A stretch of 64,000 nt of DNA, from NCBI RefSeq assembly GCF_000427405.1, contig NZ_KE386492.1:1-64000 (forward strand), read 5' to 3'. Below are positions 1 to 64,000 of this stretch, one piece after another. Under the pieces are notes generated by a model that was given only the letters and a program-made list of their open reading frames with translations, was not told where the DNA came from and did no database searches. This DNA comes from Flectobacillus major DSM 103. Its GTDB lineage: Bacteria > Bacteroidota > Bacteroidia > Cytophagales > Spirosomataceae. Position 1 is the first letter of the stretch; every line of letters begins with the position of its first letter. The position numbers were made by a program, and so were the translations under genes.

Positions 1-35
1 ACGAATTGGCTAGATATTTGATATGATTAATTGTA

Positions 36-77
36 CTGAAACTGATGAACACAATATCGTATCTTCATCAGTTTCAG
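36..77. terminator. Perfect 14-bp inverted repeat, possible terminator of an upstream gene
   Basis: Arms 36-49 (CTGAAACTGATGAA) and 64-77 are exact reverse complements around a 14-nt loop. No long T tract follows, so the terminator role is inferred from its position at the window start, ahead of the promoter region of the first gene. The rest of 1-221 shows nothing else I can name. Confidence 0.4.
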
Positions 78-221
78 GGTATTTGCTCAGGCTTTCTGGT
101 TTTTCGCCTTTTCCTTCAATAATTTTATACTATTCTCACCGTCAGTCATATAATAGCTAAGTAGAAGTACATATATAAATCTAAAAAGGCAAACTTTTTT
201 GATTTCAACACAACCAAATAG

Positions 222-3200
222 ATGATTCATATAGCACCACAACTAAAAATCCTTGTTGTTGAAGATAACCTAGGAGATTATATTTTATTTGAAGAGTATT
301 TGCATGATACAGGATTAGATGTAAAGGATGTCCAAAATGTTATTTCTGTTGCTGAGGCTAAAAAAATATTAGCTCAACAGGATTTCGACTTGGTATTCCT
401 AGATTTGTCGTTGCCTGATAGCGTTGGAATTCAGTCATTAATTGACCTAAACCATATAATAGCTCATATCCCGATTGTGGTACTTTCGGGTATGGAAGAA
501 ACCCAAACCACCACACAAGCCATCATAAATGGTGCACAGGATTACTTGATTAAAGGTGAACTAGATGCCAAATTGCTATCAAAAACGATTCGTTATAGTA
601 TTGAACGTAAAAAAAATCTCGAAAAAATTAAGCAAAGTAACGAACGGTATACCCTTGTGTCGAATGCTACAATTGGGATGGTTTGGGACATCAACTTGAT
701 TACCCGCGAGGTTGTTCGTTCAGGCGATGCTTTTTTGCAACAACACGGCTACGACGAACACGAATTTACTAGCAATTTTGACTTTTGGGGGTTGCGTGTT
801 CACCCCGACGATTATTTGGAATTAAATCAGCGGATTAATCAGCATTTAGAAAAAGCCGAAACCAAATTCTGGGAAAGCGAATACCGCTTCCAAAATGGCA
901 ATGGTGAATATTTTTATGTACACGACCGTGGTTCAACTATCTTTGGTGCCGATGGTCAACCCGCTAGAATGATTGGTACTATGATGGATATTTCGGAACG
1001 CAAAACCTCAGAAGAGCTTTTACGTATTTCCGAACATAATTACCGACAAATTTTCTTCAACAACCCTAATCCCATGTGGATTTATGATGCCGAAACACTG
1101 GCTTTTTTAGAAGTCAATCCTGCGGCTATTAAACACTACGGATATACCCGTGAAGAATTTTTGTCTATTACCCTTTCAGACGTTCGGCCAGAAGAAGATG
1201 CTGCCATTTTTTTTACACAAGAGCTTATTACACAGCAAATTGCAGGTACAAAGGAGGTTTTTGTTGTGCATCAAAAGAAAAATCGAGAAAAAATTATTGT
1301 CGAAATAACAGCCTATCCGATTGATTTTGGCGGTAAGCAGGCTATGCAAACGCTTATCAATGATGTAACCGAAAAAGTTAGAAATCAAAAAGAAAAACAA
1401 GTGGTAGTGCAGGCAATTGAGTCGTTCAGAAATGCGTCGTCGCTAACCATTGGCCTCAACGAAAGCCTCAAATGTATTCGTGATTTTGCGGGCTGGGAAT
1501 ACGGCGAAATTTGGTTGTCTGATTATCACCAAGAACATATTCGCTTACAAACCTTTGATTCCTCTTCGTCGTTTCCCGAACTAACAGCAATGGCGATGAG
1601 TATTATTGAACAAAATATTCCATTCAAGGAATCAATTTACCAAATTGTTGAAAAACAAAAATTTGCCTTTTGGTCAAATAACGTTCAGATAGAACCATAT
1701 TTTATCCGAAAAGCTCAAGCCAAAAATCTTGATATTAAAGCCGCTGTATCTGTACCAATTATGTATAATGAAAAAATAATTGGATGGATTTTGCTATTTA
1801 GCCGACAAACGGGCAACCCTGATATAAAAATTATCAATTTTTTAGAAAGCGTCTGTAAGCAGCTTGGTTCTGAAATAGAAAAACGTAACGCCGACGAGCA
1901 GCTCAATCATTTCTTTATGCTCAGTAGCGATTTGCTGGGAATTGCCACTCTCGACGGCTATTTTGTAAGGGTCAATAACTCCTTTTCGAGGATTTTGGGC
2001 TACCAAGAAAACACCATTAATGGAAGCCTCCTGCTCGACTACGTGCATCCCGAAGACAAAGAAGAAACCCACAGAGTAGTTAAGGGACTTGCCGAAAAAC
2101 AGGCGGTTTCCTTTATGGAAAATAGGTTTATTGCCCAAAATGGTGATACCAAATGGGTTTCGTGGTCGGTTACATTCCTGCCCGACGAAAAGTTGGTATT
2201 TGCCTCGGGGCGTGATATTACCAAGCAAAAAGAAGAAGAACTTCAATTAAGATTACTAGAATCGGTAATTACCAACAGCAACGATGCCATTGTAATTACT
2301 GAGCCTATTTTGTCCAAACAGAACGGACAAAAAGTGGTTTATTTCAATAAATCCTTCTTGCAGCTAACAGGCTATAACGCAACCGAAATAATCGAAAACC
2401 CTACTCAACTACTCAGAGGTGCAAATACCAACATAGCCGAACTCGAAAAAATCAACGAGGCTATGGCTACTTGGACTCCCGCTGAAGCAGAAGTTATTAT
2501 TTATAAAAAAACAGGCGAAGAGTTTTGGACAAACCTATCGGTAATTCCAGTACCTGACAAAACGGGAGTGTTTACTCACTGGATTTCGATTTTTAGAGAT
2601 ATTACCGCCCGCAAAAAAGGGGAAGCAGAAAAAGAAATTCTTATTAAAGAACTTACCGATAGCAATACTGATTTAAAGCAGTTTACTTTTATTACGTCGC
2701 ACAACTTGCGAGCTCCGTTGTCTAATTTGTTGGGAATTTTGGATTTAATAGAGCCAAGTGTCATTCAAGACGAAATGACGTTATTCCTTATTGAAAAATT
2801 CAAAGAATCTACTTTACAACTCAACCAAACCGTAAACGACCTACTCAATGTACTTGTTATCAAAAACAAAGTAAATTTGGAACGAAAAACTTTACAGTTT
2901 GAAACAGAATTTGAAAAAGTAAAAACCTCTATTCAGTACCAAATCAACGAGGCCAGTGCGTTGTTGAAAACCGATTTTACGGCTATCAATACGGTTAGTT
3001 TTGACAGTACCTATTTGGAAAGTATCTTGCTCAATTTGCTGACCAATGCCATCAAATACCGTTCGCCTAAACGCTCGCTTGAACTCAATATTTTCACCAA
3101 AGATACCCCCGAATATATCGAATTGTATTTTATGGATAATGGTATTGGTATAGACCTAAAACGCCATCATAGCAAGATTTTTGGCTTGTACCAGCGATTC

Positions 3201-3332
3201 CATGATTACCCAGAAAGCAAGGGGTTGGGGCTATATATTGTAAGCTCGCAAATCAGAGCTCTTGGGGGCAAAATCGAAGTACAAAGCGAGGTAGACAAAG
3301 GCACGACGTTTGTTGTATATTTTGCCAAATAA
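222..3332 (+). CDS. REC-multi-PAS-GAF histidine kinase
   Basis: A probably cytoplasmic sensor histidine kinase of 1036 residues with no signal peptide or membrane segment. An N-terminal receiver domain (about 8-125) has its acidic pocket at E14/D15, phospho-acceptor D61 and lysine K111. About two PAS domains (140-390), a GAF-like domain (410-560) and two more PAS domains (565-815) follow. The kinase core has the phospho-acceptor His in SHNLRAPLSN, an N box LLTNAIKY, and G boxes DNGIGI and GLGLYIV. A receiver in front of the sensors suggests the protein integrates phosphorylation from another kinase with small-molecule or redox input. No partner response regulator lies beside it. The last PAS domain looks somewhat LOV-like (NPTQLLRG) but lacks the photoactive cysteine. 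Family assignment is secure; the signal is unknown. Confidence 0.9.
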   Translation: MIHIAPQLKILVVEDNLGDYILFEEYLHDTGLDVKDVQNVISVAEAKKILAQQDFDLVFLDLSLPDSVGIQSLIDLNHIIAHIPIVVLSGMEETQTTTQAIINGAQDYLIKGELDAKLLSKTIRYSIERKKNLEKIKQSNERYTLVSNATIGMVWDINLITREVVRSGDAFLQQHGYDEHEFTSNFDFWGLRVHPDDYLELNQRINQHLEKAETKFWESEYRFQNGNGEYFYVHDRGSTIFGADGQPARMIGTMMDISERKTSEELLRISEHNYRQIFFNNPNPMWIYDAETLAFLEVNPAAIKHYGYTREEFLSITLSDVRPEEDAAIFFTQELITQQIAGTKEVFVVHQKKNREKIIVEITAYPIDFGGKQAMQTLINDVTEKVRNQKEKQVVVQAIESFRNASSLTIGLNESLKCIRDFAGWEYGEIWLSDYHQEHIRLQTFDSSSSFPELTAMAMSIIEQNIPFKESIYQIVEKQKFAFWSNNVQIEPYFIRKAQAKNLDIKAAVSVPIMYNEKIIGWILLFSRQTGNPDIKIINFLESVCKQLGSEIEKRNADEQLNHFFMLSSDLLGIATLDGYFVRVNNSFSRILGYQENTINGSLLLDYVHPEDKEETHRVVKGLAEKQAVSFMENRFIAQNGDTKWVSWSVTFLPDEKLVFASGRDITKQKEEELQLRLLESVITNSNDAIVITEPILSKQNGQKVVYFNKSFLQLTGYNATEIIENPTQLLRGANTNIAELEKINEAMATWTPAEAEVIIYKKTGEEFWTNLSVIPVPDKTGVFTHWISIFRDITARKKGEAEKEILIKELTDSNTDLKQFTFITSHNLRAPLSNLLGILDLIEPSVIQDEMTLFLIEKFKESTLQLNQTVNDLLNVLVIKNKVNLERKTLQFETEFEKVKTSIQYQINEASALLKTDFTAINTVSFDSTYLESILLNLLTNAIKYRSPKRSLELNIFTKDTPEYIELYFMDNGIGIDLKRHHSKIFGLYQRFHDYPESKGLGLYIVSSQIRALGGKIEVQSEVDKGTTFVVYFAK

Positions 3333-3692
3333 ATACCCCAAAAACAATTTAGGATAATAAATGCTGTTTTTCCAATGCAAAATTGACATAGAATATCAAC
3401 AAAACTTATTATCTTGTTAAAATACAAACATAAAATCAGTCGTTTAATATTTAGGCTGTCCCCAAAAACCTTACCCTTGAGTTAAGAAAATAATTTTCTT
3501 ACGGTAACGTAAAGTTGATATAGTGTTTGATAAACTAAATGAAAAATAGAAATAATTAAATATAATTATTTGATAAAGAGCGAGTTGTCGATAAGGTATA
3601 TAATAAAGTTGCTATTTTATTTTGCCAAATAACTGGACGCTTTTCTGAGACAAATAGTCATTTATTTTCCATATTATTTACCTTAATTGTTT
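3333..3692. other. Intergenic region, no gene seen
   Basis: 360 bp of AT-rich sequence between the histidine kinase and the DUF3817 gene. I see no credible reading frame, strong hairpin or clear promoter element. Confidence 0.5.
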
Positions 3693-3989
3693 ATGTCAGA
3701 ATCACATACATTAGTACAAAAACTAACAAAGTACTATTTATTAATAGGAAAAACCGAAGGATATAGTTACCTCTTGTTACTATTTGTAGCTATGCCTGCC
3801 AAATATCTTCTACAAAAACCCGAATTAGTACGCATTGCGGGTTCTATTCATGGCTTTCTTTTTGTAGCGTTTGTAGGTATAATATTGCTTATGATACTCA
3901 AAGCAGGAATGTCCATAAAAAATGCAATACTAGCTTTTTTGCTGTCTCTTATTCCATTTGGAACTTTCTACCTAAGAAAAACTCTTTAA
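3693..3989 (+). CDS. DUF3817-like small integral membrane protein
   Basis: A 98-residue membrane protein. The ATG at 3693 is preferred to an in-frame TTG two codons earlier. Hydrophobic segments lie at about residues 20-38, 48-66 and 72-90. The pattern K-x-E-G-x-S-Y-L-L-L-L-F-x-A-M-P near the N-terminus and the segment with GSIHGFLFVAF match the DUF3817 family of inner-membrane proteins, whose function is unknown. It lies 101 bp ahead of the HD/PycTM gene on the same strand, so co-transcription is possible but not shown. Confidence 0.75.
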   Translation: MSESHTLVQKLTKYYLLIGKTEGYSYLLLLFVAMPAKYLLQKPELVRIAGSIHGFLFVAFVGIILLMILKAGMSIKNAILAFLLSLIPFGTFYLRKTL

Positions 3990-4090
3990 CAGATAGCTAT
4001 CACACAAATGTACCGTTGAAAATCAGTAGCCTAGGGCTATTAGCTGCCATTGGTACACGTTTATATTCAAAAACTCAATAGCGAAGCAAT

Positions 4091-5293
4091 ATGCAAACCG
4101 AACTACTTGAAGCCGTAAAGCAATATTCTGAATCTATTTTAGAAAATTTGCCTGCTCAATTTTGCTATCATAATGCACAACATACGGCTCATGTTGTAGA
4201 ATCGACTCTTACGATTGCCCAAGAAGTGGGCGTAAAAGAAAAAACTTTAGAAAATCTGCTTATTGCGGCATGGATGCACGACATTGGCTATGCCGAAAGC
4301 ACCACCGACCACGAAACCCATAGTGCCAATATGGCGAGGGATTTTTTGACAAAGCTTAATTTCCCAGAAAAACGAATCGAGAAAGTTGTGGAATATATTG
4401 AGGCCACTCGTATGCCACAAACACCCCACAACGAAAAACAAATGATTATCTGCGATGCTGATTTGTCGCACATGGCCGCCGATAATTTTTTGAGTATTTC
4501 GGAAGAACTAAGAAAAGAAATTTCGCTGACCAAAATAGAATGTAGCGAACGTGAATGGCTAAAAAGTACCCTACAATTATTACAAAATCATCGGTATTTT
4601 ACTTCGTATGGCAAAAGGGTATTAGAACCTAAAAAGCAAATTAATCTTCATAAAATAGAAGACCGACTTGTTGAACTCAAGGAAATCAAGAAAGCCAAGA
4701 GAGAAGACAATTTAGCCAACTTAGATACTGTTCTTTTATCAAAAGAAAATAAGACCAAACGCCCCGACCGTGGTATCGAAACGATGTTTCGTACTACTTC
4801 GTCCAATCACTTTCAGCTATCGGCTATGGCCGACAACAAGGCTAATATCATGATTTCGGTGAATACCATTATTATTTCATTGATAATCAGTATATTGATT
4901 AGAAAATTGGAAGAGAATATTTATTTGGTTATTCCTACTATTATGATTACAGTAGTGTGCATGCTGGCTACTGTTTTTGCTGTACTAGCTACGATTCCTA
5001 ATGTTACTAAAGGTAAATTTTCAAAAGAAGACATTGCCAACCGAAGTGCCAATCTATTATTTTTTGGTAACTTCCATGAAATGGAACTAGAAGATTATCA
5101 GGCAGGAATGAAAGAAATGATGAACGATTCAGAATTTTTGTACTCGTCGATGACCCGTGACATATACTTTTTGGGCAAAGTACTGGGCAAGAAATACAAA
5201 ATGTTGCGTATTGCTTATAATATTTTCATGTATGGTTTTGTAATATCTGTGGTTGCTTTTGGTGTAGCGGCAGTACTTCAAAATATAAAATAA
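4091..5293 (+). CDS. HD phosphohydrolase fused to Pycsar-type transmembrane effector domain
   Basis: A 400-residue two-part protein. Residues about 20-180 form an HD-superfamily domain with H31, the doublet H63-D64 (WMHDIGY) and D124 (CDADLSH), the expected metal ligands of nucleotide or cyclic-nucleotide phosphohydrolases. After a charged linker (190-230), residues about 232-400 match the DUF5706/PycTM family of membrane effectors: the signature FQLSAMADNKANIMISVN, membrane segments at about 251-271 and 277-301, a conserved soluble stretch, and a third segment at 374-396. In Pycsar defence, PycTM responds to cCMP or cUMP made by a PycC cyclase. No cyclase gene is adjacent. The HD domain may degrade the signal or sense it; this is inference. 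The PAP2 gene starts 28 bp downstream, so the two are probably one operon. Confidence 0.85.
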   Translation: MQTELLEAVKQYSESILENLPAQFCYHNAQHTAHVVESTLTIAQEVGVKEKTLENLLIAAWMHDIGYAESTTDHETHSANMARDFLTKLNFPEKRIEKVVEYIEATRMPQTPHNEKQMIICDADLSHMAADNFLSISEELRKEISLTKIECSEREWLKSTLQLLQNHRYFTSYGKRVLEPKKQINLHKIEDRLVELKEIKKAKREDNLANLDTVLLSKENKTKRPDRGIETMFRTTSSNHFQLSAMADNKANIMISVNTIIISLIISILIRKLEENIYLVIPTIMITVVCMLATVFAVLATIPNVTKGKFSKEDIANRSANLLFFGNFHEMELEDYQAGMKEMMNDSEFLYSSMTRDIYFLGKVLGKKYKMLRIAYNIFMYGFVISVVAFGVAAVLQNIK

Positions 5294-5321
5294 TCCTGTT
5301 CATCACTATTGTATATCGTTT

Positions 5322-6056
5322 ATGTCAAAAAACACCATCATTTGCCTTTTAGTAATAGTAGGTTTTCTGTTGAGCAGTACTTGTCTTTTTTCGCAGGAAA
5401 GAGACTCTACCTATAGAAAACAAAAAACAAAAGAACTCATTGCCCCAGCCGTACTAATTGCTACAGGTATGGTGTTTATTAATAACAGCACCAAAGCCGA
5501 ACAAAAAGAATGGCATACCAAATATTTAAGTAGTTTTCGTACCAATGCCGACGATTACTTGCAGGTAACACCTCAGGCAGCTGTAATGGGTTTAGATATT
5601 ATTGGCGTTCATGGAAAACATTCGTTTGTAGATAAAGGTGGTATTATATTGCTCGGAAGTGCAATTATGCTTGGAACTGTTTTTGGACTTAAAAAGATTA
5701 CAAAAATTCAACGTCCCGACGACTCTACCAATGATTCTTTTCCGTCGGGGCATACTGCTAATGCCTTTTTTGGAGCAACCGTACTTGCCGAAGAGTATGG
5801 CGATAAAAGCGTTTGGTATACTATTGGAGGCTATACTGTAGCTACCACAACGGGTACTTTTAGAATGCTCAATAATCGCCATTGGCTTTCGGATGTGCTG
5901 ATTGGTGCGGGTATTGGTATTTTATCGGCCAAGGCTACCTACGTAGTATATCCTTGGATTAAGCAAAAACTCATGAAAAAAGTACCTACCAATGTAACCG
6001 TTATTCCTGTGTACGACGGCCGTACCGTTGGCGGAAGCCTTACTATTGGATTTTGA
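5322..6056 (+). CDS. PAP2-family phosphatase, exported
   Basis: A 244-residue membrane-associated acid phosphatase of the PAP2 superfamily. An N-terminal signal or anchor (about 5-24, ending near CLFSQ) precedes the catalytic domain. The three signature motifs are present: K-x6-RP (KKITKIQRP), PSGH (FPSGHTANAFFG) and R-x5-H-x3-D (RMLNNRHWLSD). Members dephosphorylate lipid phosphates such as phosphatidate, phosphatidylglycerol phosphate or undecaprenyl diphosphate in or outside the membrane; the substrate here cannot be told. It follows the HD/PycTM gene by 28 bp, so both probably act at the envelope from one transcript. Confidence 0.88.
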   Translation: MSKNTIICLLVIVGFLLSSTCLFSQERDSTYRKQKTKELIAPAVLIATGMVFINNSTKAEQKEWHTKYLSSFRTNADDYLQVTPQAAVMGLDIIGVHGKHSFVDKGGIILLGSAIMLGTVFGLKKITKIQRPDDSTNDSFPSGHTANAFFGATVLAEEYGDKSVWYTIGGYTVATTTGTFRMLNNRHWLSDVLIGAGIGILSAKATYVVYPWIKQKLMKKVPTNVTVIPVYDGRTVGGSLTIGF

Positions 6057-6477
6057 TAGATGCGTAAACGTATTAAATAACGAAAGTAAAGTAATTGATT
6101 GATAATTAGAGACTTATTTTAAGTTGGATTCATAAAATAGTTGAGAAACCCCTGAATCTCTATTCAATTATTAAGATAAAAGGATTTTTGAGGTTGTTTT
6201 AAAAATACGCTAGTTTCCTCGATTAGCTTTTTCCTATTAGCAGGCCAATAATTAGCTATTGCTAACAGAAACAATATGATTTTGGACAAAAAACAACCCA
6301 ACGTTAGGCAATCTATTTTGACAGCTTGGGTTGTTTCTTATCCAATATTATTCAGACTATTTTATTGAGTACCAATCACTATTTCGCCCTTAGTGTACTC
6401 AAAATGATACAACAGTAAGCTATTACCTTTAGCCTATGTATTGATTCAGCAGTATATCTTTTGCAAAACATACCATT
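6057..6477. other. Intergenic region with a weak hairpin
   Basis: 421 bp between the PAP2 gene and the phosphoesterase/barrel gene. It holds the hairpin noted at 6290-6336 and otherwise no recognisable gene. Confidence 0.5.
6290..6336 (+). terminator. Possible terminator after the PAP2 gene
   Basis: Arms AAACAACCCA (6291-6300) and TGGGTTGTTT (6327-6336) are exact complements with a 26-nt loop; the right arm is itself T-rich. The large loop makes this a moderate call. Confidence 0.45.
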
Positions 6478-9400
6478 ATGAAGCAAACTATACTTATCAT
6501 TTTTTCGATTTTTTTGCCTTTTACTTTTTTGGCACAAAGTAAAAAGGTACAACATACTATTTTTCTGATTGGCGATGCTGGCGAGCCTCTACTCAATGGT
6601 AGCGACGCTGTCCTCTCGACACTCCAGCAACGTATCAATCTTGCGGGGAAAAATAGTAGTGTTATTTTTTTAGGCGATAATATATACCCTATCGGAATGG
6701 TCTCGGAAGACCACCCCAATAGAAAACAAGCCGAAGCACGCTTTGCAGCACAACTTGATATTATCAAAAATTCTTCAGGACAAGGTTTTGTGATTCCTGG
6801 TAACCACGATTGGCAACAAGGTGGAAAAAATGGTTGGGAATATATCAAAAACCAAGAAAAATTTGTAACCGATTATCTTCAACGCAACGATGTTTTTTAT
6901 CCTAAAGGCGGATGTCCAACTCCTCAAGAGATTCATGTTTCCAACGATTTAACACTTGTTCTTTTAGATACCCAATGGTATTTGCACCCTTGGAAAAAAC
7001 CCGAAGACAATTCGGACTGTGAGGTAAAAAGTCTGGCAGGTATGCTAACCACTGTCGATGATATTATTTTCCGTAATCAAGACAAAAAAGTAATAGTGCT
7101 TGGGCATCATCCTATGTATTCGCATGGCTCGCATGGGGGGTATTTTACGGTAAAAGACCATCTGTTGCCTTTGCATGAATTAGGAATAAATATTCCGTTG
7201 CCCGTAATAGGTTCTATTTATCCACTATTTCGCTCAATGATTGGTAATATTCAGGATATTCCCAATCCCGTTTATAAAGAAATGAGCAATGGGTTAACCA
7301 GTATTTTCAAACAGTATTCCAATGTGATTTATGCCAATGGACACGAGCATAATTTACAGCTCATTGTACGAGACTCTATCAATTATATTACGTCTGGGTC
7401 GGGGTCAAAGCATACTCCTGTAAAAAAAGGAAAAGATTCTGAGTTTGCAGCCGAAACCAAAGGCTTTGCTCAGTTAGAATATTTAGAAGATGGTACACTT
7501 TTATTAAGTTTTATTTCAGGAAAAAATGAAGTCCTTTTCCAAAAAGAAATACATTTAAAAACTACTGCTTTTCAAGCTCCCAATTTACTTATCAACGACA
7601 AAAAAGCGAATATTCCTAATCCTCATTTTAAAGCTAATACCTTTAAAACATGGTTATTGGGTAGTAATTATCGAGATATTTGGACCAAGCCTATCGTAAC
7701 TCCTATTCTTGATTTTCAGCATGAAAAAGGAGGCTTAAAAATTATTCAGCGTGGTGGTGGGCAACAAACGCTGTCGCTCAGATACCAAGCCAAAGATGGA
7801 GGGCAATACGTGACTCGTTCGGTAGAGAAATACCCAGAAAGTGCTGTGCCAGAGTCTATTAGAAGCAAGTTTACGGTCGAAATTGTGGGTGACCAAATAT
7901 CGGCGTCTCACCCATTTGCGGCACTTACAGTACCTACTTTGGCCGATGCAGCAGGCGTATTGCATACCAATCCAAGACTTGTGACAATTCCGAACGATAC
8001 AACTTTGGGCAAATACCAACGACTTTTTGCAGGCCAATTGGCATTGTTTGAGGAAAGACCCGAAGAAGGTTTTGCAGGAGCAAAAAAGACCCTTTCGACA
8101 CTAAAATTATTTGATAAATTAGAAGAAGACAACAAAAATAAAGTAGACCAGAAAGCTACTTTACGGGCAAGGCTATTAGATATGTTTATTGGTGACTGGG
8201 ACAGACACGAAGACCAATGGCGTTGGGCTGCTTATGACAACGGCAAAAATACCCTTTATCAGCCTATTCCTCGTGACCGTGACCAAGCCTATTTTGTTAG
8301 CCAAGGGTTGCTTCCTCGTATTATATCACGCAAATGGATTTTACCTAAAATTCAAGGATTTGATTATCAGATTCGAGACATCAATACCTTCAACTACAAT
8401 GCTCGATACGTTGACCGAGCTTTTTTGACCGAACTTAGCGAACAGGATTGGCTCGATGAAGCAAAAGCTTTTCAACAAAATATGACAGAGGCAACCATAG
8501 ATTCGGCTATTGCCAAACTGCCTCAGAATGACCCACATGCAACCGAAATTATCAATAAGCTGAAGCAACGCAAAAAAGATATGGTTCAGTATGCTCAGGC
8601 TTATTATCAGTTTTTGGCCAAAGAGGTAGATATTGTGGCATCAGACAAAGACGAGTTTATTGAGGTTATTCGTCAGGAAGATGGCCAAACAGAAGTTTCT
8701 ATTTTTGACAAAAACAAAAAAGACGAAAAAGGGAAGCAAACGTATCATCGTATTTTTCAACCAACTATAACCAAAGAAATACGTATTTGGGGGCTCGATG
8801 GCGACGATAAATTTAGCGTAAAAGGACAGGCCGAAAAAGGAATTAGAGTACGACTTATTGGCGGAAAAGGGAAAGATGCTTTTGTTGATAGCTCAAAAGT
8901 AGCACGAGGAGCTAAAAAAACTTTGATTTACGACAAAACTAAAAATACACTGATTCAGGGAAGCGAAGAAACCGCCGATAAAACAAGTGATAGCGATAAG
9001 CGTATAAATGACCTAGACCGATTTGCTTTTGTGTATGACCGAATAGCTCCGCTTGGCTCGTTTGCTTATAACCCCGATGACGGTATTTTTATTGGTGGTG
9101 GTGTACAGTTAACCAAGCAAGGCTTTAGAAAAACCCCTTACAAAACACAACACAATTTATCGGGTAATTATGCTTTTTCTACCAAAGCTTTCAATCTATT
9201 CTATGTAGGAAATTTTGTTGACTTGATCGGAAAGGCCGACCTAGAACTGAAGATTACCTTACAGCAAGAAGGCATTACCGATAACTTTTTTGGCTTGAGC
9301 AACGAATCAGTTTACTTAAAAGAAAAGGGCATTCGGTATTACCGAACCAAGTTGAGTAATTACGAAAACTCGGCTATTCTTAAAAATCATTTTAATAAAC

Positions 9401-10074
9401 TTACCTTGTATTATGGTGTAGTATTTACAGGTTTTGATGTTTCTGAAAATACCAATCGTTTTATCAATGATTTTGCTCCTGCAGGCTCAGAGCTTTATGC
9501 AGAAAAAGACTATCTAGGCATAAAAACAGGACTTACTATAGATACCCGCAACAATCCTGTTATTCCAACAAGAGGGTTACGTTGGGATATTTCGGGTACA
9601 TATCAGCATGGTATTAGTAACAATTACAAAGACGAATATTTTAATCTGAAATCGGATATTGCTTTTTATCATACCTTCAAGCTCCCTGCAACTGTATCGT
9701 TTGGTACGCGGTTTGGTGGGGGGATCAATCTTGCCGATTATGAATTTTATCAGGCCAATAGTTTAGGAGGTCTTAGCAATTTAAGGGGCTTTCGCCGCAC
9801 TCGCTTTTCAGGCAAAAGTTCGTTTTATAATAATACCGAAGTGCGGGTAAAACTTCTTACTCTAAAAAGTTATTTATTTCCAGCCAACTTAGGTGTTTTG
9901 GCATTCAACGATGTAGGTCGTGTATGGAATCCCAACGAAAAATCAGACAAGTGGCATCATGGCTATGGTGGGGGAATTTGGCTAGCTCCATTCCAAATGG
10001 CGGTAATTTCGGGTACTTACGCTATGTCGGAAGAGGATAAAATCGTAACCGTAAAGCTCGGATTCTTCTTCTAA
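6478..10074 (+). CDS. Secreted metallophosphoesterase with kinase-like middle region and Omp85-type barrel
   Basis: A 1198-residue outer-membrane protein. A signal peptide (1-20) leads into a calcineurin-type phosphoesterase domain (about 25-345) with the full metal set: GDAG (D33), GDNIY (D67), PGNHDW (N109/H110/D111), LGHHPMYSHG (H210/H211) and NGHEHN (H289/H291). Residues about 385-840 are unassigned but contain SLRYQAKDGGQYVTRS (432-447), GDWDRHEDQW (572-581) and PIPRDRDQAY (596-605), which resemble the ATP-lysine strand, the catalytic NxDRH loop and the metal-binding Asp of HipA/Fam20/CotH-like kinases. The C-terminus (about 850-1198) is a beta barrel of the bacterial surface antigen/Omp85 kind, with LRGFRRTRFSG matching the family's VRGF motif. 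No POTRA domains are evident. It probably acts on phosphorylated substrates in the periplasm or at the cell surface. The kinase reading is only a pattern match. Confidence 0.85.
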   Translation: MKQTILIIFSIFLPFTFLAQSKKVQHTIFLIGDAGEPLLNGSDAVLSTLQQRINLAGKNSSVIFLGDNIYPIGMVSEDHPNRKQAEARFAAQLDIIKNSSGQGFVIPGNHDWQQGGKNGWEYIKNQEKFVTDYLQRNDVFYPKGGCPTPQEIHVSNDLTLVLLDTQWYLHPWKKPEDNSDCEVKSLAGMLTTVDDIIFRNQDKKVIVLGHHPMYSHGSHGGYFTVKDHLLPLHELGINIPLPVIGSIYPLFRSMIGNIQDIPNPVYKEMSNGLTSIFKQYSNVIYANGHEHNLQLIVRDSINYITSGSGSKHTPVKKGKDSEFAAETKGFAQLEYLEDGTLLLSFISGKNEVLFQKEIHLKTTAFQAPNLLINDKKANIPNPHFKANTFKTWLLGSNYRDIWTKPIVTPILDFQHEKGGLKIIQRGGGQQTLSLRYQAKDGGQYVTRSVEKYPESAVPESIRSKFTVEIVGDQISASHPFAALTVPTLADAAGVLHTNPRLVTIPNDTTLGKYQRLFAGQLALFEERPEEGFAGAKKTLSTLKLFDKLEEDNKNKVDQKATLRARLLDMFIGDWDRHEDQWRWAAYDNGKNTLYQPIPRDRDQAYFVSQGLLPRIISRKWILPKIQGFDYQIRDINTFNYNARYVDRAFLTELSEQDWLDEAKAFQQNMTEATIDSAIAKLPQNDPHATEIINKLKQRKKDMVQYAQAYYQFLAKEVDIVASDKDEFIEVIRQEDGQTEVSIFDKNKKDEKGKQTYHRIFQPTITKEIRIWGLDGDDKFSVKGQAEKGIRVRLIGGKGKDAFVDSSKVARGAKKTLIYDKTKNTLIQGSEETADKTSDSDKRINDLDRFAFVYDRIAPLGSFAYNPDDGIFIGGGVQLTKQGFRKTPYKTQHNLSGNYAFSTKAFNLFYVGNFVDLIGKADLELKITLQQEGITDNFFGLSNESVYLKEKGIRYYRTKLSNYENSAILKNHFNKLTLYYGVVFTGFDVSENTNRFINDFAPAGSELYAEKDYLGIKTGLTIDTRNNPVIPTRGLRWDISGTYQHGISNNYKDEYFNLKSDIAFYHTFKLPATVSFGTRFGGGINLADYEFYQANSLGGLSNLRGFRRTRFSGKSSFYNNTEVRVKLLTLKSYLFPANLGVLAFNDVGRVWNPNEKSDKWHHGYGGGIWLAPFQMAVISGTYAMSEEDKIVTVKLGFFF

Positions 10075-10270
10075 TAGCTAATTCATCATGGTGAAGTGTA
10101 CGAAATGAAATATATTATATCAGACTTTGGAATATAATTAAAATGACTTTATGCTTCATTTACAAGAGAAGAATAAGGCAAATAATCCCGAAATCAAATA
10201 TATAAAATTATCGAACTTTCGTACACTACTTATTTATCATATACAATTGCTATATTTCAGGGTAGGTAAT
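10075..10270. other. Short convergent intergenic region
   Basis: About 200 bp between the converging barrel gene and aldo/keto reductase gene. AT-rich; I see no clear terminator hairpin. Confidence 0.35.
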
Positions 10271-11290
10271 CTAGTTTCTGTAACTACTTTGTCGGTTTAC
10301 CATCCAGCCAGGATATAGCATAGATAACGGACTTACCGCATCGATTTTTGTTAAGTCTTCAGACGATAACTGAATTTCGATAGAACGAAGATTATCAGCG
10401 AGTTGCCTTACCGTTTTGGCTCCGATAATAGTACTTGTAATACCGTTTTGTTGCCTTACCCAAGCCAAAGCAATCTGTGCTATAGTAGCATTATGGGCTG
10501 TAGCAATATTTCCCAAAACATCGACCAAGTCGTAACCTTTTTCTTTGTTGATAGGAGGAAAATCAAAATTTTCTCTTCTCGAACCAGCCGCGGATTGTTC
10601 ACGTGTATATTTTCCACTCAAAAAACCACCCGCTAATGGACTCCAAGGAAAAATAGCTAACTGATGATGTGCTGCCATTGGTACAAGCTCGTGTTCAATA
10701 TCGCGGCTTACAGCCGAATAATAATATTGTAAGCCAATAAATCGGTGCAAACCATTGTATTTGGCAATTGTCTGAGCCTCGGCTACCATCCAAGCAGGCC
10801 AGTTACAAATAGCGATATAACGCACTTTTCCTGTATTGACGATGTCGTTGAGAGTACGTACTATTTGCTCGACAGATGTTTTTGGGTCAACGCCATGTAC
10901 ATACAAAATATCGATATAGTCCATTTGTAGACGCTTCAAACTTGCCTCTACCGAATTAAAAATATGATACCTCGATAAGCCAGTGCTATTGGGATATTCG
11001 TCCATTCTGCCCAAAACCTTAGTTGCAATCACTACTTGGTCACGAGGAATAGACAAATCTTTTAAGGCCTGTCCCAATAACTGTTCAGATTGACCATAAG
11101 AATAGACATTTGCAGTATCAATAAAATTGATTCCAGCCTCAGTAGCCACTTTAATCAGCTCGTTTACTTCTTGCTGTTGTAGTTTACCAATATTGTCCCA
11201 CATTCCAGCATTTTGACCACCAAAAGTCATTGTACCCAAACAAAGTTCCGAAACTAGCAAACCTGTTTCGCCTACATAATTATACTTCAT
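10271..11290 (-). CDS. Aldo/keto reductase
   Basis: A 339-residue NAD(P)H-dependent oxidoreductase of the aldo/keto reductase superfamily, cytoplasmic. The start is set at the ATG at 11290 (MKYNYVGETGLLVSELCLGTMTFGG), the usual AKR N-terminus; an upstream extension to 11395 is hydrophobic and unlike the family. The catalytic tetrad is visible as D and Y in FIDTANVYSYGQSE, K in VVIATKVLG and H in ILYVHGVD. The C-terminal cofactor region (TSTIIGAKTVRQLADNL) is typical. Proteins of this subgroup reduce aldehydes and ketones of sugars or aromatic compounds. The AraC gene lies upstream on the same strand, its stop at 11408, and is its likely regulator. Confidence 0.9.
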   Translation of the reverse strand: MKYNYVGETGLLVSELCLGTMTFGGQNAGMWDNIGKLQQQEVNELIKVATEAGINFIDTANVYSYGQSEQLLGQALKDLSIPRDQVVIATKVLGRMDEYPNSTGLSRYHIFNSVEASLKRLQMDYIDILYVHGVDPKTSVEQIVRTLNDIVNTGKVRYIAICNWPAWMVAEAQTIAKYNGLHRFIGLQYYYSAVSRDIEHELVPMAAHHQLAIFPWSPLAGGFLSGKYTREQSAAGSRRENFDFPPINKEKGYDLVDVLGNIATAHNATIAQIALAWVRQQNGITSTIIGAKTVRQLADNLRSIEIQLSSEDLTKIDAVSPLSMLYPGWMVNRQSSYRN

Positions 11291-11407
11291 AGTTGTTGAT
11301 TTTTTATATAAACACAAAATTGAATACGTGGCAAAGGTCGGTACTATCATAGAGTAATATATAGCCCACAAGAAACAGTAAATATAAAAAATCAAACAAT
11401 TGTATTA

Positions 11408-12307
11408 CTAAGCCCGAAACACCTTGGGGGTGGTTTGAGTAGCCCGCCGAAAAAAGGAAGTAAAATGCGAAGGGTCGTCAAAACCAAGACTAAACCCAAC
11501 CTCGGCAATATTCCAGTCGGTGTGCTTCAACAAAGTTTTGGCTTCTTGCAAAACCCGTTCTCCGATTAATTGAGACGTAGTTTTTCCTGTAACCGTTTTC
11601 AAAGCCCTATTAAGGTGATTAATATGTACAGAAAGATACGTAGCAAAATCTGCTGGGTTTCGGAGTTTCATCGTTTGCGAAGGTGACTCAATCGGAAATT
11701 GGCGTTCGAGCAACTCTACAAAAAGCGAAGTAATACGGGTATTAGCCGAATGATTTTGTAAAGCAATAACCGTTTCGTTGGGCTTTAAACGCATTGCTTT
11801 ATGAATAAGTTGCTGTACCAATGCCCGTAGCAAATCGTACTTATAAGTATAATCTTGATTGATTTCGGTAAGCATTTGCTCAAAAATATAGCGAAATTCG
11901 GCAATATGGCCTTCTTCTAACTCATAAATAGGAAAAGAGCCTAATTTAAAAATAGGGTATTCTTTGATATTAGGAATTTGTTGAAGAAAAGCTTCTGTAA
12001 ATACACAAAAATAACCTGATTGCTGTTCGCCAATTCGCTCTAACTTATAGGGAATCATCGGATTGGCAAATGAAATACCTGCCTGTTGTACTTCCACGCT
12101 TTTATCGGCATAATGATAATGGTTTTGACCAATTACCAACGAAATTTTGTAATAATCTTTACGGCTATAAGGAATAGGCTTTCTGGAATTTCCAATAAAA
12201 TCTTCAACCCGAAATACATTAAAATGCCCAATGTCATTTTTAAGATTCTCAGGTACAAAGTTTAAACGGCTTTTGTATAAATCCTCTAAAGTATGTATTT
12301 GGCTCAT
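11408..12307 (-). CDS. AraC-family transcriptional regulator
   Basis: A 299-residue DNA-binding regulator. The N-terminal half (about 25-170) is a cupin-like sensing domain (YKISLVIGQNHYHYADKSVEVQQAGISFANP). The C-terminal 100 residues hold two helix-turn-helix motifs with the AraC signature WNIAEVGFSLGFDDPSHFTSFFRRATQTTPKVFR. It lies immediately upstream of the aldo/keto reductase on the same strand, about 117 bp apart, and is probably co-transcribed with it and controls it. The ligand is unknown. Confidence 0.9.
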   Translation of the reverse strand: MSQIHTLEDLYKSRLNFVPENLKNDIGHFNVFRVEDFIGNSRKPIPYSRKDYYKISLVIGQNHYHYADKSVEVQQAGISFANPMIPYKLERIGEQQSGYFCVFTEAFLQQIPNIKEYPIFKLGSFPIYELEEGHIAEFRYIFEQMLTEINQDYTYKYDLLRALVQQLIHKAMRLKPNETVIALQNHSANTRITSLFVELLERQFPIESPSQTMKLRNPADFATYLSVHINHLNRALKTVTGKTTSQLIGERVLQEAKTLLKHTDWNIAEVGFSLGFDDPSHFTSFFRRATQTTPKVFRA

Positions 12308-12810
12308 ATTGTATAATTATAAAAATCAAACATACAAGGTTATCGTTAGTTTTCAATAAATAGGTTGTATATATTTCGAATCCCCATTGATATAGTGAAC
12401 AAAGGCATCGAAAAAATAAAACCCCTATATTTGTGCCGAAGTGATTTAGATATTTTGTGGTACAGCTACATGAACAACCGATAGTTTTTTGTAAACCATA
12501 CTAACGTATATTTATATAAGTAAATTCTTTCTACAGAAAGCGTATTAAAACCCTGCTATTCATCAATAAAAAATAGCCTATTAATAACATAAGCGTTTAG
12601 ATTATGAGTAGTCGTGAACAGGTGAAAACATATCCTTTCCTTTCAAGGGTTTTTCATTGTATGTTCGAGAAAACGAGTATTTAAGACTAATAAAACACAG
12701 CTTTTAATCGCATATTGAGGGAAGAGAATTGGTGCTGTTGGACAAAATTTGGCGTTTGCTGGCTTTTTTCTTAATTTGTCAATCTAAACTAAAAATATAT
12801 CCCTAGAAAA
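12308..12810. other. Intergenic region between divergent genes
   Basis: 503 bp between the start of the minus-strand AraC gene and the small membrane protein gene. It must hold both promoters. I see no coding frame, RNA gene or long inverted repeat that I can support. Confidence 0.4.
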
Positions 12811-13149
12811 ATGACCAGAACTTATATACTTAGAGCTATTATTCTTATTGGAATTATATTAATTTTTGTCGATATCATATCGTTTATCCAACAAGGAACT
12901 ACTCCTACCATATACGATTATTTCAGAATGATTGACTGGGCTGGATTTGGGTATTCTTTATATCAGGTGTTTCATATTAGTCGCTATAGGTTGTCGGACG
13001 AAGCTATGACTAAGTTGACAATCAGAAATATATTTTATACGGTAATTTTTTTCCTATTTATCTTTAGCTTCAAAAGCTTTATTATTCCTGCAGGGGTTTT
13101 TGTGGGGCATATCCTAATTCTTAGAAATGAGCTAAATGCTTTGAGATAA
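12811..13149 (+). CDS. Small hydrophobic membrane protein of unknown function
   Basis: A 112-residue protein I do not recognise. Hydrophobic stretches at about 8-26, 70-87 and 90-104, with a weaker one near 42-55, suggest three or four membrane passes. The soluble loop around YHISRYRLSDEAMTK is basic. It stands alone on its strand and converges with the ThuA/quinoprotein gene across a two-way terminator. The frame is open, starts with ATG and has a believable composition, so I think it is real; no function is proposed. Confidence 0.6.
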   Translation: MTRTYILRAIILIGIILIFVDIISFIQQGTTPTIYDYFRMIDWAGFGYSLYQVFHISRYRLSDEAMTKLTIRNIFYTVIFFLFIFSFKSFIIPAGVFVGHILILRNELNALR

Positions 13150-13171
13150 TCTAATTTGTTTTATATAAAAA

Positions 13172-13226
13172 AAACAGCCGTACGACTAAGAAATATTTAC
13201 TTTCATTAATCCTACGACTGGTTTTA
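13172..13226. terminator. Bidirectional terminator between convergent genes
   Basis: Arms CAGCCGTA (13175-13182) and TACGACTG (13213-13220) pair with one mismatch. The minus-strand side continues into a long U tract (read from the A run at 13166-13174) and the plus side into GTTTTA. It fits termination from both directions. Confidence 0.55.
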
Positions 13227-13303
13227 TTGATTATTGTATTAGCTTGAATAAGCCTACAAAACCCAGACTAACTATAAACTGTTTTTGAGAAAATAGCTAG
13301 TTA

Positions 13304-16300
13304 TTACTCTTTTTTTCCATCAAATCCCATGCCCATAGCCTCTAGTTTTACTTTTGTTACTTTGCCCGTATCGTCTTTAATGAATATGATAGTGGCTTTG
13401 CCGTCGGCATCAAACTTGTCTGGTTCGTTTAGGGCTTTCAATTCGCCTTCTTGTCCCATAGCATTCATTAATAACTTTCCATCTTGTGCTTTTACCTCAA
13501 TATAGTCAAAAGGTAAACCTGTCATTTTATACTTTCCTGTATAAATGGTCATATCATTTTTAGGAGCTGCCGTTTCTTGTACAGGTTCAGAAGCCGTAAT
13601 TTCTGTTTTAAATTGTGCCCCCATAAGTATCATCAACGTTTGTGAATCAGCTTTAGGGTTCTGGAAAACTAAATATACATCGTGTATTCCTTCGGTTGGT
13701 GGAATATTGATGGTTACAGGTTTTCCGGCGAAGCCCAAAGATTCGCTTGGTTCTACAAAGGCCGATTCGCCTATAAGTTTACCTGTTGGTGAGCCTAATC
13801 TAAATTCAATTTTTCCGCCCTGGGCATTTACTTGTGGCTTAGGAGCTATTACCGACAATTCTATTTGTCTGATATTGGTCAAATCAATTTTATTCAACGT
13901 TACATACGCACCAGATTTGCCAGGGATAGCCAATTCGTTGCCACCAAAGGACATTTTAGACACAGATTCAAATTTGTCGAATGAGTGTGCCCCTATTTTT
14001 GGATTACGAAGCGTAAAGGTTTGTTCCGAACCCAAAGAAGGAATTCCGTTTGCTCCTTGATCTTGATACGATGCACGCAAAATATAAACGCCTTGCCCTT
14101 TGTCATTGGCGGGTAATTTAGCTGTAAATGTACCTTTGGTTGGGAGGATACTTTCTTTTACTTTTTCGTTGGCTAGGCTCAGAATATATTTTACCATTTC
14201 AGAAGCATCGTTGGTAGAAAGTTGAGGGTGTCCTGCCATGGCTACTTCTCCCCAAACACCACTACCACCAGCAATTACTTTCTTGGTGAGTTTTTCGAGT
14301 GCAGTACCGTCGCCTTTGTATTTTTGGGCAACTTCACGGTACATTGGGCCTACCGATTTTTTATCTACGCTGTGGCAAGCTTTACAGTCGCTAGCTTCAA
14401 TTAATTTTCGGCCTGTATTTAGGCTAGCACTGGCATCGGCCGAGCGGTGACCTTGGGCAATAGCCACTTTGTCGAAGCCTTCGGCTAGGTAGTCAATATT
14501 GACAGCTACTTGTTCGGGTTTGATTTTGCCATTGGCCAAGCTACCATCTTCTTTGTCGTTGACCATTACTTCGTAGTCAAACGATTTGTTAGGGAAAAAG
14601 AAGGTTTTATTACTTTTTGGCATATCGAATGATAAAACAGGAGGTTCGTTTCCAGCCGAAACCTCCATAGACTGTGTATTTACAGCTCCTTTGGCATCTG
14701 TTACCGACAAGGTTACTTTATAAATACCAGCTTTAGTCAATGTCAAATCTGCGTTGGGTTGATTGATTACTTTGTTAAACCCATTTTTAGACGAAATTTT
14801 CCAAGAATACGTCAAGGCATCGCCATCGGCATCGCTTGTACCTTTTGAGGTTAAGCTCAATTTGAATGGCAATGCTCCTCCCATCTGATTAGCAGCCATT
14901 TGTACAACAGGTTTACGGTTACCGCCATTGTATTCAATTCTGATTAAACGAGCGTCGTCGTTGGCTGTAAACCAGCCTGAGCCGTATTCTAACATATATA
15001 AATCACCATTTTCGGCAAATTCCATATCCATAGGATTGCTAAATTTGTAGCTTGGCATAAACTGCTCCATCGATACATAATTACCGTCTTTGTCGAGGGT
15101 TACGGCCATAATCCAACCACGCATCCATTCATAAATCAATAATTTGTCGTTATAGTATTTTGGAAAAGCACGTGGAGCATTTTTAAATTCATCGCTATAA
15201 AATACAGGCCCAGCCATAGCATTTCTACCGCCACTACCTACCAATGGAAATTCTTTAGAGGCTGCATAAGGATACCAGATAAGTGCTTTTTGTGCAGGAG
15301 GCAATACCTTCAAGCCAGTGTTGTTGGGCGAATTGTTGGTTGGAGCGTTGGCATCCCATTTTTCGCCAGCAATATTTTTCGTAAAGTCAAATTTATTATA
15401 AGCTTTGTTGTCGCCTACAAAATGAGGCCAGCCAAAGTTACCTGCTTTACGGGCTTGCCCAACCTCGTCGTGTCCTTCTGGGCCACGGTCGGCAGAAGGT
15501 TTATTGGCATCTGGGCCTACTTCGCCCCAATACAAATTACCTTTTTTAGAATCTACCGAAATACGGAAAGGGTTGCGGTGTCCCATTGTATAAATTTCGG
15601 GACGGGTTTGTGGTGTACCTTTTGGAAATAAATTACCTTCAGGAATGGTATAAGAGCCATTGGCAGTAGGCTTAATTCTGATGATTTTACCACGTAAATC
15701 GTTGGTGTTGGCCGATGATTTTTGAGCATCCCAAGGAGCACGGTCAGGGCGTTCGTCGCTTGGGCTGTAGCCATTAGACCCATGTGGATTGGTATTATCG
15801 CCAGTCGATAGATACAAATTGCCCATTTTGTCCCATGCAATCGAGCCGCCTGTATGGCAGCATTGTTCACGCTGAGTAGGAATTTCTAACAATACTTTTT
15901 TAGAATCCATTACTAGCTCATCGCCACGCAGTTCATAACGAGTTAAAATATTTTGAGAAGCATTTGGGTCAGAATAATACAAATAAATCCAGTGGTTTTG
16001 GGCAAAATTAGGGTCTTTGTTCAAGCCTAATAATCCATCTTCTGCTTCGGTTACTTTTCCGTCTTTGTCGGTATATTTGGTACTTACAGGAATATTAGCA
16101 ATGGTTTTGAGTTGTTTGGTTTTGGTGTTGTACAAACGAACTGCTCCATGACGTTCGATAAACAAAATACGGCCGTCGTTCAAAACACTCAATTCCATTG
16201 GTTCATTCAATTTTTCTTCCAATATCACTTTTGTAAAGCGATTTTCTTCAGGACGAGCCTTAGAATAATCTAATGGTTTGGGTGCATCGCCTCCCATTAC

Positions 16301-17047
16301 GTATTGCAAACCTGCCCAAATATGGTCAAGAAAAAGTGGCTCGGAGAAGGTTTCGTCGGTATGTCCCATTGCGGTATAAAACGAACGGCCACCATCAAAT
16401 TCATGATACCAGCTAATAGGATGATTATCACCATTTTTACCTCCTTGGTAGGTTTTTTCATCAATTTTTAATACAACATTGATGTTGGGATTGATGTCTT
16501 TAAAACTATAGAATTCATCCGAACGCTCAAAAGTATCAGGCATATTTTTGGTTGCCCAGTTTTTCATAGTCACAAAAAATTTCCCTTTTTGTACATTGCT
16601 AGGTACCATTGGGTGGTCGAGGAAATATGCACCAGCCAAACGACCATACCAAGGCCATTCGTATTCGGTATCAGTAGCGGCGTGAATCCCTAAATATCCA
16701 CCTCCTGCCTGAATATATCGTTCAAATTCAGCTTGTTGAGTAGAATTTAGCACATCGCCAGTAGTACTCAAAAATACTACTGCACGGTATTTCTTGAGGT
16801 TTTCGGTTGAAAATACGGAAGCATCTTCGCTCAAGTCAACAGCAAAACCTTTTTCTTTCGCCATTTTTTGAAAAGCTACTTTCCCTACTTCAATAGAGGC
16901 GTGGCGAAAGGCTGCGGTTTTGCTAAAAACCAAAACACGTGCTGGGTTAGCTTGGCCAAATATCATACTAGAATGCCAAAGACATCCTATTAGTGTCATC
17001 AAAAAAGCAAAGGTGCTTTTTATCAGGGTTTTATAAATTTTGTTCAT
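13304..17047 (-). CDS. ThuA / quinoprotein sugar dehydrogenase / PKD / cytochrome c multidomain secreted protein
   Basis: A 1247-residue exported protein with a signal peptide (about 1-31, ending SSMIFGQA). Domains in order: a ThuA glutamine-amidotransferase-like domain (about 36-265, VLVFSKTAAFRHASIEVG and GGGYLGIHAATDTEYEWPWYG); a glucose/sorbosone-type quinoprotein beta-propeller (about 275-725, with EDGLLGLNKDPNF, CCHTGGSIAWD and GHRNPFRISVD); a PKD Ig-like domain (about 745-830); a class I cytochrome c (about 880-965, haem site CKACH, likely Met ligand in GEVAMAGHP); a CBM-like beta domain (about 1010-1160); and a short C-terminal domain (about 1175-1247). Family knowledge suggests periplasmic oxidation of a sugar with electrons passed to the in-cis haem. 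A divergent Nudix-type regulator and shared palindrome suggest sugar control. Confidence 0.88.
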   Translation of the reverse strand: MNKIYKTLIKSTFAFLMTLIGCLWHSSMIFGQANPARVLVFSKTAAFRHASIEVGKVAFQKMAKEKGFAVDLSEDASVFSTENLKKYRAVVFLSTTGDVLNSTQQAEFERYIQAGGGYLGIHAATDTEYEWPWYGRLAGAYFLDHPMVPSNVQKGKFFVTMKNWATKNMPDTFERSDEFYSFKDINPNINVVLKIDEKTYQGGKNGDNHPISWYHEFDGGRSFYTAMGHTDETFSEPLFLDHIWAGLQYVMGGDAPKPLDYSKARPEENRFTKVILEEKLNEPMELSVLNDGRILFIERHGAVRLYNTKTKQLKTIANIPVSTKYTDKDGKVTEAEDGLLGLNKDPNFAQNHWIYLYYSDPNASQNILTRYELRGDELVMDSKKVLLEIPTQREQCCHTGGSIAWDKMGNLYLSTGDNTNPHGSNGYSPSDERPDRAPWDAQKSSANTNDLRGKIIRIKPTANGSYTIPEGNLFPKGTPQTRPEIYTMGHRNPFRISVDSKKGNLYWGEVGPDANKPSADRGPEGHDEVGQARKAGNFGWPHFVGDNKAYNKFDFTKNIAGEKWDANAPTNNSPNNTGLKVLPPAQKALIWYPYAASKEFPLVGSGGRNAMAGPVFYSDEFKNAPRAFPKYYNDKLLIYEWMRGWIMAVTLDKDGNYVSMEQFMPSYKFSNPMDMEFAENGDLYMLEYGSGWFTANDDARLIRIEYNGGNRKPVVQMAANQMGGALPFKLSLTSKGTSDADGDALTYSWKISSKNGFNKVINQPNADLTLTKAGIYKVTLSVTDAKGAVNTQSMEVSAGNEPPVLSFDMPKSNKTFFFPNKSFDYEVMVNDKEDGSLANGKIKPEQVAVNIDYLAEGFDKVAIAQGHRSADASASLNTGRKLIEASDCKACHSVDKKSVGPMYREVAQKYKGDGTALEKLTKKVIAGGSGVWGEVAMAGHPQLSTNDASEMVKYILSLANEKVKESILPTKGTFTAKLPANDKGQGVYILRASYQDQGANGIPSLGSEQTFTLRNPKIGAHSFDKFESVSKMSFGGNELAIPGKSGAYVTLNKIDLTNIRQIELSVIAPKPQVNAQGGKIEFRLGSPTGKLIGESAFVEPSESLGFAGKPVTINIPPTEGIHDVYLVFQNPKADSQTLMILMGAQFKTEITASEPVQETAAPKNDMTIYTGKYKMTGLPFDYIEVKAQDGKLLMNAMGQEGELKALNEPDKFDADGKATIIFIKDDTGKVTKVKLEAMGMGFDGKKE

Positions 17048-17110
17048 GGGGATAATTGTAAGCTGAAGAGTTGTTTACTTGGATTTATTAAAAAATTAAA
17101 AGGTATATTT

Positions 17111-17141
17111 TTATTATTGTCTTATTATGGGACAATAATAA
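17111..17141. promoter_or_regulatory. Perfect 11-bp palindrome between the ThuA and Nudix-regulator genes, candidate operator
   Basis: Arms TTATTATTGTC (17111-17121) and GACAATAATAA (17131-17141) are exact reverse complements with a 9-bp spacer. The site is nearly central between the two divergent start codons (63 bp from the ThuA ATG, 59 bp from the regulator ATG). It fits a dimer-binding operator of the adjacent Nudix-type regulator. Its sequence differs from the arabinose-operator motif seen around 47.7-51 kb. Confidence 0.65.
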
Positions 17142-17172
17142 TGGATTTTATCATAGCTAGCAAATTTTTATG

Positions 17173-17180
17173 TATTTTTG
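17173..17180 (+). promoter_or_regulatory. Bacteroidota-type -7 element for the Nudix-regulator gene
   Basis: TATTTTTG fits the TAnnTTTG -7 consensus of Bacteroidota promoters and sits 20 bp before the ATG at 17201. No clear TTTG -33 box is seen at the usual spacing. Confidence 0.4.
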
Positions 17181-17200
17181 CCCTAAAAGAGACTGACTTT

Positions 17201-17950
17201 ATGGAAAAACAAGAAGACCTTATTGATTTTTTGGAGAATAAGCAAAATTATATACCACACCTTTCGATAGACTGTGTTGTTTTTGGTTTTCACAATAATG
17301 AGTTGAAAGTTTTGTTATTGAAGATAAAAAATATTGATACGTGGGTATTGCCTGGAGGATTTGTTGGTATGAGCGAAGGGATTGACCAAGCTGCTTTTAG
17401 AATTTTGAAAGAAAGGACAGGGCTAGAAAATATTTACTTGGAACAATTCTATACTTTTGGTCAGGAGAATCGTTCAAAAGAAAATACCCTTGGCAATTTA
17501 CTTGGTATCGACCAGTACGAAGCTTACAAAAAATCGTGGATTTCTAAGCGTTTTGTTTCGATAGGATATTATGCTTTGGTTGATTTTTCAAAAGTGAATC
17601 CTACTGTTGACGACCTAACAGAAAAATATGCTTGGTTTGAATTGAAGCAATTGCCTTGTTTGGCTTTCGACCACAAGGATATTATTGAGAAAGCTTTGGC
17701 TACTTTAAGGCTCAACCTAGACCGCAAACTGGTAGGTTTTAATCTTTTGCCCGAAACCTTTACTATGCCCGAACTCCAGAGCTTATACGAAACCATTCTG
17801 GATGTATCGCTTCGTAGGAATAACTTTCAACGCAAGATATTGAATATGGATATTCTTGAAAGAATCGAAAAGCTTTATACGGGTGCTGCCAACAAAGCTC
17901 CATATTTATATAAATTTAAGCCAGCCAGCCAGCCAAAGTTTGATGAATAA
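17201..17950 (+). CDS. Nudix-fold sugar-responsive transcriptional regulator (AraR/NrtR-like)
   Basis: A 249-residue regulator. The start is the ATG at 17201 (MEKQEDLIDFLENK); a TTG-led extension to 17117 would run over the palindrome and is unlikely. Residues about 20-150 form a Nudix domain whose box reads GFVGMSEGIDQAAFRILKER, with the REUXEE core degenerated to RILKER, so hydrolysis is unlikely. Residues about 165-240 form the winged-helix domain typical of this family (LVGFNLLPETFTMPELQSLYETILD...RNNFQRKIL). It is a paralogue of the arabinose regulator at 50303. Divergence from the ThuA/quinoprotein gene, with a palindrome between, suggests it controls that gene and itself. Confidence 0.85.
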   Translation: MEKQEDLIDFLENKQNYIPHLSIDCVVFGFHNNELKVLLLKIKNIDTWVLPGGFVGMSEGIDQAAFRILKERTGLENIYLEQFYTFGQENRSKENTLGNLLGIDQYEAYKKSWISKRFVSIGYYALVDFSKVNPTVDDLTEKYAWFELKQLPCLAFDHKDIIEKALATLRLNLDRKLVGFNLLPETFTMPELQSLYETILDVSLRRNNFQRKILNMDILERIEKLYTGAANKAPYLYKFKPASQPKFDE

Positions 17951-18122
17951 AGCTATTGAACATATCAATTTTTCTTATGGTGTGATATAACCAAAATAGC
18001 ATTAGTCATAAGGTTGCTATCATAAAATAACAAAAACTTATTTTGTATTGACTTCAGCCAATAAGAAAAAACAAAATTTCTAATGGTTTTAATATAGGAT
18101 ATGCCTATTACACAAGGTTTTA

Positions 18123-19475
18123 TCAAGAACTATACTGTTGGTTTACGGGGTAAAACTTTGTGTGATTTGCTAAATGATTTACCAGTGATATTTCAAAAAC
18201 CGTCCAATTATCGGCATGAGTTTGGAGCGAAAAATCAAAACCATGATTGTTCAATATTTCTCGAATCAGCATCAAGCCAATGCCTTGCCCATCGGGTTTA
18301 TTACTAAAAAAAGGTGTAAATAAACGATGTTCTATGTCGGCAGGAATAGGTTTTCCGTTGTTTTTAATCACTAATTTTGAAGAGTCAATGTGTATTAAAA
18401 TCTGGTTTTCTGCTTCGCAGGCTTCAATAGCATTTTTCAGAATATTCACCAATACTTGTTCCATTTGCCCTATATCGGCCAAAAGCATTACTTCTTTTTC
18501 ACCGTCCATTTGCATACTAATACCCTTACTTTCGGCCTGTAATTTCATGAAAGATACAGCGTTTTTTACTACATCTGCAATATTCTTGTTTTCTTTATGA
18601 GGCAAAGGCAAACGTACAATATCGGCAAAACGCCTCATAAAATAGTTAAGGCGGTGGTTTCGCTCGCTGGCTACTTGTAGGGCGTTTAGTAGGTCGTCGT
18701 TATTGATGTATTTTTTGGTTACTTCCAAAATTGAATTGACTGCCCCTATCGAATTGTTAACCTCATGAGCCATCATTCTAATTACTTTTCCATAAGCTTT
18801 TTTTTCGGTCTCTAATATTTCTGCTGTTAGCTCTTCTATCATAATGAATGGTCTGGCAAACCCTTTGTCCATAAAAAAAGAACGTTGGAGCTTGAATGTT
18901 GCCAAGCCATTGGGCTGAACAGTTTTGGCGGTTCCGTTCTCAAGCAACAACAAATGAGGAATAATAGGATGGTTGATTTGGGCCAAAGGCATAGCCGCAA
19001 ACTGTTCGGGTAAATCCAAAAGGTCTTGGGCTTTGGGATTGGTTTTGAGCAAATTGTCATCAAAATCTAAAATAATAATAGCAATTGGCGATGCTTGAAT
19101 AAGTTTTTCCAGAAAAAAATGTTGTTCTTCAACTTGAAGGCGTTCTGCCCTAAGACGCTCAATCATGCTATTGTACACATTGATAAGCTCGTCCATTTCG
19201 TACCGCCCTATGGGTCTGAATTTTATGGCAAAATCTTGGTCTTTAATGGCTTCAGCTCCCATCAATAGAAACTTCAAGGGCTGAATAAAATCTTGGTAAA
19301 GTTTAATAGAAATTCCCAAAGAAATTAATATAAACAGCTCAGACAGAATAAAGTACAATTTATTCTCCCTTAGTAGCCTAAATGTCAAAAAAATAATGAC
19401 TCCGTGAATAATACTAACAAATAGAATATATTTTGTTTTGAGCGACACAGAGCGAAAAATATCAGGAGTTTTCAT
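18123..19475 (-). CDS. Membrane sensor histidine kinase, NtrY-like
   Basis: A 450-residue kinase. The start is the ATG at 19475 (MKTPDIFRSVSLKTKYILFV), 13 bp after the stop of the response-regulator gene. Two membrane segments (about 14-32 and 38-57) are followed by a HAMP-like linker (about 58-115), a PAS domain (about 120-215), a dimerisation helix with the phospho-acceptor His in MMAHEVNNSIGAVNS, and an ATPase domain with NILKNAIEAC and DGQGIGLMLIREIL. The EVNN form of the His box and the sigma-54 partner next door place it in the NtrY/AtoS-type group. It probably phosphorylates the regulator at 19489. Signal unknown. Confidence 0.88.
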   Translation of the reverse strand: MKTPDIFRSVSLKTKYILFVSIIHGVIIFLTFRLLRENKLYFILSELFILISLGISIKLYQDFIQPLKFLLMGAEAIKDQDFAIKFRPIGRYEMDELINVYNSMIERLRAERLQVEEQHFFLEKLIQASPIAIIILDFDDNLLKTNPKAQDLLDLPEQFAAMPLAQINHPIIPHLLLLENGTAKTVQPNGLATFKLQRSFFMDKGFARPFIMIEELTAEILETEKKAYGKVIRMMAHEVNNSIGAVNSILEVTKKYINNDDLLNALQVASERNHRLNYFMRRFADIVRLPLPHKENKNIADVVKNAVSFMKLQAESKGISMQMDGEKEVMLLADIGQMEQVLVNILKNAIEACEAENQILIHIDSSKLVIKNNGKPIPADIEHRLFTPFFSNKPDGQGIGLMLIREILNNHGFDFSLQTHADNWTVFEISLVNHLANHTKFYPVNQQYSS

Positions 19476-19488
19476 ACAGAAATGGGGG

Positions 19489-20859
19489 CTATTCGCTAAA
19501 AGGAATATCAAACTTTTCGAGCCTACGGTATAAGGCAAAACGAGTAATACCCAATGCCCGTGCTACTTTTGAGATTTTGTTTTGATGAAATGCCATGGCT
19601 CGTTGAATCATGAGTAGTTCCATTTCATCCAAAGTCATTGTTCCTACTTCGGGCAAGCTGTTTTTACTAACTTGTTGGGTATTGACCGAGATATTTTTTT
19701 GAAAATCAGCAATTTCTAATTCATCGTTGGGGCTTAACAATATGGTTTTCTCAACCAAATTTTTTAACTGGCGAATATTACCGGGCAAAGGCAGTCCTTT
19801 TAGCCAAGCAATTGCCTTGGGGTGAATTTTGAGATGAGGACGTTCATAAATTGTTTTGAGATTATTGACAAAATACAAGGCCAAAGCCGCAATATCGTCT
19901 GGCCGCTCACGCAAGGCGGGCAGTTTGACGGTTATCAAATTGATTCGATAATATAAATCCTCTCGAAAAGTATTTTGTGCTACCATTTCCTCCAAATTTC
20001 GATTGGTAGCACAAATCACCCGAACATCTACGGTTTTGCTTTTACTACTGCCGAGTGGCTCAAAGGTTCGGTCTTGTAATACTCGTAATAATTTTACTTG
20101 GCTCGACAAATCCAAATCGCCAATTTCATCCAAAAAAATCGTGCCTTTATTCGCAAGTTCAAAACGCCCCACTCGGTCAGACTTAGCATCGGTAAATGCC
20201 CCGCGTGTATGTCCAAATAATTCACTTTCAAACAATGTAGCCGATACTCCGCCTAAATTTACCTTGACAAACGGGCGGTTTCGGCGTTTGCTATTTTGAT
20301 GAATAGCTTCTGCAATAAGTTCTTTTCCTGTGCCACTTTCACCTGTTATTAGTACAGGAGCATCGGTAGTGGCTACACGGCCAATGGTTTCTAGTATTTC
20401 CAGAAGTTGGGGGTCATCGCCCACGATATGCTCAAACTGATATTGTTGGTCAAGTTTTCGGCGGTTGGGCGACTGAACTTTCTGTTGAGATAGGTTCAAA
20501 ATCGTATTTATTGACTGAACGATATAGTCGTTTTGCCAAGGTTTTGTGACAAAATCTCTGGCTCCTAGCTTCATGCCTTCTACTGCCAAATTGATTGTAC
20601 CCCAGCCAGTTAGTAAAATAATAGCCATATCTGGAAAAGCCCCACGAATCATCTTAAGAGCCTTCATTCCTTCTTCCCCCGATGTTTCTATCGAAAAATT
20701 GAGGTCAAGAATAATTAAATCAGGTTTGTAGGCTTCGATAATGTCCATGGCTAATACAGGCGAAGAACAGGTTTTTACCTGAAAGCCTTCTTGCCGAAGC
20801 ATCAAAGAAAGTGAGGTTTGAACGGCAATATCATCGTCTATGGCTAATATTTTATTCAT
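19489..20859 (-). CDS. Sigma-54-dependent response regulator, NtrC family
   Basis: A 456-residue enhancer-binding protein. The start is the ATG at 20859 (MNKILAIDDDIAVQTSL). The receiver domain (1-120) has D8/D9-type acidic residues and the acceptor Asp in LIILDLNF. The AAA+ domain (about 145-370) has Walker A GESGTGKE and Walker B FLDEIGD. Its sigma-54 contact loop reads GAFTDA instead of the textbook GAFTGA, a variant found in many NtrC-like proteins. A Fis-type helix-turn-helix ends the protein (NKISKVARALGITRFALYRRLEKF). It is paired with the kinase downstream and follows the esterase gene by 49 bp. Targets are probably sigma-54 promoters elsewhere; none could be assigned here. Confidence 0.92.
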   Translation of the reverse strand: MNKILAIDDDIAVQTSLSLMLRQEGFQVKTCSSPVLAMDIIEAYKPDLIILDLNFSIETSGEEGMKALKMIRGAFPDMAIILLTGWGTINLAVEGMKLGARDFVTKPWQNDYIVQSINTILNLSQQKVQSPNRRKLDQQYQFEHIVGDDPQLLEILETIGRVATTDAPVLITGESGTGKELIAEAIHQNSKRRNRPFVKVNLGGVSATLFESELFGHTRGAFTDAKSDRVGRFELANKGTIFLDEIGDLDLSSQVKLLRVLQDRTFEPLGSSKSKTVDVRVICATNRNLEEMVAQNTFREDLYYRINLITVKLPALRERPDDIAALALYFVNNLKTIYERPHLKIHPKAIAWLKGLPLPGNIRQLKNLVEKTILLSPNDELEIADFQKNISVNTQQVSKNSLPEVGTMTLDEMELLMIQRAMAFHQNKISKVARALGITRFALYRRLEKFDIPFSE

Positions 20860-20908
20860 GGATAGGTTTTTATGGAGCGGCAAGTAATAGGTTACGGTTT
20901 ATTGCTAC

Positions 20909-21826
20909 TCATTTTAAATGTTTCGTCAAAAATAGTTTAATTTTTTCCCTAATCGAAGCTTCGTCGAACATAACGCCATAATGTGGTGCATTTTTTACAA
21001 TAATCACTTCGTTGGGAATACCAGCAAGACTCAACCACGAGCTTAGTAGTATTGACTGGGCTTGTGGTACAGATTCGTCCTTTTCGCCATGTATGATTAA
21101 AAACGGAGGGTCATTTTTGTCGATATAAGTTACGGGGCTTGCCTTTTTGGCCAAGTCTGGCCTTTGTAAAGGTGGTGTTCCTAACAAAAGCGTTATGGGG
21201 TCGGTGGCTACGCTGTTGATATCTAGGCTGCTAGGCATAGCCTGTAAGTCGGCAGGGCCATAAAAATCCACTACTGCCTTTATGCTAAAAGTGGTAGGCT
21301 TGTTGTTGGGATAAAAATCGGCAACATGGTTGTTATTGGACAAAGCCAATATACTTGCCAAATGCCCTCCTGCCGAAAAACCCATTAGGGCAATATTATT
21401 TTTATCAAACCCATATTCGGAAGCATGTCGGCTCAAAAATTCTAATGCCTGATAACAGTCTTGTAACAGCCCAGGAAATGGAGCAGTAGTACTATGCCGA
21501 TAGTCGATAGAAGCCAAGGCAAAGCCATTGCTTAGTATCGTATTCAAGGTGTTTTTCATATACCCCATATCGGCATATTTGTCGTTGAGCATCCATGCAC
21601 CACCATGCACCCATACAACCAAAGGTATATTTTTAGGGGCATTTTGGGGTAGGTAGATGTCTAACTGATGCTTTTTGAGGGTATCGTTGGCATAGGCAAT
21701 ATTGCCTAATAAGCGAGTACCTTCGGGCAAAGATGTAATAATAGGGTTGTTTTGAGCATATCCCCAAATGGTACAACAACAGAAGCCTATGATACGAGTA
21801 AGACTTTTAAAAGAATATATTTTCAT
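20909..21826 (-). CDS. Secreted alpha/beta-hydrolase (carboxylesterase, BD-FAE/HSL-like)
   Basis: A 305-residue exported esterase. A signal peptide (about 1-24, ending WGYAQ) precedes an alpha/beta-hydrolase fold. The oxyanion motif HGGAW (74-78), nucleophile in GFSAGGH (S151), acid in HGEKDESVP and final His in NAPHYGV are all present. The family hydrolyses short-chain esters, including acetyl or feruloyl groups on plant polysaccharides; the exact substrate is not evident. Only 11 bp separate it from the VCBS lipoprotein gene upstream, and it precedes the two-component genes on the same strand. Confidence 0.88.
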   Translation of the reverse strand: MKIYSFKSLTRIIGFCCCTIWGYAQNNPIITSLPEGTRLLGNIAYANDTLKKHQLDIYLPQNAPKNIPLVVWVHGGAWMLNDKYADMGYMKNTLNTILSNGFALASIDYRHSTTAPFPGLLQDCYQALEFLSRHASEYGFDKNNIALMGFSAGGHLASILALSNNNHVADFYPNNKPTTFSIKAVVDFYGPADLQAMPSSLDINSVATDPITLLLGTPPLQRPDLAKKASPVTYIDKNDPPFLIIHGEKDESVPQAQSILLSSWLSLAGIPNEVIIVKNAPHYGVMFDEASIREKIKLFLTKHLK

Positions 21827-21837
21827 GATAAATCGGT

Positions 21838-23367
21838 TTATTTAGTTTTATTTTCAAGGACAAGTACGCTTACTTTTCTAGCTTTTTGCTTATTGTCGGT
21901 CACATTTCTTTCTTTTAGCATAAACGACCCCAGCACTATATCGGCATCGCCGTCTTGGTCGGTGTCGGCTACGTCCATTACCATCCACTTCCCCTTTGCC
22001 GTTTCTTTTAGGGTCGAAGGTTTAAATTGCCAATTACCTAGGTTTTCAAAGTACAGAAATCCTTCATTGGGCATTTGTTGGGCATCGGTAAAAAACGAAA
22101 TAGCCGCAATATCCAAATCGCCATCTAGGTCAAAATCGGCAGCCATTGCTTTTGATGCACCAAACATCGGGTAAAAATACTTTTCGGTAAAATGCTGCTT
22201 ACCATCGTTCAAGAAAATATGCACCCCATGAAAACGCTTTAGCGACATAGAAAGGTCGGCATTGTCGCCATTAGTATAAAGAATATCTTGAAAACCGTCT
22301 TTATCAAAATCGACTAATTGGATATGACTAGAACCATAAATTGGAGAGAAAAACAGTACAGGTTTTTCCTCAAAACGGCCATTACCTTTATTGATAAACA
22401 GAATAACACTTTCACGGGCTTGGGTCATGAGTACCGTAATATCGGGCAGATTGTCGCCATTAATATCTTGTACAATGGCATTTCTTGCTCCTGGGGCATA
22501 TTTCAAAACATGTTCGGTTTTAAAATTGTTTTCGTACCATGCTAGTTTGCCTATTTCATTACCAAACTGACAGATTACCGCATCCTGCTTGCCATCTTGA
22601 TTGAGGTCGGCAAGGGTTATTTCTACGGGTCGTCGAAGGGTATCCATCAGTATTGTTTCCTTTTTTAGGAAATCTCGTTTTATCAATGTGCCTCGTCTTT
22701 GCTCGTTGGGGTCCATAATACCCATGTTTAGAGCAAGCAAGGATTTATTTGGTAGAAAAACCATATCCGATACGGGGCTTTGGGTAGGAAAGCTATCTGT
22801 TTTGGATAAGTGGTTATCAAAGATATCGACATGATTATGTCCTCGGTAAGCCACATAAAGTGATTTTTGTTCAGGACGAAACTTTACCATTGTTACCAAA
22901 GGGATTTCGCCCGTAGTATAAATCGAATGTGCTTCAAAATTGGCCAAACCAACAGTTGGACGCACTTTCTTACCCTGAGGGATAGGTTTTTCGGGAGCAT
23001 TTTTTACGTAGAAATCAATGATTTTTTGCCAATCTTCGGTTGCCATTACAGGGTTGTCAGGAAAAATATTGGCAACACTCAGCATCATCATATCTTCGTA
23101 TTCGAGCGAGGTGAAATAGGTCATTTTATCGGCCATTCCAAGTCTTAAAGCCATTTTTGGTAAAATACTTTTCTCCCAGATACGTTGCTCGGCCAAATCG
23201 GGGGTTGGGTATTGATGACAACTACCGCAATGCTGTTTGGCTAATTCTTCCCCAGAAAGCCCACTAGGTTTTGGTGGGGTATAGGTGGCTGTACTGGTTT
23301 GGGTATTACACTGAATAAGTACACATAATGCCACTACAAACCCTACAAAAACAGTAATTTTTTTCAT
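21838..23367 (-). CDS. VCBS/FG-GAP repeat lipoprotein with a c-type haem motif
   Basis: A 509-residue exported protein. The N-terminus (MKKITVFVGFVVALCVLIQC) ends in a lipobox-like C20, so it is probably lipid-anchored. A single CGSCHQ haem site (47-52) lies in a short cytochrome-like region with a possible Met ligand in ILPKM. The rest (about 110-500) is a beta-propeller built from VCBS/FG-GAP repeats with Asp-rich calcium loops such as DLNQDGKQD, DINGDNLPD, DFDKDGFQD, DFDLDGDLD and DTDQDGDAD. Such proteins bind carbohydrate or act as extracellular scaffolds; function is not established. It is the first gene of the operon with the esterase and two-component pair. Confidence 0.8.
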   Translation of the reverse strand: MKKITVFVGFVVALCVLIQCNTQTSTATYTPPKPSGLSGEELAKQHCGSCHQYPTPDLAEQRIWEKSILPKMALRLGMADKMTYFTSLEYEDMMMLSVANIFPDNPVMATEDWQKIIDFYVKNAPEKPIPQGKKVRPTVGLANFEAHSIYTTGEIPLVTMVKFRPEQKSLYVAYRGHNHVDIFDNHLSKTDSFPTQSPVSDMVFLPNKSLLALNMGIMDPNEQRRGTLIKRDFLKKETILMDTLRRPVEITLADLNQDGKQDAVICQFGNEIGKLAWYENNFKTEHVLKYAPGARNAIVQDINGDNLPDITVLMTQARESVILFINKGNGRFEEKPVLFFSPIYGSSHIQLVDFDKDGFQDILYTNGDNADLSMSLKRFHGVHIFLNDGKQHFTEKYFYPMFGASKAMAADFDLDGDLDIAAISFFTDAQQMPNEGFLYFENLGNWQFKPSTLKETAKGKWMVMDVADTDQDGDADIVLGSFMLKERNVTDNKQKARKVSVLVLENKTK

Positions 23368-23696
23368 AATTTTTATTCAATAATCAGATATTTTGGATAA
23401 TAAAAGGAAATACTCTGTTCGTCTATCAACTTCTTAGAGAACAAATAAGTCGAAATTTATTATAAATGATTGGCAAAATAGTACAATAACAAAATGTATT
23501 TTGTCAATTTTTCAAAGAAAGGATAATTTGTGGTGTGGCTTTTTGTAAAATCACGAATCAGGAGAAGCTATAAATGGTTGGCGTACAAATGCCGAATGTA
23601 TTTTTTTTGCCAAAATCTACAAGGTTTTAGAGCCTCGCAGATTTTGGTTGTAGAAACAAAACTATGTTGTGAGGTGGACATAGATGATATATTTTA
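23368..23696. other. Intergenic region with a repeat-like hairpin
   Basis: 329 bp upstream of the VCBS gene and downstream of the AraC gene. It holds an inverted repeat: CCAAAATCT (23610-23618) with AGATTTTGG (23639-23647) around a 20-nt loop. The loop text (ACAAGGTTTTAGAGCCTCGC) looks like the intergenic hairpin repeats common in Cytophagales, from memory only. No gene seen. Confidence 0.45.
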
Positions 23697-24605
23697 CTAA
23701 GCTACAAATTGTTCTTTGTACTGCATAGGAGTAACACCCACTACTTTTTTGAATAATCGGGTAAAATAAGAAGGACTTTCAAAACCTAATTGATAAGCTA
23801 TTTCCGAAATATTATCGCCTGTGCCTAATAGTTGATTTTTGGCTTCTGTAACAAGGTATAGATGTACATGATCCAAAGCTGCTTTGCCTGTTTCTTGTTT
23901 TAGCACATCGCTCAAGTAGCGGGTTGAAAGCGATAATTCGCCAGCTAAATAATTGACGGTTGGTAATCCTTTTGTTTTTTGAATACCTTTTTCAAAATAA
24001 TGCGTCAGTACTTCTTGAAATTTCTTTACGGTAGTTCCCGAAACGTTGTTACTGCGGTCGATAAATTGTCTTTTATAAAATCTATCTGAGTACTTCAACA
24101 TTGCATCAATGTGCGAAAGGATAATTTCCTGACTAAATTCATCCTGATTTTGGTCGTATTCAGTTCTGATTTTATCATAAAGCTCCCACATAATCTTTTC
24201 TTCGGCAGGCGAAATATGCAAGGCTTCATTGATTTCGTATTCAAAATAGCCATACTTTTTGATAAGACTGTGCAGGTTATGACCCGTTAAGTAATCTTCA
24301 TGCACAAAAATTACAAAGCCTTTTTCGGCAAATTGTACATTGCTCACTTCTATGATTTGCCTCGGTTTCATAAAAACCATTGAGCCATTCTCGTGGTCGT
24401 ACTTGGTTTTGCCATACAAAACGTAGCCTGATTTAATTTTTTTCAAGGCAATCATATAAAAATCCCCCGTAAATCTTGATTCGCCTAATGAATAACTCAT
24501 CAGTTCTTTACAAGTCATTAGACTAATTAAAGGATTGGCAGGAGGCGGATAACCACTTTTTTCGTGCAATTCTGAAACGCTTTTGTAATGGGTCAGTTTG
24601 TCCAT
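23697..24605 (-). CDS. AraC-family transcriptional regulator
   Basis: A 302-residue regulator with an N-terminal cupin-like sensing half and a C-terminal pair of helix-turn-helix motifs (ISEIAYQLGFESPSYFTRLFKKVVGVTPMQYKEQF). It is clearly paralogous to the AraC protein at 37211: blocks such as KKIKSG.LYG.T.YDH.NGSM.F.KPRQIIE and FE.GFESPSYFTRLFKK recur throughout. The two genes sit at either end of a region with other duplicated pieces. The likely target is the neighbouring redox genes, by position only. Confidence 0.88.
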   Translation of the reverse strand: MDKLTHYKSVSELHEKSGYPPPANPLISLMTCKELMSYSLGESRFTGDFYMIALKKIKSGYVLYGKTKYDHENGSMVFMKPRQIIEVSNVQFAEKGFVIFVHEDYLTGHNLHSLIKKYGYFEYEINEALHISPAEEKIMWELYDKIRTEYDQNQDEFSQEIILSHIDAMLKYSDRFYKRQFIDRSNNVSGTTVKKFQEVLTHYFEKGIQKTKGLPTVNYLAGELSLSTRYLSDVLKQETGKAALDHVHLYLVTEAKNQLLGTGDNISEIAYQLGFESPSYFTRLFKKVVGVTPMQYKEQFVA

Positions 24606-24683
24606 GGCTGTTGTAAAAAGAGATAAGTAATGAGACTACAAGATAATAAATTCTGACGGAAATGGAGCTTTTTCGGATTACAC

Positions 24684-24865
24684 CTATTGTCAATAACAAA
24701 GGAAATGCCAGCGAAGAAGCCTTAGTACAATTTTTTGAGGTGGGTTACGACGAAAAAGCCCTTATCAAGCTTATTGGGTTAATTACTTTAAGAGCATTTA
24801 CCAATTATGTATTTGCGAATACGAAAATTCCTGTGGATTTTCCTGCGATTGAATCAATTGCGTAG
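24684..24865 (+). pseudogene. Broken 3' copy of the carboxymuconolactone-decarboxylase-family gene
   Basis: From 24684 to the stop at 24865 the DNA matches the end of the intact gene at 27874-28416 (from 28234): NNKGNASEEALVQFFEVGYDEKALIKLIGL...KIPVDFPAIESIA differs at only a few residues. The match continues past the stop through the shared hairpin downstream. The catalytic CxxC half is missing and the upstream 22 bp of open frame is unrelated. I read it as a duplication remnant that is probably not functional. Confidence 0.85.
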
Positions 24866-24879
24866 TGATACTTTGCTTT

Positions 24880-24923
24880 AGCCTTCATTTCCTACTCTAT
24901 TATTAGTTTGGAGAATGAAGGCT
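24880..24923 (+). terminator. Duplicated hairpin after the gene fragment
   Basis: Arms AGCCTTCATT (24880-24889) and AATGAAGGCT (24914-24923) are exact complements. The same hairpin follows the intact gene at 28437-28479. Here it runs into the 3' end of the converging AraC gene (stop at 24903), so the duplicated DNA supplies that gene's last codons. Confidence 0.55.
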
Positions 24924-25745
24924 CTTGTCTTGAATGGATATTAGTTTAGTGGGAGCAACTCCATACGCTTTTTTAAAGGCAAAAGAGAAATGGGATAAGT
25001 CTTCAAAGCCTAAATCGAGGTAAATGTCTGAGGCTATTTTCCCCTTTTCATGGATAAGATAATAGGCTTCTTTTAGGCGTTTTTGTTGTAACCAATGCCT
25101 TGGAGAAACACCAAATACTTTCTCAAAATCTCTTTTAAAAGTCGCCAGACTTCTACCAGTAAGATAGGCAAAACGTTCTAAGTGAACATTGAAATGATAG
25201 TTTTTATTCATGAATGACTCCAAATCAATTTTGTGTGGGTCATTAAAATCAAATAAAATATCCTTTAAGGCTGGATTGGTTTGTAATAGTAGCAAAATTC
25301 CTTCATGTAGTTTTATATCAACCATTTGGGCATTTCCCAAAATGGTACTTTGGCGATAGGTCAGTAAAGAATTGACATAGCTTTCGAGTAGCGAATTGGT
25401 TTGTAAGCTAAATATAAACTGCTCGTGTGGCTTTTGTTCAGAGAGTACTTCGTAGGCTAAACTAAAACTTTTTAAAGTTTCTTGCGTAAAGAAAATACTC
25501 AAGGATTGGTACTCGCCATCAGCAGGAGGATGTTTGCTGAATTTTAGGAGTTGATTGCGTCTGATAAAACGAAAAGTTCCTTCCTCCGATTCATACTGGC
25601 TATTTCCGTCGCTAAGAAAAGAAGTACCTGTAATTTGATAATTTAATACATGGTCAGCCACAAACTGCTCACCTTCTCTGCTTTGTTTGTAATAGCAAGA
25701 ATAGGTAATACTCGCACGTTTTTGATTTTCGTTTTCCGCTTTCAT
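24903..25745 (-). CDS. AraC-family transcriptional regulator
   Basis: A 280-residue regulator. The C-terminal domain has the AraC double helix-turn-helix (LERFAYLTGRSLATFKRDFEKVFGVSPRHWLQQKRLKEAYYLI and DIYLDLGFEDLSHFSFAFKKAYGVAPTKL). The N-terminal half resembles the sensing domain of the ExsA-like group. It is not a close paralogue of the AraC at 23697. It lies downstream of the minus-strand SDR, about 105 bp apart, and may regulate it. Its last few codons overlap the duplicated hairpin described at 24880. Confidence 0.87.
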   Translation of the reverse strand: MKAENENQKRASITYSCYYKQSREGEQFVADHVLNYQITGTSFLSDGNSQYESEEGTFRFIRRNQLLKFSKHPPADGEYQSLSIFFTQETLKSFSLAYEVLSEQKPHEQFIFSLQTNSLLESYVNSLLTYRQSTILGNAQMVDIKLHEGILLLLQTNPALKDILFDFNDPHKIDLESFMNKNYHFNVHLERFAYLTGRSLATFKRDFEKVFGVSPRHWLQQKRLKEAYYLIHEKGKIASDIYLDLGFEDLSHFSFAFKKAYGVAPTKLISIQDKSLHSPN

Positions 25746-25801
25746 ATCAGGCTCAAATTTGTCTGTTTACAGTATCAATACAATTTTCACAAGCTTTGAG
25801 T

Positions 25802-25841
25802 TTACCATTAACGAGCGAATCAACTCGCCCGTTAATGGTAA
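25802..25841. terminator. Strong hairpin between SDR and AraC genes
   Basis: Arms TTACCATTAACG (25802-25813) and CGTTAATGGTAA (25830-25841) are exact complements, with further pairing (GCGA/TCGC) inside after one mismatch. It sits just past the stop of the minus-strand SDR. No U tract follows, so it may be an mRNA-stabilising or partial-termination hairpin. Confidence 0.5.
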
Positions 25842-25850
25842 TACAAGAAA

Positions 25851-26750
25851 TTATGCTTTTTCAATAATTCCTTTACTGCTCAAAAACTTTTTACCTTCTT
25901 CTGTTTCAAAGATATTTTCCGCTTCGTCGTGGTCGGTAGAGTTACTTACGGCAAGCCATTTTTCAAACTCAGCTTTTCTGTTTTCATCAGCACTTCTTAA
26001 AATAGCCGTTGCCTCGCTTCCCAATACCAAATGCACAGGTGGTTCTGGATGTGATGCCAGTTCAAACATTACTTTGGCAGCTTTGGCTGGGTCTCCCACA
26101 GGTACATATTTCCCTGATAAAATGTATCCTTTCATACCACCAACAGTACTTTCATAACCCTCTATATCTTCGGCAAAGCTCATGGATGCGCCTGCCCAGT
26201 CGGTACGAAAACCACCCGGTTCAATAGACGTTACTTTGATGCCCAGAGGTGCTACTTCTTTGCTTAGTGCTTCGGTAAAACCAGCCAAACCAAATTTAGC
26301 GGCTTGATACATGGTTAGCCCTGGGTTGCCAACACGCCCACCAATAGAACTAATTTGAAGGATGCGTCCAGAGCGTTGTTTACGCATAATAGGTAAAACA
26401 ACACGAGTGATTTCGATAGGAGCGTATAAGTTTACTTCTAACTGACTACGAACTTGTTCATCAGTGAATGCCTCGGCTGCACCCGTGATACCAAATCCTG
26501 CATTATTGACCAATACGTCAATTTTACCAAAATGATTTACTGCTTCTGCAACGGCAGTGTCAATCTGGGTCTTGTTGCTTACATCCAGCGGAAGAGCCAA
26601 TACTTGATTCGGGAATTGCACTACCAAATCATTTAGTTGTGAAACATTTCTTGCGGTGGCAACTACGTTATCACCGTTTGTTAGTGCTTCTAAAGCAAGG
26701 CTTTTGCCTAAACCTTTTGAGCTACCTGTAATAAACCAAACCTTTGTCAT
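25851..26750 (-). CDS. Short-chain dehydrogenase/reductase (SDR)
   Basis: A 299-residue classical SDR. The start is the ATG at 26750 (MTKVWFITGSSKGLGKS), which places the cofactor motif at the normal position. Visible motifs: TGSSKGLG for NAD(P) binding, NNAGFG, the catalytic Ser in ISSIGG and YQAAK. The arginine in TARNVS suggests NADP preference. Substrate unknown. It is divergent from the SDR at 26995 across a 244-bp gap, a gap that recurs almost unchanged in front of the SDR at 34473. Confidence 0.9.
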   Translation of the reverse strand: MTKVWFITGSSKGLGKSLALEALTNGDNVVATARNVSQLNDLVVQFPNQVLALPLDVSNKTQIDTAVAEAVNHFGKIDVLVNNAGFGITGAAEAFTDEQVRSQLEVNLYAPIEITRVVLPIMRKQRSGRILQISSIGGRVGNPGLTMYQAAKFGLAGFTEALSKEVAPLGIKVTSIEPGGFRTDWAGASMSFAEDIEGYESTVGGMKGYILSGKYVPVGDPAKAAKVMFELASHPEPPVHLVLGSEATAILRSADENRKAEFEKWLAVSNSTDHDEAENIFETEEGKKFLSSKGIIEKA

Positions 26751-27100
26751 TTTTCTTGAATTTTGTTTCTGCAAAGTTCTCTCGAAAGTCTCGGGACTTC
26801 TTTGTTAGAAAGCTCAATGTAGCTTTGTTGAAAAGCTCAGATATCAGTTTTTTTTGTAGCACAAATCAACGGTTCTACCACAAACTTCCCTCTTTCGTAT
26901 TTCTGTGCTATTCTTCCGCTGAAATGGGTTAGTCGTTCGGCAAGGGGCTGAAGTAACTTTGTCATATCAAAATAAACAAAAAATAAACGACATCATGAGC
27001 AAGACAATTTTCATTACAGGAGCATCAAGAGGATTTGGAAAACTTTGGACAGAAGCATTTTTGAAACGTGGCGACAAAGTAGCTGCAACTTCACGCAATA
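26730..27100. repeat. Duplicated SDR control region, copy A
   Basis: This stretch, covering the first codons of the minus-strand SDR, the 244-bp gap and about the first 35 codons of the plus-strand SDR, is nearly identical to 34208-34578 with no net length change: the two ATGs are 245 bp apart in both copies. Downstream of here the two genes diverge strongly. The boundaries were set by eye. Confidence 0.85.
26954..26961 (+). promoter_or_regulatory. -7 element of the plus-strand SDR promoter
   Basis: TAACTTTG fits the TAnnTTTG consensus and lies 33 bp before the ATG at 26995. The same octamer is kept at 34432-34439 in the duplicated copy. A clear -33 TTG is not seen. Confidence 0.45.
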
Positions 27101-27816
27101 TCAGCGGATTACAATATTTGGTAGAGCAATACGGAGAACAATTTTTACCGATTGCATTAGATATTACAGACAGAAACGCCAGCATCGAAGCAGTATATAA
27201 AGCTAAAACGCATTTCGGCGGACTCGATGTAGTCATTAACAATGCGGGCTATGGCGTATTTGGAGCAATCGAAGAAGTAGCAGAAGACGATGTGAAGGAT
27301 GTTTTTAATACCAATGTCTTTGGTACTCTTTGGGTTACTCAGGCGGCTTTGCCCATTTTCAGAGAACAAGGACACGGACATATCATTCAGCTTTCAAGCG
27401 TATTAGGTATTTGGACATTGCCAACTTTGGGTATTTATAACGCCACAAAATTTGCGGTAGAAGGCTTAACAGAATCTTTGGCAAGTGAAGTAAAAGGTTT
27501 GGGTATTCATGTAACCTTGATAGAACCAAACGGCTATGCAACTGACTTTGGTGGAAGTTCGGCAGTTCAGAGTAAGGCTATCGAAGCTTATAATGAAGTA
27601 AAAGCAGGATTAGCGACTACCGAAGGCTTATTACCAGAAGATTACGGCAAACCAGAAGCCACAGTTCCTGCTATTTTAAAATTAATTGACAGCCAAAATC
27701 CTCCATTACGCCTTTTCCTAGGAAAAGTAGGTTATCAGAAAACCCAAAGAGTGTATGCCGAGAAACTTCAAACTTGGAAAGAGTGGAATGATGTTTCGGT
27801 AGAAGCTCACGGGTAA
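26995..27816 (+). CDS. Short-chain dehydrogenase/reductase (SDR)
   Basis: A 273-residue SDR starting at the ATG at 26995 (MSKTIFITGASRGFGK); a TTG-led extension overlaps the -7 element and is rejected. Motifs: TGASRGFG, NNAGYG, catalytic Ser in LSSVLG and YNATK. It is a paralogue of the SDR at 34473: the first 35 residues are nearly identical, the rest only moderately similar. The CMD-family gene follows 57 bp downstream, probably in the same transcript. Substrate unknown. Confidence 0.9.
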   Translation: MSKTIFITGASRGFGKLWTEAFLKRGDKVAATSRNISGLQYLVEQYGEQFLPIALDITDRNASIEAVYKAKTHFGGLDVVINNAGYGVFGAIEEVAEDDVKDVFNTNVFGTLWVTQAALPIFREQGHGHIIQLSSVLGIWTLPTLGIYNATKFAVEGLTESLASEVKGLGIHVTLIEPNGYATDFGGSSAVQSKAIEAYNEVKAGLATTEGLLPEDYGKPEATVPAILKLIDSQNPPLRLFLGKVGYQKTQRVYAEKLQTWKEWNDVSVEAHG

Positions 27817-27873
27817 GTATTTATCAAAGATTACACTTCATCATCACAGTCAAAATTTTTAAATTAAACTAAT

Positions 27874-28416
27874 ATGAAAACGATTCAAGTTCCTGCTAAT
27901 GAGGCATTAAGTACCTTATCTCAATCAATTTTAGCACAGGTACAGAAAAAAATGGGCAAAGTTCCCAATTTATACGCCACCATCGGGTATTCGGGTCAAG
28001 CCCTTAAAGGAATGCTTGATTTTGAAGCTACACTTTCTCAGGATTCCTCTTTTACGGGAAAAGAAAAAGAAGCTATCAACCTGATAGTTTCGCAAGTGAA
28101 CAATTGTGATTACTGTTTGTCAGCACATACGATGTTGGCTCAGTTGAAAGGTTTTAGCAAAGAAGATACCCTTGCCATTAGAAAAGGTACAGTAAGCGAC
28201 TCAAAACTAAGTGCTATTATTTCTTTAGCAGCATCTATTGCCAACAACAAAGGAAACGCCAGTGAAGAAGCTTTGGAGCAATTTTTTGAGGTAGGTTACG
28301 ACGAAAAAGCCCTTATTGAGCTTATCGGATTAATCACTTTAAGAACATTTACTAATTATGTATATGCCAATACGAAAATTCCTGTAGACTTTCCTGCGAT
28401 TGAATCAATTGCATAG
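27874..28416 (+). CDS. Carboxymuconolactone decarboxylase / AhpD-like protein
   Basis: A 180-residue protein of the AhpD/CMD superfamily. The redox-active CxxC is in NNCDYCLSAHT, with the downstream His expected for the AhpD proton relay. The all-helical pattern and a length near 180 residues fit peroxidase-related members. It probably acts as a thiol peroxidase or disulfide reductase in the cytoplasm, paired with the SDR upstream. Its 3' third is repeated as a fragment at 24684. Confidence 0.87.
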   Translation: MKTIQVPANEALSTLSQSILAQVQKKMGKVPNLYATIGYSGQALKGMLDFEATLSQDSSFTGKEKEAINLIVSQVNNCDYCLSAHTMLAQLKGFSKEDTLAIRKGTVSDSKLSAIISLAASIANNKGNASEEALEQFFEVGYDEKALIELIGLITLRTFTNYVYANTKIPVDFPAIESIA

Positions 28417-28718
28417 TGATACTTTGCTTTAGTATTAGCCTTCATTTCCTACTGTATTATCAGTTTGAGAATGAAGGCTAATAGGTTTTTGACAATTTAG
28501 ATTCAAGCATTAGATATTTATAGATTTTTGAGTTTAGCGATACCTGATTTGAGTATTTTTTTATTAAATGAGACTTTACCAAGAAATTGAACCTATTATT
28601 TTTGATTATAGGGCTAAAAAAAATATCTATACAAAACTTGTAAAGCATTGATAAATGCAATAACTTGGCCGTCGTATATTACACATCGAACTAGTTGAAA
28701 ACTTATTAAATTAAAAGT
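28417..28718. other. Intergenic region: terminator and fimbrial-cluster promoter region
   Basis: 302 bp. A hairpin (AGCCTTCATT at 28437-28446 with AATGAAGGCT at 28470-28479) closes the upstream operon. The remaining AT-rich 240 bp must contain the promoter of the pilin-like gene at 28719; I cannot assign its elements with confidence. Confidence 0.5.
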
Positions 28719-29264
28719 ATGAAAAAACTATTTATTACAGCGGCCTTAGCATTAGGCCTATTCACAACAAACCAATCTTCAGCTCAGTCTACAGCTACCA
28801 GTACATTTAACGTTGTCTTAGAAGATGTAATGTCATTGAGAATCAATGGTAGTACTACAACCAATGTTACTTATAATGACATAGATGCTTATGTAAGAGG
28901 TAAAGATGGTACACTTACTGATTATCTGACAGTAATAAGTACAAAGGCTTACAAAGTAACCGTTAAATTAGGAACTGTTTCGACTAATCCGTCAGAACTA
29001 GAAGAGCACTTAATAGTTTTAGCTGCTATTCCAAGTAATAATTCTAGAGGTAGAACAGATAACGTGACAGATAGGTCAGGTACATCTATTGATGGTACAG
29101 AAAGAAATTTTATCTTGGCTAGTGGAAGTACCTTCAGTAGCATGGAACAAAGTGCAGAAGCACTATTCGATATTGATTATCACCTTTATGGAGGTAGTAA
29201 GGTGTTTGATAAAACAGCAGGTACGAATATTATTCCTGTTGTATTTACGATTGCAGCACCTTAA
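28719..29264 (+). CDS. Small secreted pilin-like subunit
   Basis: A 181-residue exported protein with a signal peptide (about 1-22, ending SSAQS). The mature part is rich in Thr, Ser and Val and is predicted beta-rich. The pattern TYNDIDAY...LTVISTKAYKVTVKLGT resembles the C-terminal half of the third gene of the cluster (MVFNTVNDY...LKVLASAPYQVIVKTST), suggesting related Ig-like subunit folds. The C-terminus (IPVVFTIAAP) alternates hydrophobic residues, as in subunits whose last strand is held by a PapD-type chaperone. I infer a major fimbrial subunit; no family could be named with certainty. Confidence 0.65.
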   Translation: MKKLFITAALALGLFTTNQSSAQSTATSTFNVVLEDVMSLRINGSTTTNVTYNDIDAYVRGKDGTLTDYLTVISTKAYKVTVKLGTVSTNPSELEEHLIVLAAIPSNNSRGRTDNVTDRSGTSIDGTERNFILASGSTFSSMEQSAEALFDIDYHLYGGSKVFDKTAGTNIIPVVFTIAAP

Positions 29265-29314
29265 TTCATTATCGCTATAAATTTTAAATACTCTTTATAC
29301 AAGTAATCAATCAG

Positions 29315-29350
29315 CAGTACTCAGTAGAAAGTTATTTCTATTGAGTACTG
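29315..29350 (+). terminator. Hairpin between pilin-like and chaperone genes, possible attenuator
   Basis: CAGTACTCAGTAGAAA (29315-29330) pairs with TTTCTATTGAGTACTG (29335-29350), with one G-T wobble and a 4-nt loop. A short T-rich stretch follows. A partial terminator after the first gene would let the subunit be made in excess over its chaperone and outer-membrane protein, as in classical pilus operons; this is inferred. Confidence 0.6.
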
Positions 29351-29402
29351 TTGATATTTTAGGGGTAATCTTATTATAAAGTATTGTTGAGATTACCTTG
29401 TT

Positions 29403-30230
29403 ATGACAGTTTCTATGAAAATCAGAAAATACATTTTTACAGTTGTTGTAATTCTGCTGTTATCCAATATCCCGCTTTTTGCCCAAGATGGTATCATGGT
29501 TGGCCCTAGCAGAATATACTATAAAGTTGGGGTTGGGGGCACAGGTACGCAAAAAGTAACGGTAACTAATCCAAGTGATAAAGCCATGGATGTTGGTATT
29601 GCTATCAACGATTGGGCTTATAATGCTAATGGTGATAATCTTAGCTTTAATCCGGGTACACAACCAACTACTTGTGCAGATTGGATTCAGATTTTGCCAG
29701 GGGCTTTTTTTACTTTACAAGCAAAAGAAAAAAAAGAAGTCAGCATTATGCTCAATGTGCCAAAAAATGTCAATAATGATATTCCTGTTCATACGGCGAT
29801 GCTGTATTTTACCCAATTGACCCCTGTCGATAGCAAAACTCCTAGTGGTACAATGATGAAAGTAAGTATGCGTATAGGCATAAAATTGTATCATTCATTT
29901 AGTCAACAAGAAGAACGAGACATTGATATTACCGATTTTAAGGATGTGGCAGACAGCACCAAAGCCAGTGCTGGTCGTTTGGAATTAGCTTTTCAAAATA
30001 AAAGTAAAGTTTGGGTGGAAGGTAAAGTAAATTGGGAGTTACTGAATACACAAACAGGCGAAAAACAAAAGCTTGAAGATTTAAACTTTTATTCGTTGCC
30101 AGGCGACAACCGTATCTTAAAACAACCCTTACCCGCAAAACTAGCCAAAGGGAAATATATGGCTACAGCCATCGTCAACTACGGGAATAAAGATGAATTG
30201 AAAATAGCCGAACTTGAATTTGTAAGATAG
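29403..30230 (+). CDS. PapD-like periplasmic fimbrial chaperone
   Basis: A 275-residue exported protein with a signal peptide (about 1-28, ending PLFAQ). Two Ig-like domains follow. The N-terminal domain matches the PapD family: GPSRIYYKVGVGGTGTQKVTVTNPS corresponds to the first strands, with R37 at the place of PapD Arg8, and MRIGIKLYH places K161 at the position of PapD Lys112. These two residues hold the subunit's C-terminal carboxylate in known chaperones. A second in-frame ATG four codons later (29415) is an equally possible start. It lies between the subunit and adhesin-like genes, 22 bp before the latter, and probably folds both. Confidence 0.8.
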   Translation: MTVSMKIRKYIFTVVVILLLSNIPLFAQDGIMVGPSRIYYKVGVGGTGTQKVTVTNPSDKAMDVGIAINDWAYNANGDNLSFNPGTQPTTCADWIQILPGAFFTLQAKEKKEVSIMLNVPKNVNNDIPVHTAMLYFTQLTPVDSKTPSGTMMKVSMRIGIKLYHSFSQQEERDIDITDFKDVADSTKASAGRLELAFQNKSKVWVEGKVNWELLNTQTGEKQKLEDLNFYSLPGDNRILKQPLPAKLAKGKYMATAIVNYGNKDELKIAELEFVR

Positions 30231-30252
30231 CGAGCGGTAAAACCAGTAACCA

Positions 30253-31269
30253 ATGTATAGATTATTGTATTGCACCTTGCTCGTGATATTGCTTTGTGCG
30301 AAGGGATTGTTCTGTTATAGTCAAACTGTAAATAACTGTGATGGTATTACCATTTCTGGGAATACCGGTGCTATTTATAGTTTTAGTGACTACGAAAGCC
30401 AAATGACAGGTGCAACGATTACAGATGCCCTAGCTGTACAATATAATCCTAATTCAAGCACTTGTAGTGGTTGGAGTCTGCGAGTACGAGCTACAGATAA
30501 TTTTACTAATGGAGCTAATTTTGTGGCACCTCAGTATATTTCGTTGCGTTTCAATCGGGTGAGTCAGGGTTCGCCAACTGCCTCAGAAATAGGCGTTAGC
30601 AATACCGATTATTCGCTAAATACAAGCGACGTAACACTCATCGGTAATTCAAACGCAGCTTTCAGCGATTATACAGAACATAAATTTGATATGGTTATTC
30701 AAGGTGGAAACCATTTACTCGTTCCTAGTGGCACTTATACCAGTAGCCTTATTTTTACGCTGTATAACCAAAATAATCAGGCCGTCTCAACAGTCACAAT
30801 ACCAGTTGCATTTCAGGTTCAAATCACAACAAATAATAGCTTTACGATGTTATTGCAAAATGGTGCAGAAATGGTCAATATGGTATTCAATACTGTAAAT
30901 GATTATAGTTCAGAGAAATCGGTCAATATTGCCAACGGTTTGAAAGTGCTGGCTTCTGCCCCCTATCAGGTGATTGTAAAAACCAGTACGGATGTTCTTA
31001 CCTCTAGTACATCTTCGGCTACAATTCCTGTTAATACGATAAGTATAGAAGCGACTCAAAGTACAGCCACAAGTGCAGGTATTTCGGTTTATACTAGGCA
31101 GTTATCTGTCAACGAACAAGTACTTATCAATACAACAAACCCTTTAGATTCCAGTCAGCAAATGGTTGAATATAACCTGCGATATGCTATATCAGCCAAT
31201 ACAACTACCCTTATGCAACCCAGCGGAAGGTACAGTGTAAATATTATTTTTGTAGTTCTGCCTCAATAA
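30253..31269 (+). CDS. Secreted two-domain adhesin-like fimbrial protein
   Basis: A 338-residue exported protein with a signal peptide (about 1-24, ending LFCYSQ). The N-terminal domain (about 25-190) has two Cys (NNCDG and SSTCSGW) and no recognised family. The C-terminal domain (about 195-338) resembles the small pilin-like protein of the first gene and ends RYSVNIIFVVLPQ, a hydrophobic-alternating strand like a pilin donor strand. A receptor-binding domain followed by a pilin domain is the layout of tip adhesins such as FimH; that role is inferred. It is tightly coupled to the barrel gene 4 bp downstream. Confidence 0.6.
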   Translation: MYRLLYCTLLVILLCAKGLFCYSQTVNNCDGITISGNTGAIYSFSDYESQMTGATITDALAVQYNPNSSTCSGWSLRVRATDNFTNGANFVAPQYISLRFNRVSQGSPTASEIGVSNTDYSLNTSDVTLIGNSNAAFSDYTEHKFDMVIQGGNHLLVPSGTYTSSLIFTLYNQNNQAVSTVTIPVAFQVQITTNNSFTMLLQNGAEMVNMVFNTVNDYSSEKSVNIANGLKVLASAPYQVIVKTSTDVLTSSTSSATIPVNTISIEATQSTATSAGISVYTRQLSVNEQVLINTTNPLDSSQQMVEYNLRYAISANTTTLMQPSGRYSVNIIFVVLPQ

Positions 31270-31273
31270 TAAA

Positions 31274-34039
31274 ATGAGTAAATATATCAAGATACTAGCA
31301 TTACTCATTTTGGGATGTTCTGTTGCTCATGCTCAGCAAGGAAAATTGTTTGGACTAACCACAGCCAATACAAAAATACTTGCCAACAATGAAGAACGGA
31401 TTGTAATACTATTAAAACTGAGTAACTATTCAGAAGGTACTTTGAACGGACGCATTGCTATTACTGCCGATGCTGGATTGACGCTTATTTCTAAAAATGA
31501 TATGCGTGTCAATGTTGCAAAACATGATAGTAGCTTTATTTCTGTCTCTTTTTTTGTAACCAAGAAAGCCAAAGCAGGTGTAGCAAATGCCATCAAATTT
31601 GTACTGTATGATGAACACAAAAATATACTTGCTGAAGCAGTTTCTGAAGTCAGTATTTCGCCCAAACGCAATGTAAACCTATATACGGTAGTCTCCAGTA
31701 TTTTGCTAGATAACCCTCGTGATACCATTATCATTCCCGTACAGGTTTTCAACTCGGGCAATACCGTACAAACCATTACTTTGGTATGTGCTTATCCGCT
31801 AAGTGTTGATGAGCAAGGCTTTCATCAAAACACAAAGCTGACCCTGCAACCATCAGCCGATACTACTTTTGTTTTTTCAAAGCTTATCACCAAACGTATG
31901 CTCAATATTGAAGGCTTTGATATTAATATTACGGGTGTCTATTCAAATGGCGATGTATTGGGCGGGGCTCAGATACAAGTACAAAATGCCAGAAGTAACA
32001 GAAATTATCGTGATGAATTAAGTAGCAGTGCCTTTGTAGACAATACTTTACAGGTAGGCTCACAAAATTTATTCAATAACAATCAGTCATATTTAGTAAG
32101 AGGTCATGGTGGTTTTGAACTGGGAAAAGACCGCCTGAATTATAGTTTAAACCTTACCAGTTGGCAAAATAGTACTTCTCCAATCTTGATTCAAAACACT
32201 TGGCTAGAGTACATCAATAAGCAAAGAGGAATAAAAGTTGGCAATATTTTTCGTTCACTCGACCTTAATTTAACGGGTCGGGGCATAACAGGTTTCCTGA
32301 GTACTTCCAAAACGGATACTTGGGAGGTTGGATTTATCGATAAAGAAAATAACTTATTGGGTCGTCAAAACAATCAAATAAATATCGAAAGTAGTCGAGC
32401 TGCTTGGATTGCCTACAAGCATCAAGACAAGCAATGGCGAATCAATCATTTTTTTGTATTAGATTATGACCGAATACAGGGCGTTCAGAATCAGCTTTTG
32501 GGAAATGAAATGCAGTACACCAACAGTAGAAAAGTGGTTTATACCTTTGGCCTCAATGGTGGACGAGTATCGTCTTTGCTCAACAATGAAATAGAGAAGT
32601 ATGGAGTGTCGGTGAGTGCAAAAGTAAATGGAACTTTTGGAAAAGTAAACCTTAGTAGCTCTAATTACATGAGTACAGGCTACTACCCTGGTCAGCAAAG
32701 AGGAGCTTTGAATATGACTGAACGAGTGAGCTGGTCATTACCCAAAGCAAATATCTGGTGGCTTTTTAATTATCGGAACTTTGCTCCAAAACAAGTTTCG
32801 CCAGACCAATTTGTGTTTGCCACAAGGAATTTAAGAGCAGAGTGGGGAGTATCCTTAAAAAGTAAAAAAGTAGCCATTTCGGTTGCACCTGTGTTTACCC
32901 ACGAAAAGGGTAATCCATTGTACTCTTTGACTGGTGAAGCGAGGCAACAATTGCTCAACGCATGGAATGCCCTGTTTAATTTTTCACTTCCTTCTGCGAA
33001 AGACGAAAGTTTTTTCATGAATTCGGAGATGGGAGCATATTCATTCAGTAACGACTCCACCACAAATCTACATTTACGAACAAATCTATATTATAGAAAA
33101 GGGCTTTTAAATTTGAATGGTTCTGTCCAGTTGGGTGCTTTTTACTTGAGTGAAATCCCCAATAGTGTTATGGGTTCAAACAGTCAGAGCAATATTTTCA
33201 ATTTTGCTTCTTTTATTCAGAAAAATTGGTTTTCCCAAAAACTAAAAACAAATACAGGAGTATCGTTTACCTATCATTCTAACTTTGGGTTCAGCCAATT
33301 TTTGACAGAAAGAATGGAATATGTGGCTGGCGATAAGACAAGTATTTATACCAACCTCAATTGGAATCAATATAACAATCGCCAAAGAAGTATCATAGAG
33401 CTTGGGCTTATTCATCATTTTCCCATAATTAAAGCCAATGTTAAAAGTAACCTGCTAGAAGTATTTGTCTATAAAGACCTAAATCAAGATGGAATCTATA
33501 GCAAAACAGATTCTATCGCCAGAGGTTTTATGGTGAATATTGAGAAAAAAATATTTACTACTGACAAATCAGGAAAGGTAAGCTATAAAAATTTACCAGA
33601 CGGTACAATGGCTATTTCTGTACCTTTTCAGCAAGGATGGCACGCTCCCGAACAAAATATTATTCTTCAGAAAAAAACAAAAATAGCCATTCCTTTGCAG
33701 ATAACAGGCACACTGAAAGGGCAGCTTAGTTATAGCCGTAGTCAGTTTAGTTACGAAACAGAAATAGATTTGTTTGGTATTGTTATGTTGGCAGTAGATA
33801 AAACGGGGAAGATATTTCGTACCCGAACAACCTCTGACGGTCGCTATACGTTTTATATGCCTGTGGGCGAATACAAAATTAGTATTGATACATCAATGTT
33901 GCCGTCTGAACTTGAAGTGCCAGAGAATGCGAAAGAAGTAAAAATTATTGATGGAAAAATTATGACAACCGATTTTATTATAAAAGTAAAGCAAAGGAAG
34001 GTAGAAGTGAAGAAGTTTACATCGCCTTCTAATAAATAG
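31274..34039 (+). CDS. Large outer-membrane protein, proposed non-canonical usher
   Basis: A 921-residue exported protein with a signal peptide (about 1-20, ending SVAHAQ). Residues about 20-240 form Ig-like domains with repeated amphipathic strands (VILLKLSNYSEGTLNGRIAI). Residues about 255-700 look like a beta barrel, with many alternating aromatic strands. The C-terminus contains a prealbumin/SdrD-B-like domain (LEVFVYKDLNQDGIYSKTDSIARGFMVNIEK) and a last Ig-like domain (about 800-900). Size, order of parts and genetic context match a fimbrial usher, which exports and polymerises subunits. I see no recognisable FimD signature, so it is either a very diverged usher or an unrelated barrel with the same job. 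Confidence 0.6.
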   Translation: MSKYIKILALLILGCSVAHAQQGKLFGLTTANTKILANNEERIVILLKLSNYSEGTLNGRIAITADAGLTLISKNDMRVNVAKHDSSFISVSFFVTKKAKAGVANAIKFVLYDEHKNILAEAVSEVSISPKRNVNLYTVVSSILLDNPRDTIIIPVQVFNSGNTVQTITLVCAYPLSVDEQGFHQNTKLTLQPSADTTFVFSKLITKRMLNIEGFDINITGVYSNGDVLGGAQIQVQNARSNRNYRDELSSSAFVDNTLQVGSQNLFNNNQSYLVRGHGGFELGKDRLNYSLNLTSWQNSTSPILIQNTWLEYINKQRGIKVGNIFRSLDLNLTGRGITGFLSTSKTDTWEVGFIDKENNLLGRQNNQINIESSRAAWIAYKHQDKQWRINHFFVLDYDRIQGVQNQLLGNEMQYTNSRKVVYTFGLNGGRVSSLLNNEIEKYGVSVSAKVNGTFGKVNLSSSNYMSTGYYPGQQRGALNMTERVSWSLPKANIWWLFNYRNFAPKQVSPDQFVFATRNLRAEWGVSLKSKKVAISVAPVFTHEKGNPLYSLTGEARQQLLNAWNALFNFSLPSAKDESFFMNSEMGAYSFSNDSTTNLHLRTNLYYRKGLLNLNGSVQLGAFYLSEIPNSVMGSNSQSNIFNFASFIQKNWFSQKLKTNTGVSFTYHSNFGFSQFLTERMEYVAGDKTSIYTNLNWNQYNNRQRSIIELGLIHHFPIIKANVKSNLLEVFVYKDLNQDGIYSKTDSIARGFMVNIEKKIFTTDKSGKVSYKNLPDGTMAISVPFQQGWHAPEQNIILQKKTKIAIPLQITGTLKGQLSYSRSQFSYETEIDLFGIVMLAVDKTGKIFRTRTTSDGRYTFYMPVGEYKISIDTSMLPSELEVPENAKEVKIIDGKIMTTDFIIKVKQRKVEVKKFTSPSNK

Positions 34040-34107
34040 TTGAAGTACCGTTGCTTATATAGAATAGTAAAAGTTGATGTTTTATTCTATATGATTAATA
34101 CCTTTTT

Positions 34108-34139
34108 GAACCTGTATCAACTATTGTTGATACAGGTTC
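34108..34139 (+). terminator. Terminator of the fimbrial-type cluster
   Basis: GAACCTGTATCAAC (34108-34121) and GTTGATACAGGTTC (34126-34139) are exact complements with a 4-nt loop, placed 68 bp after the last stop. The following TTATAT is only partly T-rich, but stem and position fit. Confidence 0.65.
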
Positions 34140-34207
34140 TTATATAAAAAAGGTTACTATACGTATTAATCCAGAAAAGTCTATCATAATTTAAAGCAAG
34201 GATTTTT

Positions 34208-34578
34208 GATAAACCCAACTTTTGTCATTTTTCTTAAATTTTGTTTCTGCAAAATTCTCCCGAAGGTCACGGGACTTCTTTGTTAGAAAGCTCAATGTAG
34301 GTTTGTTGAAAAGCTGAGGCAGCAGTTTTTTTTGTAGCACAAATCAACGATTCTACCACAAATCTCCCTCTTTCGTATTTCTGTGCTATTCTTCCGCTGA
34401 AATGGGTTAGTCGTTCGCCAAGGGGGCTGATTAACTTTGTCATATCAAAATAAACAAAAAACGAACGACATCATGAGCAAGACAATTTTTATCACAGGGG
34501 CATCAAGAGGATTTGGAAAACTTTGGGCAGAAGCATTTTTGAAACGTGGCGATAAAGTAGCCGCAACAGCCCGCAACA
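34208..34578. repeat. Duplicated SDR control region, copy B
   Basis: Near-identical to 26730-27100. It includes a 21-bp remnant (34208-34228, minus strand) of the first seven codons of the other SDR, reading MTKVGFI instead of MTKVWFI and then losing all similarity. That remnant shows the segment was copied from a locus that had both divergent SDRs. Confidence 0.8.
34432..34439 (+). promoter_or_regulatory. -7 element of the second plus-strand SDR promoter
   Basis: TAACTTTG, identical in sequence and distance (33 bp before the ATG) to the element at 26954. Its conservation within the duplicated segment supports a working promoter. Confidence 0.45.
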
Positions 34579-35297
34579 TCGCTGCTTTAGACGACCTTGT
34601 AAGTACCTATGGCGATAATATTTTACCCGTACAATTAGATGTAAACAACCGTCAAGAAGTAACCAATGCTGTGAGTCAAGTAGTTAGCCATTTTGGAGGC
34701 ATTGATATTTTAATTAACAATGCTGGTTATGGTTTATTCGGTACAGTAGAAGAAACGACCGAGCAACAAGCCAGAGACCAAATGGAAACTAATTTCTTTG
34801 GACTTTTGTGGGTGACACAAGCAGTTTTGCCCATTATGCGTCAACAAAAAAGTGGACATATTATTCAAGTATCCAGCTTTTTGGGACTTACGACTTTGCC
34901 AATGTTGGGATTGTACAATGCTTCAAAATTTGCCGTAGAAGGACTTAGCGAGACCATTGCTTCGGAAGTAGCTCATTTAGGAATCAAATTTACACTCATT
35001 GAACCAAACGGTTTTGCCACAGAATGGGCAGGAGCTTCGGCTATTCAAACTACCGACAGTATCGAAGATTATGCACCAGTACGTGCAGCCTTTGCAGCCT
35101 CTGGCGAAAATCCAGCCACTTGGGGAAAACCAGCAGCTACCGTAGAAGCCATTTTGAAAGTAGTCAACAGCGAAAATCCACCACAAAGATTACTACTGGG
35201 CAAAATCGCTTACCATGTTGTGAATCAAGTATATAAAAATCGCCTTGAAGAAATTGAAGCTTGGAAAGAGGTAAGTATTGCTGCACATGGACATTAA
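34473..35297 (+). CDS. Short-chain dehydrogenase/reductase (SDR)
   Basis: A 274-residue SDR starting at the ATG at 34473. Motifs: TGASRGFG, NNAGYG, catalytic Ser in VSSFLG and YNASK. The N-terminal 35 residues nearly equal those of the SDR at 26995 while the remainder is much less similar, which points to recombination or gene conversion over the shared 5' segment. It is probably a cytoplasmic NAD(P)H-dependent reductase of unknown substrate, first in a plus-strand run with an unknown protein, an alpha/beta-hydrolase and an AraC regulator. Confidence 0.9.
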   Translation: MSKTIFITGASRGFGKLWAEAFLKRGDKVAATARNIAALDDLVSTYGDNILPVQLDVNNRQEVTNAVSQVVSHFGGIDILINNAGYGLFGTVEETTEQQARDQMETNFFGLLWVTQAVLPIMRQQKSGHIIQVSSFLGLTTLPMLGLYNASKFAVEGLSETIASEVAHLGIKFTLIEPNGFATEWAGASAIQTTDSIEDYAPVRAAFAASGENPATWGKPAATVEAILKVVNSENPPQRLLLGKIAYHVVNQVYKNRLEEIEAWKEVSIAAHGH

Positions 35298-35340
35298 TCT
35301 ATTTATCATCCTAATAAATAATTCCATGTAGTGGCAACCC

Positions 35341-35463
35341 TTGCGGTTGCCAGATAAATCAAACGCGATACTTCCTTCTTGGCTTTGATTTTACCTTGCG
35401 GTTGCCAGATAAATCAAACGGAATACTTCCTTCTTGGCTTTGATTTTGCCATGCGGTTGCCAC
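35341..35463. repeat. 55-bp tandem repeat, two full copies plus a partial
   Basis: Units 35341-35395 and 35396-35450 differ at only four positions; a 13-bp third start follows (35451-35463). Each unit begins with TGCGGTTGCCAG, and an upstream GGCAACC makes a short inverted repeat with the first GGTTGCC. It lies in the gap before the gene at 35529 and may be a mobile or structural intergenic repeat. Confidence 0.8.
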
Positions 35464-35528
35464 TTAGAGTGAATAAAACGAAAGAATCATCTTATTATAT
35501 AACCTTATTCTCAAATCAAATAACTCAG

Positions 35529-36260
35529 ATGAAAAACGCACAAGAATTACTCAATAAAGCTTTGAAAGCACACAGCGGAACAGCAGACGCTACTTTGTAC
35601 CAATCTGTAAATTTACACGCCAATATTGGCGGAGCTATTTGGGCTATCAAAGGACACGAAAATGCGATGGCTGATGTAAAATTCAAAGGTTCATTAGGGG
35701 AACAACAAAGTACTTGGGAAAATCTATTTCAAAAAGGCTATACTTCAAGTTTTACGCCCGATAAAGTAGCATTGTTTGATGAAAACGGCAAATTGATTGA
35801 AGAACTCATCAATCCTCGTGAGTCTTTCAAAGGACATGGTGTAGAAACTCCTTGGACAAAAGCTCAATTGGCTTATTTTTCAAGCTACGCTACTTGGAAT
35901 TACGCAACAACGCCTTTCAACTTTTTGATACCTGGCGTTCAATTAAACGAATTAGATGCTTGGGAAGAAAATGGCGAGACGTTCAGAAGATTAGAAGTAA
36001 TTTATCCTGATGGTTTTGCTACCCATAGCAAACGTCAAGTTTTTTACTTCAATGCCGAGGGCTTATTAAAGCGTCACGATTATTGGCCAGAAGTATTGGG
36101 TGGTTCGTCGGCTACGCAGATTATTGAAGGTTACCAATCGTTTTCAGGCTTTCAAATCGGAACAAAAAGAAAAATCTATATTCTGAATGATGCCGATAAT
36201 ACTTATTTCTTAGACCCTGTTTTGGTATCAATTGATATTCAGGATGTAAGTTTTGAATAA
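35529..36260 (+). CDS. Conserved-looking protein of unknown function
   Basis: A 243-residue protein I do not recognise. The start is placed at the ATG at 35529 (MKNAQELLNKALKAHSG), since the upstream open frame runs through the 55-bp tandem repeat. There is no signal peptide. The body is beta-rich with many aromatic residues (WAIKGHENAMADVKFKG, YPDGFATHSKRQVFYFNAEGLLKRHDYW), a pattern of antiparallel sheets as in lipid- or small-molecule-carrier folds; that is only an impression. It sits between an SDR and an alpha/beta-hydrolase, so a role in the same small-molecule pathway is plausible. Confidence 0.65.
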   Translation: MKNAQELLNKALKAHSGTADATLYQSVNLHANIGGAIWAIKGHENAMADVKFKGSLGEQQSTWENLFQKGYTSSFTPDKVALFDENGKLIEELINPRESFKGHGVETPWTKAQLAYFSSYATWNYATTPFNFLIPGVQLNELDAWEENGETFRRLEVIYPDGFATHSKRQVFYFNAEGLLKRHDYWPEVLGGSSATQIIEGYQSFSGFQIGTKRKIYILNDADNTYFLDPVLVSIDIQDVSFE

Positions 36261-36317
36261 ACTCTTTTTAAATATTTTCCTTCCCTCAATAATTTTTAAC
36301 ATAAAAAATGTATTCCA

Positions 36318-37157
36318 ATGGAATCTTTAGCATTAACCGCAGCAACTCAATTTGCCACAATTGATGGTAAAAAAAGAGCATACCGTCAGTTTGGTACTGG
36401 TGAACACCTTGTTTTAGTGAACAGATTTAGAGGTGTTTTAGACACTTGGGACCCACTTTTTTTAGACGGATTAGCGTCTCAAAATACAGTTACGATTTTC
36501 GACTATTCGGGTATTGGTCTTTCGGAAGGCGAACTTCCTTTAAATACCATTGATGTAGCCAAAGAAATCATCCAACTCCTTGATTATTTGGGCATTCAAC
36601 AGTTTAATGTATTGGGTTGGTCGTATGGAGGTTTGGTTACTCAAAGTCTTATGTTTCAGTATCCCGACCGAGTGTTGAAAACGGTTTTGGTGGGTACAAA
36701 CCCTCCAGGCAATACTGAAATTCCAATTCAGCCTATCTTTTTTGAAAAAGCCTTGAAGCCTACCAACGATTTAGAAGACGAATATGTATTATTCTTTGAA
36801 CCATCTTCTGAAAAAAGCAAACAATTGGCTCAGGCTTCGCACGAACGTATTGCCCAACGTTTAGACCGTAGTCTTATACCTGCCACTCAGGAGATTCTAC
36901 AACGATACTTTGCGGGTTCGATAGCTTTTAGAGAAGACAAGCTCAATTTAAGAGAACGTTATAAAACTCTACAAACACCAGTCTTTGTGGTTTCGGGTGA
37001 TAATGATATAAGTTTTGCCGTTGAAAACTGGTTTCCGTTATTGAAAAATGCACCTACCATCCAGCATCTTATTTTGCACGAAACTGGACATGGCCCTCAG
37101 CATCAATATCCAACGTTGGTGAGTGCTTATATTAATCTATTCCTCCAAAAAGCTTAA
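36318..37157 (+). CDS. Alpha/beta-hydrolase
   Basis: A 279-residue cytoplasmic alpha/beta-hydrolase. The nucleophile elbow is GWSYGG, the acid is probably the Asp in VVSGDNDISF, and the His is in HETGHGPQHQYP. The N-terminal strands with FDYSGIGLSEG are typical. The oxyanion region reads NRFRGVLDTWDP where many members have HGxxG, so oxyanion geometry may differ. Substrate unknown. It belongs to a run of plus-strand genes (SDR, unknown, hydrolase, AraC). Confidence 0.87.
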   Translation: MESLALTAATQFATIDGKKRAYRQFGTGEHLVLVNRFRGVLDTWDPLFLDGLASQNTVTIFDYSGIGLSEGELPLNTIDVAKEIIQLLDYLGIQQFNVLGWSYGGLVTQSLMFQYPDRVLKTVLVGTNPPGNTEIPIQPIFFEKALKPTNDLEDEYVLFFEPSSEKSKQLAQASHERIAQRLDRSLIPATQEILQRYFAGSIAFREDKLNLRERYKTLQTPVFVVSGDNDISFAVENWFPLLKNAPTIQHLILHETGHGPQHQYPTLVSAYINLFLQKA

Positions 37158-37210
37158 AGGAAAGTATTTCGTATAAATGAATGCGTTAGAAATTTTCTTT
37201 CAAAAATACC

Positions 37211-38107
37211 ATGAAACATTACAAAACCCTTAGCGAATTGCATCGTAGCAATGGCTGGGCAATGCCCGAACACCCGCTTTTCAGTGTAGTTGGTTGCCAG
37301 TCGAATTGTCCATTGGGCGACCGAGAGTTTACAAGTGATTGTTATATGATTGGTTTTAAAAAGATAAAATCGGGTGTAATACTGTATGGTCGTACTCCTT
37401 ACGACCATACCAATGGCTCAATGATATTTGTAAAACCACGACAAATAATCGAAATGAAAAACCTGCAATTTGAAGAAAAAGGGTTTATGTTATTGGTTCA
37501 TGAGGATTATTTGAATGGACATGAATTGCATCAAAGTATTGAGAAATACGGTTATTTCGACTATGAAACAAACGAAGCTTTGCATCTTTCGCCCAAAGAA
37601 GAAGCGATTATGTGGGAACTTCACGACAAAATAAAAGGCGAATATCTCAATAATACCGACGAGTACAGTCGTGAGATTATTTTGAGTCATGTAGCGTCGG
37701 TACTCATGTATGCTCAACGGTATTACAAGAGGCAGTTTATCAATAGAGCAGAGGTAACGGGCAAAACTGCCACGAAGTTTACAGATTTATTAAAAACATA
37801 TTTCAAAAGTGGAGAATTGCAAGAAAATGGGCTACCATCCGTCAACAAACTGGCGGAGCAACTGTATCTTTCTCCACGCTATTTAAGTGATTTACTGAAA
37901 CAAGAAACGGGCAAAACCGCCATGGAGTTAATTCATATTTCGCTTATTTCAGAAGCTAAAAATCTTTTACAAGTTGCAGAGCAAGGCGTTGCCGAAATAG
38001 CTTATGAATTGGGTTTTGAAAGTCCATCTTATTTTACCAGATTATTCAAAAAGCAGACAGGAATGACGCCTGTTGAATTTAGGAAAATGAGTTTTAATCT
38101 CAATTAA
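37211..38107 (+). CDS. AraC-family transcriptional regulator
   Basis: A 298-residue regulator, paralogous over its whole length to the one at 23697 (shared KKIKSG, YDHTNGSMIFVKPRQIIE, YYKRQFI, LSPRYLSDLLKQETGKTA, ELGFESPSYFTRLFKKQTGMTP). It has an N-terminal cupin-like sensing domain and a C-terminal double helix-turn-helix. It follows the alpha/beta-hydrolase by 53 bp and ends 5 bp from the converging HxlR gene. It probably controls the redox genes upstream. Confidence 0.9.
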   Translation: MKHYKTLSELHRSNGWAMPEHPLFSVVGCQSNCPLGDREFTSDCYMIGFKKIKSGVILYGRTPYDHTNGSMIFVKPRQIIEMKNLQFEEKGFMLLVHEDYLNGHELHQSIEKYGYFDYETNEALHLSPKEEAIMWELHDKIKGEYLNNTDEYSREIILSHVASVLMYAQRYYKRQFINRAEVTGKTATKFTDLLKTYFKSGELQENGLPSVNKLAEQLYLSPRYLSDLLKQETGKTAMELIHISLISEAKNLLQVAEQGVAEIAYELGFESPSYFTRLFKKQTGMTPVEFRKMSFNLN

Positions 38108-38112
38108 TTTAA

Positions 38113-38445
38113 CTATGCGGTTGGTAAAGAGAGGTATTGGTTACCCCATTCTCGCATTTCGATAAGTACGTTTTTTAAGGCTTTTCCCTTCTCTGTCAAC
38201 GAGTACTCAACTCGTGGGGGAACTTCAGCATAGACTTTTCTAATGACAAGACCATTGTCTTCTAATTGCTTGAGTTCTTTCACGAGCATACGGGTATTAA
38301 TGCCCTCAATACTTCTTTCCAACTCTTTAAAACGTTTGGTTTCGTATATCAGGGCAAAAATAATAGGCAAAGTCCACTTACCACCGATGACATCAGCAGT
38401 TCTGGTAATAGGACATTCAATATAATTACATTTTTTTTCAGACAT
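38113..38445 (-). CDS. HxlR-family winged-helix regulator
   Basis: A 110-residue MarR-like regulator of the HxlR family. The conserved N-terminal cysteine is in YIECPITRTADVIGGKWTLPIIFAL, which in relatives senses aldehydes or disulfide stress. The wing motif RKVYAEVPPRVEYSLTEKG is intact. It is divergent from the enoyl-CoA hydratase-like gene at 38556 across 110 bp and is its likely repressor. Confidence 0.92.
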   Translation of the reverse strand: MSEKKCNYIECPITRTADVIGGKWTLPIIFALIYETKRFKELERSIEGINTRMLVKELKQLEDNGLVIRKVYAEVPPRVEYSLTEKGKALKNVLIEMREWGNQYLSLPTA

Positions 38446-38555
38446 AAGTAAATGATTATCAATAATAGTTTACTTTTTGTTATTACTTCACATGTTAGTA
38501 ACTACTTGCAAAAATAAAGCAATGCGTTCTACTTTGCAAGAAAAAACGTAATACC

Positions 38556-39359
38556 ATGATTTTAACAACACAAAAAGTAAGCGATAGTTACTGGAAAGTA
38601 ATTATAGACAATTCGCCAATCAATCTTTTTGGCCCTGAAATGTCAGAAGAATTGATTGTACTGATGGATGAATTTGAAGCAGCTGAAAACCTAAAAGTCG
38701 TAGTTTTTGAAAGTGCCAATCCTGACTTTTTTATTGCTCATTTAGACGTGTTAAAAGCAACGGGCTTCCCAAAAGGTGCTGGAAAAACAGGACTTTCAAA
38801 ATCTTGGCCAGATATTGCCAAACGCTTTGAACAAGCTCCTTTTGTCAGTATTGCCTCTATCAGAGGACGAGCCAGAGGTTTAGGAAGTGAATTTGCCCAA
38901 GCAATGGATATGCGATTTGCGAGTAAAGAAAAAGCGATTTTTGGTCAGCCAGAAATTGGCTTTAGTATCTTCCCAGGTGGTGGCGGAATGGAACGATTAC
39001 ATTTACTGACTGGCAAAGCAAAAGCATTAGAAATTATTTTGAGTGGAAGTGATTTCGATGCCGAAACTGCCGCCGCTTATGGCTGGGTAAACCGTGCTAT
39101 TGCCGACGACGAATTAGATGCTTTTGTAGAAAATTTGGCTCAACGCATTTCATCTTTTGATAAAAAAGTAATTGCAGAAATCAAATCAATCATCAATGAA
39201 AGAGCGGTAAATCCTAAAAATGAACAGATTATGGATACCCAAACTCGCTTTTTTGAAGCCTTGGCACAACCAGAAGCGGCTATTAGAATGAAAAACCTAT
39301 TTGCTAAGGGGTTGCAACAGAATAGCGATGCTGAACTTAATTTAGGGAAGTATCTGTAA
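38556..39359 (+). CDS. Enoyl-CoA hydratase/isomerase family protein
   Basis: A 267-residue crotonase-fold protein. The oxyanion-hole regions are present (FIAHLDVLKA and IRGRARGLGSEFAQAMDMRFASKE) together with GQPEIGFSIFPGGGG, where the Glu is the usual second catalytic residue. The first catalytic Glu common in hydratases is not obvious, so isomerase or another crotonase reaction is possible. It stands alone, divergent from an HxlR regulator that probably controls it. Confidence 0.85.
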   Translation: MILTTQKVSDSYWKVIIDNSPINLFGPEMSEELIVLMDEFEAAENLKVVVFESANPDFFIAHLDVLKATGFPKGAGKTGLSKSWPDIAKRFEQAPFVSIASIRGRARGLGSEFAQAMDMRFASKEKAIFGQPEIGFSIFPGGGGMERLHLLTGKAKALEIILSGSDFDAETAAAYGWVNRAIADDELDAFVENLAQRISSFDKKVIAEIKSIINERAVNPKNEQIMDTQTRFFEALAQPEAAIRMKNLFAKGLQQNSDAELNLGKYL

Positions 39360-39694
39360 GTCAAAATATTGCTAGAAGGATTCATATTCCCAGAATTAGC
39401 TATTTTACTTTTAATTTAGCTATTGTTCAACGCATCTCATCGTTACTGTACGAAAGAAAGGCTGAGCAATAGCTAAAACGCTGTCTTAGTATTCCATTTC
39501 TATTCTTTTTGTCTTTATACCTCTCAAAATCCTGAATGGCTTGTTTATAAAATATTTATACCCTAAACCAATCCAAAATTCTTATAAGTAACTCTGGTGA
39601 ATATGGCCAGTTAGATATGTTTGTCAAAATGGTTATACTTGGTAGTTGTGTCTGCTACTATTTTGTTAATTTTAACAAAATAAAAAACAAACCC
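39360..39694. other. Intergenic region, no gene seen
   Basis: 335 bp before the Crp-like gene. A TTG-led open frame from 39617 precedes the ATG at 39695 but its hydrophobic, Cys-rich text does not look coding. No clear hairpin. Confidence 0.4.
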
Positions 39695-40270
39695 ATGTCA
39701 GAATTAGGGAAACATATCGCTCAACATACTGCTATTTCAACAGATGATATTGAAAAAATAGTTACGTACTTTAAACCTCAATTCTTTGATAAAAAAGCTT
39801 GCTTACTTAAAGAAAATCAACTTTGTAAGTCTTTATATTTTGTCAATAAAGGATGCTTACGACTATTTTTTTGTGATGAAAAAGGGAATGAGCAAACCAT
39901 ACAATTTGCTCTTGAAGGCTGGTGGATAACCGACCTTACGGCATTTCATAGTGAGAAATTGGCAGAATTCAGTATTCAAGCTATTGAGGCTACCGAAATA
40001 ATGGAGATTGATAGAAATAGCTTGGAGGAATTGCTAAAAGAGTTTCCGCAGATGGAACGCTATTTTAATAAAATCTATCAAAGAGCTTATGCCGCTTCTT
40101 TGTTGAGGGTGAAATATGTGTTTACTTTGTCAAAAGAAGCTTTCTATCAGATGTTTAGTACTAAATATCCTAAATTTATTCAACGTATTCCACAAAAAAT
40201 CTTGGCTTCTTTTTTGGGCTTCACACCTGAATATTTGAGTGAATTAAGGAAAAAAAGTATGAAAAAATAA
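39695..40270 (+). CDS. Crp/Fnr-family cyclic-nucleotide-binding-domain regulator
   Basis: A 191-residue protein starting at the ATG at 39695 (MSELGKHIAQHTAISTDD). Residues about 25-130 form the cNMP-binding beta-roll (KACLLKENQLCKSLYFVNKGCLRLFF), without the arginine needed for tight cAMP binding in classical Crp. The C-terminal helix-turn-helix is short and degenerate (IPQKILASFLGFTPEYLSELRKK). This Bacteroidota subgroup is common and mostly of unknown ligand. A strong terminator follows. Confidence 0.85.
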   Translation: MSELGKHIAQHTAISTDDIEKIVTYFKPQFFDKKACLLKENQLCKSLYFVNKGCLRLFFCDEKGNEQTIQFALEGWWITDLTAFHSEKLAEFSIQAIEATEIMEIDRNSLEELLKEFPQMERYFNKIYQRAYAASLLRVKYVFTLSKEAFYQMFSTKYPKFIQRIPQKILASFLGFTPEYLSELRKKSMKK

Positions 40271-40347
40271 TACCAATATGTGAGTATCAGGGTAGTTACC
40301 ATAACATATTGCTAGGGATATACCTTTTGGGTTAAAAAAGATATGAA

Positions 40348-40388
40348 GGGCATCCAAGCATATAAAACCTCCTTGGATGCCCTTTTTA
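40348..40388 (+). terminator. Rho-independent terminator after the Crp-like gene
   Basis: GGGCATCCAAG (40348-40358) and CTTGGATGCCC (40372-40382) are exact complements followed by TTTTT. It overlaps the end of the converging phosphotransferase gene and may act in both directions. Confidence 0.85.
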
Positions 40389-41462
40389 TATTTTGGTAAT
40401 AATTCTTTTACAACGCCAATTCAGATAATTGACCAGTAGCCAAAAGTTCTTATAGGCTGGATTGGTGGTTTGTCGGTGATAGTAACGGAAATAGATTTGT
40501 TGTAATATCACAATAAGCCTAAATAAGCCATATACTTCGTAAAAAGTAAAGCTAGGCAATGAAATACCCATTTTGTTACAATAATAAGCTACAACTTCTT
40601 TTCGAGTAAGCATCCCTTTTAGGTGAGTAGGTTGTCGCCTCACCATTTTAAACATAAAATCATCATTAGCTTCTACCCAATACGCCAAAGAATTACCCAA
40701 GTCCATAAGTGGGTCGCCAATGGTGGCCATTTCCCAGTCTAAAACCCCAATAACTTCCAATGGGTTATCGGGTGAAAGTACAACATTATCAAACCTAAAA
40801 TCATTATGAATAAAACACGAACGTTCTTCGCTTGGCTGATTACGTTGTAACCAGTCCATAATATATTGACATGAAGGTACATTCCATGTTTTTACTTTTT
40901 TATAACGTTCGGTCCAGCCTGTTATTTGTCGCTGGCAATAGCCCTGCCCCTTTCCAAAAGTACTCAAAGGTGTTTTTTCAATAGGAATTTGATGTAATTG
41001 CACCATTTTATCCAATACATTTAGGCATAAATGTCTGGTTTCTTGGTTGTTGAGTGTCATTTCTTTGGGTAAATTAGCTCTAGGGATAATGCCAACGAGT
41101 TTTTCCATAACATAAAACTCGCGTCCTATCAACGACGTATCGTCGCAATAGGCAATCATTTGAGGCACATATTGGTAAAAAGGTTTAAGTGCTTGCATAA
41201 TTTTGTACTCACGTGCCATATCATGAGCACCCTTAGCCTTTGTACCTTTGGGGGGACATCTTAATATATATTGTTGTTGGCCAAAACTTATCTGATAAGT
41301 TAAGTTAGAAGCCCCACCACTAAACTGTTCTATGGTCATATTTCCAGTTAAGTTTGGAAGATATTGCTCTATAAAAATACGTATCTTATCATTGTCCAGA
41401 CGATCTTCATCCCGAACAGTCCGTGGTTTATCTACCAAGTGTTTGTATTCCATCATTGACAT
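40386..41462 (-). CDS. Aminoglycoside-phosphotransferase-fold kinase, ACAD10/11-type
   Basis: A 358-residue kinase-fold protein of the APH family. Catalytic motifs: HNDFRFDNVVL (Asp base and Asn) and LDWEMATIGDPLMDLG (metal Asp). The N-lobe GGASNLTYQI and the Lys/Arg in QYILRCPP resemble the N-terminal kinase domain of eukaryotic ACAD10/ACAD11, which phosphorylates 4-hydroxyacyl-CoAs. Its first codons overlap the end of the acyl-CoA dehydrogenase gene by 35 bp, so the pair is translationally coupled. In ACAD10/11 the same two domains are fused in one chain. ATGs at 41456 and 41453 are alternative starts. Confidence 0.85.
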   Translation of the reverse strand: MSMMEYKHLVDKPRTVRDEDRLDNDKIRIFIEQYLPNLTGNMTIEQFSGGASNLTYQISFGQQQYILRCPPKGTKAKGAHDMAREYKIMQALKPFYQYVPQMIAYCDDTSLIGREFYVMEKLVGIIPRANLPKEMTLNNQETRHLCLNVLDKMVQLHQIPIEKTPLSTFGKGQGYCQRQITGWTERYKKVKTWNVPSCQYIMDWLQRNQPSEERSCFIHNDFRFDNVVLSPDNPLEVIGVLDWEMATIGDPLMDLGNSLAYWVEANDDFMFKMVRRQPTHLKGMLTRKEVVAYYCNKMGISLPSFTFYEVYGLFRLIVILQQIYFRYYHRQTTNPAYKNFWLLVNYLNWRCKRIITKI

Positions 41463-42669
41463 AGTTGCTATATTTTTTTACCTCCATTTTAGCTACAACA
41501 CCTCTATGAACTTCGTCGGGGCCATCGGCCAGCCTTAGGGTTCGAGCATAAGCGTATAAGCCTGCCAGAGGGGTGTCGTTACTAAGCCCCATCCCCCCGT
41601 GTATTTGCATGGCTTGGTCTATGATTCTGCAAGCAATTGTTGGCACAATCACTTTGATTTGAGAAACCTCGCTCATAGCACCTTTTACCCCTGCGGTGTC
41701 TAACAAAAAAGCCGTTTTCATAACTAGCAAGCGAGCCATTTCTAGGTCGATACGAGCATTGGCAATAATGTCGGCATTGCCTCCCAGTTTTACCAATGGC
41801 CTACCAAAAGCCACACGTGTCAATGAACGCTCAATGAGTAACTGTAATGCTCGTTCAGATGCCCCTAATGCTCTCATACAATGATGAATTCGCCCAGGGC
41901 CTAATCTACCTTGAGCTATTTCAAAACCACGCCCTAAGCCCGCAATAATATGTGTTTTGGGTACACGTACATTGGTAAAACTTACCTCGCCATGCCCATA
42001 GGGAGCATCGTAAGTACCAAAAACAGGCAACATTCGCTTAATTTCTACACCTTGTGTAGCTAAAGGTACTATTACCATAGTATGTTGTAAATACTTACTG
42101 GCATTGGCATCGGACAATCCCATAAATATGGCTACTTTGCAATTTGGGTGTCCAATACCAGTACTCCACCATTTTGTACCGTTTAGGATAACCTCATCGT
42201 TGTCTTCAACAATTGTAGCCTGCATATTGGTAGCATCACTTGAGGCCACTGCTGGTTCGGTCATACAGAATACCGAGCGAATAGAACCTTCTAATAAAGG
42301 GTGAAGCCAAGTTTCTTTTTGCCAATCCGAGCCATATTTCCATAAAACCTCCATATTGCCTGTATCGGGGGCATTACAATTAAATATTTCGGGGGCAATC
42401 AAGGAATGACCCATTTGTTCGGCCAAAGGGGCGTACTCAGTATTCGACAATCCGCTGATTTCGGGGAGGAATAGATTCCAAAGTCCAGCATCCTTTGCTT
42501 TTGCTTTTAGCACTTCTATTTGCTGATTCACTTGCCATAATTTCCAGTTGGGTTGCTGTAGCTCATGCGTGTTCATTATTTCCTCTTCCAGAGGAAATAT
42601 ATAGTCATTCATGAAGATTTGGACTTGCTTAATCAATTGAGCAGTTTTTGGAGAATGGTTAAAATTCAT
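41428..42669 (-). CDS. Acyl-CoA dehydrogenase, ACAD10/11-type
   Basis: A 413-residue flavoenzyme. Visible signatures include CMTEPAVASSDATNMQ and KWWSTGIGHPNCKVAIFMG in the middle domain, GRGFEIAQGRLGPGRIHHCMRALG, and the C-terminal QIHGGMGLSNDTPLAGLYAYARTLRLADGPDEVHRGVVAKME, typical of the ACAD10/11 subgroup. It overlaps the APH-fold kinase downstream. By analogy with ACAD11, the pair may degrade hydroxy fatty acids by phosphorylation followed by phosphate elimination; this is inference from family knowledge. Confidence 0.92.
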   Translation of the reverse strand: MNFNHSPKTAQLIKQVQIFMNDYIFPLEEEIMNTHELQQPNWKLWQVNQQIEVLKAKAKDAGLWNLFLPEISGLSNTEYAPLAEQMGHSLIAPEIFNCNAPDTGNMEVLWKYGSDWQKETWLHPLLEGSIRSVFCMTEPAVASSDATNMQATIVEDNDEVILNGTKWWSTGIGHPNCKVAIFMGLSDANASKYLQHTMVIVPLATQGVEIKRMLPVFGTYDAPYGHGEVSFTNVRVPKTHIIAGLGRGFEIAQGRLGPGRIHHCMRALGASERALQLLIERSLTRVAFGRPLVKLGGNADIIANARIDLEMARLLVMKTAFLLDTAGVKGAMSEVSQIKVIVPTIACRIIDQAMQIHGGMGLSNDTPLAGLYAYARTLRLADGPDEVHRGVVAKMEVKKYSNYVNDGIQTLGR

Positions 42670-43448
42670 AGAAAACGGTTAGGGTTTATTGAAGAAGTAA
42701 TTTGTTTTACTATGATACAATAGTAAAAAATACCGTATAATAATCCTATTATTTCACAGTTTATCTATAAAATAATTCTTATTCCCAAAAATAGTAATGA
42801 TTGTTGAAATAGCAGAAAAAAAACTGACACTATAAATATTATAGTGCCAGTAACTACACCCAATTTTCTATAAAAACTATGATAATGCTATATTAAAGAG
42901 TATCAAGTTCTATTAGCTAAAGCTGCTAAATAAGAATATATACTCAATATTAAATATCAAAAACAAACTACAATTTCCTAAAAGTAATATATTACCGCTA
43001 AAATCACAACTAAATTAGGAGAGTATTCAAATTATTCCTATCAAGTTTGATATTTTTTTTATGCAATCGTTCTCGGTAATATTACAAATAGTACAAAACA
43101 AATTTTTTATTTAATCAATTTTAGATATAGATATTTTTTGTTTTTTTGACACAAAACACCCTACCACAAATTGCAGTAGGGTGTTTCTTAAAACTTTTAG
43201 CAAAATTTATTATGAATAATTGTGATTATCTCTTAGTATAGCTTTCAACTATGAAATAATTTCTGAAAGGTTATGGTTACAAATTTCGCTTTTCCATGTA
43301 TGTACTGTATAATACTATTTTATCAAATTATTGTACTTTATCTACCTTTTTTAGACCATTATAAAAATTCACACTTCAGCAAAGGCAGTATTTCTTTTTT
43401 GTACATAAATTTTATAAATTGCTATTACGATTTAAGGTACAAAACAAC
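42670..43448. other. Long AT-rich intergenic region with two hairpins
   Basis: About 780 bp without a believable gene. It holds a hairpin near 42829-42852 (CACTATA...TATAGTG) and a perfect 11-bp stem, AAACACCCTAC (43154-43164) with GTAGGGTGTTT (43176-43186). A run of T residues lies just left of the second hairpin. The region precedes the lone recombinase area and could be a decayed mobile segment. Confidence 0.5.
43154..43186. terminator. Perfect 11-bp hairpin, possible terminator
   Basis: Arms as given for the intergenic region, loop 11 nt. The right arm ends GTGTTT and is followed by CTTAAAACTTTT. It is far from any stop codon, so its host transcript is unclear. Confidence 0.45.
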
Positions 43449-43778
43449 ATGAAATATTCACTTTTTAAAGAAAATCCTATTTGGTATTTAGACATTTATG
43501 CCGAATCTATTCTTGAAAAAGGTAGAATTCGGCTAAAACCTCTTGATGGCCAAAGTGCAGATAGCTCACTCAGGATAGAGTGTAGTCGAAAGCTGCGGAA
43601 AAAGTATGGTGTTGGTACAGTTTTTAAGCTGGATGTACGCTTGGTAAAACCTCAAAATAAAAAACCTTATTTGATTTGTCGTAATAGAAAGGAGTTGAGA
43701 AGAGCATTAGAATATTTTGAACGAAATCGACAAATTCAAATACAGTATTTGACATCGTCACAGCTATCACTTTTCTAA
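43449..43778 (+). CDS. Small basic protein of unknown function
   Basis: A 109-residue soluble protein I do not recognise, starting at the ATG at 43449 (MKYSLFKENPIWYLDIYAES). It is rich in Lys and Arg (RKLRKKYGVGTVFKLDVRLVKPQNKKP) with a predicted beta-rich N-terminal half and a helical end (RKELRRALEYFERNRQIQIQYL). It may bind nucleic acid, judging by charge alone. It stands alone, convergent with the serine recombinase gene. Confidence 0.6.
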   Translation: MKYSLFKENPIWYLDIYAESILEKGRIRLKPLDGQSADSSLRIECSRKLRKKYGVGTVFKLDVRLVKPQNKKPYLICRNRKELRRALEYFERNRQIQIQYLTSSQLSLF

Positions 43779-43846
43779 GTTAACTGTCTGATTATAAGAC
43801 AATAAAGCAGTTTTATTGTTTTTTGATCATTAATTTTATATCAATA

Positions 43847-43890
43847 TTTGTTCATCCTTACTCATGATAGTAGAGGTAAGGATGAACAAA
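43847..43890. repeat. Perfect 15-bp inverted repeat beside the recombinase gene
   Basis: TTTGTTCATCCTTAC (43847-43861) and GTAAGGATGAACAAA (43876-43890) are exact complements with a 14-bp spacer. It sits 81 bp past the stop of the recombinase gene. It may be a terminator without U tract, or a recombination-related site. Confidence 0.55.
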
Positions 43891-43971
43891 ATCCAAGCCA
43901 TCGAGAATCGAATATTTGGGTGTTTGTCTGCAATATTAATCAAATACGGTATTCTAAAGCTGTTCAAATAG

Positions 43972-44667
43972 CTACGAAATCGGAAATCTTCGCCTTTCAA
44001 TTAGCCTTTTTACAGTAGTTGGATGAAATAGCCGACCTTTCGAGGTTCGGAATCCTTTTGAATTTAGCTCATCTGCAATCTGTTGAAGCGTATGTAACTC
44101 ACGGTCAAAACGTTCAATTAAGGCAGATGCTAAACGATTGTTTAAATTTTTCAATGCTTTTTGTCTTGTTGATGAAGCTCCCACGGCTCTAGTTTCGTTT
44201 GTGAAGTTTTCAGGTTTTCCTAATTTTGCACCCCGATTCTTTTTGGCTTGCAAAGCGGCTTTGGTCCTGATACTAATTAATTCTCGTTCTCTTTGTGCTA
44301 ACCCAGCAAATACCGCCAATGTAAAAGTGTCTAATACACCATTTTGAGTTGGAATGTCACAGCTAATAAATTTACCTTTTACCTTTTCCAGAATATCAAA
44401 AGTATCTTTTACGTCTCTGCTTAAACGATCAAGCTTGGCTACAATCAAGTAATAATGCTTTTGGTCTAGGCAACTGGCAATCGCTTTGCTAAGCATTGGG
44501 CGGTTATCAATATCTTTTCCTGATTCGGCTTCAATAAATTCATGAACCACTTCTACATTATCAACTTTGGCATAATGATAAATGATTGCTCGCTGTGCCT
44601 CAAGTCCTAAACCTGAACGCTCTTGCCCTTTTGTTGAAACACGCAAATACGCAATATACTTCTTCAT
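43972..44667 (-). CDS. Serine recombinase, resolvase/invertase family
   Basis: A 231-residue small serine recombinase. The catalytic Ser is in YLRVSTKGQERSGLGLEAQ, with conserved Arg residues in AKLDRLSRDVKDT and in LAQRERELISIRTK. A C-terminal helix-turn-helix-like region (LQQIADELNSKGFRTSKGRLFHPTTVKRLIERR) should bind DNA. Length fits a resolvase rather than a large phage integrase. No transposase, res-type site or phage genes are beside it, so it may be a remnant or act on a distant site. Confidence 0.88.
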   Translation of the reverse strand: MKKYIAYLRVSTKGQERSGLGLEAQRAIIYHYAKVDNVEVVHEFIEAESGKDIDNRPMLSKAIASCLDQKHYYLIVAKLDRLSRDVKDTFDILEKVKGKFISCDIPTQNGVLDTFTLAVFAGLAQRERELISIRTKAALQAKKNRGAKLGKPENFTNETRAVGASSTRQKALKNLNNRLASALIERFDRELHTLQQIADELNSKGFRTSKGRLFHPTTVKRLIERRRFPIS

Positions 44668-44756
44668 GATTGGGTTAATAGATTTTTTACAAGGCTAAAA
44701 TGCTCGTTACTGCCTTGTAAAAATAGCAGAAATTTTCATAAAATAATGATATTCCA

Positions 44757-44784
44757 CAAAAAAAGCCCTCATCAAGAGGGCTTC
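44757..44784 (-). terminator. Rho-independent terminator of the gene at 44802
   Basis: On the minus strand AAGCCCTC and GAGGGCTT (44776-44783 and 44763-44770) form an 8-bp GC-rich stem followed by seven U residues. It lies 18 bp past the stop codon. Confidence 0.88.
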
Positions 44785-44801
44785 TATACAAATACGGTAT
44801 T

Positions 44802-45215
44802 TTATTTTCGGAATAGCTCTATTTTTTTCCCCGCCAATAGTCTGTCTACATAGAGCTGAGGGTTTATAAAAAAATCTTTATGTACATTCCCATGTTGATC
44901 GCTTACCAGTTCTACGGGCAATACAAAGTCTTGGTAGATAAAATACATATAATGCGACAAACGAAAGGTTTGGTTTTTTTGTAAAATAGAATTTACTTCG
45001 GCACTCAAAGCAAATTGTGTAATATGAAAAAGCTCTACTTTGGTATCGGCTAATTTAAAAACACAAGTGCCTGCATCAATTGCCTGTACAATATATTTTA
45101 GTTCATCGTCGGTTACAGGTATAAAATTCCCCTCGGCATCCCTCATATTTTTGAGGTATAAGGATACCCTATCTATTTCTTGTAAGTGTGGCTTTCTTCT
45201 ACCAATAATTTTCAT
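44802..45215 (-). CDS. Small soluble protein of unknown function
   Basis: A 137-residue protein I do not recognise. It begins MKIIGRRKPHLQEIDRVSLYLKNMRDAEGNFIPVTDDEL and has no signal peptide or membrane segment. Composition is mixed alpha/beta with several aromatic clusters (RLSHYMYFIYQDFVLPVELV). It forms its own unit with a clear terminator and is located between the recombinase and the ohr genes. The good terminator and normal codon text support a real gene. Confidence 0.65.
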   Translation of the reverse strand: MKIIGRRKPHLQEIDRVSLYLKNMRDAEGNFIPVTDDELKYIVQAIDAGTCVFKLADTKVELFHITQFALSAEVNSILQKNQTFRLSHYMYFIYQDFVLPVELVSDQHGNVHKDFFINPQLYVDRLLAGKKIELFRK

Positions 45216-45326
45216 CGAACACGGGTTTACTTCCTTTTTACGAAATTATTAAAATGTTCTGGCAAGTTCAATGAAACAAGGTATTATAAACAAAGTATTT
45301 ATGGTATTTTAATAATCTAAAAATAC

Positions 45327-45371
45327 AAAAGGTACTTTTGGGTTGTTTCTCAACAATAAAAAGCACCTTTT
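45327..45371 (-). terminator. Terminator after the ohr gene
   Basis: AAAAGGTACTTTT (45327-45339) pairs with AAAAGCACCTTTT (45359-45371) with one A-C mismatch. The stem's outer A/T runs supply a U tract on either strand. It lies 17 bp past the ohr stop. Confidence 0.65.
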
Positions 45372-45387
45372 TACAAAAACCAATGTA

Positions 45388-45807
45388 TTATGCTACAACT
45401 TCCAACTTTACATCAATATTACCACGTGTAGCATTTGAATATGGACAAACCTCGTGGGCTTTTGCTACTAAGGCTTCTGCTACGCTTTGTTCTACACCTG
45501 GCACATAAACTTTTAGGCTAACAGATAAACCAAACCCTCCAGCATCGTTTTTACCAATACCAACTTGTGCTGTCACAGTGGTAGTGCCTGTAGTTACTTT
45601 TTGCATTTTAATAACCAAATTCAAGGCACTATCAAAACACGCAGCATAACCAGCCGCAAATAGTTGTTCGGGATTAGTGAATGCACCGCCTGTTCCACCT
45701 AATTCTTTGGGCATTCTTACTTCTAAATCCAAGACGTTGTCAGATGATTTTACTTGGCCATTACGACCACCTGTGGCAGTAGCTTCTGCCTGATATAATG
45801 TGTTCAT
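45388..45807 (-). CDS. ohr: Organic hydroperoxide resistance protein Ohr (OsmC family)
   Basis: A 139-residue thiol peroxidase that reduces organic and fatty-acid hydroperoxides. Both catalytic cysteines are present, in AAGYAACFDSAL and AHEVCPYSNATRGN, and the length is normal for Ohr. The motif LGGTGGAFTNPEQLFAAGYAACF is characteristic and separates it from OsmC proper. The ohrR-like gene lies 17 bp upstream on the same strand, giving an ohrR-ohr operon. Confidence 0.93.
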   Translation of the reverse strand: MNTLYQAEATATGGRNGQVKSSDNVLDLEVRMPKELGGTGGAFTNPEQLFAAGYAACFDSALNLVIKMQKVTTGTTTVTAQVGIGKNDAGGFGLSVSLKVYVPGVEQSVAEALVAKAHEVCPYSNATRGNIDVKLEVVA

Positions 45808-45824
45808 ATTATTGTTTTTTAAAA

Positions 45825-46271
45825 CTATGCTTGAGATTCGTTCAATAAAGCTGTTGTATTAGCCAATAGCTGATCTAACTGTGTTTTAAGAGATACGGCT
45901 TCTGGTTCGGTTAGTGCCATGCACGAAATCATGGTTTCTGGAATTCTTTCGGCTTGCTGCCTAAGAGCCTTACCCTCCGAAGTCAAAGCAATCAGAACAA
46001 CTCTTTCATCTAACTTATTTCGATTACGAGTTATTAAACCGCTTTGTTCTAATCGTTTCAATAATGGGGTTAGTGTACCACTGTCTAATAGTAATTTTTC
46101 ACCTAAAAACTTTACTGCTACTTCTTCGTGCTCCCATAGCACCATCATTACCAAATACTGAGGATAGGTCAAGCCTATTTTTTCCAATAATGGCCTATAT
46201 AAAGCTGTTAGCTGCCTAGAGATGGCATAAAAAGGAAAGCAAAGCTGTTGTTCTAGTTTTAGATAAGTCAT
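45825..46271 (-). CDS. ohrR: MarR-family peroxide sensor OhrR
   Basis: A 148-residue MarR-family repressor. An N-terminal cysteine in LEQQLCFPFYAISRQ matches the peroxide-sensing Cys of OhrR proteins. The winged helix is intact (VKFLGEKLLLDSGTLTPLLKRLEQSGLITRNRNKLDERVVLIALTSEGK). Organic peroxide oxidises the Cys and releases DNA, inducing ohr. The palindrome at 46297 is its likely autoregulatory operator. Confidence 0.92.
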   Translation of the reverse strand: MTYLKLEQQLCFPFYAISRQLTALYRPLLEKIGLTYPQYLVMMVLWEHEEVAVKFLGEKLLLDSGTLTPLLKRLEQSGLITRNRNKLDERVVLIALTSEGKALRQQAERIPETMISCMALTEPEAVSLKTQLDQLLANTTALLNESQA

Positions 46272-46296
46272 GGTTACCTGTTTTTTGATTTGACAA

Positions 46297-46320
46297 AATT
46301 ATATTGTACACAATTTAATT
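46297..46320. promoter_or_regulatory. Candidate OhrR operator
   Basis: AATTATATTGT (46297-46307) and ACAATTTAATT (46310-46320) form a 24-bp palindrome around AC with one mismatch per arm. It starts 26 bp upstream of the ohrR ATG and could also influence the divergent transporter. The inner TTGT/ACAA and AT-rich flanks are in the style of known OhrR sites. Confidence 0.7.
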
Positions 46321-46379
46321 GCAAGAAATAGTTAATTTATTTTCAAAATCAATCATTCTTTTTATATAGGCTCAATGAT

Positions 46380-46387
46380 TACCTTTG
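46380..46387 (+). promoter_or_regulatory. -7 element of the SBF-like transporter gene
   Basis: TACCTTTG fits TAnnTTTG and lies 31 bp before the ATG at 46419. No clear -33 TTG is seen at the usual distance. Confidence 0.4.
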
Positions 46388-46418
46388 TAGGAGTCATGGT
46401 ATATCAACAAATCGTATT

Positions 46419-47432
46419 ATGTTAAAAAAAAACTTAGCGTTACTCGCCCAATATGGAATTGATGGATTTATTTTATGTCTTGTCTTAGCCATTGTCTTAG
46501 CATATATGCAGCCTGTTTTAGGAGCATCTACAATATCAGTGCCGCTTCACTACGCCACTACTTATGGGGTAAGCCTTACTTTTTTGTTGTACGGTTTACG
46601 ACTAAGTATGCAACAACTCAAAGAAGGAGTACGTAATTGGAAGCTTCATTTATTGATTCAGGCCACTACTTTTATCTTCTTTCCGTTGCTAATCTTGGCT
46701 ATAAAGCCATTTTTTGCTGGTACTATCAATCAAGAACTTTGGTTAGCGATTTTTTATTTGGCAGCCCTACCCTCTACAGTATCGTCGTCGGTAGTGATGG
46801 TCTCTTTGGCTGGCGGTAATATTGTGGCCGCAATCTTCAATGCTACTCTTTCAAGTTTACTTGGCATAATTATTACACCACTCTGGATGTCGTTGTTCCT
46901 TGAATCAACCAATGGTGATTTTGACTTACAAGAAGTATTTCTCAAATTAATTTTACAAGTAATTGTTCCTGTAACAATAGGCGTTTTCTTACATAGATTT
47001 TGGGGAGCGTGGGCTCAAAAGAATAAGAATTATCTTAAATTACTAGACCAAACCGTGATTATCCTTATTGTATATCAATCATTTTGTGAATCTTTCTACC
47101 AACGTATTTTTGAAACCTTGCCACTTGCTTCTATATTTCTTTTGGCTGTAAGCATGATTGTACTTTTTCAAGCTATTTATCAGCTTATTAAGTGGGTAGC
47201 CCAATGGATGCAATTTAGCGAGCCAGAGATTTCGACGGCTATATTTTGTGGTTCAAAGAAATCGTTGGTGCATGGTACTGTTATGAGTAAGGTTTTGTTT
47301 CCAGCCAATACCGCTGTGGGAATTTACCTTTTGCCACTGATGATTTATCATGCTGGGCAATTGATTGGAGCAAGTTATTTGGCACGCAAAAGAAGAATTC
47401 GTTTAGAAGAAGAATCAAAAAAACATCCATAA
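46419..47432 (+). CDS. Bile acid:sodium symporter-like (SBF-like) membrane transporter
   Basis: A 337-residue polytopic protein with about ten hydrophobic segments, of the SBF-like/YfeH family. Supporting text: VPLHYATTYGVSLTFLLYGLRLS, AALPSTVSSSVVMVSLAGGNIVAAIFNATLSSLLG and the C-terminal FCGSKKSLVHGTVMSKVLFP. These show the two inverted-repeat crossover motifs of the fold. Substrate unknown; sodium coupling is inferred from the family. It is divergent from ohrR. Confidence 0.87.
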   Translation: MLKKNLALLAQYGIDGFILCLVLAIVLAYMQPVLGASTISVPLHYATTYGVSLTFLLYGLRLSMQQLKEGVRNWKLHLLIQATTFIFFPLLILAIKPFFAGTINQELWLAIFYLAALPSTVSSSVVMVSLAGGNIVAAIFNATLSSLLGIIITPLWMSLFLESTNGDFDLQEVFLKLILQVIVPVTIGVFLHRFWGAWAQKNKNYLKLLDQTVIILIVYQSFCESFYQRIFETLPLASIFLLAVSMIVLFQAIYQLIKWVAQWMQFSEPEISTAIFCGSKKSLVHGTVMSKVLFPANTAVGIYLLPLMIYHAGQLIGASYLARKRRIRLEEESKKHP

Positions 47433-47487
47433 ATTACTATGAAGCTAGTGATTTGACAATTATCAGGAAGCTGTTTAAACTTTGAAA

Positions 47488-47531
47488 AGTCTGTTAGGTC
47501 AAATTTTCGTCAAAATTTGACCTAACAGACT
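47488..47531. terminator. Perfect 20-bp inverted repeat after the transporter gene
   Basis: Left arm 47488-47507 (starting AGTCTGTTAGGTC) and right arm 47512-47531 are exact complements with a 4-nt loop CGTC. It probably ends transcription of the transporter gene, though no U tract follows. It is one of the longest perfect hairpins in the window. Confidence 0.6.
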
Positions 47532-47682
47532 CCAATTTCAAAATGCTTTTTAATGATATTATAGATAGCTTCTTTGAAAAATACTAATCCGTTTATTATC
47601 ATTAATAGTACACAGCTATGAAAAGTAGTACTGAGATCGTTCAGAAATAAATCAATAATTCTAAAATTTTTCCTATGATTTA

Positions 47683-47713
47683 TTGTATTAATTAACTATT
47701 TGTCTTAAAATTG
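47683..47713 (+). promoter_or_regulatory. Promoter of the first arabinofuranosidase gene
   Basis: TTG at 47683-47685 and TAAAATTG at 47706-47713, 20 bp apart, match the Bacteroidota -33/-7 layout with one mismatch in TAnnTTTG. The same pair with the same spacing recurs before araR (50047-50077). The whole 57-bp segment 47671-47727 agrees with 50035-50091 at 51 positions. Confidence 0.65.
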
Positions 47714-47728
47714 TGTCAAAATAACACA
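47712..47728. promoter_or_regulatory. AraR operator, site 1
   Basis: TGTGTCA-AAA-TAACACA, a 17-bp palindrome with one mismatch, overlapping the -7 element. Repressor bound here would block initiation. It begins 107 bp before the ATG of the GH51 gene. Confidence 0.75.
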
Positions 47729-47818
47729 TATTTAATTTAAACTACAGTCAATGTAGAACAGATTCTTGGCAATCAAAAATAAATATGTCCCCTCTGTGAA
47801 ATAAAATTATTACAAAAA

Positions 47819-49804
47819 ATGAATCGTATAATAAAAACCGTTAGTTTATTTTTAGCCACAACTTTATTGGCCGAAGCGCAAGCCCCGAGTCCAATTAAAG
47901 TGAATGTAGCCCAGCCAGTTTCCGAAATTCAGCCTACAATGTGGGGCGTATTTTTTGAGGATATTAATATGGGTGCCGATGGTGGTTTATATGCCGAGCT
48001 AATAAAAAACCGCTCATTTGAGTTTTCTAAGCCACTAATGGGATGGAAAATAGAAAGGAAGAAATTTAACGAAGGTGATATTTTAGTTCAAAATCGTCAA
48101 GACAATAATATTACTAATCCTCGCTATATTACTGCAAAAGTACAAAATGCAGTTAAAGGCGACCTTGGTCTGGTCAACGAAGGTTTTAAGGGTATGGGTA
48201 TCAAAAATAACCTACGATATGACTTTTCAGTGATGTATCGCCAAGCAAATACAGGTGTAAAAATCCATGCTGAATTACTTGATGCTAAAAACCAAGTAAT
48301 TGGCGAGGGTATTTTAGAACCTAACCAAACAGATAATCAGTGGCACAAGCAAGCGATTAGTTTTTATGCAAAAGCTACAGAAGCCAAAGGAAGATTCAGA
48401 ATTTGGATAGAAGGTTCTGGTCAGATTGACCTTGATATTATCTCGCTTTTTCCAGAAGATACTTGGAAAAAACGCCCTGGAGGTATGCGTGCCGATATGG
48501 TACAACGATTGGCTGATTTAAAACCGGGGTTTATTCGTTTTCCAGGAGGATGTATTGTTGAAGGTTTTAACCTAGAAAACCGCTACCAATGGAAAAAAAC
48601 ACTTGGCCCTATCGAAGACCGCCAGTTGATTATTAACCGCTGGAACGTTGAGTTTGCTCACCGCCCATCGCCAGACTATTTTCAAACTTTTGGATTAGGG
48701 TTCTTTGAATATTTTCAATTAGCCGAAGACATTGGAGCAGAAGCCCTCCCAATTCTTAACTGTGGTATGGCTTGTCAGTTCAATACAGCCGAAGTAGTGC
48801 CTTTGAGTCAATTAGACCCATATATTCAAGATGCTCTTGATTTGATTGAATTTGCAAACGGAGATACCAATTCTAAATGGGGAAAAGTACGTGCTGAAAT
48901 GGGACATCCAGCTCCTTTTAATTTGAAACTATTGGGCGTAGGTAACGAAAACTGGGGCCCTCAGTATATAGAACGCTTGCAATTATTTACAAAAGCTATC
49001 AAAGCCAAATACCCTAATATTCGTCTAGTTAATAGCTCAGGAACAGACCCTAATGGCGAGAGATTTGATTATTTGAATAACGAATTGCGTACAATGAAAG
49101 CCGATATTATCGACGAGCATTACTACAGAACACCCGATTGGTTCTTGAAAAATGCTAGCCGTTACGATTCTTATGACAGAAATGGCTCGAAGGTTTTTGC
49201 TGGTGAATATGCTGCACAAAGCGACAAAACCGTAAGCATTGACAATCAAAATAACTGGAAATGTGCATTGGCAGAAGCTGCCTTTATGACTGGGCTAGAG
49301 CGTAATGCGGCTGTAGTTCAAATGGCTTCGTATGCCCCATTATTTGCTCATGCAGAAGGCTGGCAATGGACTCCCGATTTGATTTGGGTAGATAACTTAA
49401 CTACTTATGGTACACCAAATTACTATGTACAAAAGCTCTATTCTACCAACAAAGGAACACACGTTTTGTCGATGTTACAAAATAATCAGGCTTTAGCTGG
49501 ACAAGATGACTTGTATGCTTCGGCGAGTTTTGATAAAGCAACGAATGAAATTATTTTGAAAATTGCCAATACATCAATCAATGCCCAAACACGTGATATT
49601 CAATTGGATGGTGTTAAGAAAATTGAGGCAAAAGCTAAATGGACTATCTTGAAAAATGATAACTTAGGTGCTGTTAATACTTTTGAAAATGCCACCAATG
49701 TAAGTCCTATTGAACAAAGCCTTGATGTAAATACAAAAGCTAAAAAATTGAATTTTACGGCTGCTCCAAACTCATTTTCGGTAGTAAGAATTAAAGTACT
49801 ATAG
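47819..49804 (+). CDS. Alpha-L-arabinofuranosidase, GH51, with N-terminal carbohydrate-binding-like domain
   Basis: A 661-residue exported glycosidase with a signal peptide (about 1-21, ending LAEAQ). After the opening strand (QPTMWGVFFEDINMGADGGLYAELIKNRSFE), a beta-rich insert (about 70-210) resembles a carbohydrate-binding module. The GH51 barrel follows, with GVGNENWGP carrying the acid/base Glu and KVFAGEYAAQ the nucleophile Glu, then a C-terminal beta-sandwich. It removes terminal arabinofuranosyl groups from arabinan or arabinoxylan outside the cytoplasm. It is the first gene of the arabinose region, has its own promoter and operator, and ends at a clear terminator. Confidence 0.92.
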   Translation: MNRIIKTVSLFLATTLLAEAQAPSPIKVNVAQPVSEIQPTMWGVFFEDINMGADGGLYAELIKNRSFEFSKPLMGWKIERKKFNEGDILVQNRQDNNITNPRYITAKVQNAVKGDLGLVNEGFKGMGIKNNLRYDFSVMYRQANTGVKIHAELLDAKNQVIGEGILEPNQTDNQWHKQAISFYAKATEAKGRFRIWIEGSGQIDLDIISLFPEDTWKKRPGGMRADMVQRLADLKPGFIRFPGGCIVEGFNLENRYQWKKTLGPIEDRQLIINRWNVEFAHRPSPDYFQTFGLGFFEYFQLAEDIGAEALPILNCGMACQFNTAEVVPLSQLDPYIQDALDLIEFANGDTNSKWGKVRAEMGHPAPFNLKLLGVGNENWGPQYIERLQLFTKAIKAKYPNIRLVNSSGTDPNGERFDYLNNELRTMKADIIDEHYYRTPDWFLKNASRYDSYDRNGSKVFAGEYAAQSDKTVSIDNQNNWKCALAEAAFMTGLERNAAVVQMASYAPLFAHAEGWQWTPDLIWVDNLTTYGTPNYYVQKLYSTNKGTHVLSMLQNNQALAGQDDLYASASFDKATNEIILKIANTSINAQTRDIQLDGVKKIEAKAKWTILKNDNLGAVNTFENATNVSPIEQSLDVNTKAKKLNFTAAPNSFSVVRIKVL

Positions 49805-49842
49805 TAAGAGCTTAGTACTACGAGTTTGTTAATAATTGTTGT

Positions 49843-49885
49843 AAGAGAGTAATTGGTTAAAATACCAATTACTCTCTTGATTTTT
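49843..49885 (+). terminator. Rho-independent terminator after the first GH51 gene
   Basis: AAGAGAGTAATTGGT (49843-49857) and ACCAATTACTCTCTT (49864-49878) are exact complements with a 6-nt loop, followed by GATTTTT. Confidence 0.9.
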
Positions 49886-50046
49886 ACACGAAAAAATTGG
49901 ATAGCATTTCCCTAAATGGCATTGAAATACACCCACTTATAACACCTTACTGCTTTCTTGACAAGTACTTTATAGCTCGATTTTTATACCAAAATCCTGA
50001 CTTAGAAGACTATCTTTGAAAATTTTCTAATTTTTCCTATTAATTT

Positions 50047-50077
50047 TTGTATTAATCAAATATTTGTCTTAAAATTG
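50047..50077 (+). promoter_or_regulatory. Promoter of araR
   Basis: TTG at 50047-50049 and TAAAATTG at 50070-50077 with a 20-bp spacer, the same arrangement as the promoter at 47683. Confidence 0.65.
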
Positions 50078-50092
50078 TGTCACAATAACACG
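50076..50092. promoter_or_regulatory. AraR operator, site 2
   Basis: TGTGTCA-CAA-TAACACG, overlapping the -7 element, suggests autoregulation of araR. Confidence 0.75.
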
Positions 50093-50139
50093 TTTTGAGA
50101 AATCTAAGTGATTTGTATTTCATAAATAGTACAATAGTG

Positions 50140-50158
50140 GGGGAATTTTTAATTCCCC
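50140..50158 (+). other. Leader hairpin in the araR transcript
   Basis: GGGGAATT and AATTCCCC pair exactly around a TTT loop, about 50 bp past the predicted start of transcription. Role unknown. Confidence 0.4.
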
Positions 50159-50302
50159 ATCACTCCATACAATAGCAGTTTTTTTCAGATAATTGCTTAT
50201 ATTTATCGAAATAAAATATATCATTTGCCGTATGCTTTGAGCAGTAAGAGTACTTACCTTAACTATTATATAAGCATATAGCCTATAAAAAGACTGAATT
50301 GA

Positions 50303-51004
50303 ATGTTAGCAAAGTATAATCACAATACACGTATATTAGTCGCTCTTGACTGTATTGTTTTTGGTTTCGATGGCGAAGAGTTGAAGTTATTATTAATCAA
50401 AAGGAATTTTCAGCCACAGCTTGGCAAATGGTCGCTGATGGGTGGTTTTTTAAATGAAGATGAAGACTTAGAAGTAGCAGCCAACCGTATTTTGTACGAT
50501 TTGACGGGCTTAAAAGATATTTATTTTGAAGAAATCAAAACATTTGGTAAAATAGACCGTGACCCTGTAGAAAGAACCGTTTCCGTATGTTTTTTTGCTT
50601 TGATTAATATTCACGCTCATAGTCAGGATGCTGCTAAAGCTCAAAACGCTTTTTGGATTAACCTCAAAAATAGACCAGATTTGATTTTTGACCACGGCGA
50701 AATGGTTGATTTGGCTTTAGAAAGACTTCGCTACAGAGCTGCATTGCACCCGATTGGATTTGAGCTTTTGCCCGAAAAATTTACGATTCCTCAATTACAA
50801 AAATTGTACGAGGCTATCTATGATACGCCACTCGATAGACGTAATTTTAGTCGTAAAATTTTATCAACCAAGTTATTGTTAGATACAGGTGAAAAAAACG
50901 AAAATTCGGCCACAAAAAAAGCTATTTTGTACCGCTTAGACCAAGAGAAATACCAAAAACAATTTAATGCCTTCCATTATTTTGTTTCTGATATAAAATT
51001 TTAG
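50303..51004 (+). CDS. araR: Nudix-fold L-arabinose regulator AraR
   Basis: A 233-residue regulator of the Bacteroidota Nudix-type AraR family. Residues about 10-140 form a Nudix domain whose box (GFLNEDEDLEVAANRILYDL) has lost the catalytic REUXEE glutamates, so it senses rather than hydrolyses. Residues about 150-225 form the winged-helix domain (HPIGFELLPEKFTIPQLQKLYEAIYDTPLDRRNFSRKIL). Homologues bind arabinose and release DNA. It lies in the middle of the arabinose genes, immediately before araB, and three matching palindromes precede the first GH51 gene, itself and araB. Confidence 0.9.
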   Translation: MLAKYNHNTRILVALDCIVFGFDGEELKLLLIKRNFQPQLGKWSLMGGFLNEDEDLEVAANRILYDLTGLKDIYFEEIKTFGKIDRDPVERTVSVCFFALINIHAHSQDAAKAQNAFWINLKNRPDLIFDHGEMVDLALERLRYRAALHPIGFELLPEKFTIPQLQKLYEAIYDTPLDRRNFSRKILSTKLLLDTGEKNENSATKKAILYRLDQEKYQKQFNAFHYFVSDIKF

Positions 51005-51064
51005 TGATAATTTCTAAAAAATAGTCATTCGTTGGGAAGTTTGACTTTTTTTTAACTAATCAAT

Positions 51065-51081
51065 TGTGTCAACATAACGCA
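51065..51081. promoter_or_regulatory. AraR operator, site 3
   Basis: TGTGTCA-ACA-TAACGCA, preceded by the same AAT, lies 82 bp before the araB ATG. The -33/-7 pair seen at the other two sites is not conserved here. Confidence 0.7.
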
Positions 51082-51163
51082 TTTAATCAATATCAAGGAA
51101 TAATTAGATGACAGTATCTAAAAACAATCAAGATTTTGACCATTGCCTTTAATATATCAAACC

Positions 51164-52795
51164 ATGGAAAATAAGTATGTAATCGGTGTAGATTACGGAA
51201 CTGATTCAGTAAGAGCATTAGTTGTAAACACTCAAACAGGAGAAACGCTTGGCACAGCCGTTCATTATTATGCCCGTTGGAAAGAAGGTCTTTTTTGTGA
51301 CCCTTCCATTTCTCAGTTTAGGCAACACCCCCTCGACTACCTAGAAGGACTCGAAAACTCAATCAAAGGAGCATTAGTTGGATTGAGCAACGAAGTAAAA
51401 CAAAATGTAGTGGGGATTTCGGTAGATACCACTGGCTCAACGCCTGTTGCTGTCGATGAAAACGGTACTCCGCTAGCTCTTTTGCCAGAGTTTGCAGAAA
51501 ATCCGAACGGCATGTTTATTCTTTGGAAAGACCATACTGCCAACGCCGAAGCCGAAGAAATCAATACATTGGCTCATCATTGGGATACCGATTTTACCAA
51601 ATATGTAGGTGGGATTTATTCGTCTGAATGGTTTTGGGCAAAAATTCTTCGTACTCTTCGTGTAGATGAGCAAGTAAGAGAAAAGGCGTTTTCTTGGGTT
51701 GAACATTGCGACTGGGTATCGGCAGTGTTGACGGGCAATACCAATCCATTGGCACTTCACAGAAGTCGCTGTGCGGCAGGTCATAAAGCCCTTTGGCACG
51801 ACGAATTTGAAGGTCTTCCTTCAGAAGAGTTTTTACAAAAACTTGACCCACTTTTATCAGGGCTTCGCAATCGCCTTTTCAAAGATACCTACACTGCCGA
51901 CCATGCAATGGGTACTATTTCGGCTGAATGGGCCGAAAAACTGGGTATTTCTACCAATACTATAATTGGGGTCGGAGCATTTGACTGCCACATGGGAGCC
52001 GTTGGAGCAGATATTCAGCCTTATTCGTTGTGTAAAGTAATTGGTACTTCTACTTGCGATATGCTTGTAGCACCCAACGAAGAAATCGGACATTTATTAA
52101 TTCGTGGTATTTGTGGACAAGTAGACGGTTCTATTGTGCCGGGTATGCTGGGTATGGAAGCTGGACAATCAGCTTTTGGTGATATTTACGCATGGTTTCA
52201 GAAGGTGATAGTATCGCCTGTAAGAGCTTTATTAGGCCATGAAGCTGCCGAAAAATTGAGTAATGAATTGATTCCTTATTTGTCAGAACAGGCTTCTTTG
52301 CTGCCTATAAAAGAAAGCGATATTGTAGCGATTGACTGGCTCAATGGCCGTCGTACTCCCGATGCTAAGCATACTTTAAAAGGGGGTATAGTGGGGCTTA
52401 ATTTGGGTAGCGATGCTATCAAAATTTTCAAAGCTTTGGTAGAAGCTACTGCTTTTGGAGCAAGAGCTATTTCTGACCGTTTCCAACAAGAAGGTGTACC
52501 TATCAAAGAGGTAATTGCTATTGGTGGGGTAGCCAAAAAATCGCCATTTGTTATGCAAACCCTTGCCGATGTGCTGAATATGCCTATCAAAGTAGCTAGT
52601 TCAGACCAAGCTTGTGCATTGGGTGCGGCCATTTGTGCAGCGGTAGCAGCGGGTATTTATCCAGATTTTGCTTCGGCACAAAAAGTAATGGCTTCGGGTT
52701 TTGATGCTACTTATACACCACGTCCCGAGGTAGTTCCAGTATACGAAATATTGTATCAAAAATATATTCGTTTAGGTAATTTTATCGAAAACTAG
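51164..52795 (+). CDS. araB: Ribulokinase
   Basis: A 543-residue FGGY-family kinase that phosphorylates L-ribulose to L-ribulose 5-phosphate. The start is the ATG at 51164 (MENKYVIGVDYGTDSVRALV), giving the normal AraB N-terminus with the phosphate-1 loop. Other matching parts: GISVDTTGSTPVAVDENG, the substrate-region HCDWVSAVLTG, IGTSTCDMLVAP, and the adenosine loop IAIGGVAKKSPFVMQTLADVLNMPI. Length is close to the E. coli enzyme. It is followed by araA in the same direction. Confidence 0.97.
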   Translation: MENKYVIGVDYGTDSVRALVVNTQTGETLGTAVHYYARWKEGLFCDPSISQFRQHPLDYLEGLENSIKGALVGLSNEVKQNVVGISVDTTGSTPVAVDENGTPLALLPEFAENPNGMFILWKDHTANAEAEEINTLAHHWDTDFTKYVGGIYSSEWFWAKILRTLRVDEQVREKAFSWVEHCDWVSAVLTGNTNPLALHRSRCAAGHKALWHDEFEGLPSEEFLQKLDPLLSGLRNRLFKDTYTADHAMGTISAEWAEKLGISTNTIIGVGAFDCHMGAVGADIQPYSLCKVIGTSTCDMLVAPNEEIGHLLIRGICGQVDGSIVPGMLGMEAGQSAFGDIYAWFQKVIVSPVRALLGHEAAEKLSNELIPYLSEQASLLPIKESDIVAIDWLNGRRTPDAKHTLKGGIVGLNLGSDAIKIFKALVEATAFGARAISDRFQQEGVPIKEVIAIGGVAKKSPFVMQTLADVLNMPIKVASSDQACALGAAICAAVAAGIYPDFASAQKVMASGFDATYTPRPEVVPVYEILYQKYIRLGNFIEN

Positions 52796-52976
52796 CATCG
52801 ACTTAGCATATAGTATTTTTTAAGAATAAAAAATTGATTATTAGGTAGTTGTCGTATTTAAACTTTCATTTTTGTACGACTACCTCCTTAATTAGCATAA
52901 CCCAATATTGTAGCCGAAATAATTTTGGTAGCAAAAGTAAATAACTAATAGATAATTCTATCAAAAACACTTTACA

Positions 52977-54482
52977 ATGAGTAATCTAAAAACATTTGGC
53001 GGTGCTCCGCTTGAAGTATGGTTTGTAACAGGAAGTCAACATTTGTATGGTGAAGAAACGCTTCGCCAAGTAGACGAACATTCAAAGATTATTGCAGAGT
53101 TTTTGCATAACTCCCCGACTATTCCTGTCAATGTGGTATTCAAACCTGTAGTAAAAACACCAGACGAAATCTTTAATATTTGTCAGGAAGCTAACATAAC
53201 CCCAAACTGTATCGGTATTGTAGCTTGGATGCACACGTTTTCGCCAGCAAAAATGTGGATTAGAGGTCTAAACTGCTTGAAAAAGCCATTATTGCATCTG
53301 CACACACAATTTAACCGTGATATTCCTTGGGGAAGTATCGATATGGACTTCATGAACCTCAATCAGTCGGCACATGGCGACCGTGAGTTTGGTTTTATTA
53401 TGTCTCGTATGCGTCTGAACCGCAAAGTAGTAGTAGGCTTTTGGCAACAAGAAGATGTATTACAAAAAATCAGTGTTTGGGCTCGTGTAGCTGCTGCTAA
53501 AAACGAAATGCAAACAATGAAAGTAGTTCGTTTTGGTGACAATATGCGTCAGGTAGCCGTAACTGAAGGCGACAAAGTAGCAGCTGAAATGACTTTTGGA
53601 TTCTCGGTAAATACTCATGGTGTTGGCGATTTGGTAAAAGTTATTAATCAATTTTCAGAAGCCGAAATCAATGCCTTAGTAAAAGAATATGAAGATACAT
53701 ACACATTGATGGACTCATTGAAAGCCAACGGTGCTATGCGTTCTTCATTGATTGAGGCAGCTCGTATCGAACTAGGCTTGAAAGCCTTTTTAGAAGATGG
53801 TGGCTATTCGGCTTATACCAATACTTTTGAAGACTTACACGGTATGCGTCAGCTGCCAGGCATTGCTTCACAAAGAATGATGGCCGCTGGCTATGGTTAT
53901 GGTGGCGAAGGCGACTGGAAAACCTCGGCGATGGTACGTGTCATGAAAGTCATGGCAAGTGGCTTGAAAGGTGGTAACTCGTTTATGGAAGATTATACCT
54001 ATCATTTCGACCCAAGTAATCCTTTGGTATTAGGAGCTCACATGTTAGAGATTTGCCCTTCTATAGCAGCCAATACTCCTTCATGCGAAGTACACCCATT
54101 AGGAATTGGTGGCAAAGAAGACCCTGTTCGTTTGGTATTTAATGGTGCGGCTGGCTCGGCCTTGAACGTATCATTGATAGATATGGGCAACCGCTTCAGA
54201 ATTTTGGTAAACGAAGTAGAAGCTGTCGATGTAGTTGAAGATTTACCAAAACTACCTGTAGCCCGTGTATTATGGAAGCCACAACCTGATATGCAAACAG
54301 GCTGTGCTGCTTGGATTTTGGCAGGTGGTGCTCACCATACAGTATATAGCCAAAACCTAACAACCGAATATATCGAAGATTTTGCGGAATTGTTTGGTGT
54401 TGAATTAGTCGTAATTGACAAAAATACGCAGTTGCGTCAATTGAAAAGTGAACTTCGCTGGAACGAAATTTACTATAAATAA
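52977..54482 (+). CDS. araA: L-arabinose isomerase
   Basis: A 501-residue metal-dependent isomerase converting L-arabinose to L-ribulose, almost exactly the usual family length. Diagnostic text includes [74 protein letters not shown] and GGAHHTVYS. The Mn ligands (Glu in FLEDGG and HGMRQLPG-adjacent regions, His in LGAHMLE and GGAHHT) are present. It acts in the cytoplasm as the first step after uptake. A hairpin separates it from the next gene. Confidence 0.97.
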
Positions 54483-54495
54483 CAAACCCTCTTGG

Positions 54496-54527
54496 TGGCT
54501 GTGAGTTTTGAGCAAAACTTACAGCCA
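54496..54527 (+). terminator. Hairpin after araA
   Basis: TGGCTGTGAGTTTT (54496-54509) pairs with AAAACTTACAGCCA (54514-54527) with one G-T wobble and a 4-nt loop. No U tract follows, so it is more likely an mRNA-processing or partial-termination hairpin inside the operon. Confidence 0.55.
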
Positions 54528-54568
54528 TGACTATTTAACAAGCGTAAAATATATCCCAAAAAGCAGTC

Positions 54569-56107
54569 ATGAAAAAAATCATAACCTTAGTTGCTCTTGC
54601 TTGCTTGTCGTTGCAGGGTATTGCCCAAAACGAAGTAACAATCAATGCAGACCAAGCCAAACATCAAATCAATAAGCATATTTACGGCCACTTTGCCGAA
54701 CACCTTGGTGCGTGTATCTATGGAGGCTTGTATGTGGGCGAAAGTAATACCAAAATCCCTCATGTAAATGGCGTACGCAAAGATGTTATTGAAGCTCTCA
54801 AAAAAATGAAAATCCCCAACCTTCGCTGGCCAGGAGGATGTTTTGCTGATACTTATCACTGGAAAGACGGTATCGGGCCAAAAGCTCAGCGTCCGTCTAT
54901 CGTAAATGCGTGGTGGGGTGGTGTTACCGAAGACAATAGCTTTGGAACACACGATTTTTTGAATATGTGCAAAGAACTCGGTACAGAACCTTACTTGGCA
55001 GGAAACGTAGGTAGTGGTACTGTAAAAGAATTGGCCGACTGGGTTCAGTATGTCAACCACAATGGCGTAAGTCCGATGGCTAATTTGCGTAAAGAAAATG
55101 GAGCCGAAAAAGCTTGGGGCGTAAAATACTGGGGCGTAGGTAACGAAGCCTGGGGATGCGGTGGCAATATGCGTGCCGAATACTACGCCAATATTTATCG
55201 CCAGTATGCTACCTTTATGACCAACTGGGACAACGATAGCAAACTTTTCCGTATTGCATCTGGGGCAAACTCAAATGATTTTAATTGGACAGAGGTATTG
55301 ATGAGAGATATTCCACACAATATGTTGGAAGGAATTGCACTACATCATTATTCGGTAATAGACTGGGGCAAAAAAGGGCCAGCAGCTACGTTTACAGAAG
55401 AGCAATATTTCAAAACTATGCAACAGGCGTTGTTTATGGATGAGTTAATCCAAAAACACACTGATATTATGGACAAATATGACCCTAAGAAAAAAGTAGC
55501 ATTGGTCGTCGACGAATGGGGTGGCTGGTATGAAGTAGAACCTAATACCAACCCAGGATTCTTGTATCAGCAAAACACTATGCGTGATGCGATTCTTGCT
55601 GGAGCAACCCTTAATATTTTCCACAAACATGCTGAAAGAGTTCGTATGGCCAACCTGGCTCAGGTTGTCAACGTTTTGCAAGCTGTAGTACTAACCAATG
55701 GTGAAAAAATGATTTTGACACCAACCTATCATGTGCTTGAAATGTACAATGTACATCAAGATGCCACCAACTTGCCTATCGAAATCAAAACGAATAGCTA
55801 TACGTATGGTACCGAAAAATTACCTGCGGTATCGGTTTCGGCATCGAAAGATAAAGCAGGAGTAGTACACATTTCTTTGACCAATGTCGACATCAATAAA
55901 GCTCAAGAAGTGAGTATCAACCTAAAAGGAATTGCTGGAAAATCGGTAACAGGCCGTGTATTGACTTCTGCCAAAGTACAAGACCACAATACTTTTGACC
56001 AACCAGAAAAAGTAAAACCTACTGTTTTCTCAGGGGCTACTCTAACTGGCAGTACGCTCAAAGTAAAACTTCCTGCTACATCGGTAGTAGTATTAGAATT
56101 AAAATAA
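54569..56107 (+). CDS. Alpha-L-arabinofuranosidase, GH51
   Basis: A 512-residue exported GH51 enzyme with a signal peptide (about 1-19, ending LQGIAQ). The barrel begins INKHIYGHFAEHLGACIYGGLYVGE. The acid/base Glu lies in WGVGNEAWGCGGNM and the nucleophile Glu in ALVVDEWGGWYEVE. It lacks the extra binding-like domain of the first GH51 in this window, so the two probably attack different arabinose-containing substrates. Its signal peptide differs from many cytoplasmic GH51 enzymes and suggests periplasmic trimming of imported oligosaccharides. Confidence 0.94.
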   Translation: MKKIITLVALACLSLQGIAQNEVTINADQAKHQINKHIYGHFAEHLGACIYGGLYVGESNTKIPHVNGVRKDVIEALKKMKIPNLRWPGGCFADTYHWKDGIGPKAQRPSIVNAWWGGVTEDNSFGTHDFLNMCKELGTEPYLAGNVGSGTVKELADWVQYVNHNGVSPMANLRKENGAEKAWGVKYWGVGNEAWGCGGNMRAEYYANIYRQYATFMTNWDNDSKLFRIASGANSNDFNWTEVLMRDIPHNMLEGIALHHYSVIDWGKKGPAATFTEEQYFKTMQQALFMDELIQKHTDIMDKYDPKKKVALVVDEWGGWYEVEPNTNPGFLYQQNTMRDAILAGATLNIFHKHAERVRMANLAQVVNVLQAVVLTNGEKMILTPTYHVLEMYNVHQDATNLPIEIKTNSYTYGTEKLPAVSVSASKDKAGVVHISLTNVDINKAQEVSINLKGIAGKSVTGRVLTSAKVQDHNTFDQPEKVKPTVFSGATLTGSTLKVKLPATSVVVLELK

Positions 56108-56112
56108 AAAAG

Positions 56113-56150
56113 ATAGGTTACTGGTAATAGCCTTATTGCTAGTAGCCTAT
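56113..56150 (+). terminator. Hairpin after the second GH51 gene
   Basis: ATAGGTTACTGGTAAT (56113-56128) pairs with ATTGCTAGTAGCCTAT (56135-56150) using three G-T wobbles, followed by TTCTCCC. It lies immediately before araD. Confidence 0.5.
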
Positions 56151-56180
56151 TTCTCCCAAAATATTCAAATACAAATAATC

Positions 56181-56882
56181 ATGAATTATCAATCACTTAA
56201 AGAGGAATGTTTTGAAGCTAATATGCAACTTCCCAAACTTGGATTGGTACTATTTACCTTTGGTAATGTAAGTGCCGTTGACCGTTCGGCAGGTGTTTTT
56301 GCGATTAAGCCAAGTGGTGTTCCTTACGAATTTTTGAAGCCCCAAGATATTGTCATCATGGACTATGATGCCAAAGTTGTAGAAGGTGCAATGCGTCCTT
56401 CTTCCGACACCAAAACGCATGCCTTGCTTTACAAAACTTGGGACGACATAGGTGGCATTACCCATACACATAGTACCTATGCCGTAGCGTGGGCTCAGGC
56501 AGGCTTAGATATTCCTATTTTTGGAACAACTCATGCCGACCACACCCATCAAGATATTCCTTGTGCGGCTGTATTGACCGATGAAATGATTCAGGGTGAT
56601 TATGAATATGAAACGGGAAACCAGATTTTTGATTGCTTTGCAGCCAAAGGCTTATCGCACAAAGAAATGGAAATGGTTTTGTTACAAAATCATGGCCCAT
56701 TTACGTGGGGAAAAAATGCCGAAAAATCGGTTTATAACGCTGCCGTTTTAGAAGAAGTAGCTCGGATGGCGTATCTGACCCTGCAAATTAACCCCGCAAC
56801 ACCACGTATCAAAGATACTTTGCGTATGAAGCATTACGAAAGAAAGCATGGCAAAAATGCTTATTACGGACAAGGATGCTAA
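56181..56882 (+). CDS. araD: L-ribulose-5-phosphate 4-epimerase
   Basis: A 233-residue class II aldolase-fold epimerase making D-xylulose 5-phosphate. The start is the ATG at 56181 (MNYQSLKEECFEANMQLPKLGLV). The zinc ligands are visible in THTHSTYAVAWAQAG and the downstream LQNHGPFTWG. FGNVSAVDRSAGVFAIKPSGVPY and TTHADHTHQDIPC are typical of AraD. Length matches the E. coli enzyme (231). Confidence 0.97.
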   Translation: MNYQSLKEECFEANMQLPKLGLVLFTFGNVSAVDRSAGVFAIKPSGVPYEFLKPQDIVIMDYDAKVVEGAMRPSSDTKTHALLYKTWDDIGGITHTHSTYAVAWAQAGLDIPIFGTTHADHTHQDIPCAAVLTDEMIQGDYEYETGNQIFDCFAAKGLSHKEMEMVLLQNHGPFTWGKNAEKSVYNAAVLEEVARMAYLTLQINPATPRIKDTLRMKHYERKHGKNAYYGQGC

Positions 56883-56894
56883 CCCATAAACCTG

Positions 56895-56936
56895 TGTAGC
56901 TGAGTACTCAAACACTATAATCAATACACTCAGCTA
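56895..56936 (+). terminator. Weak hairpin after araD
   Basis: GTAGCTGAGT and ACTCAGCTAT pair around a loop of about 22 nt, just past the araD stop. No U tract; moderate to weak call, coordinates approximate. Confidence 0.35.
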
Positions 56937-57013
56937 TACATTAAAATCAACTATCACTAAATCCTCCCTTTAGGGCTATTGTTTCGAGCGTATTGCTTAA
57001 ATCTCTATTAACT

Positions 57014-58669
57014 ATGAAATTAGGACTCGAATCCCTCGATTATATCATATTCTTTGTCTATTTTGTCATTGTGGCCTCTTATGGCTTTTGGGTGTACAAA
57101 AACAAAGGCAAACAAACAGCCGACTCAAAAGATTTCTTTTTGGCAGAAGGTTCGCTTACTTGGTGGGCTATTGGTTCATCTATTATTGCTTCTAATATTT
57201 CGGCCGAGCAGTTCATTGGTATGAGTGGGCAAGCTTTTCAATTAGGTATTGCTATTTCGGTATATGAACTTGTAGGTGCATTTTCGCTGATTTTGATTGC
57301 AGTTTTTTTCTTACCAATGTATATCCGCAACAATATTTATACGATGCCTCAGTTTTTGGCACGTCGTTACGACAACCGTATTAGTACCATTATGGCGGTA
57401 TTCTGGTTGTTCTTGTATATTTTGGTGAACCTTACCTCTATTATTTACTTGGGGGCATTGAGCCTCGAAACAATGACAGGCTTTAGCTTCATGGCTTGTG
57501 CTACATTTCTAACAGTATTTGCTATTTTTATTACGCTTGGTGGTATGAAAGTAATTGGATATACCGATGTAATTCAGGTAGTTTGTTTGGTAGTAGGTGG
57601 CTTGGCAACAACTTATCTGGCTCTTGATTTATTGTCAGATAAAGTGGGTACAGGAGCAGGTATTTTTGAAGGACTTTCTTTGGTAAAAGACAAAGCCGAT
57701 AGTCATTTACACATGATTTTTGCCAAAGGACAATACCAAGTCCATGACGGGCAAGGTGGTATGATAGATGCCTACAATCAATTGCCAGGTTTGTTGATGT
57801 TTATTGTGGGTGGACAGTGGATTGTAAACCTCAATTACTTTGGATGCAACCAATATATCACACAAAGAGCTTTGGGAGCCGACTTAAAAACAGCTCGTTC
57901 GGGTTTGTTATTTGCCTCGTTCCTCAAAATGCTCATGCCTATTATTGTGGTATTACCGGGTTTGGCAGCTTATGTACTTTTCCAAGAAAATGCCGATTTA
58001 GCTATCGTTGAAGGTATCAAAGAAGGGGGTATTGTAAAACCTGACAACGCCTATCCTGTATTGTTAAATATTTTGCCTACGGGCTTGAAAGGAATGGCTT
58101 TTGCTGCTTTAACAGCTGCTATTGTAGCTTCATTGGCTGGAAAAGCCAATAGTATTTCGACCATCTATGTATTAGATATTCATAAGAAATTCTTTGCTCC
58201 AGACCTCAGCGAAAAACGAATGGTATGGTTAGGTCGAGTTTCTATTGTAGTATCATTTGTTATTGCTTTGGCGATTAGCCCATTGTTAAAAAATTTGGGA
58301 CAAGGCTTTCAGTATATTCAAGAATACACAGGCTTTATTTCTCCGGGTATCTTAGCGATTTTCTTATTAGGGTTTTTCTGGAAAAAAGCTACAGCTAATG
58401 GTGCTTTGGCTGCAACAGTACTAAGTATTCCATTGTCGGCATTACTCAAAGTACAAATACCAGATATGCCTTTCTTGAATAGAATGGGTACAGTATTCTG
58501 GATTTGTGCAGTAGTTGTTGTATTGATTAGTCTTATTGAAGGCAAAGGAAAAGATAGTGAAAAAGCATTTACTGTTGATAGTTCATGGTTTAAAACCAAT
58601 TCTTCTTTCCGAGTTGGTGCAATATTGGTAACTTTAGTAGTATTGGCTATTTATACCATTTTCTGGTAA
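57014..58669 (+). CDS. Sodium/solute symporter (SSS family), probable arabinose importer
   Basis: A 551-residue polytopic inner-membrane protein with about 14 hydrophobic segments. The start is the ATG at 57014 (MKLGLESLDYIIFFVYFVIV). The SGLT-type motif SNISAEQFIGMSGQAFQLGIAISVYELVGAF and ALTAAIVASLAGKANSISTIYVLDI fit sodium/sugar members such as vSGLT. Its place directly after araD makes arabinose, or a short arabino-oligosaccharide, the probable substrate. Confidence 0.92.
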   Translation: MKLGLESLDYIIFFVYFVIVASYGFWVYKNKGKQTADSKDFFLAEGSLTWWAIGSSIIASNISAEQFIGMSGQAFQLGIAISVYELVGAFSLILIAVFFLPMYIRNNIYTMPQFLARRYDNRISTIMAVFWLFLYILVNLTSIIYLGALSLETMTGFSFMACATFLTVFAIFITLGGMKVIGYTDVIQVVCLVVGGLATTYLALDLLSDKVGTGAGIFEGLSLVKDKADSHLHMIFAKGQYQVHDGQGGMIDAYNQLPGLLMFIVGGQWIVNLNYFGCNQYITQRALGADLKTARSGLLFASFLKMLMPIIVVLPGLAAYVLFQENADLAIVEGIKEGGIVKPDNAYPVLLNILPTGLKGMAFAALTAAIVASLAGKANSISTIYVLDIHKKFFAPDLSEKRMVWLGRVSIVVSFVIALAISPLLKNLGQGFQYIQEYTGFISPGILAIFLLGFFWKKATANGALAATVLSIPLSALLKVQIPDMPFLNRMGTVFWICAVVVVLISLIEGKGKDSEKAFTVDSSWFKTNSSFRVGAILVTLVVLAIYTIFW

Positions 58670-58734
58670 AATACACTCATTAAAAGCTGATAATCAACAC
58701 TATTTAATATTTTTCTAAAAAATTGAGCCTATGT

Positions 58735-58770
58735 CCTATTAGAGTATACATTAATTTGTACTCTAATAGG
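58735..58770 (+). terminator. Perfect 12-bp hairpin after the symporter gene
   Basis: CCTATTAGAGTA (58735-58746) and TACTCTAATAGG (58759-58770) are exact complements with a 12-nt loop, located 65 bp past the stop. AATATTTC follows, so termination efficiency is uncertain. Confidence 0.6.
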
Positions 58771-58825
58771 AATATTTCAAAGGCTTACCAATAGTATTTC
58801 TTACGATAGTAAAACGTTTTTGAAT

Positions 58826-59764
58826 ATGTTTTTGAAAAAAAGAATTGGATTACTCCTCTGTTTACAACTTTTATCTATTGGACTACTAGCTCAGAAAAAG
58901 GTCTATATGTTTTCCTATTTTAAAGGTAATGGCGAAGATGGCCTACATCTAGCCTACAGTAATGATGGGCTATCGTGGAAAGCCCTCAAAGGAGATAGTT
59001 CTTTCTTGACTCCTACGGTTAGCAAAGATAAGCTCATGCGTGACCCTTGTATTTTGAAGGGGCCAGATGGCTATTTTTACATGGTATGGACAGTTTCTTG
59101 GAACGACCGTGGTATTGGGTATGCTCGCTCAAAAGACCTTATCCATTGGTCAGAACAGCAGTTTATTCCAGTAATGGCCAACGAGCCCACGGCTCTCAAC
59201 TGCTGGGCTCCCGAAATTAATTATAATAACCAAACCAAAGAGTATTTTATTTATTGGGCCACTACCATTCCCGACCGATTTAAAAACGATGGGCAAAAAG
59301 GTGACGGTAAATACAATCATAGAATGTACTCGGTAACAACAAAGGATTTTAAATCATTTAGTAGCACCAAGCTTTTCTATGACCCTGGCTTTAATGTAAT
59401 TGATGCTACAATTATTAAAGCTGGTAAAAAATATGTAATGTTTTTGAAAGACGAAACCAAAGAACCCGTTCAGAAAAACTTAAAAGTAGCTCTTAGCCAG
59501 CAGTTATCCACGGGGTTCTCTCCTGCTTCTGAGCCAATTTTAGGCTTAAACTGGATAGAAGGCCCCACTGCTACCAAGGTAGGAAACAACTGGGTGGTAT
59601 ATTTTGACCAATATACTCGCCACAAAATGGGTGCTGTAAGTTCGCCTGATTTAAAAAATTGGACGGATATTTCTGACCAAATAACTTTTCCCAATGGAAC
59701 AAGACATGGTACAGTTTTTACTATTACTCAAAAGGAGTTTCAAAAGTTAAAGCAATTTGACTAA
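58826..59764 (+). CDS. GH43-like glycoside hydrolase, secreted
   Basis: A 312-residue exported protein of the five-bladed-propeller GH43-like group. The start is the ATG at 58826; a TTG two codons earlier is less likely. A signal peptide (about 1-22, ending LLAQ) precedes blades containing LMRDPCILKGPDGYFYMVWT, NCWAPEINYN and NWIEGPTATKVGNNWVVYFD, where the Asp, a second Asp-position Glu and the general-acid Glu would be expected. It may act on arabinan or arabinoxylan side chains. The HAD gene overlaps its end region by frame only. Confidence 0.8.
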   Translation: MFLKKRIGLLLCLQLLSIGLLAQKKVYMFSYFKGNGEDGLHLAYSNDGLSWKALKGDSSFLTPTVSKDKLMRDPCILKGPDGYFYMVWTVSWNDRGIGYARSKDLIHWSEQQFIPVMANEPTALNCWAPEINYNNQTKEYFIYWATTIPDRFKNDGQKGDGKYNHRMYSVTTKDFKSFSSTKLFYDPGFNVIDATIIKAGKKYVMFLKDETKEPVQKNLKVALSQQLSTGFSPASEPILGLNWIEGPTATKVGNNWVVYFDQYTRHKMGAVSSPDLKNWTDISDQITFPNGTRHGTVFTITQKEFQKLKQFD

Positions 59765-59795
59765 GCTAAATCCCCAATTATCAAAATCCATAAAT

Positions 59796-60452
59796 ATGCA
59801 AAAAGCATTGATATTTGACATGGACGGAACTATGGTGGACAACATGATGGTTCATCACCGTGCTTGGCAAAAAAAGCTGGCCGAAATCGGATTAGTACTG
59901 TCATTGGAGGAAGTAATAGCTACCTGTCATGGCAAAAACGATGAAATTCTACAACGTATTTTTGGTGACAAATATACCTTTGAAGAACGTGACCGTATTT
60001 CGTCTGAAAAAGAAGCGATTTACCGAGAAGTTTTTTTGCCAGAACTCAAATTGATTGATGGACTACCAGAGTTGCTTGAAGAAGCATACAAAGCGGGTAT
60101 TCCGATGGGCATTGGTACAGCAGCTCGTTCCGAAAATGTAGATTATGTATTGGATAACCTCCAAATACGTCATTATTTTCAGGCCATCGTTTGCGACAAA
60201 GATGTAGAGCTTGGCAAACCTAATCCCGCTGTGTTTTTTAAAGTAGCCGATTTACTCCATACCAATTATACTGATTGCTTGGTGTTTGAAGATTCACCAA
60301 CAGGAGCAAAAACAGCACTAAATGCGGGCATGAAAGCCGTGATTATTACCACAACACATACCCAAGAAGAATTTGACCAGTACCCAAATATTATATTATG
60401 TACCCCAAATTATGTTTCCTTTAATCTGTTTTCAACCTTAGAACAACGCTAA
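59796..60452 (+). CDS. HAD-superfamily sugar phosphatase / beta-phosphoglucomutase-like
   Basis: A 218-residue HAD-family protein starting at the ATG at 59796 ([17 protein letters not shown]). Motif I DMDGT, motif II Thr in GIGTAARSE, and motif [18 protein letters not shown] are present with the four-helix cap of the beta-phosphoglucomutase/YniC group. It may dephosphorylate sugar phosphates that build up during arabinose use; the exact activity is not decided by sequence. It starts 31 bp after the GH43-like gene and is 2 bp from the transaldolase gene. Confidence 0.88.
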
Positions 60453-60454
60453 TT

Positions 60455-61111
60455 ATGAAATTTTTTATCGACACCGCCAACCTACAAGAAATCCAAGAGG
60501 CTCAAGACCTTGGGGTACTAGATGGCGTAACTACCAACCCTTCGCTGATGGCAAAAGAAGGCATCAGTGGCAAAGAAAATGTACTTAATCATTACAAAGC
60601 TATCTGCCAAATTGTAGAAGGCGATGTAAGTGCCGAGGTTATTGCTACCGATTACGAGGGTATGATTGCAGAGGGTGAACTTTTGGCTGCCCTCGACCCA
60701 AAAATTGTAGTGAAAATACCGATGATAAAAGACGGTATCAAAGCAATTAAATACTTTTCTGAAAAAGGTATCAAAACCAACTGTACGCTTATCTTCTCGG
60801 CAGGTCAGGCCCTTTTGGCTGCCAAAGCTGGAGCTTCGTATGTATCGCCATTTGTAGGTCGTTTAGATGATATTTCGTTTGATGGCACTGTGCTGATCGA
60901 ACAAATCAGAACGATTTATGATAATTATGGCTTTGAAACCGAAATTCTAGCAGCTTCTATTCGTCATCCTATTCATATTATTAAGTGTGCCGAAATTGGA
61001 GCAGACGTAATGACAGGGCCGTTGAGTGCCATGTTGGCTCTTTTAAAACACCCTCTTACCGACATCGGTTTGGAGAAATTTATGAAAGATATGGCTGGTA
61101 AATGGAACTAA
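60455..61111 (+). CDS. Transaldolase, short (FSA/TalC) type
   Basis: A 218-residue transaldolase-fold protein. [36 protein letters not shown] and the catalytic Schiff-base Lys in [10 protein letters not shown] are diagnostic. The short form includes both true transaldolases and fructose-6-phosphate aldolases; in the Bacteroidota and in a pentose operon, transaldolase activity is more likely. It would move xylulose 5-phosphate carbon from the Ara pathway into glycolytic sugars. Its ATG is 2 bp after the HAD stop codon, so translation is coupled. Confidence 0.92.
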
Positions 61112-61117
61112 GCACTT

Positions 61118-61165
61118 TATCTTGTGATTGGTAAATAAGCCTTGTTGTTTATCAATCACAAGATA
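61118..61165 (+). terminator. Terminator of the main arabinose transcript
   Basis: TATCTTGTGATTGGTAAA (61118-61135) pairs with TTTATCAATCACAAGATA (61148-61165) over 18 bp with one G-T wobble, followed by ATTTT. It lies 6 bp past the transaldolase stop. Confidence 0.85.
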
Positions 61166-61185
61166 ATTTTGTATAGAACCTAATG

Positions 61186-61213
61186 TTGCTAACAATAGTG
61201 CGTTTTAAATTTG
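61186..61213 (+). promoter_or_regulatory. Promoter of the aldose epimerase gene
   Basis: TTG at 61186-61188 and TAAATTTG at 61206-61213 fit the -33/-7 pattern, with a 17-bp spacer that is slightly short. It lies between the terminator and the ATG at 61243, making the epimerase gene a separate unit. No AraR-like palindrome is visible here. Confidence 0.5.
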
Positions 61214-61242
61214 TTACCTAAAATACGTTTACTCAACTAACT

Positions 61243-62403
61243 ATGAAAAAAAACATTCTCTTAGTCGCAGGTTTATTAGCTGGTGCTATGCTAACTGCTT
61301 GCGAATCTAAAAAAGCCGAAAACACTCAAACTAACGACACATTGAAAATCGAACAATCTGTATTTGGTAAGGTATCTGATAGTACTAATGCCACTTTGTA
61401 TACGCTTAAAAATCAGGCAGGAACAGAAGTGAAAATTTCCGACTTTGGTGGTACAATTGTATCGTGGACTGCTGCCGACAAAAACGGAAAATTTGAAGAT
61501 ATTACATTGGGTTGCGATTCGTTGGCGGGCTACCAAAAAGGTGTTCCTTATTTTGGTGCATTGATTGGCCGCTTCGGAAACCGTATTGCCAATGGTCAGT
61601 TCCAACTCGACGGTACTACTTATACGTTGGCCAAAAACAATGGCCCCAATGCTTTACATGGTGGCTTGAAGGGTTTTGACAAAGTATTGTGGACAGCCAC
61701 TCCAATAGATGGTGATGAGCCAGCCCTAAAATTAACTTATACTGCCAAAGATGGCGAAGAAGGGTATCCAGGCAATCTTTCGGTAGAGGTAATTTATACT
61801 TTGACAAAAGATAATTCTCTCAAAATTGATTATAAAGCTACTACCGACAAAGCAACAGTAATCAACTTGACCAACCATGCTTATTTTAACCTAAAAGGAG
61901 GCTTTAATAGCGATATTCTCGACCACGAGGTTACTTTGAATGCCGACAAGTTTTTGCCTGTTAGCAAAACGCTTATTCCTACAGGAGAGCTCAAGGCAGT
62001 TGCTGGCACACCTTTTGATTTTACAAAATCTACTAAAATTGGTTCTAGAATCAACGACACCAGCGACGAGCAAATTAAATTCGGGGGTGGTTATGACCAC
62101 TGTTGGGTTTTGGCCGATTCTAGCAAAAACCTTAAATTGGCAGCAAGTGTACTTGAACCTACTAGTGGCCGATTTTTAGAAGTATTCACAACCGAGCCTG
62201 CTATTCAGTTTTATACTGGAAACTTCTTGGACGGTACTATTGTCGGAAAAGGTGGAGCGGTTTACAAACATCGTTATGGGCTGTGTTTAGAAACTCAGCA
62301 TTATCCAAACTCTCCTAACCAAGCGAGCTTCCCAAGTACAGTACTAAAACCTGGCGAAACGTATCAGACTACTACCGTTTATAAATTCTCGGTAAAAAAA
62401 TAA
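61243..62403 (+). CDS. Aldose 1-epimerase (mutarotase), lipoprotein
   Basis: A 386-residue GalM-family mutarotase with a lipoprotein signal (MKKNILLVAGLLAGAMLTAC, lipobox LTAC at C20), so it sits in the periplasm or outer membrane. Catalytic His residues are in NALHGGLKGFDK and LTNHAYFNL, and the catalytic Glu in GLCLETQHYPNSPNQ. It interconverts alpha and beta sugar anomers, probably of arabinose before or during import. It has its own promoter and terminator after the main operon. Confidence 0.93.
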   Translation: MKKNILLVAGLLAGAMLTACESKKAENTQTNDTLKIEQSVFGKVSDSTNATLYTLKNQAGTEVKISDFGGTIVSWTAADKNGKFEDITLGCDSLAGYQKGVPYFGALIGRFGNRIANGQFQLDGTTYTLAKNNGPNALHGGLKGFDKVLWTATPIDGDEPALKLTYTAKDGEEGYPGNLSVEVIYTLTKDNSLKIDYKATTDKATVINLTNHAYFNLKGGFNSDILDHEVTLNADKFLPVSKTLIPTGELKAVAGTPFDFTKSTKIGSRINDTSDEQIKFGGGYDHCWVLADSSKNLKLAASVLEPTSGRFLEVFTTEPAIQFYTGNFLDGTIVGKGGAVYKHRYGLCLETQHYPNSPNQASFPSTVLKPGETYQTTTVYKFSVKK

Positions 62404-62420
62404 AACCAACATTCTTTCTC

Positions 62421-62454
62421 AAAAAAGTCAGGCCTACCAAGTCTGACTTTTTTT
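62421..62454 (+). terminator. Terminator after the aldose epimerase gene
   Basis: AAAAAAGTCAG (62421-62431) and CTGACTTTTTT (62443-62453) are exact complements and the right arm ends in a T run. Confidence 0.88.
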
Positions 62455-62590
62455 ATAGTACTTCGTAGAAAAAGCTTTCTTCAATAATATAACTATTTGT
62501 ATTTAATTTTACACAAAAACAGTAAGTCTATTGGATTTATCGTATTTTTTTGGGCAACTCCATCATTCTACACTAATTTTGTAGCTACTG

Positions 62591-62953
62591 ATGACTATCC
62601 CTAAAAATAACATATTGGCCTTCATTTGCATATTCATGACGTATGCTGTGGTATTTTTTACCATTGAGGGACGAGTATTACTCCAGCATGAAGCCGAAAG
62701 TGGGTTAATTAGTCATTTGAGCCTTGAACAAGCCGATGCGTATTTTGATGAAATCAATGGAGATTTGAAGGGAACTCTGCCCATTGTATCACAATATTAT
62801 ATTGATAGTTTGCCTTTAGGCTTTTTTTTTATTGTCTATTTATTTATTGAAAAATATACAACTCTACAAATTCGTTGTGCTTGCAACCACCGCTTCGCAT
62901 ACTCTCTCCAAAAAACATTATTTAAACATTATATAGCCATTAATGCCCCATGA
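62591..62953 (+). CDS. Small membrane protein of unknown function
   Basis: A 120-residue protein I do not recognise. Hydrophobic segments at about 8-25 and 74-88 suggest two membrane passes with an acidic loop between (HEAESGLISHLSLEQADAYFDEINGDLKGTLP). The last 30 residues are basic and unlike the rest, so the true extent is uncertain. It precedes the exporter gene by 95 bp. Confidence 0.5.
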   Translation: MTIPKNNILAFICIFMTYAVVFFTIEGRVLLQHEAESGLISHLSLEQADAYFDEINGDLKGTLPIVSQYYIDSLPLGFFFIVYLFIEKYTTLQIRCACNHRFAYSLQKTLFKHYIAINAP

Positions 62954-63048
62954 GTCGATATAGGGCTTTTATACCAAAGCTATTACTCACTCGACAAATT
63001 GTCCAAATTATTCATCCAATCATCAAAGTCATTTAAAATTTATAAATA

Positions 63049-64000
63049 ATGTGGAATAAAATTGCGAATATAATCATCCGAAATAGATTATTTTGGATTG
63101 GATTTATTTTAGTTTCAACCATTTTTATGGGTTATCAAGCCAGTAAAATCCAGCTTTCGTATGAATTTGCCAGAATTTTGCCTGCCAACGACCCAACCGA
63201 AAAAGAATACCAAAATTTTAGAAAGCTTTTTGGCGAAGACGGTAGCCTCATGGTAATCGGATGGCAGTCGCCTGATATTTATAAGCTTCAAAATTTCAAC
63301 GATTGGTACGACCTAACCCAGCAAATTAAAAAACATGAAGGTATCAAAAACGTTATTTCTTTAGCCAATCTGATAGACCTAAAAGTTAATGAATCTACCA
63401 AACGTTTTGACGTAAAGCCTGTATTGACCCAAAAACCTCAATCACAAACTGAATTAGATTCTGTTCGAGAAAAAATCAGTAACCTCAAGTTTTACGAAGG
63501 AACTATTCTCAACTCGAACACCAATACAACATTGATGGCCATCACCTTCAATGAAAAAACCTTAAATTCCAAGAAAAGAATTGCAATTGTAGGTGAAATC
63601 AAAGCCTTAGCTCATGAGTTTGAGCTAAAGCACCAAACTACATTGCATTTCTCGGGTATGCCATTTATCAGAACGGCAACAATGCAAAAAGTATCACGAG
63701 AAATGGAATTATTTATGGGATTGGCCGTAGTAGTTACAGCCATTATCTTATGGTTTTTCTTCCGTTCTGTTCGTTTTACTGTTGTTTCTATCTTGGTAGT
63801 ACTTATTGGAGTAGTATTCTCGGTAGGCACATTGGTAATGTTTGGTTATAAAATCACTATGTTAACGGGGCTTATTCCTCCATTACTCATCGTAATTGGT
63901 GTACCCAACTGTATCTTCTTGATTAATAGATACCAAGGCGAATTATTGGCACATGGCGATAAGCAATTGGCCATTCAAAATATGGTATCGGGTATTGGCC
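63049..64000 (+). CDS. MMPL/RND-type exporter, cut by the window end
   Basis: The first 317 codons of a large membrane transporter running off the window. The ATG at 63049 begins MWNKIANIIIRNRLFWIGFILVS, with an N-terminal membrane helix. A large periplasmic domain follows (YEFARILPANDPTEKEYQNFRKLFGEDGSLMVIGW), then a cluster of helices (about 225-300). This is the layout of MMPL/SSD-family RND proteins, often lipid or sterol-like substrate exporters. The frame is open to the last base. Confidence 0.88.
   Translation, partial: MWNKIANIIIRNRLFWIGFILVSTIFMGYQASKIQLSYEFARILPANDPTEKEYQNFRKLFGEDGSLMVIGWQSPDIYKLQNFNDWYDLTQQIKKHEGIKNVISLANLIDLKVNESTKRFDVKPVLTQKPQSQTELDSVREKISNLKFYEGTILNSNTNTTLMAITFNEKTLNSKKRIAIVGEIKALAHEFELKHQTTLHFSGMPFIRTATMQKVSREMELFMGLAVVVTAIILWFFFRSVRFTVVSILVVLIGVVFSVGTLVMFGYKITMLTGLIPPLLIVIGVPNCIFLINRYQGELLAHGDKQLAIQNMVSGIG

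Follow-up and report, generated by a model that had tools for sequence, protein, structure and literature searches.

A four-gene chaperone-usher-like locus of Flectobacillus major with a candidate divergent usher and likeness to WxL/WxLIP clusters

Four neighboring genes of Flectobacillus major DSM 103 probably encode an export and assembly system of the chaperone-usher type with a very divergent usher, a reading to which we assign a probability of about 0.72. The genes lie in the window analyzed here, a stretch of 64,000 nucleotides from contig NZ_KE386492.1, in which a first-pass annotation had proposed a chaperone-usher-like system with an unrecognised usher. Judged by sequence profiles, the chaperone and the subunits are nearer to WxLIP and WxL than to PapD and FimA.

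The locus is compact and is encoded on the forward (+) strand throughout, in the order subunit, hairpin, chaperone, two-domain subunit, large barrel-like protein, hairpin. The four open reading frames are where the first-pass annotation had placed them, and the spacing that it gave for the last three (22 bp, then 4 bp) is correct. The first gene (28719–29264) encodes a subunit of the major-subunit type, 181 aa with a signal peptide ending in SSAQ, which belongs to the subunit family (alignment A5) and matches the profile of upstream subunits with E 1.6e-51, a profile itself built with that subunit or its like. Behind it lies a 21-bp hairpin, a possible partial terminator (29310–29355; z -7.45), with a strong counterpart at the equivalent place in L031 (z -4.25) and L032 (z -6.80), such that the feature is present in three loci; it scored as terminator-like, and such sites number 4 in the region versus 3.3 in shuffles, which is no excess. 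The chaperone gene (29415–30230, 271 aa) is given the start used in its closest relative (89% identical), an alternative start being 29403 (275 aa). The two-domain subunit, or "adhesin" (30253–31269, 338 aa), is followed by the predicted large outer-membrane barrel protein, the candidate divergent usher (31274–34039, 921 aa), and by a 14-bp hairpin (34108–34139; z -8.34 for 34040–34150), a possible terminator that is absent from the list of terminator-like sites. NCBIfam family models matched none of the four proteins.

The first-pass annotation had staked its reading on the genes being kept together in other genomes, and they are. At family level, 26 of 121 genomes, a count that includes the source genome, encode a barrel homologue, and the chaperone stands with at least two subunit-like genes in all 27 loci fetched from relatives; the barrel profile matched in 25 of these, and in the remaining two an ORF of 899 aa without a profile match adjoins the chaperone. 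Subunit paralogues reach six per locus (L051, L052, L054, and L055). In 33 loci hand-picked from chaperone matches, rather than drawn at random, an ORF of 780 aa or more on the same strand lies within 400 bp of 26 of 32 chaperone ORFs versus 4 of 42 control genes of 230–330 aa from the same loci (Fisher P 2.4e-10); six of the 32 chaperones have no adjoining large ORF, and the gene finder missed the chaperone in three of these 33 loci (L135, L138, and L139). Across the phylum, the chaperone is carried by 84 of 392 genomes, whereas PF00577 (Usher) at E up to 0.01 was found in eight, one of them above the cut-off, and in seven of the eight the Usher match sits 0.8–1.8 kb from the chaperone match. 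A search of viral contigs for the barrel gave four stretches that fit a pattern, none of them relatives.

The proposal of a separate Bacteroidota class of fimbriae stands in that the system is distinct and conserved elsewhere, but it is not restricted to Bacteroidota: on five Deinococcus plasmids, the same chaperone is accompanied by a large related protein. There the chaperone matches the A2 chaperone profile (E 1.7e-36), the barrel matches the C7 subgroup over its full length (98.7–99.3%), and the gene order, with small ORFs flanking the chaperone, is alike. In contrast, the Deinococcus barrel aligns with the window's own subgroup only in its N- and C-terminal parts, the small ORFs are weakly (62.6%) or not (0.9%) related to the subunits, and D. 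deserti has one small ORF only. These four-gene loci are mostly annotated "hypothetical protein."

The alignments comprise 25 of the 26 barrel-profile matches in the relatives' loci (A1; L054 was dropped as a near-copy of L055), 23 of 28 chaperone sequences (A2), and 44 of 85 subunits (A5). L082, from a draft genome and with a broken frame, was excluded from A6 and from the families; C19 was used with 14 of its 19 members (five were the same records as others) and C10 with nine of ten. The window barrel family set held 35 sequences and was later enlarged to 47. Each hhalign E-value refers to a single pairwise comparison.

In profile-profile comparisons, the chaperone profile matches the FimC family at 96.4% over 214 columns (reversed and three column-shuffled controls, at most 0.4%) and WxLIP at 98.3% over 225 columns, and the same profile finds EfmWxLIP1 in the PDB with E 8.8e-10. 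Pfam PapD_N finds the window chaperone at E 0.035, below the cut-off, and three of the 23 chaperones at E up to 1; WxLIP_PGBD gives 20.1 bits for the window chaperone versus a 27.3-bit cut-off and finds 14 of the 23 at E up to 1. The residues R37 and K161, which the first-pass annotation had put at the PapD Arg8 and Lys112 positions, are numbered correctly if the start is 29403; from 29415 they are R33 (codon 29511–29513) and K157. In the FimC precursor, the aligned residues are R44 and K148, which we take to be Arg8 and Lys112 of the mature protein. This anchor pair is present in the window chaperone, yet it is no feature of the family, and in this respect the family differs from classical chaperones: the Arg8 column holds K or R in 13 of 23 sequences, and the Lys112 column K in three and H in 18. 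Shared with the chaperone-usher pathway is an alternating pattern before the anchor residue. In residues 148–157 (29856–29885), the candidate donor strand (G1) ending in K157, large hydrophobics make up 0.89 at odd and 0.22 at even offsets across the 23 chaperones, and the segment ranks third of 252 windows along the sequence, with ranks 1 and 2 overlapping the same segment. A C-terminal membrane helix is found in all eight monoderm chaperones and in none of 55 diderm ones; for the window family the count is 0 of 23.

The "adhesin" had been described as a two-domain protein whose second half resembles the pilin. That half (about residues 199–335) does match a profile, built from 18 upstream subunits, with E 1.1e-17. 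The first half (residues 25–170) matches, with E 1.2e-13, another profile, built from 13 single-domain subunits whose genes directly follow that of the chaperone in relatives; both domains are subunit-like. The A5 subunit profile gives 87.9% to WxL and a weak 35.5% to the FimA family over the C-terminal 63 columns. Pfam WxL (PF13731) matched none of the 44 subunits at E up to 1, and there was no WxL match in the source genome. Major subunits had been expected to have longer mature N-termini than tip subunits, but they do not, the medians being 35 and 36 for the 12 of 18 major and 11 of 13 tip subunits that were measurable. The subunit profile also matches, in the N-terminal half, the TLP-1/TLP-2 chains of PDB entries 9ikj and 9ikk (E 3.6e-8), with 16 copies in either entry and an assembly that looks like a filament; these chains were not retrieved when one subunit alone served as query, and a literature search for TLP-1/TLP-2 (9ikj, 9ikk) found nothing relevant.

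For the 921-aa protein, direct comparison with ushers was null: separate profile comparisons of its family with FimD gave 0.4%, 5.7%, 7.5%, and 8.2%, and Usher matched none of 25 barrel-family members at E up to 0.05 and nothing in the source genome at E up to 10. Similarity to ushers appears through intermediates, namely 27 large proteins that adjoin the same chaperone family in other Bacteroidota (C27). Their joint profile matches ten FimD-type ushers at 98.2% over 547 columns (controls: reversed 0.9%, TonB receptors 0.1%, LptD 0.2%), the FimD-family HMM finds 15 of the 27, compared with 0 of 41 other proteins, at E below 0.01, and their linked chaperones are of the same family as the window's (99.6%). 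The window family, with 47 sequences, matches C27 at 98.9% over 608 columns (253–916 on 199–876; reversed control 3.6%) and, where C27 is truncated before its C-terminal domains, at 94.5%. Barrel-against-barrel alignments alone give 6–38%, and so much of the 98.9% signal is C-terminal; those to C27 keep the same register, and 12 added sequences lowered the barrel-only value against C27 from 38% to 28%.

In comparisons by region, with cuts at what we take to be the FimD domain borders, the protein begins with chaperone-like Ig domains (31337–31993, about residues 22–240) that give 95.0% to the chaperone profile and 0.2% to the usher N-terminal region (PapC_N). The predicted barrel region follows (32000–33427, about residues 243–718), and the protein ends in transthyretin-like domains (33437–34036, about residues 722–921); the C-terminal part matches that of the usher set with C27 at 98.5%. 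SdrD_B (731–794) and CarboxypepD_reg (837–872) both fall slightly under their curated cut-offs in the 921-aa protein and are found in 20 and 19 of the 25 family members, respectively. This type of C-terminal domain is found in many unrelated proteins. Amphipathic segments, a crude count of strands, number 21 in the window barrel versus 22 in the FimD set at the loosest threshold (2.0) and 12 versus 16 at 3.0. Single-linkage of 66 barrel-slot proteins (phmmer E 1e-6) was not counted as evidence because the shared C-terminal domains could create it. The contrary outcome named by the first-pass annotation, a confident match to a TonB-dependent or other non-usher barrel family, did not appear with Pfam or profiles. 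A TonB receptor identity was rejected on values of 0.1–2.2% against four E. coli receptors and the lack of a Pfam hit, the only such receptor seen being HasR (E 0.87–1.3).

It is unlikely that the 921-aa protein has no usher homology and is an unrelated outer-membrane barrel, with transthyretin-like C-terminal domains, recruited by the same chaperone family into a convergent role. The barrel-only comparisons are not significant and gained nothing from more sequences, the direct FimD-family comparison is null, the N-terminal region is unlike that of ushers, and the transthyretin-like domains are promiscuous. Against this, the C27 alignment is collinear across the whole barrel with the barrel-only alignments in register, and C27 is itself FimD-like and served by the same chaperone family. 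Seen through the intermediates, the protein resembles a strongly diverged usher more than it does a barrel of other descent, even though its barrel region taken by itself does not reach significance; of the "unrecognised usher," the usher-like role and the missing direct FimD signature hold, and the intermediates change the label to probable divergent usher.

A second alternative, which we likewise consider doubtful, accepts the gene set but has single or paired adhesins displayed on the surface with no fibre polymerisation, in the style of the surface platform proposed for WxLIP/WxL (PMC10599100). Both the chaperone and the subunits are nearest by profile to that system, and the N-terminal extension test came out negative; the six subunit paralogues of some loci and the filament-like TLP match of the subunit profile, though not of a single subunit, count against it. 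Very improbable, finally, is an ordinary member of the classical or archaic chaperone-usher systems or of the Bacteroidota type V pili. The gene composition fits known classes and PapD_N is weakly present in three chaperones, but Usher is unmatched, NCBIfam has no model for the four proteins, and the FimD set gives no direct match even with an archaic system among its members (L093, with spore coat U subunits). Type V pilus subunits carry a lipobox; none was seen by eye in the subunits here, and with no NCBIfam match this identity was rejected.

Under the preferred reading of a chaperone-usher-type system, the subunits, in which signal peptides are seen, would reach the periplasm via Sec. The chaperone, with two Ig-like domains and no membrane anchor, would hold the subunits through a strand that it donates, presumably the alternating hydrophobic segment before K157. 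Chaperone-subunit complexes would be received by the 921-aa protein with its chaperone-like N-terminal domains, subunits would exit through its large barrel, and the two-domain subunit would probably sit at the tip. The sequences show the gene set with its conservation, the kinship of the chaperone with both FimC and WxLIP, the FimD match of the joint C27 profile, and the collinearity of the window family with C27; barrel shape, strand donation, export, fibre polymerisation, tip position, and surface adhesion are what we infer. Of the fimbriae first proposed, the gene set is confirmed and fibre formation is likewise conditional.

The locus shares the subunit-chaperone-barrel gene set with chaperone-usher systems (FimC/FimD/FimA, including archaic ones), and one chaperone-like protein with small and larger subunits with WxL/WxLIP clusters. 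Unlike it, the monoderm loci examined show no outer-membrane barrel gene, their large ORFs being annotated as WxL, MucBP, or surface proteins. Because the C-terminal helix is present in all eight monoderm and no diderm chaperones, the locus is plausibly the diderm counterpart of WxL clusters. In the literature searched, WxL and usher systems are treated apart, and the papers listed that contain both words use, by word count, one of them in passing. We tentatively suggest, at somewhat less than even odds, that diderm chaperone-usher and monoderm WxL/WxLIP systems represent, in two forms, a single ancient system of subunits and a strand-donating chaperone, with the window, Deinococcus, and other Bacteroidota loci as a diderm intermediate. 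Such an intermediate has a chaperone without a membrane helix, together with an outer-membrane barrel whose N-terminal domains resemble the chaperone.

If this common origin is true, WxL proteins, too, may form polymers by donor-strand exchange. A simple prediction for any chaperone of this family is that it comes with one of two things, a membrane helix or a barrel as partner. Bacteroidota, and Deinococcus, would gain a chaperone-usher-like pathway whose usher is missed by ordinary family searches, Usher having been found in eight of the 392 phylum genomes and the chaperone in 84. Two adhesion systems studied separately would become connected, with a shared origin hinted at, and the origin of the usher would become testable through intermediates.

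The four-gene locus at 28719..34039 on the forward strand is most simply read as a system of chaperone-usher type whose usher has diverged very far. The window sequence bears out all four open frames, the gaps between them, and the residues that the first-pass annotation names. The chaperone gene has two possible starts, of which the one at 29415 is favored by relatives and renumbers R37 and K161 as R33 and K157. The putative adhesin, described as a two-domain protein with a subunit-like second half, does have two domains, but both are subunit-like. None of the four proteins matches NCBIfam, or Pfam above the cut-off. A 21-bp hairpin (29310–29355) lies between the first subunit gene and the chaperone gene and is also found in two relatives; terminator-like sites in the region number 4 versus 3.3 in shuffles, which is no excess.

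Of the 121 genomes of the organism's family, which includes Fibrella, Fibrivirga, Spirosoma, and Larkinella, 26 encode a homologue of the barrel protein; among the matches listed, one of four other genomes of the genus does. A chaperone gene and at least two subunit-like genes are present in all 27 loci fetched from family relatives, and 25 of these match the barrel profile; in the other two (L056 and L057), an 899-aa protein adjoins the chaperone and clusters with more remote barrel proteins (>150 bits). Across the phylum, the chaperone is present in 84 of 392 genomes and barrel matches that cover 500 or more of the profile's 919 positions in 13, as counted from match rows; a larger barrel tally of 94 takes in matches to the C-terminal domain only. 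In 33 loci picked from the phylum chaperone matches, 26 of 32 chaperone ORFs have an ORF of 780 aa or more on the same strand within 400 bp, versus 4 of 42 control genes, and neighbors of 140–260 aa average 3.25 versus 1.31. Four chaperone homologues, all from small genomes of one family (f18), have no large ORF within 5 kb (L140, L141, L142, and L149); these genomes may put the chaperone to a different use, or their system may be split.

A 300-nt direct repeat, 91% identical, lies on either side of the four genes (26731–27030 and 34209–34508, 7478 apart), each copy spanning the start of one of two paralogous short-chain dehydrogenase genes; recombination between the copies could delete the four genes and explain their patchy presence in the genus. 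Two similar AraC-type regulators, recognized by eye, flank the region (23697–24605, reverse strand; 37211–38107, forward strand), and together with the dehydrogenase pair suggest a duplicated neighborhood. A 55-nt repeat in two tandem copies (95%) lies at 35339–35448, at the start of the 35379 ORF.

In terms of family features, the chaperone qualifies as a member of the chaperone-usher family, whereas the N-terminus of the barrel protein does not qualify as an usher N-terminal domain (0.2%, no match); this N-terminal region instead aligns with the chaperone family (95.0%). In profile-profile comparison the chaperone matches ten FimC-type chaperones at 96.4% and seven WxLIP proteins from lactic acid bacteria at 98.3%, with reversed and shuffled controls at ≤0.4%. 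Large hydrophobic residues alternate with others in the stretch preceding the Lys112 position more strongly than almost anywhere else in the chaperone. The anchor pair is variable: the Lys112 column is His in 18 of 23 chaperones, and Arg and Lys are both missing among the residues listed at the anchor columns of 27 chaperones adjacent to C27, a set of 27 large proteins to which the chaperone family is linked in other Bacteroidota families.

The claim that the barrel protein lacks a FimD signature holds in direct searches: no Usher or TonB match was found in 25 family members, the PDB search brought up no usher chain, and comparison with ten FimD-type ushers, including one archaic usher classed by its spore coat U neighbors, gives only 0.4–8.2%. 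The connection runs through C27: compared with the FimD family, its joint profile scores 98.2% across 547 columns (reversed control, 0.9%; TonB receptors, 0.1%; LptD, 0.2%). One of eight C27 proteins scanned exceeds the Pfam Usher cut-off. Independently of the C27 profile, a Pfam Usher search of the 392 genomes gave matches at E ≤0.01 in eight genomes, one above the cut-off, and in seven of the eight the match lies 0.8–1.8 kb from a chaperone match. The window barrel family in turn matches C27 collinearly at 98.9% over 608 columns (reversed control, 3.6%), and at 94.5% when C27 is trimmed ahead of its C-terminal domains. Because alignments of barrel against barrel alone give 6–38%, and the value against C27 fell from 38% to 28% as the family grew from 35 to 47 sequences, homology of the barrel region itself, though likely, falls short of proof.

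The proposal of a separate Bacteroidota class stands as to conservation of the gene set elsewhere but not as to confinement to Bacteroidota. Searches by tblastn with family chaperones recovered Deinococcus plasmids; on five of them a chaperone homologue is accompanied, in the same order, by a large protein (839–1090 aa); on four, a small ORF flanks the chaperone on each side, and in D. deserti on only one. The large proteins match C7, a subgroup of related large proteins, at 99.3% over 771 columns, whereas they align with the window's own subgroup at the two ends only (95.6% and 84.5%). The Deinococcus chaperone does not match FimC (2.0%). The D. deserti chaperone homologue (L189, 5965–6735) carries the annotation FimB/Mfa2 family fimbrial subunit, which is probably wrong.

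A tentative extension, to which we give somewhat less than even odds, is that chaperone-usher and WxL systems are related as two forms of a single ancient system. Both components are profile-similar, gene composition is alike, and a helix is swapped for the barrel. The chaperone profile matches the EfmWxLIP1 sequence in the PDB over almost its entire length (E 8.8e-10), and none of the 14 PDB matches listed is a PapD-family chain. The subunit profile matches WxL (seven small and two large proteins) at 87.9% versus 35.5% for twelve FimA-type pilins, the latter chiefly in the C-terminal part. On the Arthrobacter plasmid pYA7-1a, from a monoderm, the two small proteins flanking the chaperone homologue match the WxL profile (E 8e-7 and 3e-7), and no large barrel-like gene is present in the 12.7-kb stretch shown. 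This WxL-like cluster (L190, 5229–7534: small protein, DUF916 protein, small protein) has an actinobacterial host, not one of the Bacillota. A C-terminal hydrophobic helix is found in 8 of 8 monoderm chaperones (Arthrobacter and seven of lactic acid bacteria) and in 0 of 55 diderm ones (23 of the window family alignment, 5 Deinococcus, and 27 C27-adjacent). Against this union, however, FimC and WxLIP profiles have no direct similarity (1.4%), Pfam WxL matches 0 of 44 single subunits, and Deinococcus small ORFs resemble window-family subunits weakly (62.6%) or not at all (0.9%). K-12-type pilins (0.6%) and Deinococcus small ORFs (0.1–0.4%) do not match WxL. Among the open-access journal articles listed as matches (30 of 39 in one listing), none joins WxL to ushers, and none describes a system like that of the four-gene locus in Bacteroidota.

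The subunit profile also matches TLP-1 and TLP-2 in the PDB (9ikj and 9ikk; E 3.6e-8, residues 26–98 of 169), which are not recovered when the query is one subunit sequence; each entry holds 16 chains and is probably a filament, possibly of a related system. The four-gene locus itself likely works like a chaperone-usher system.
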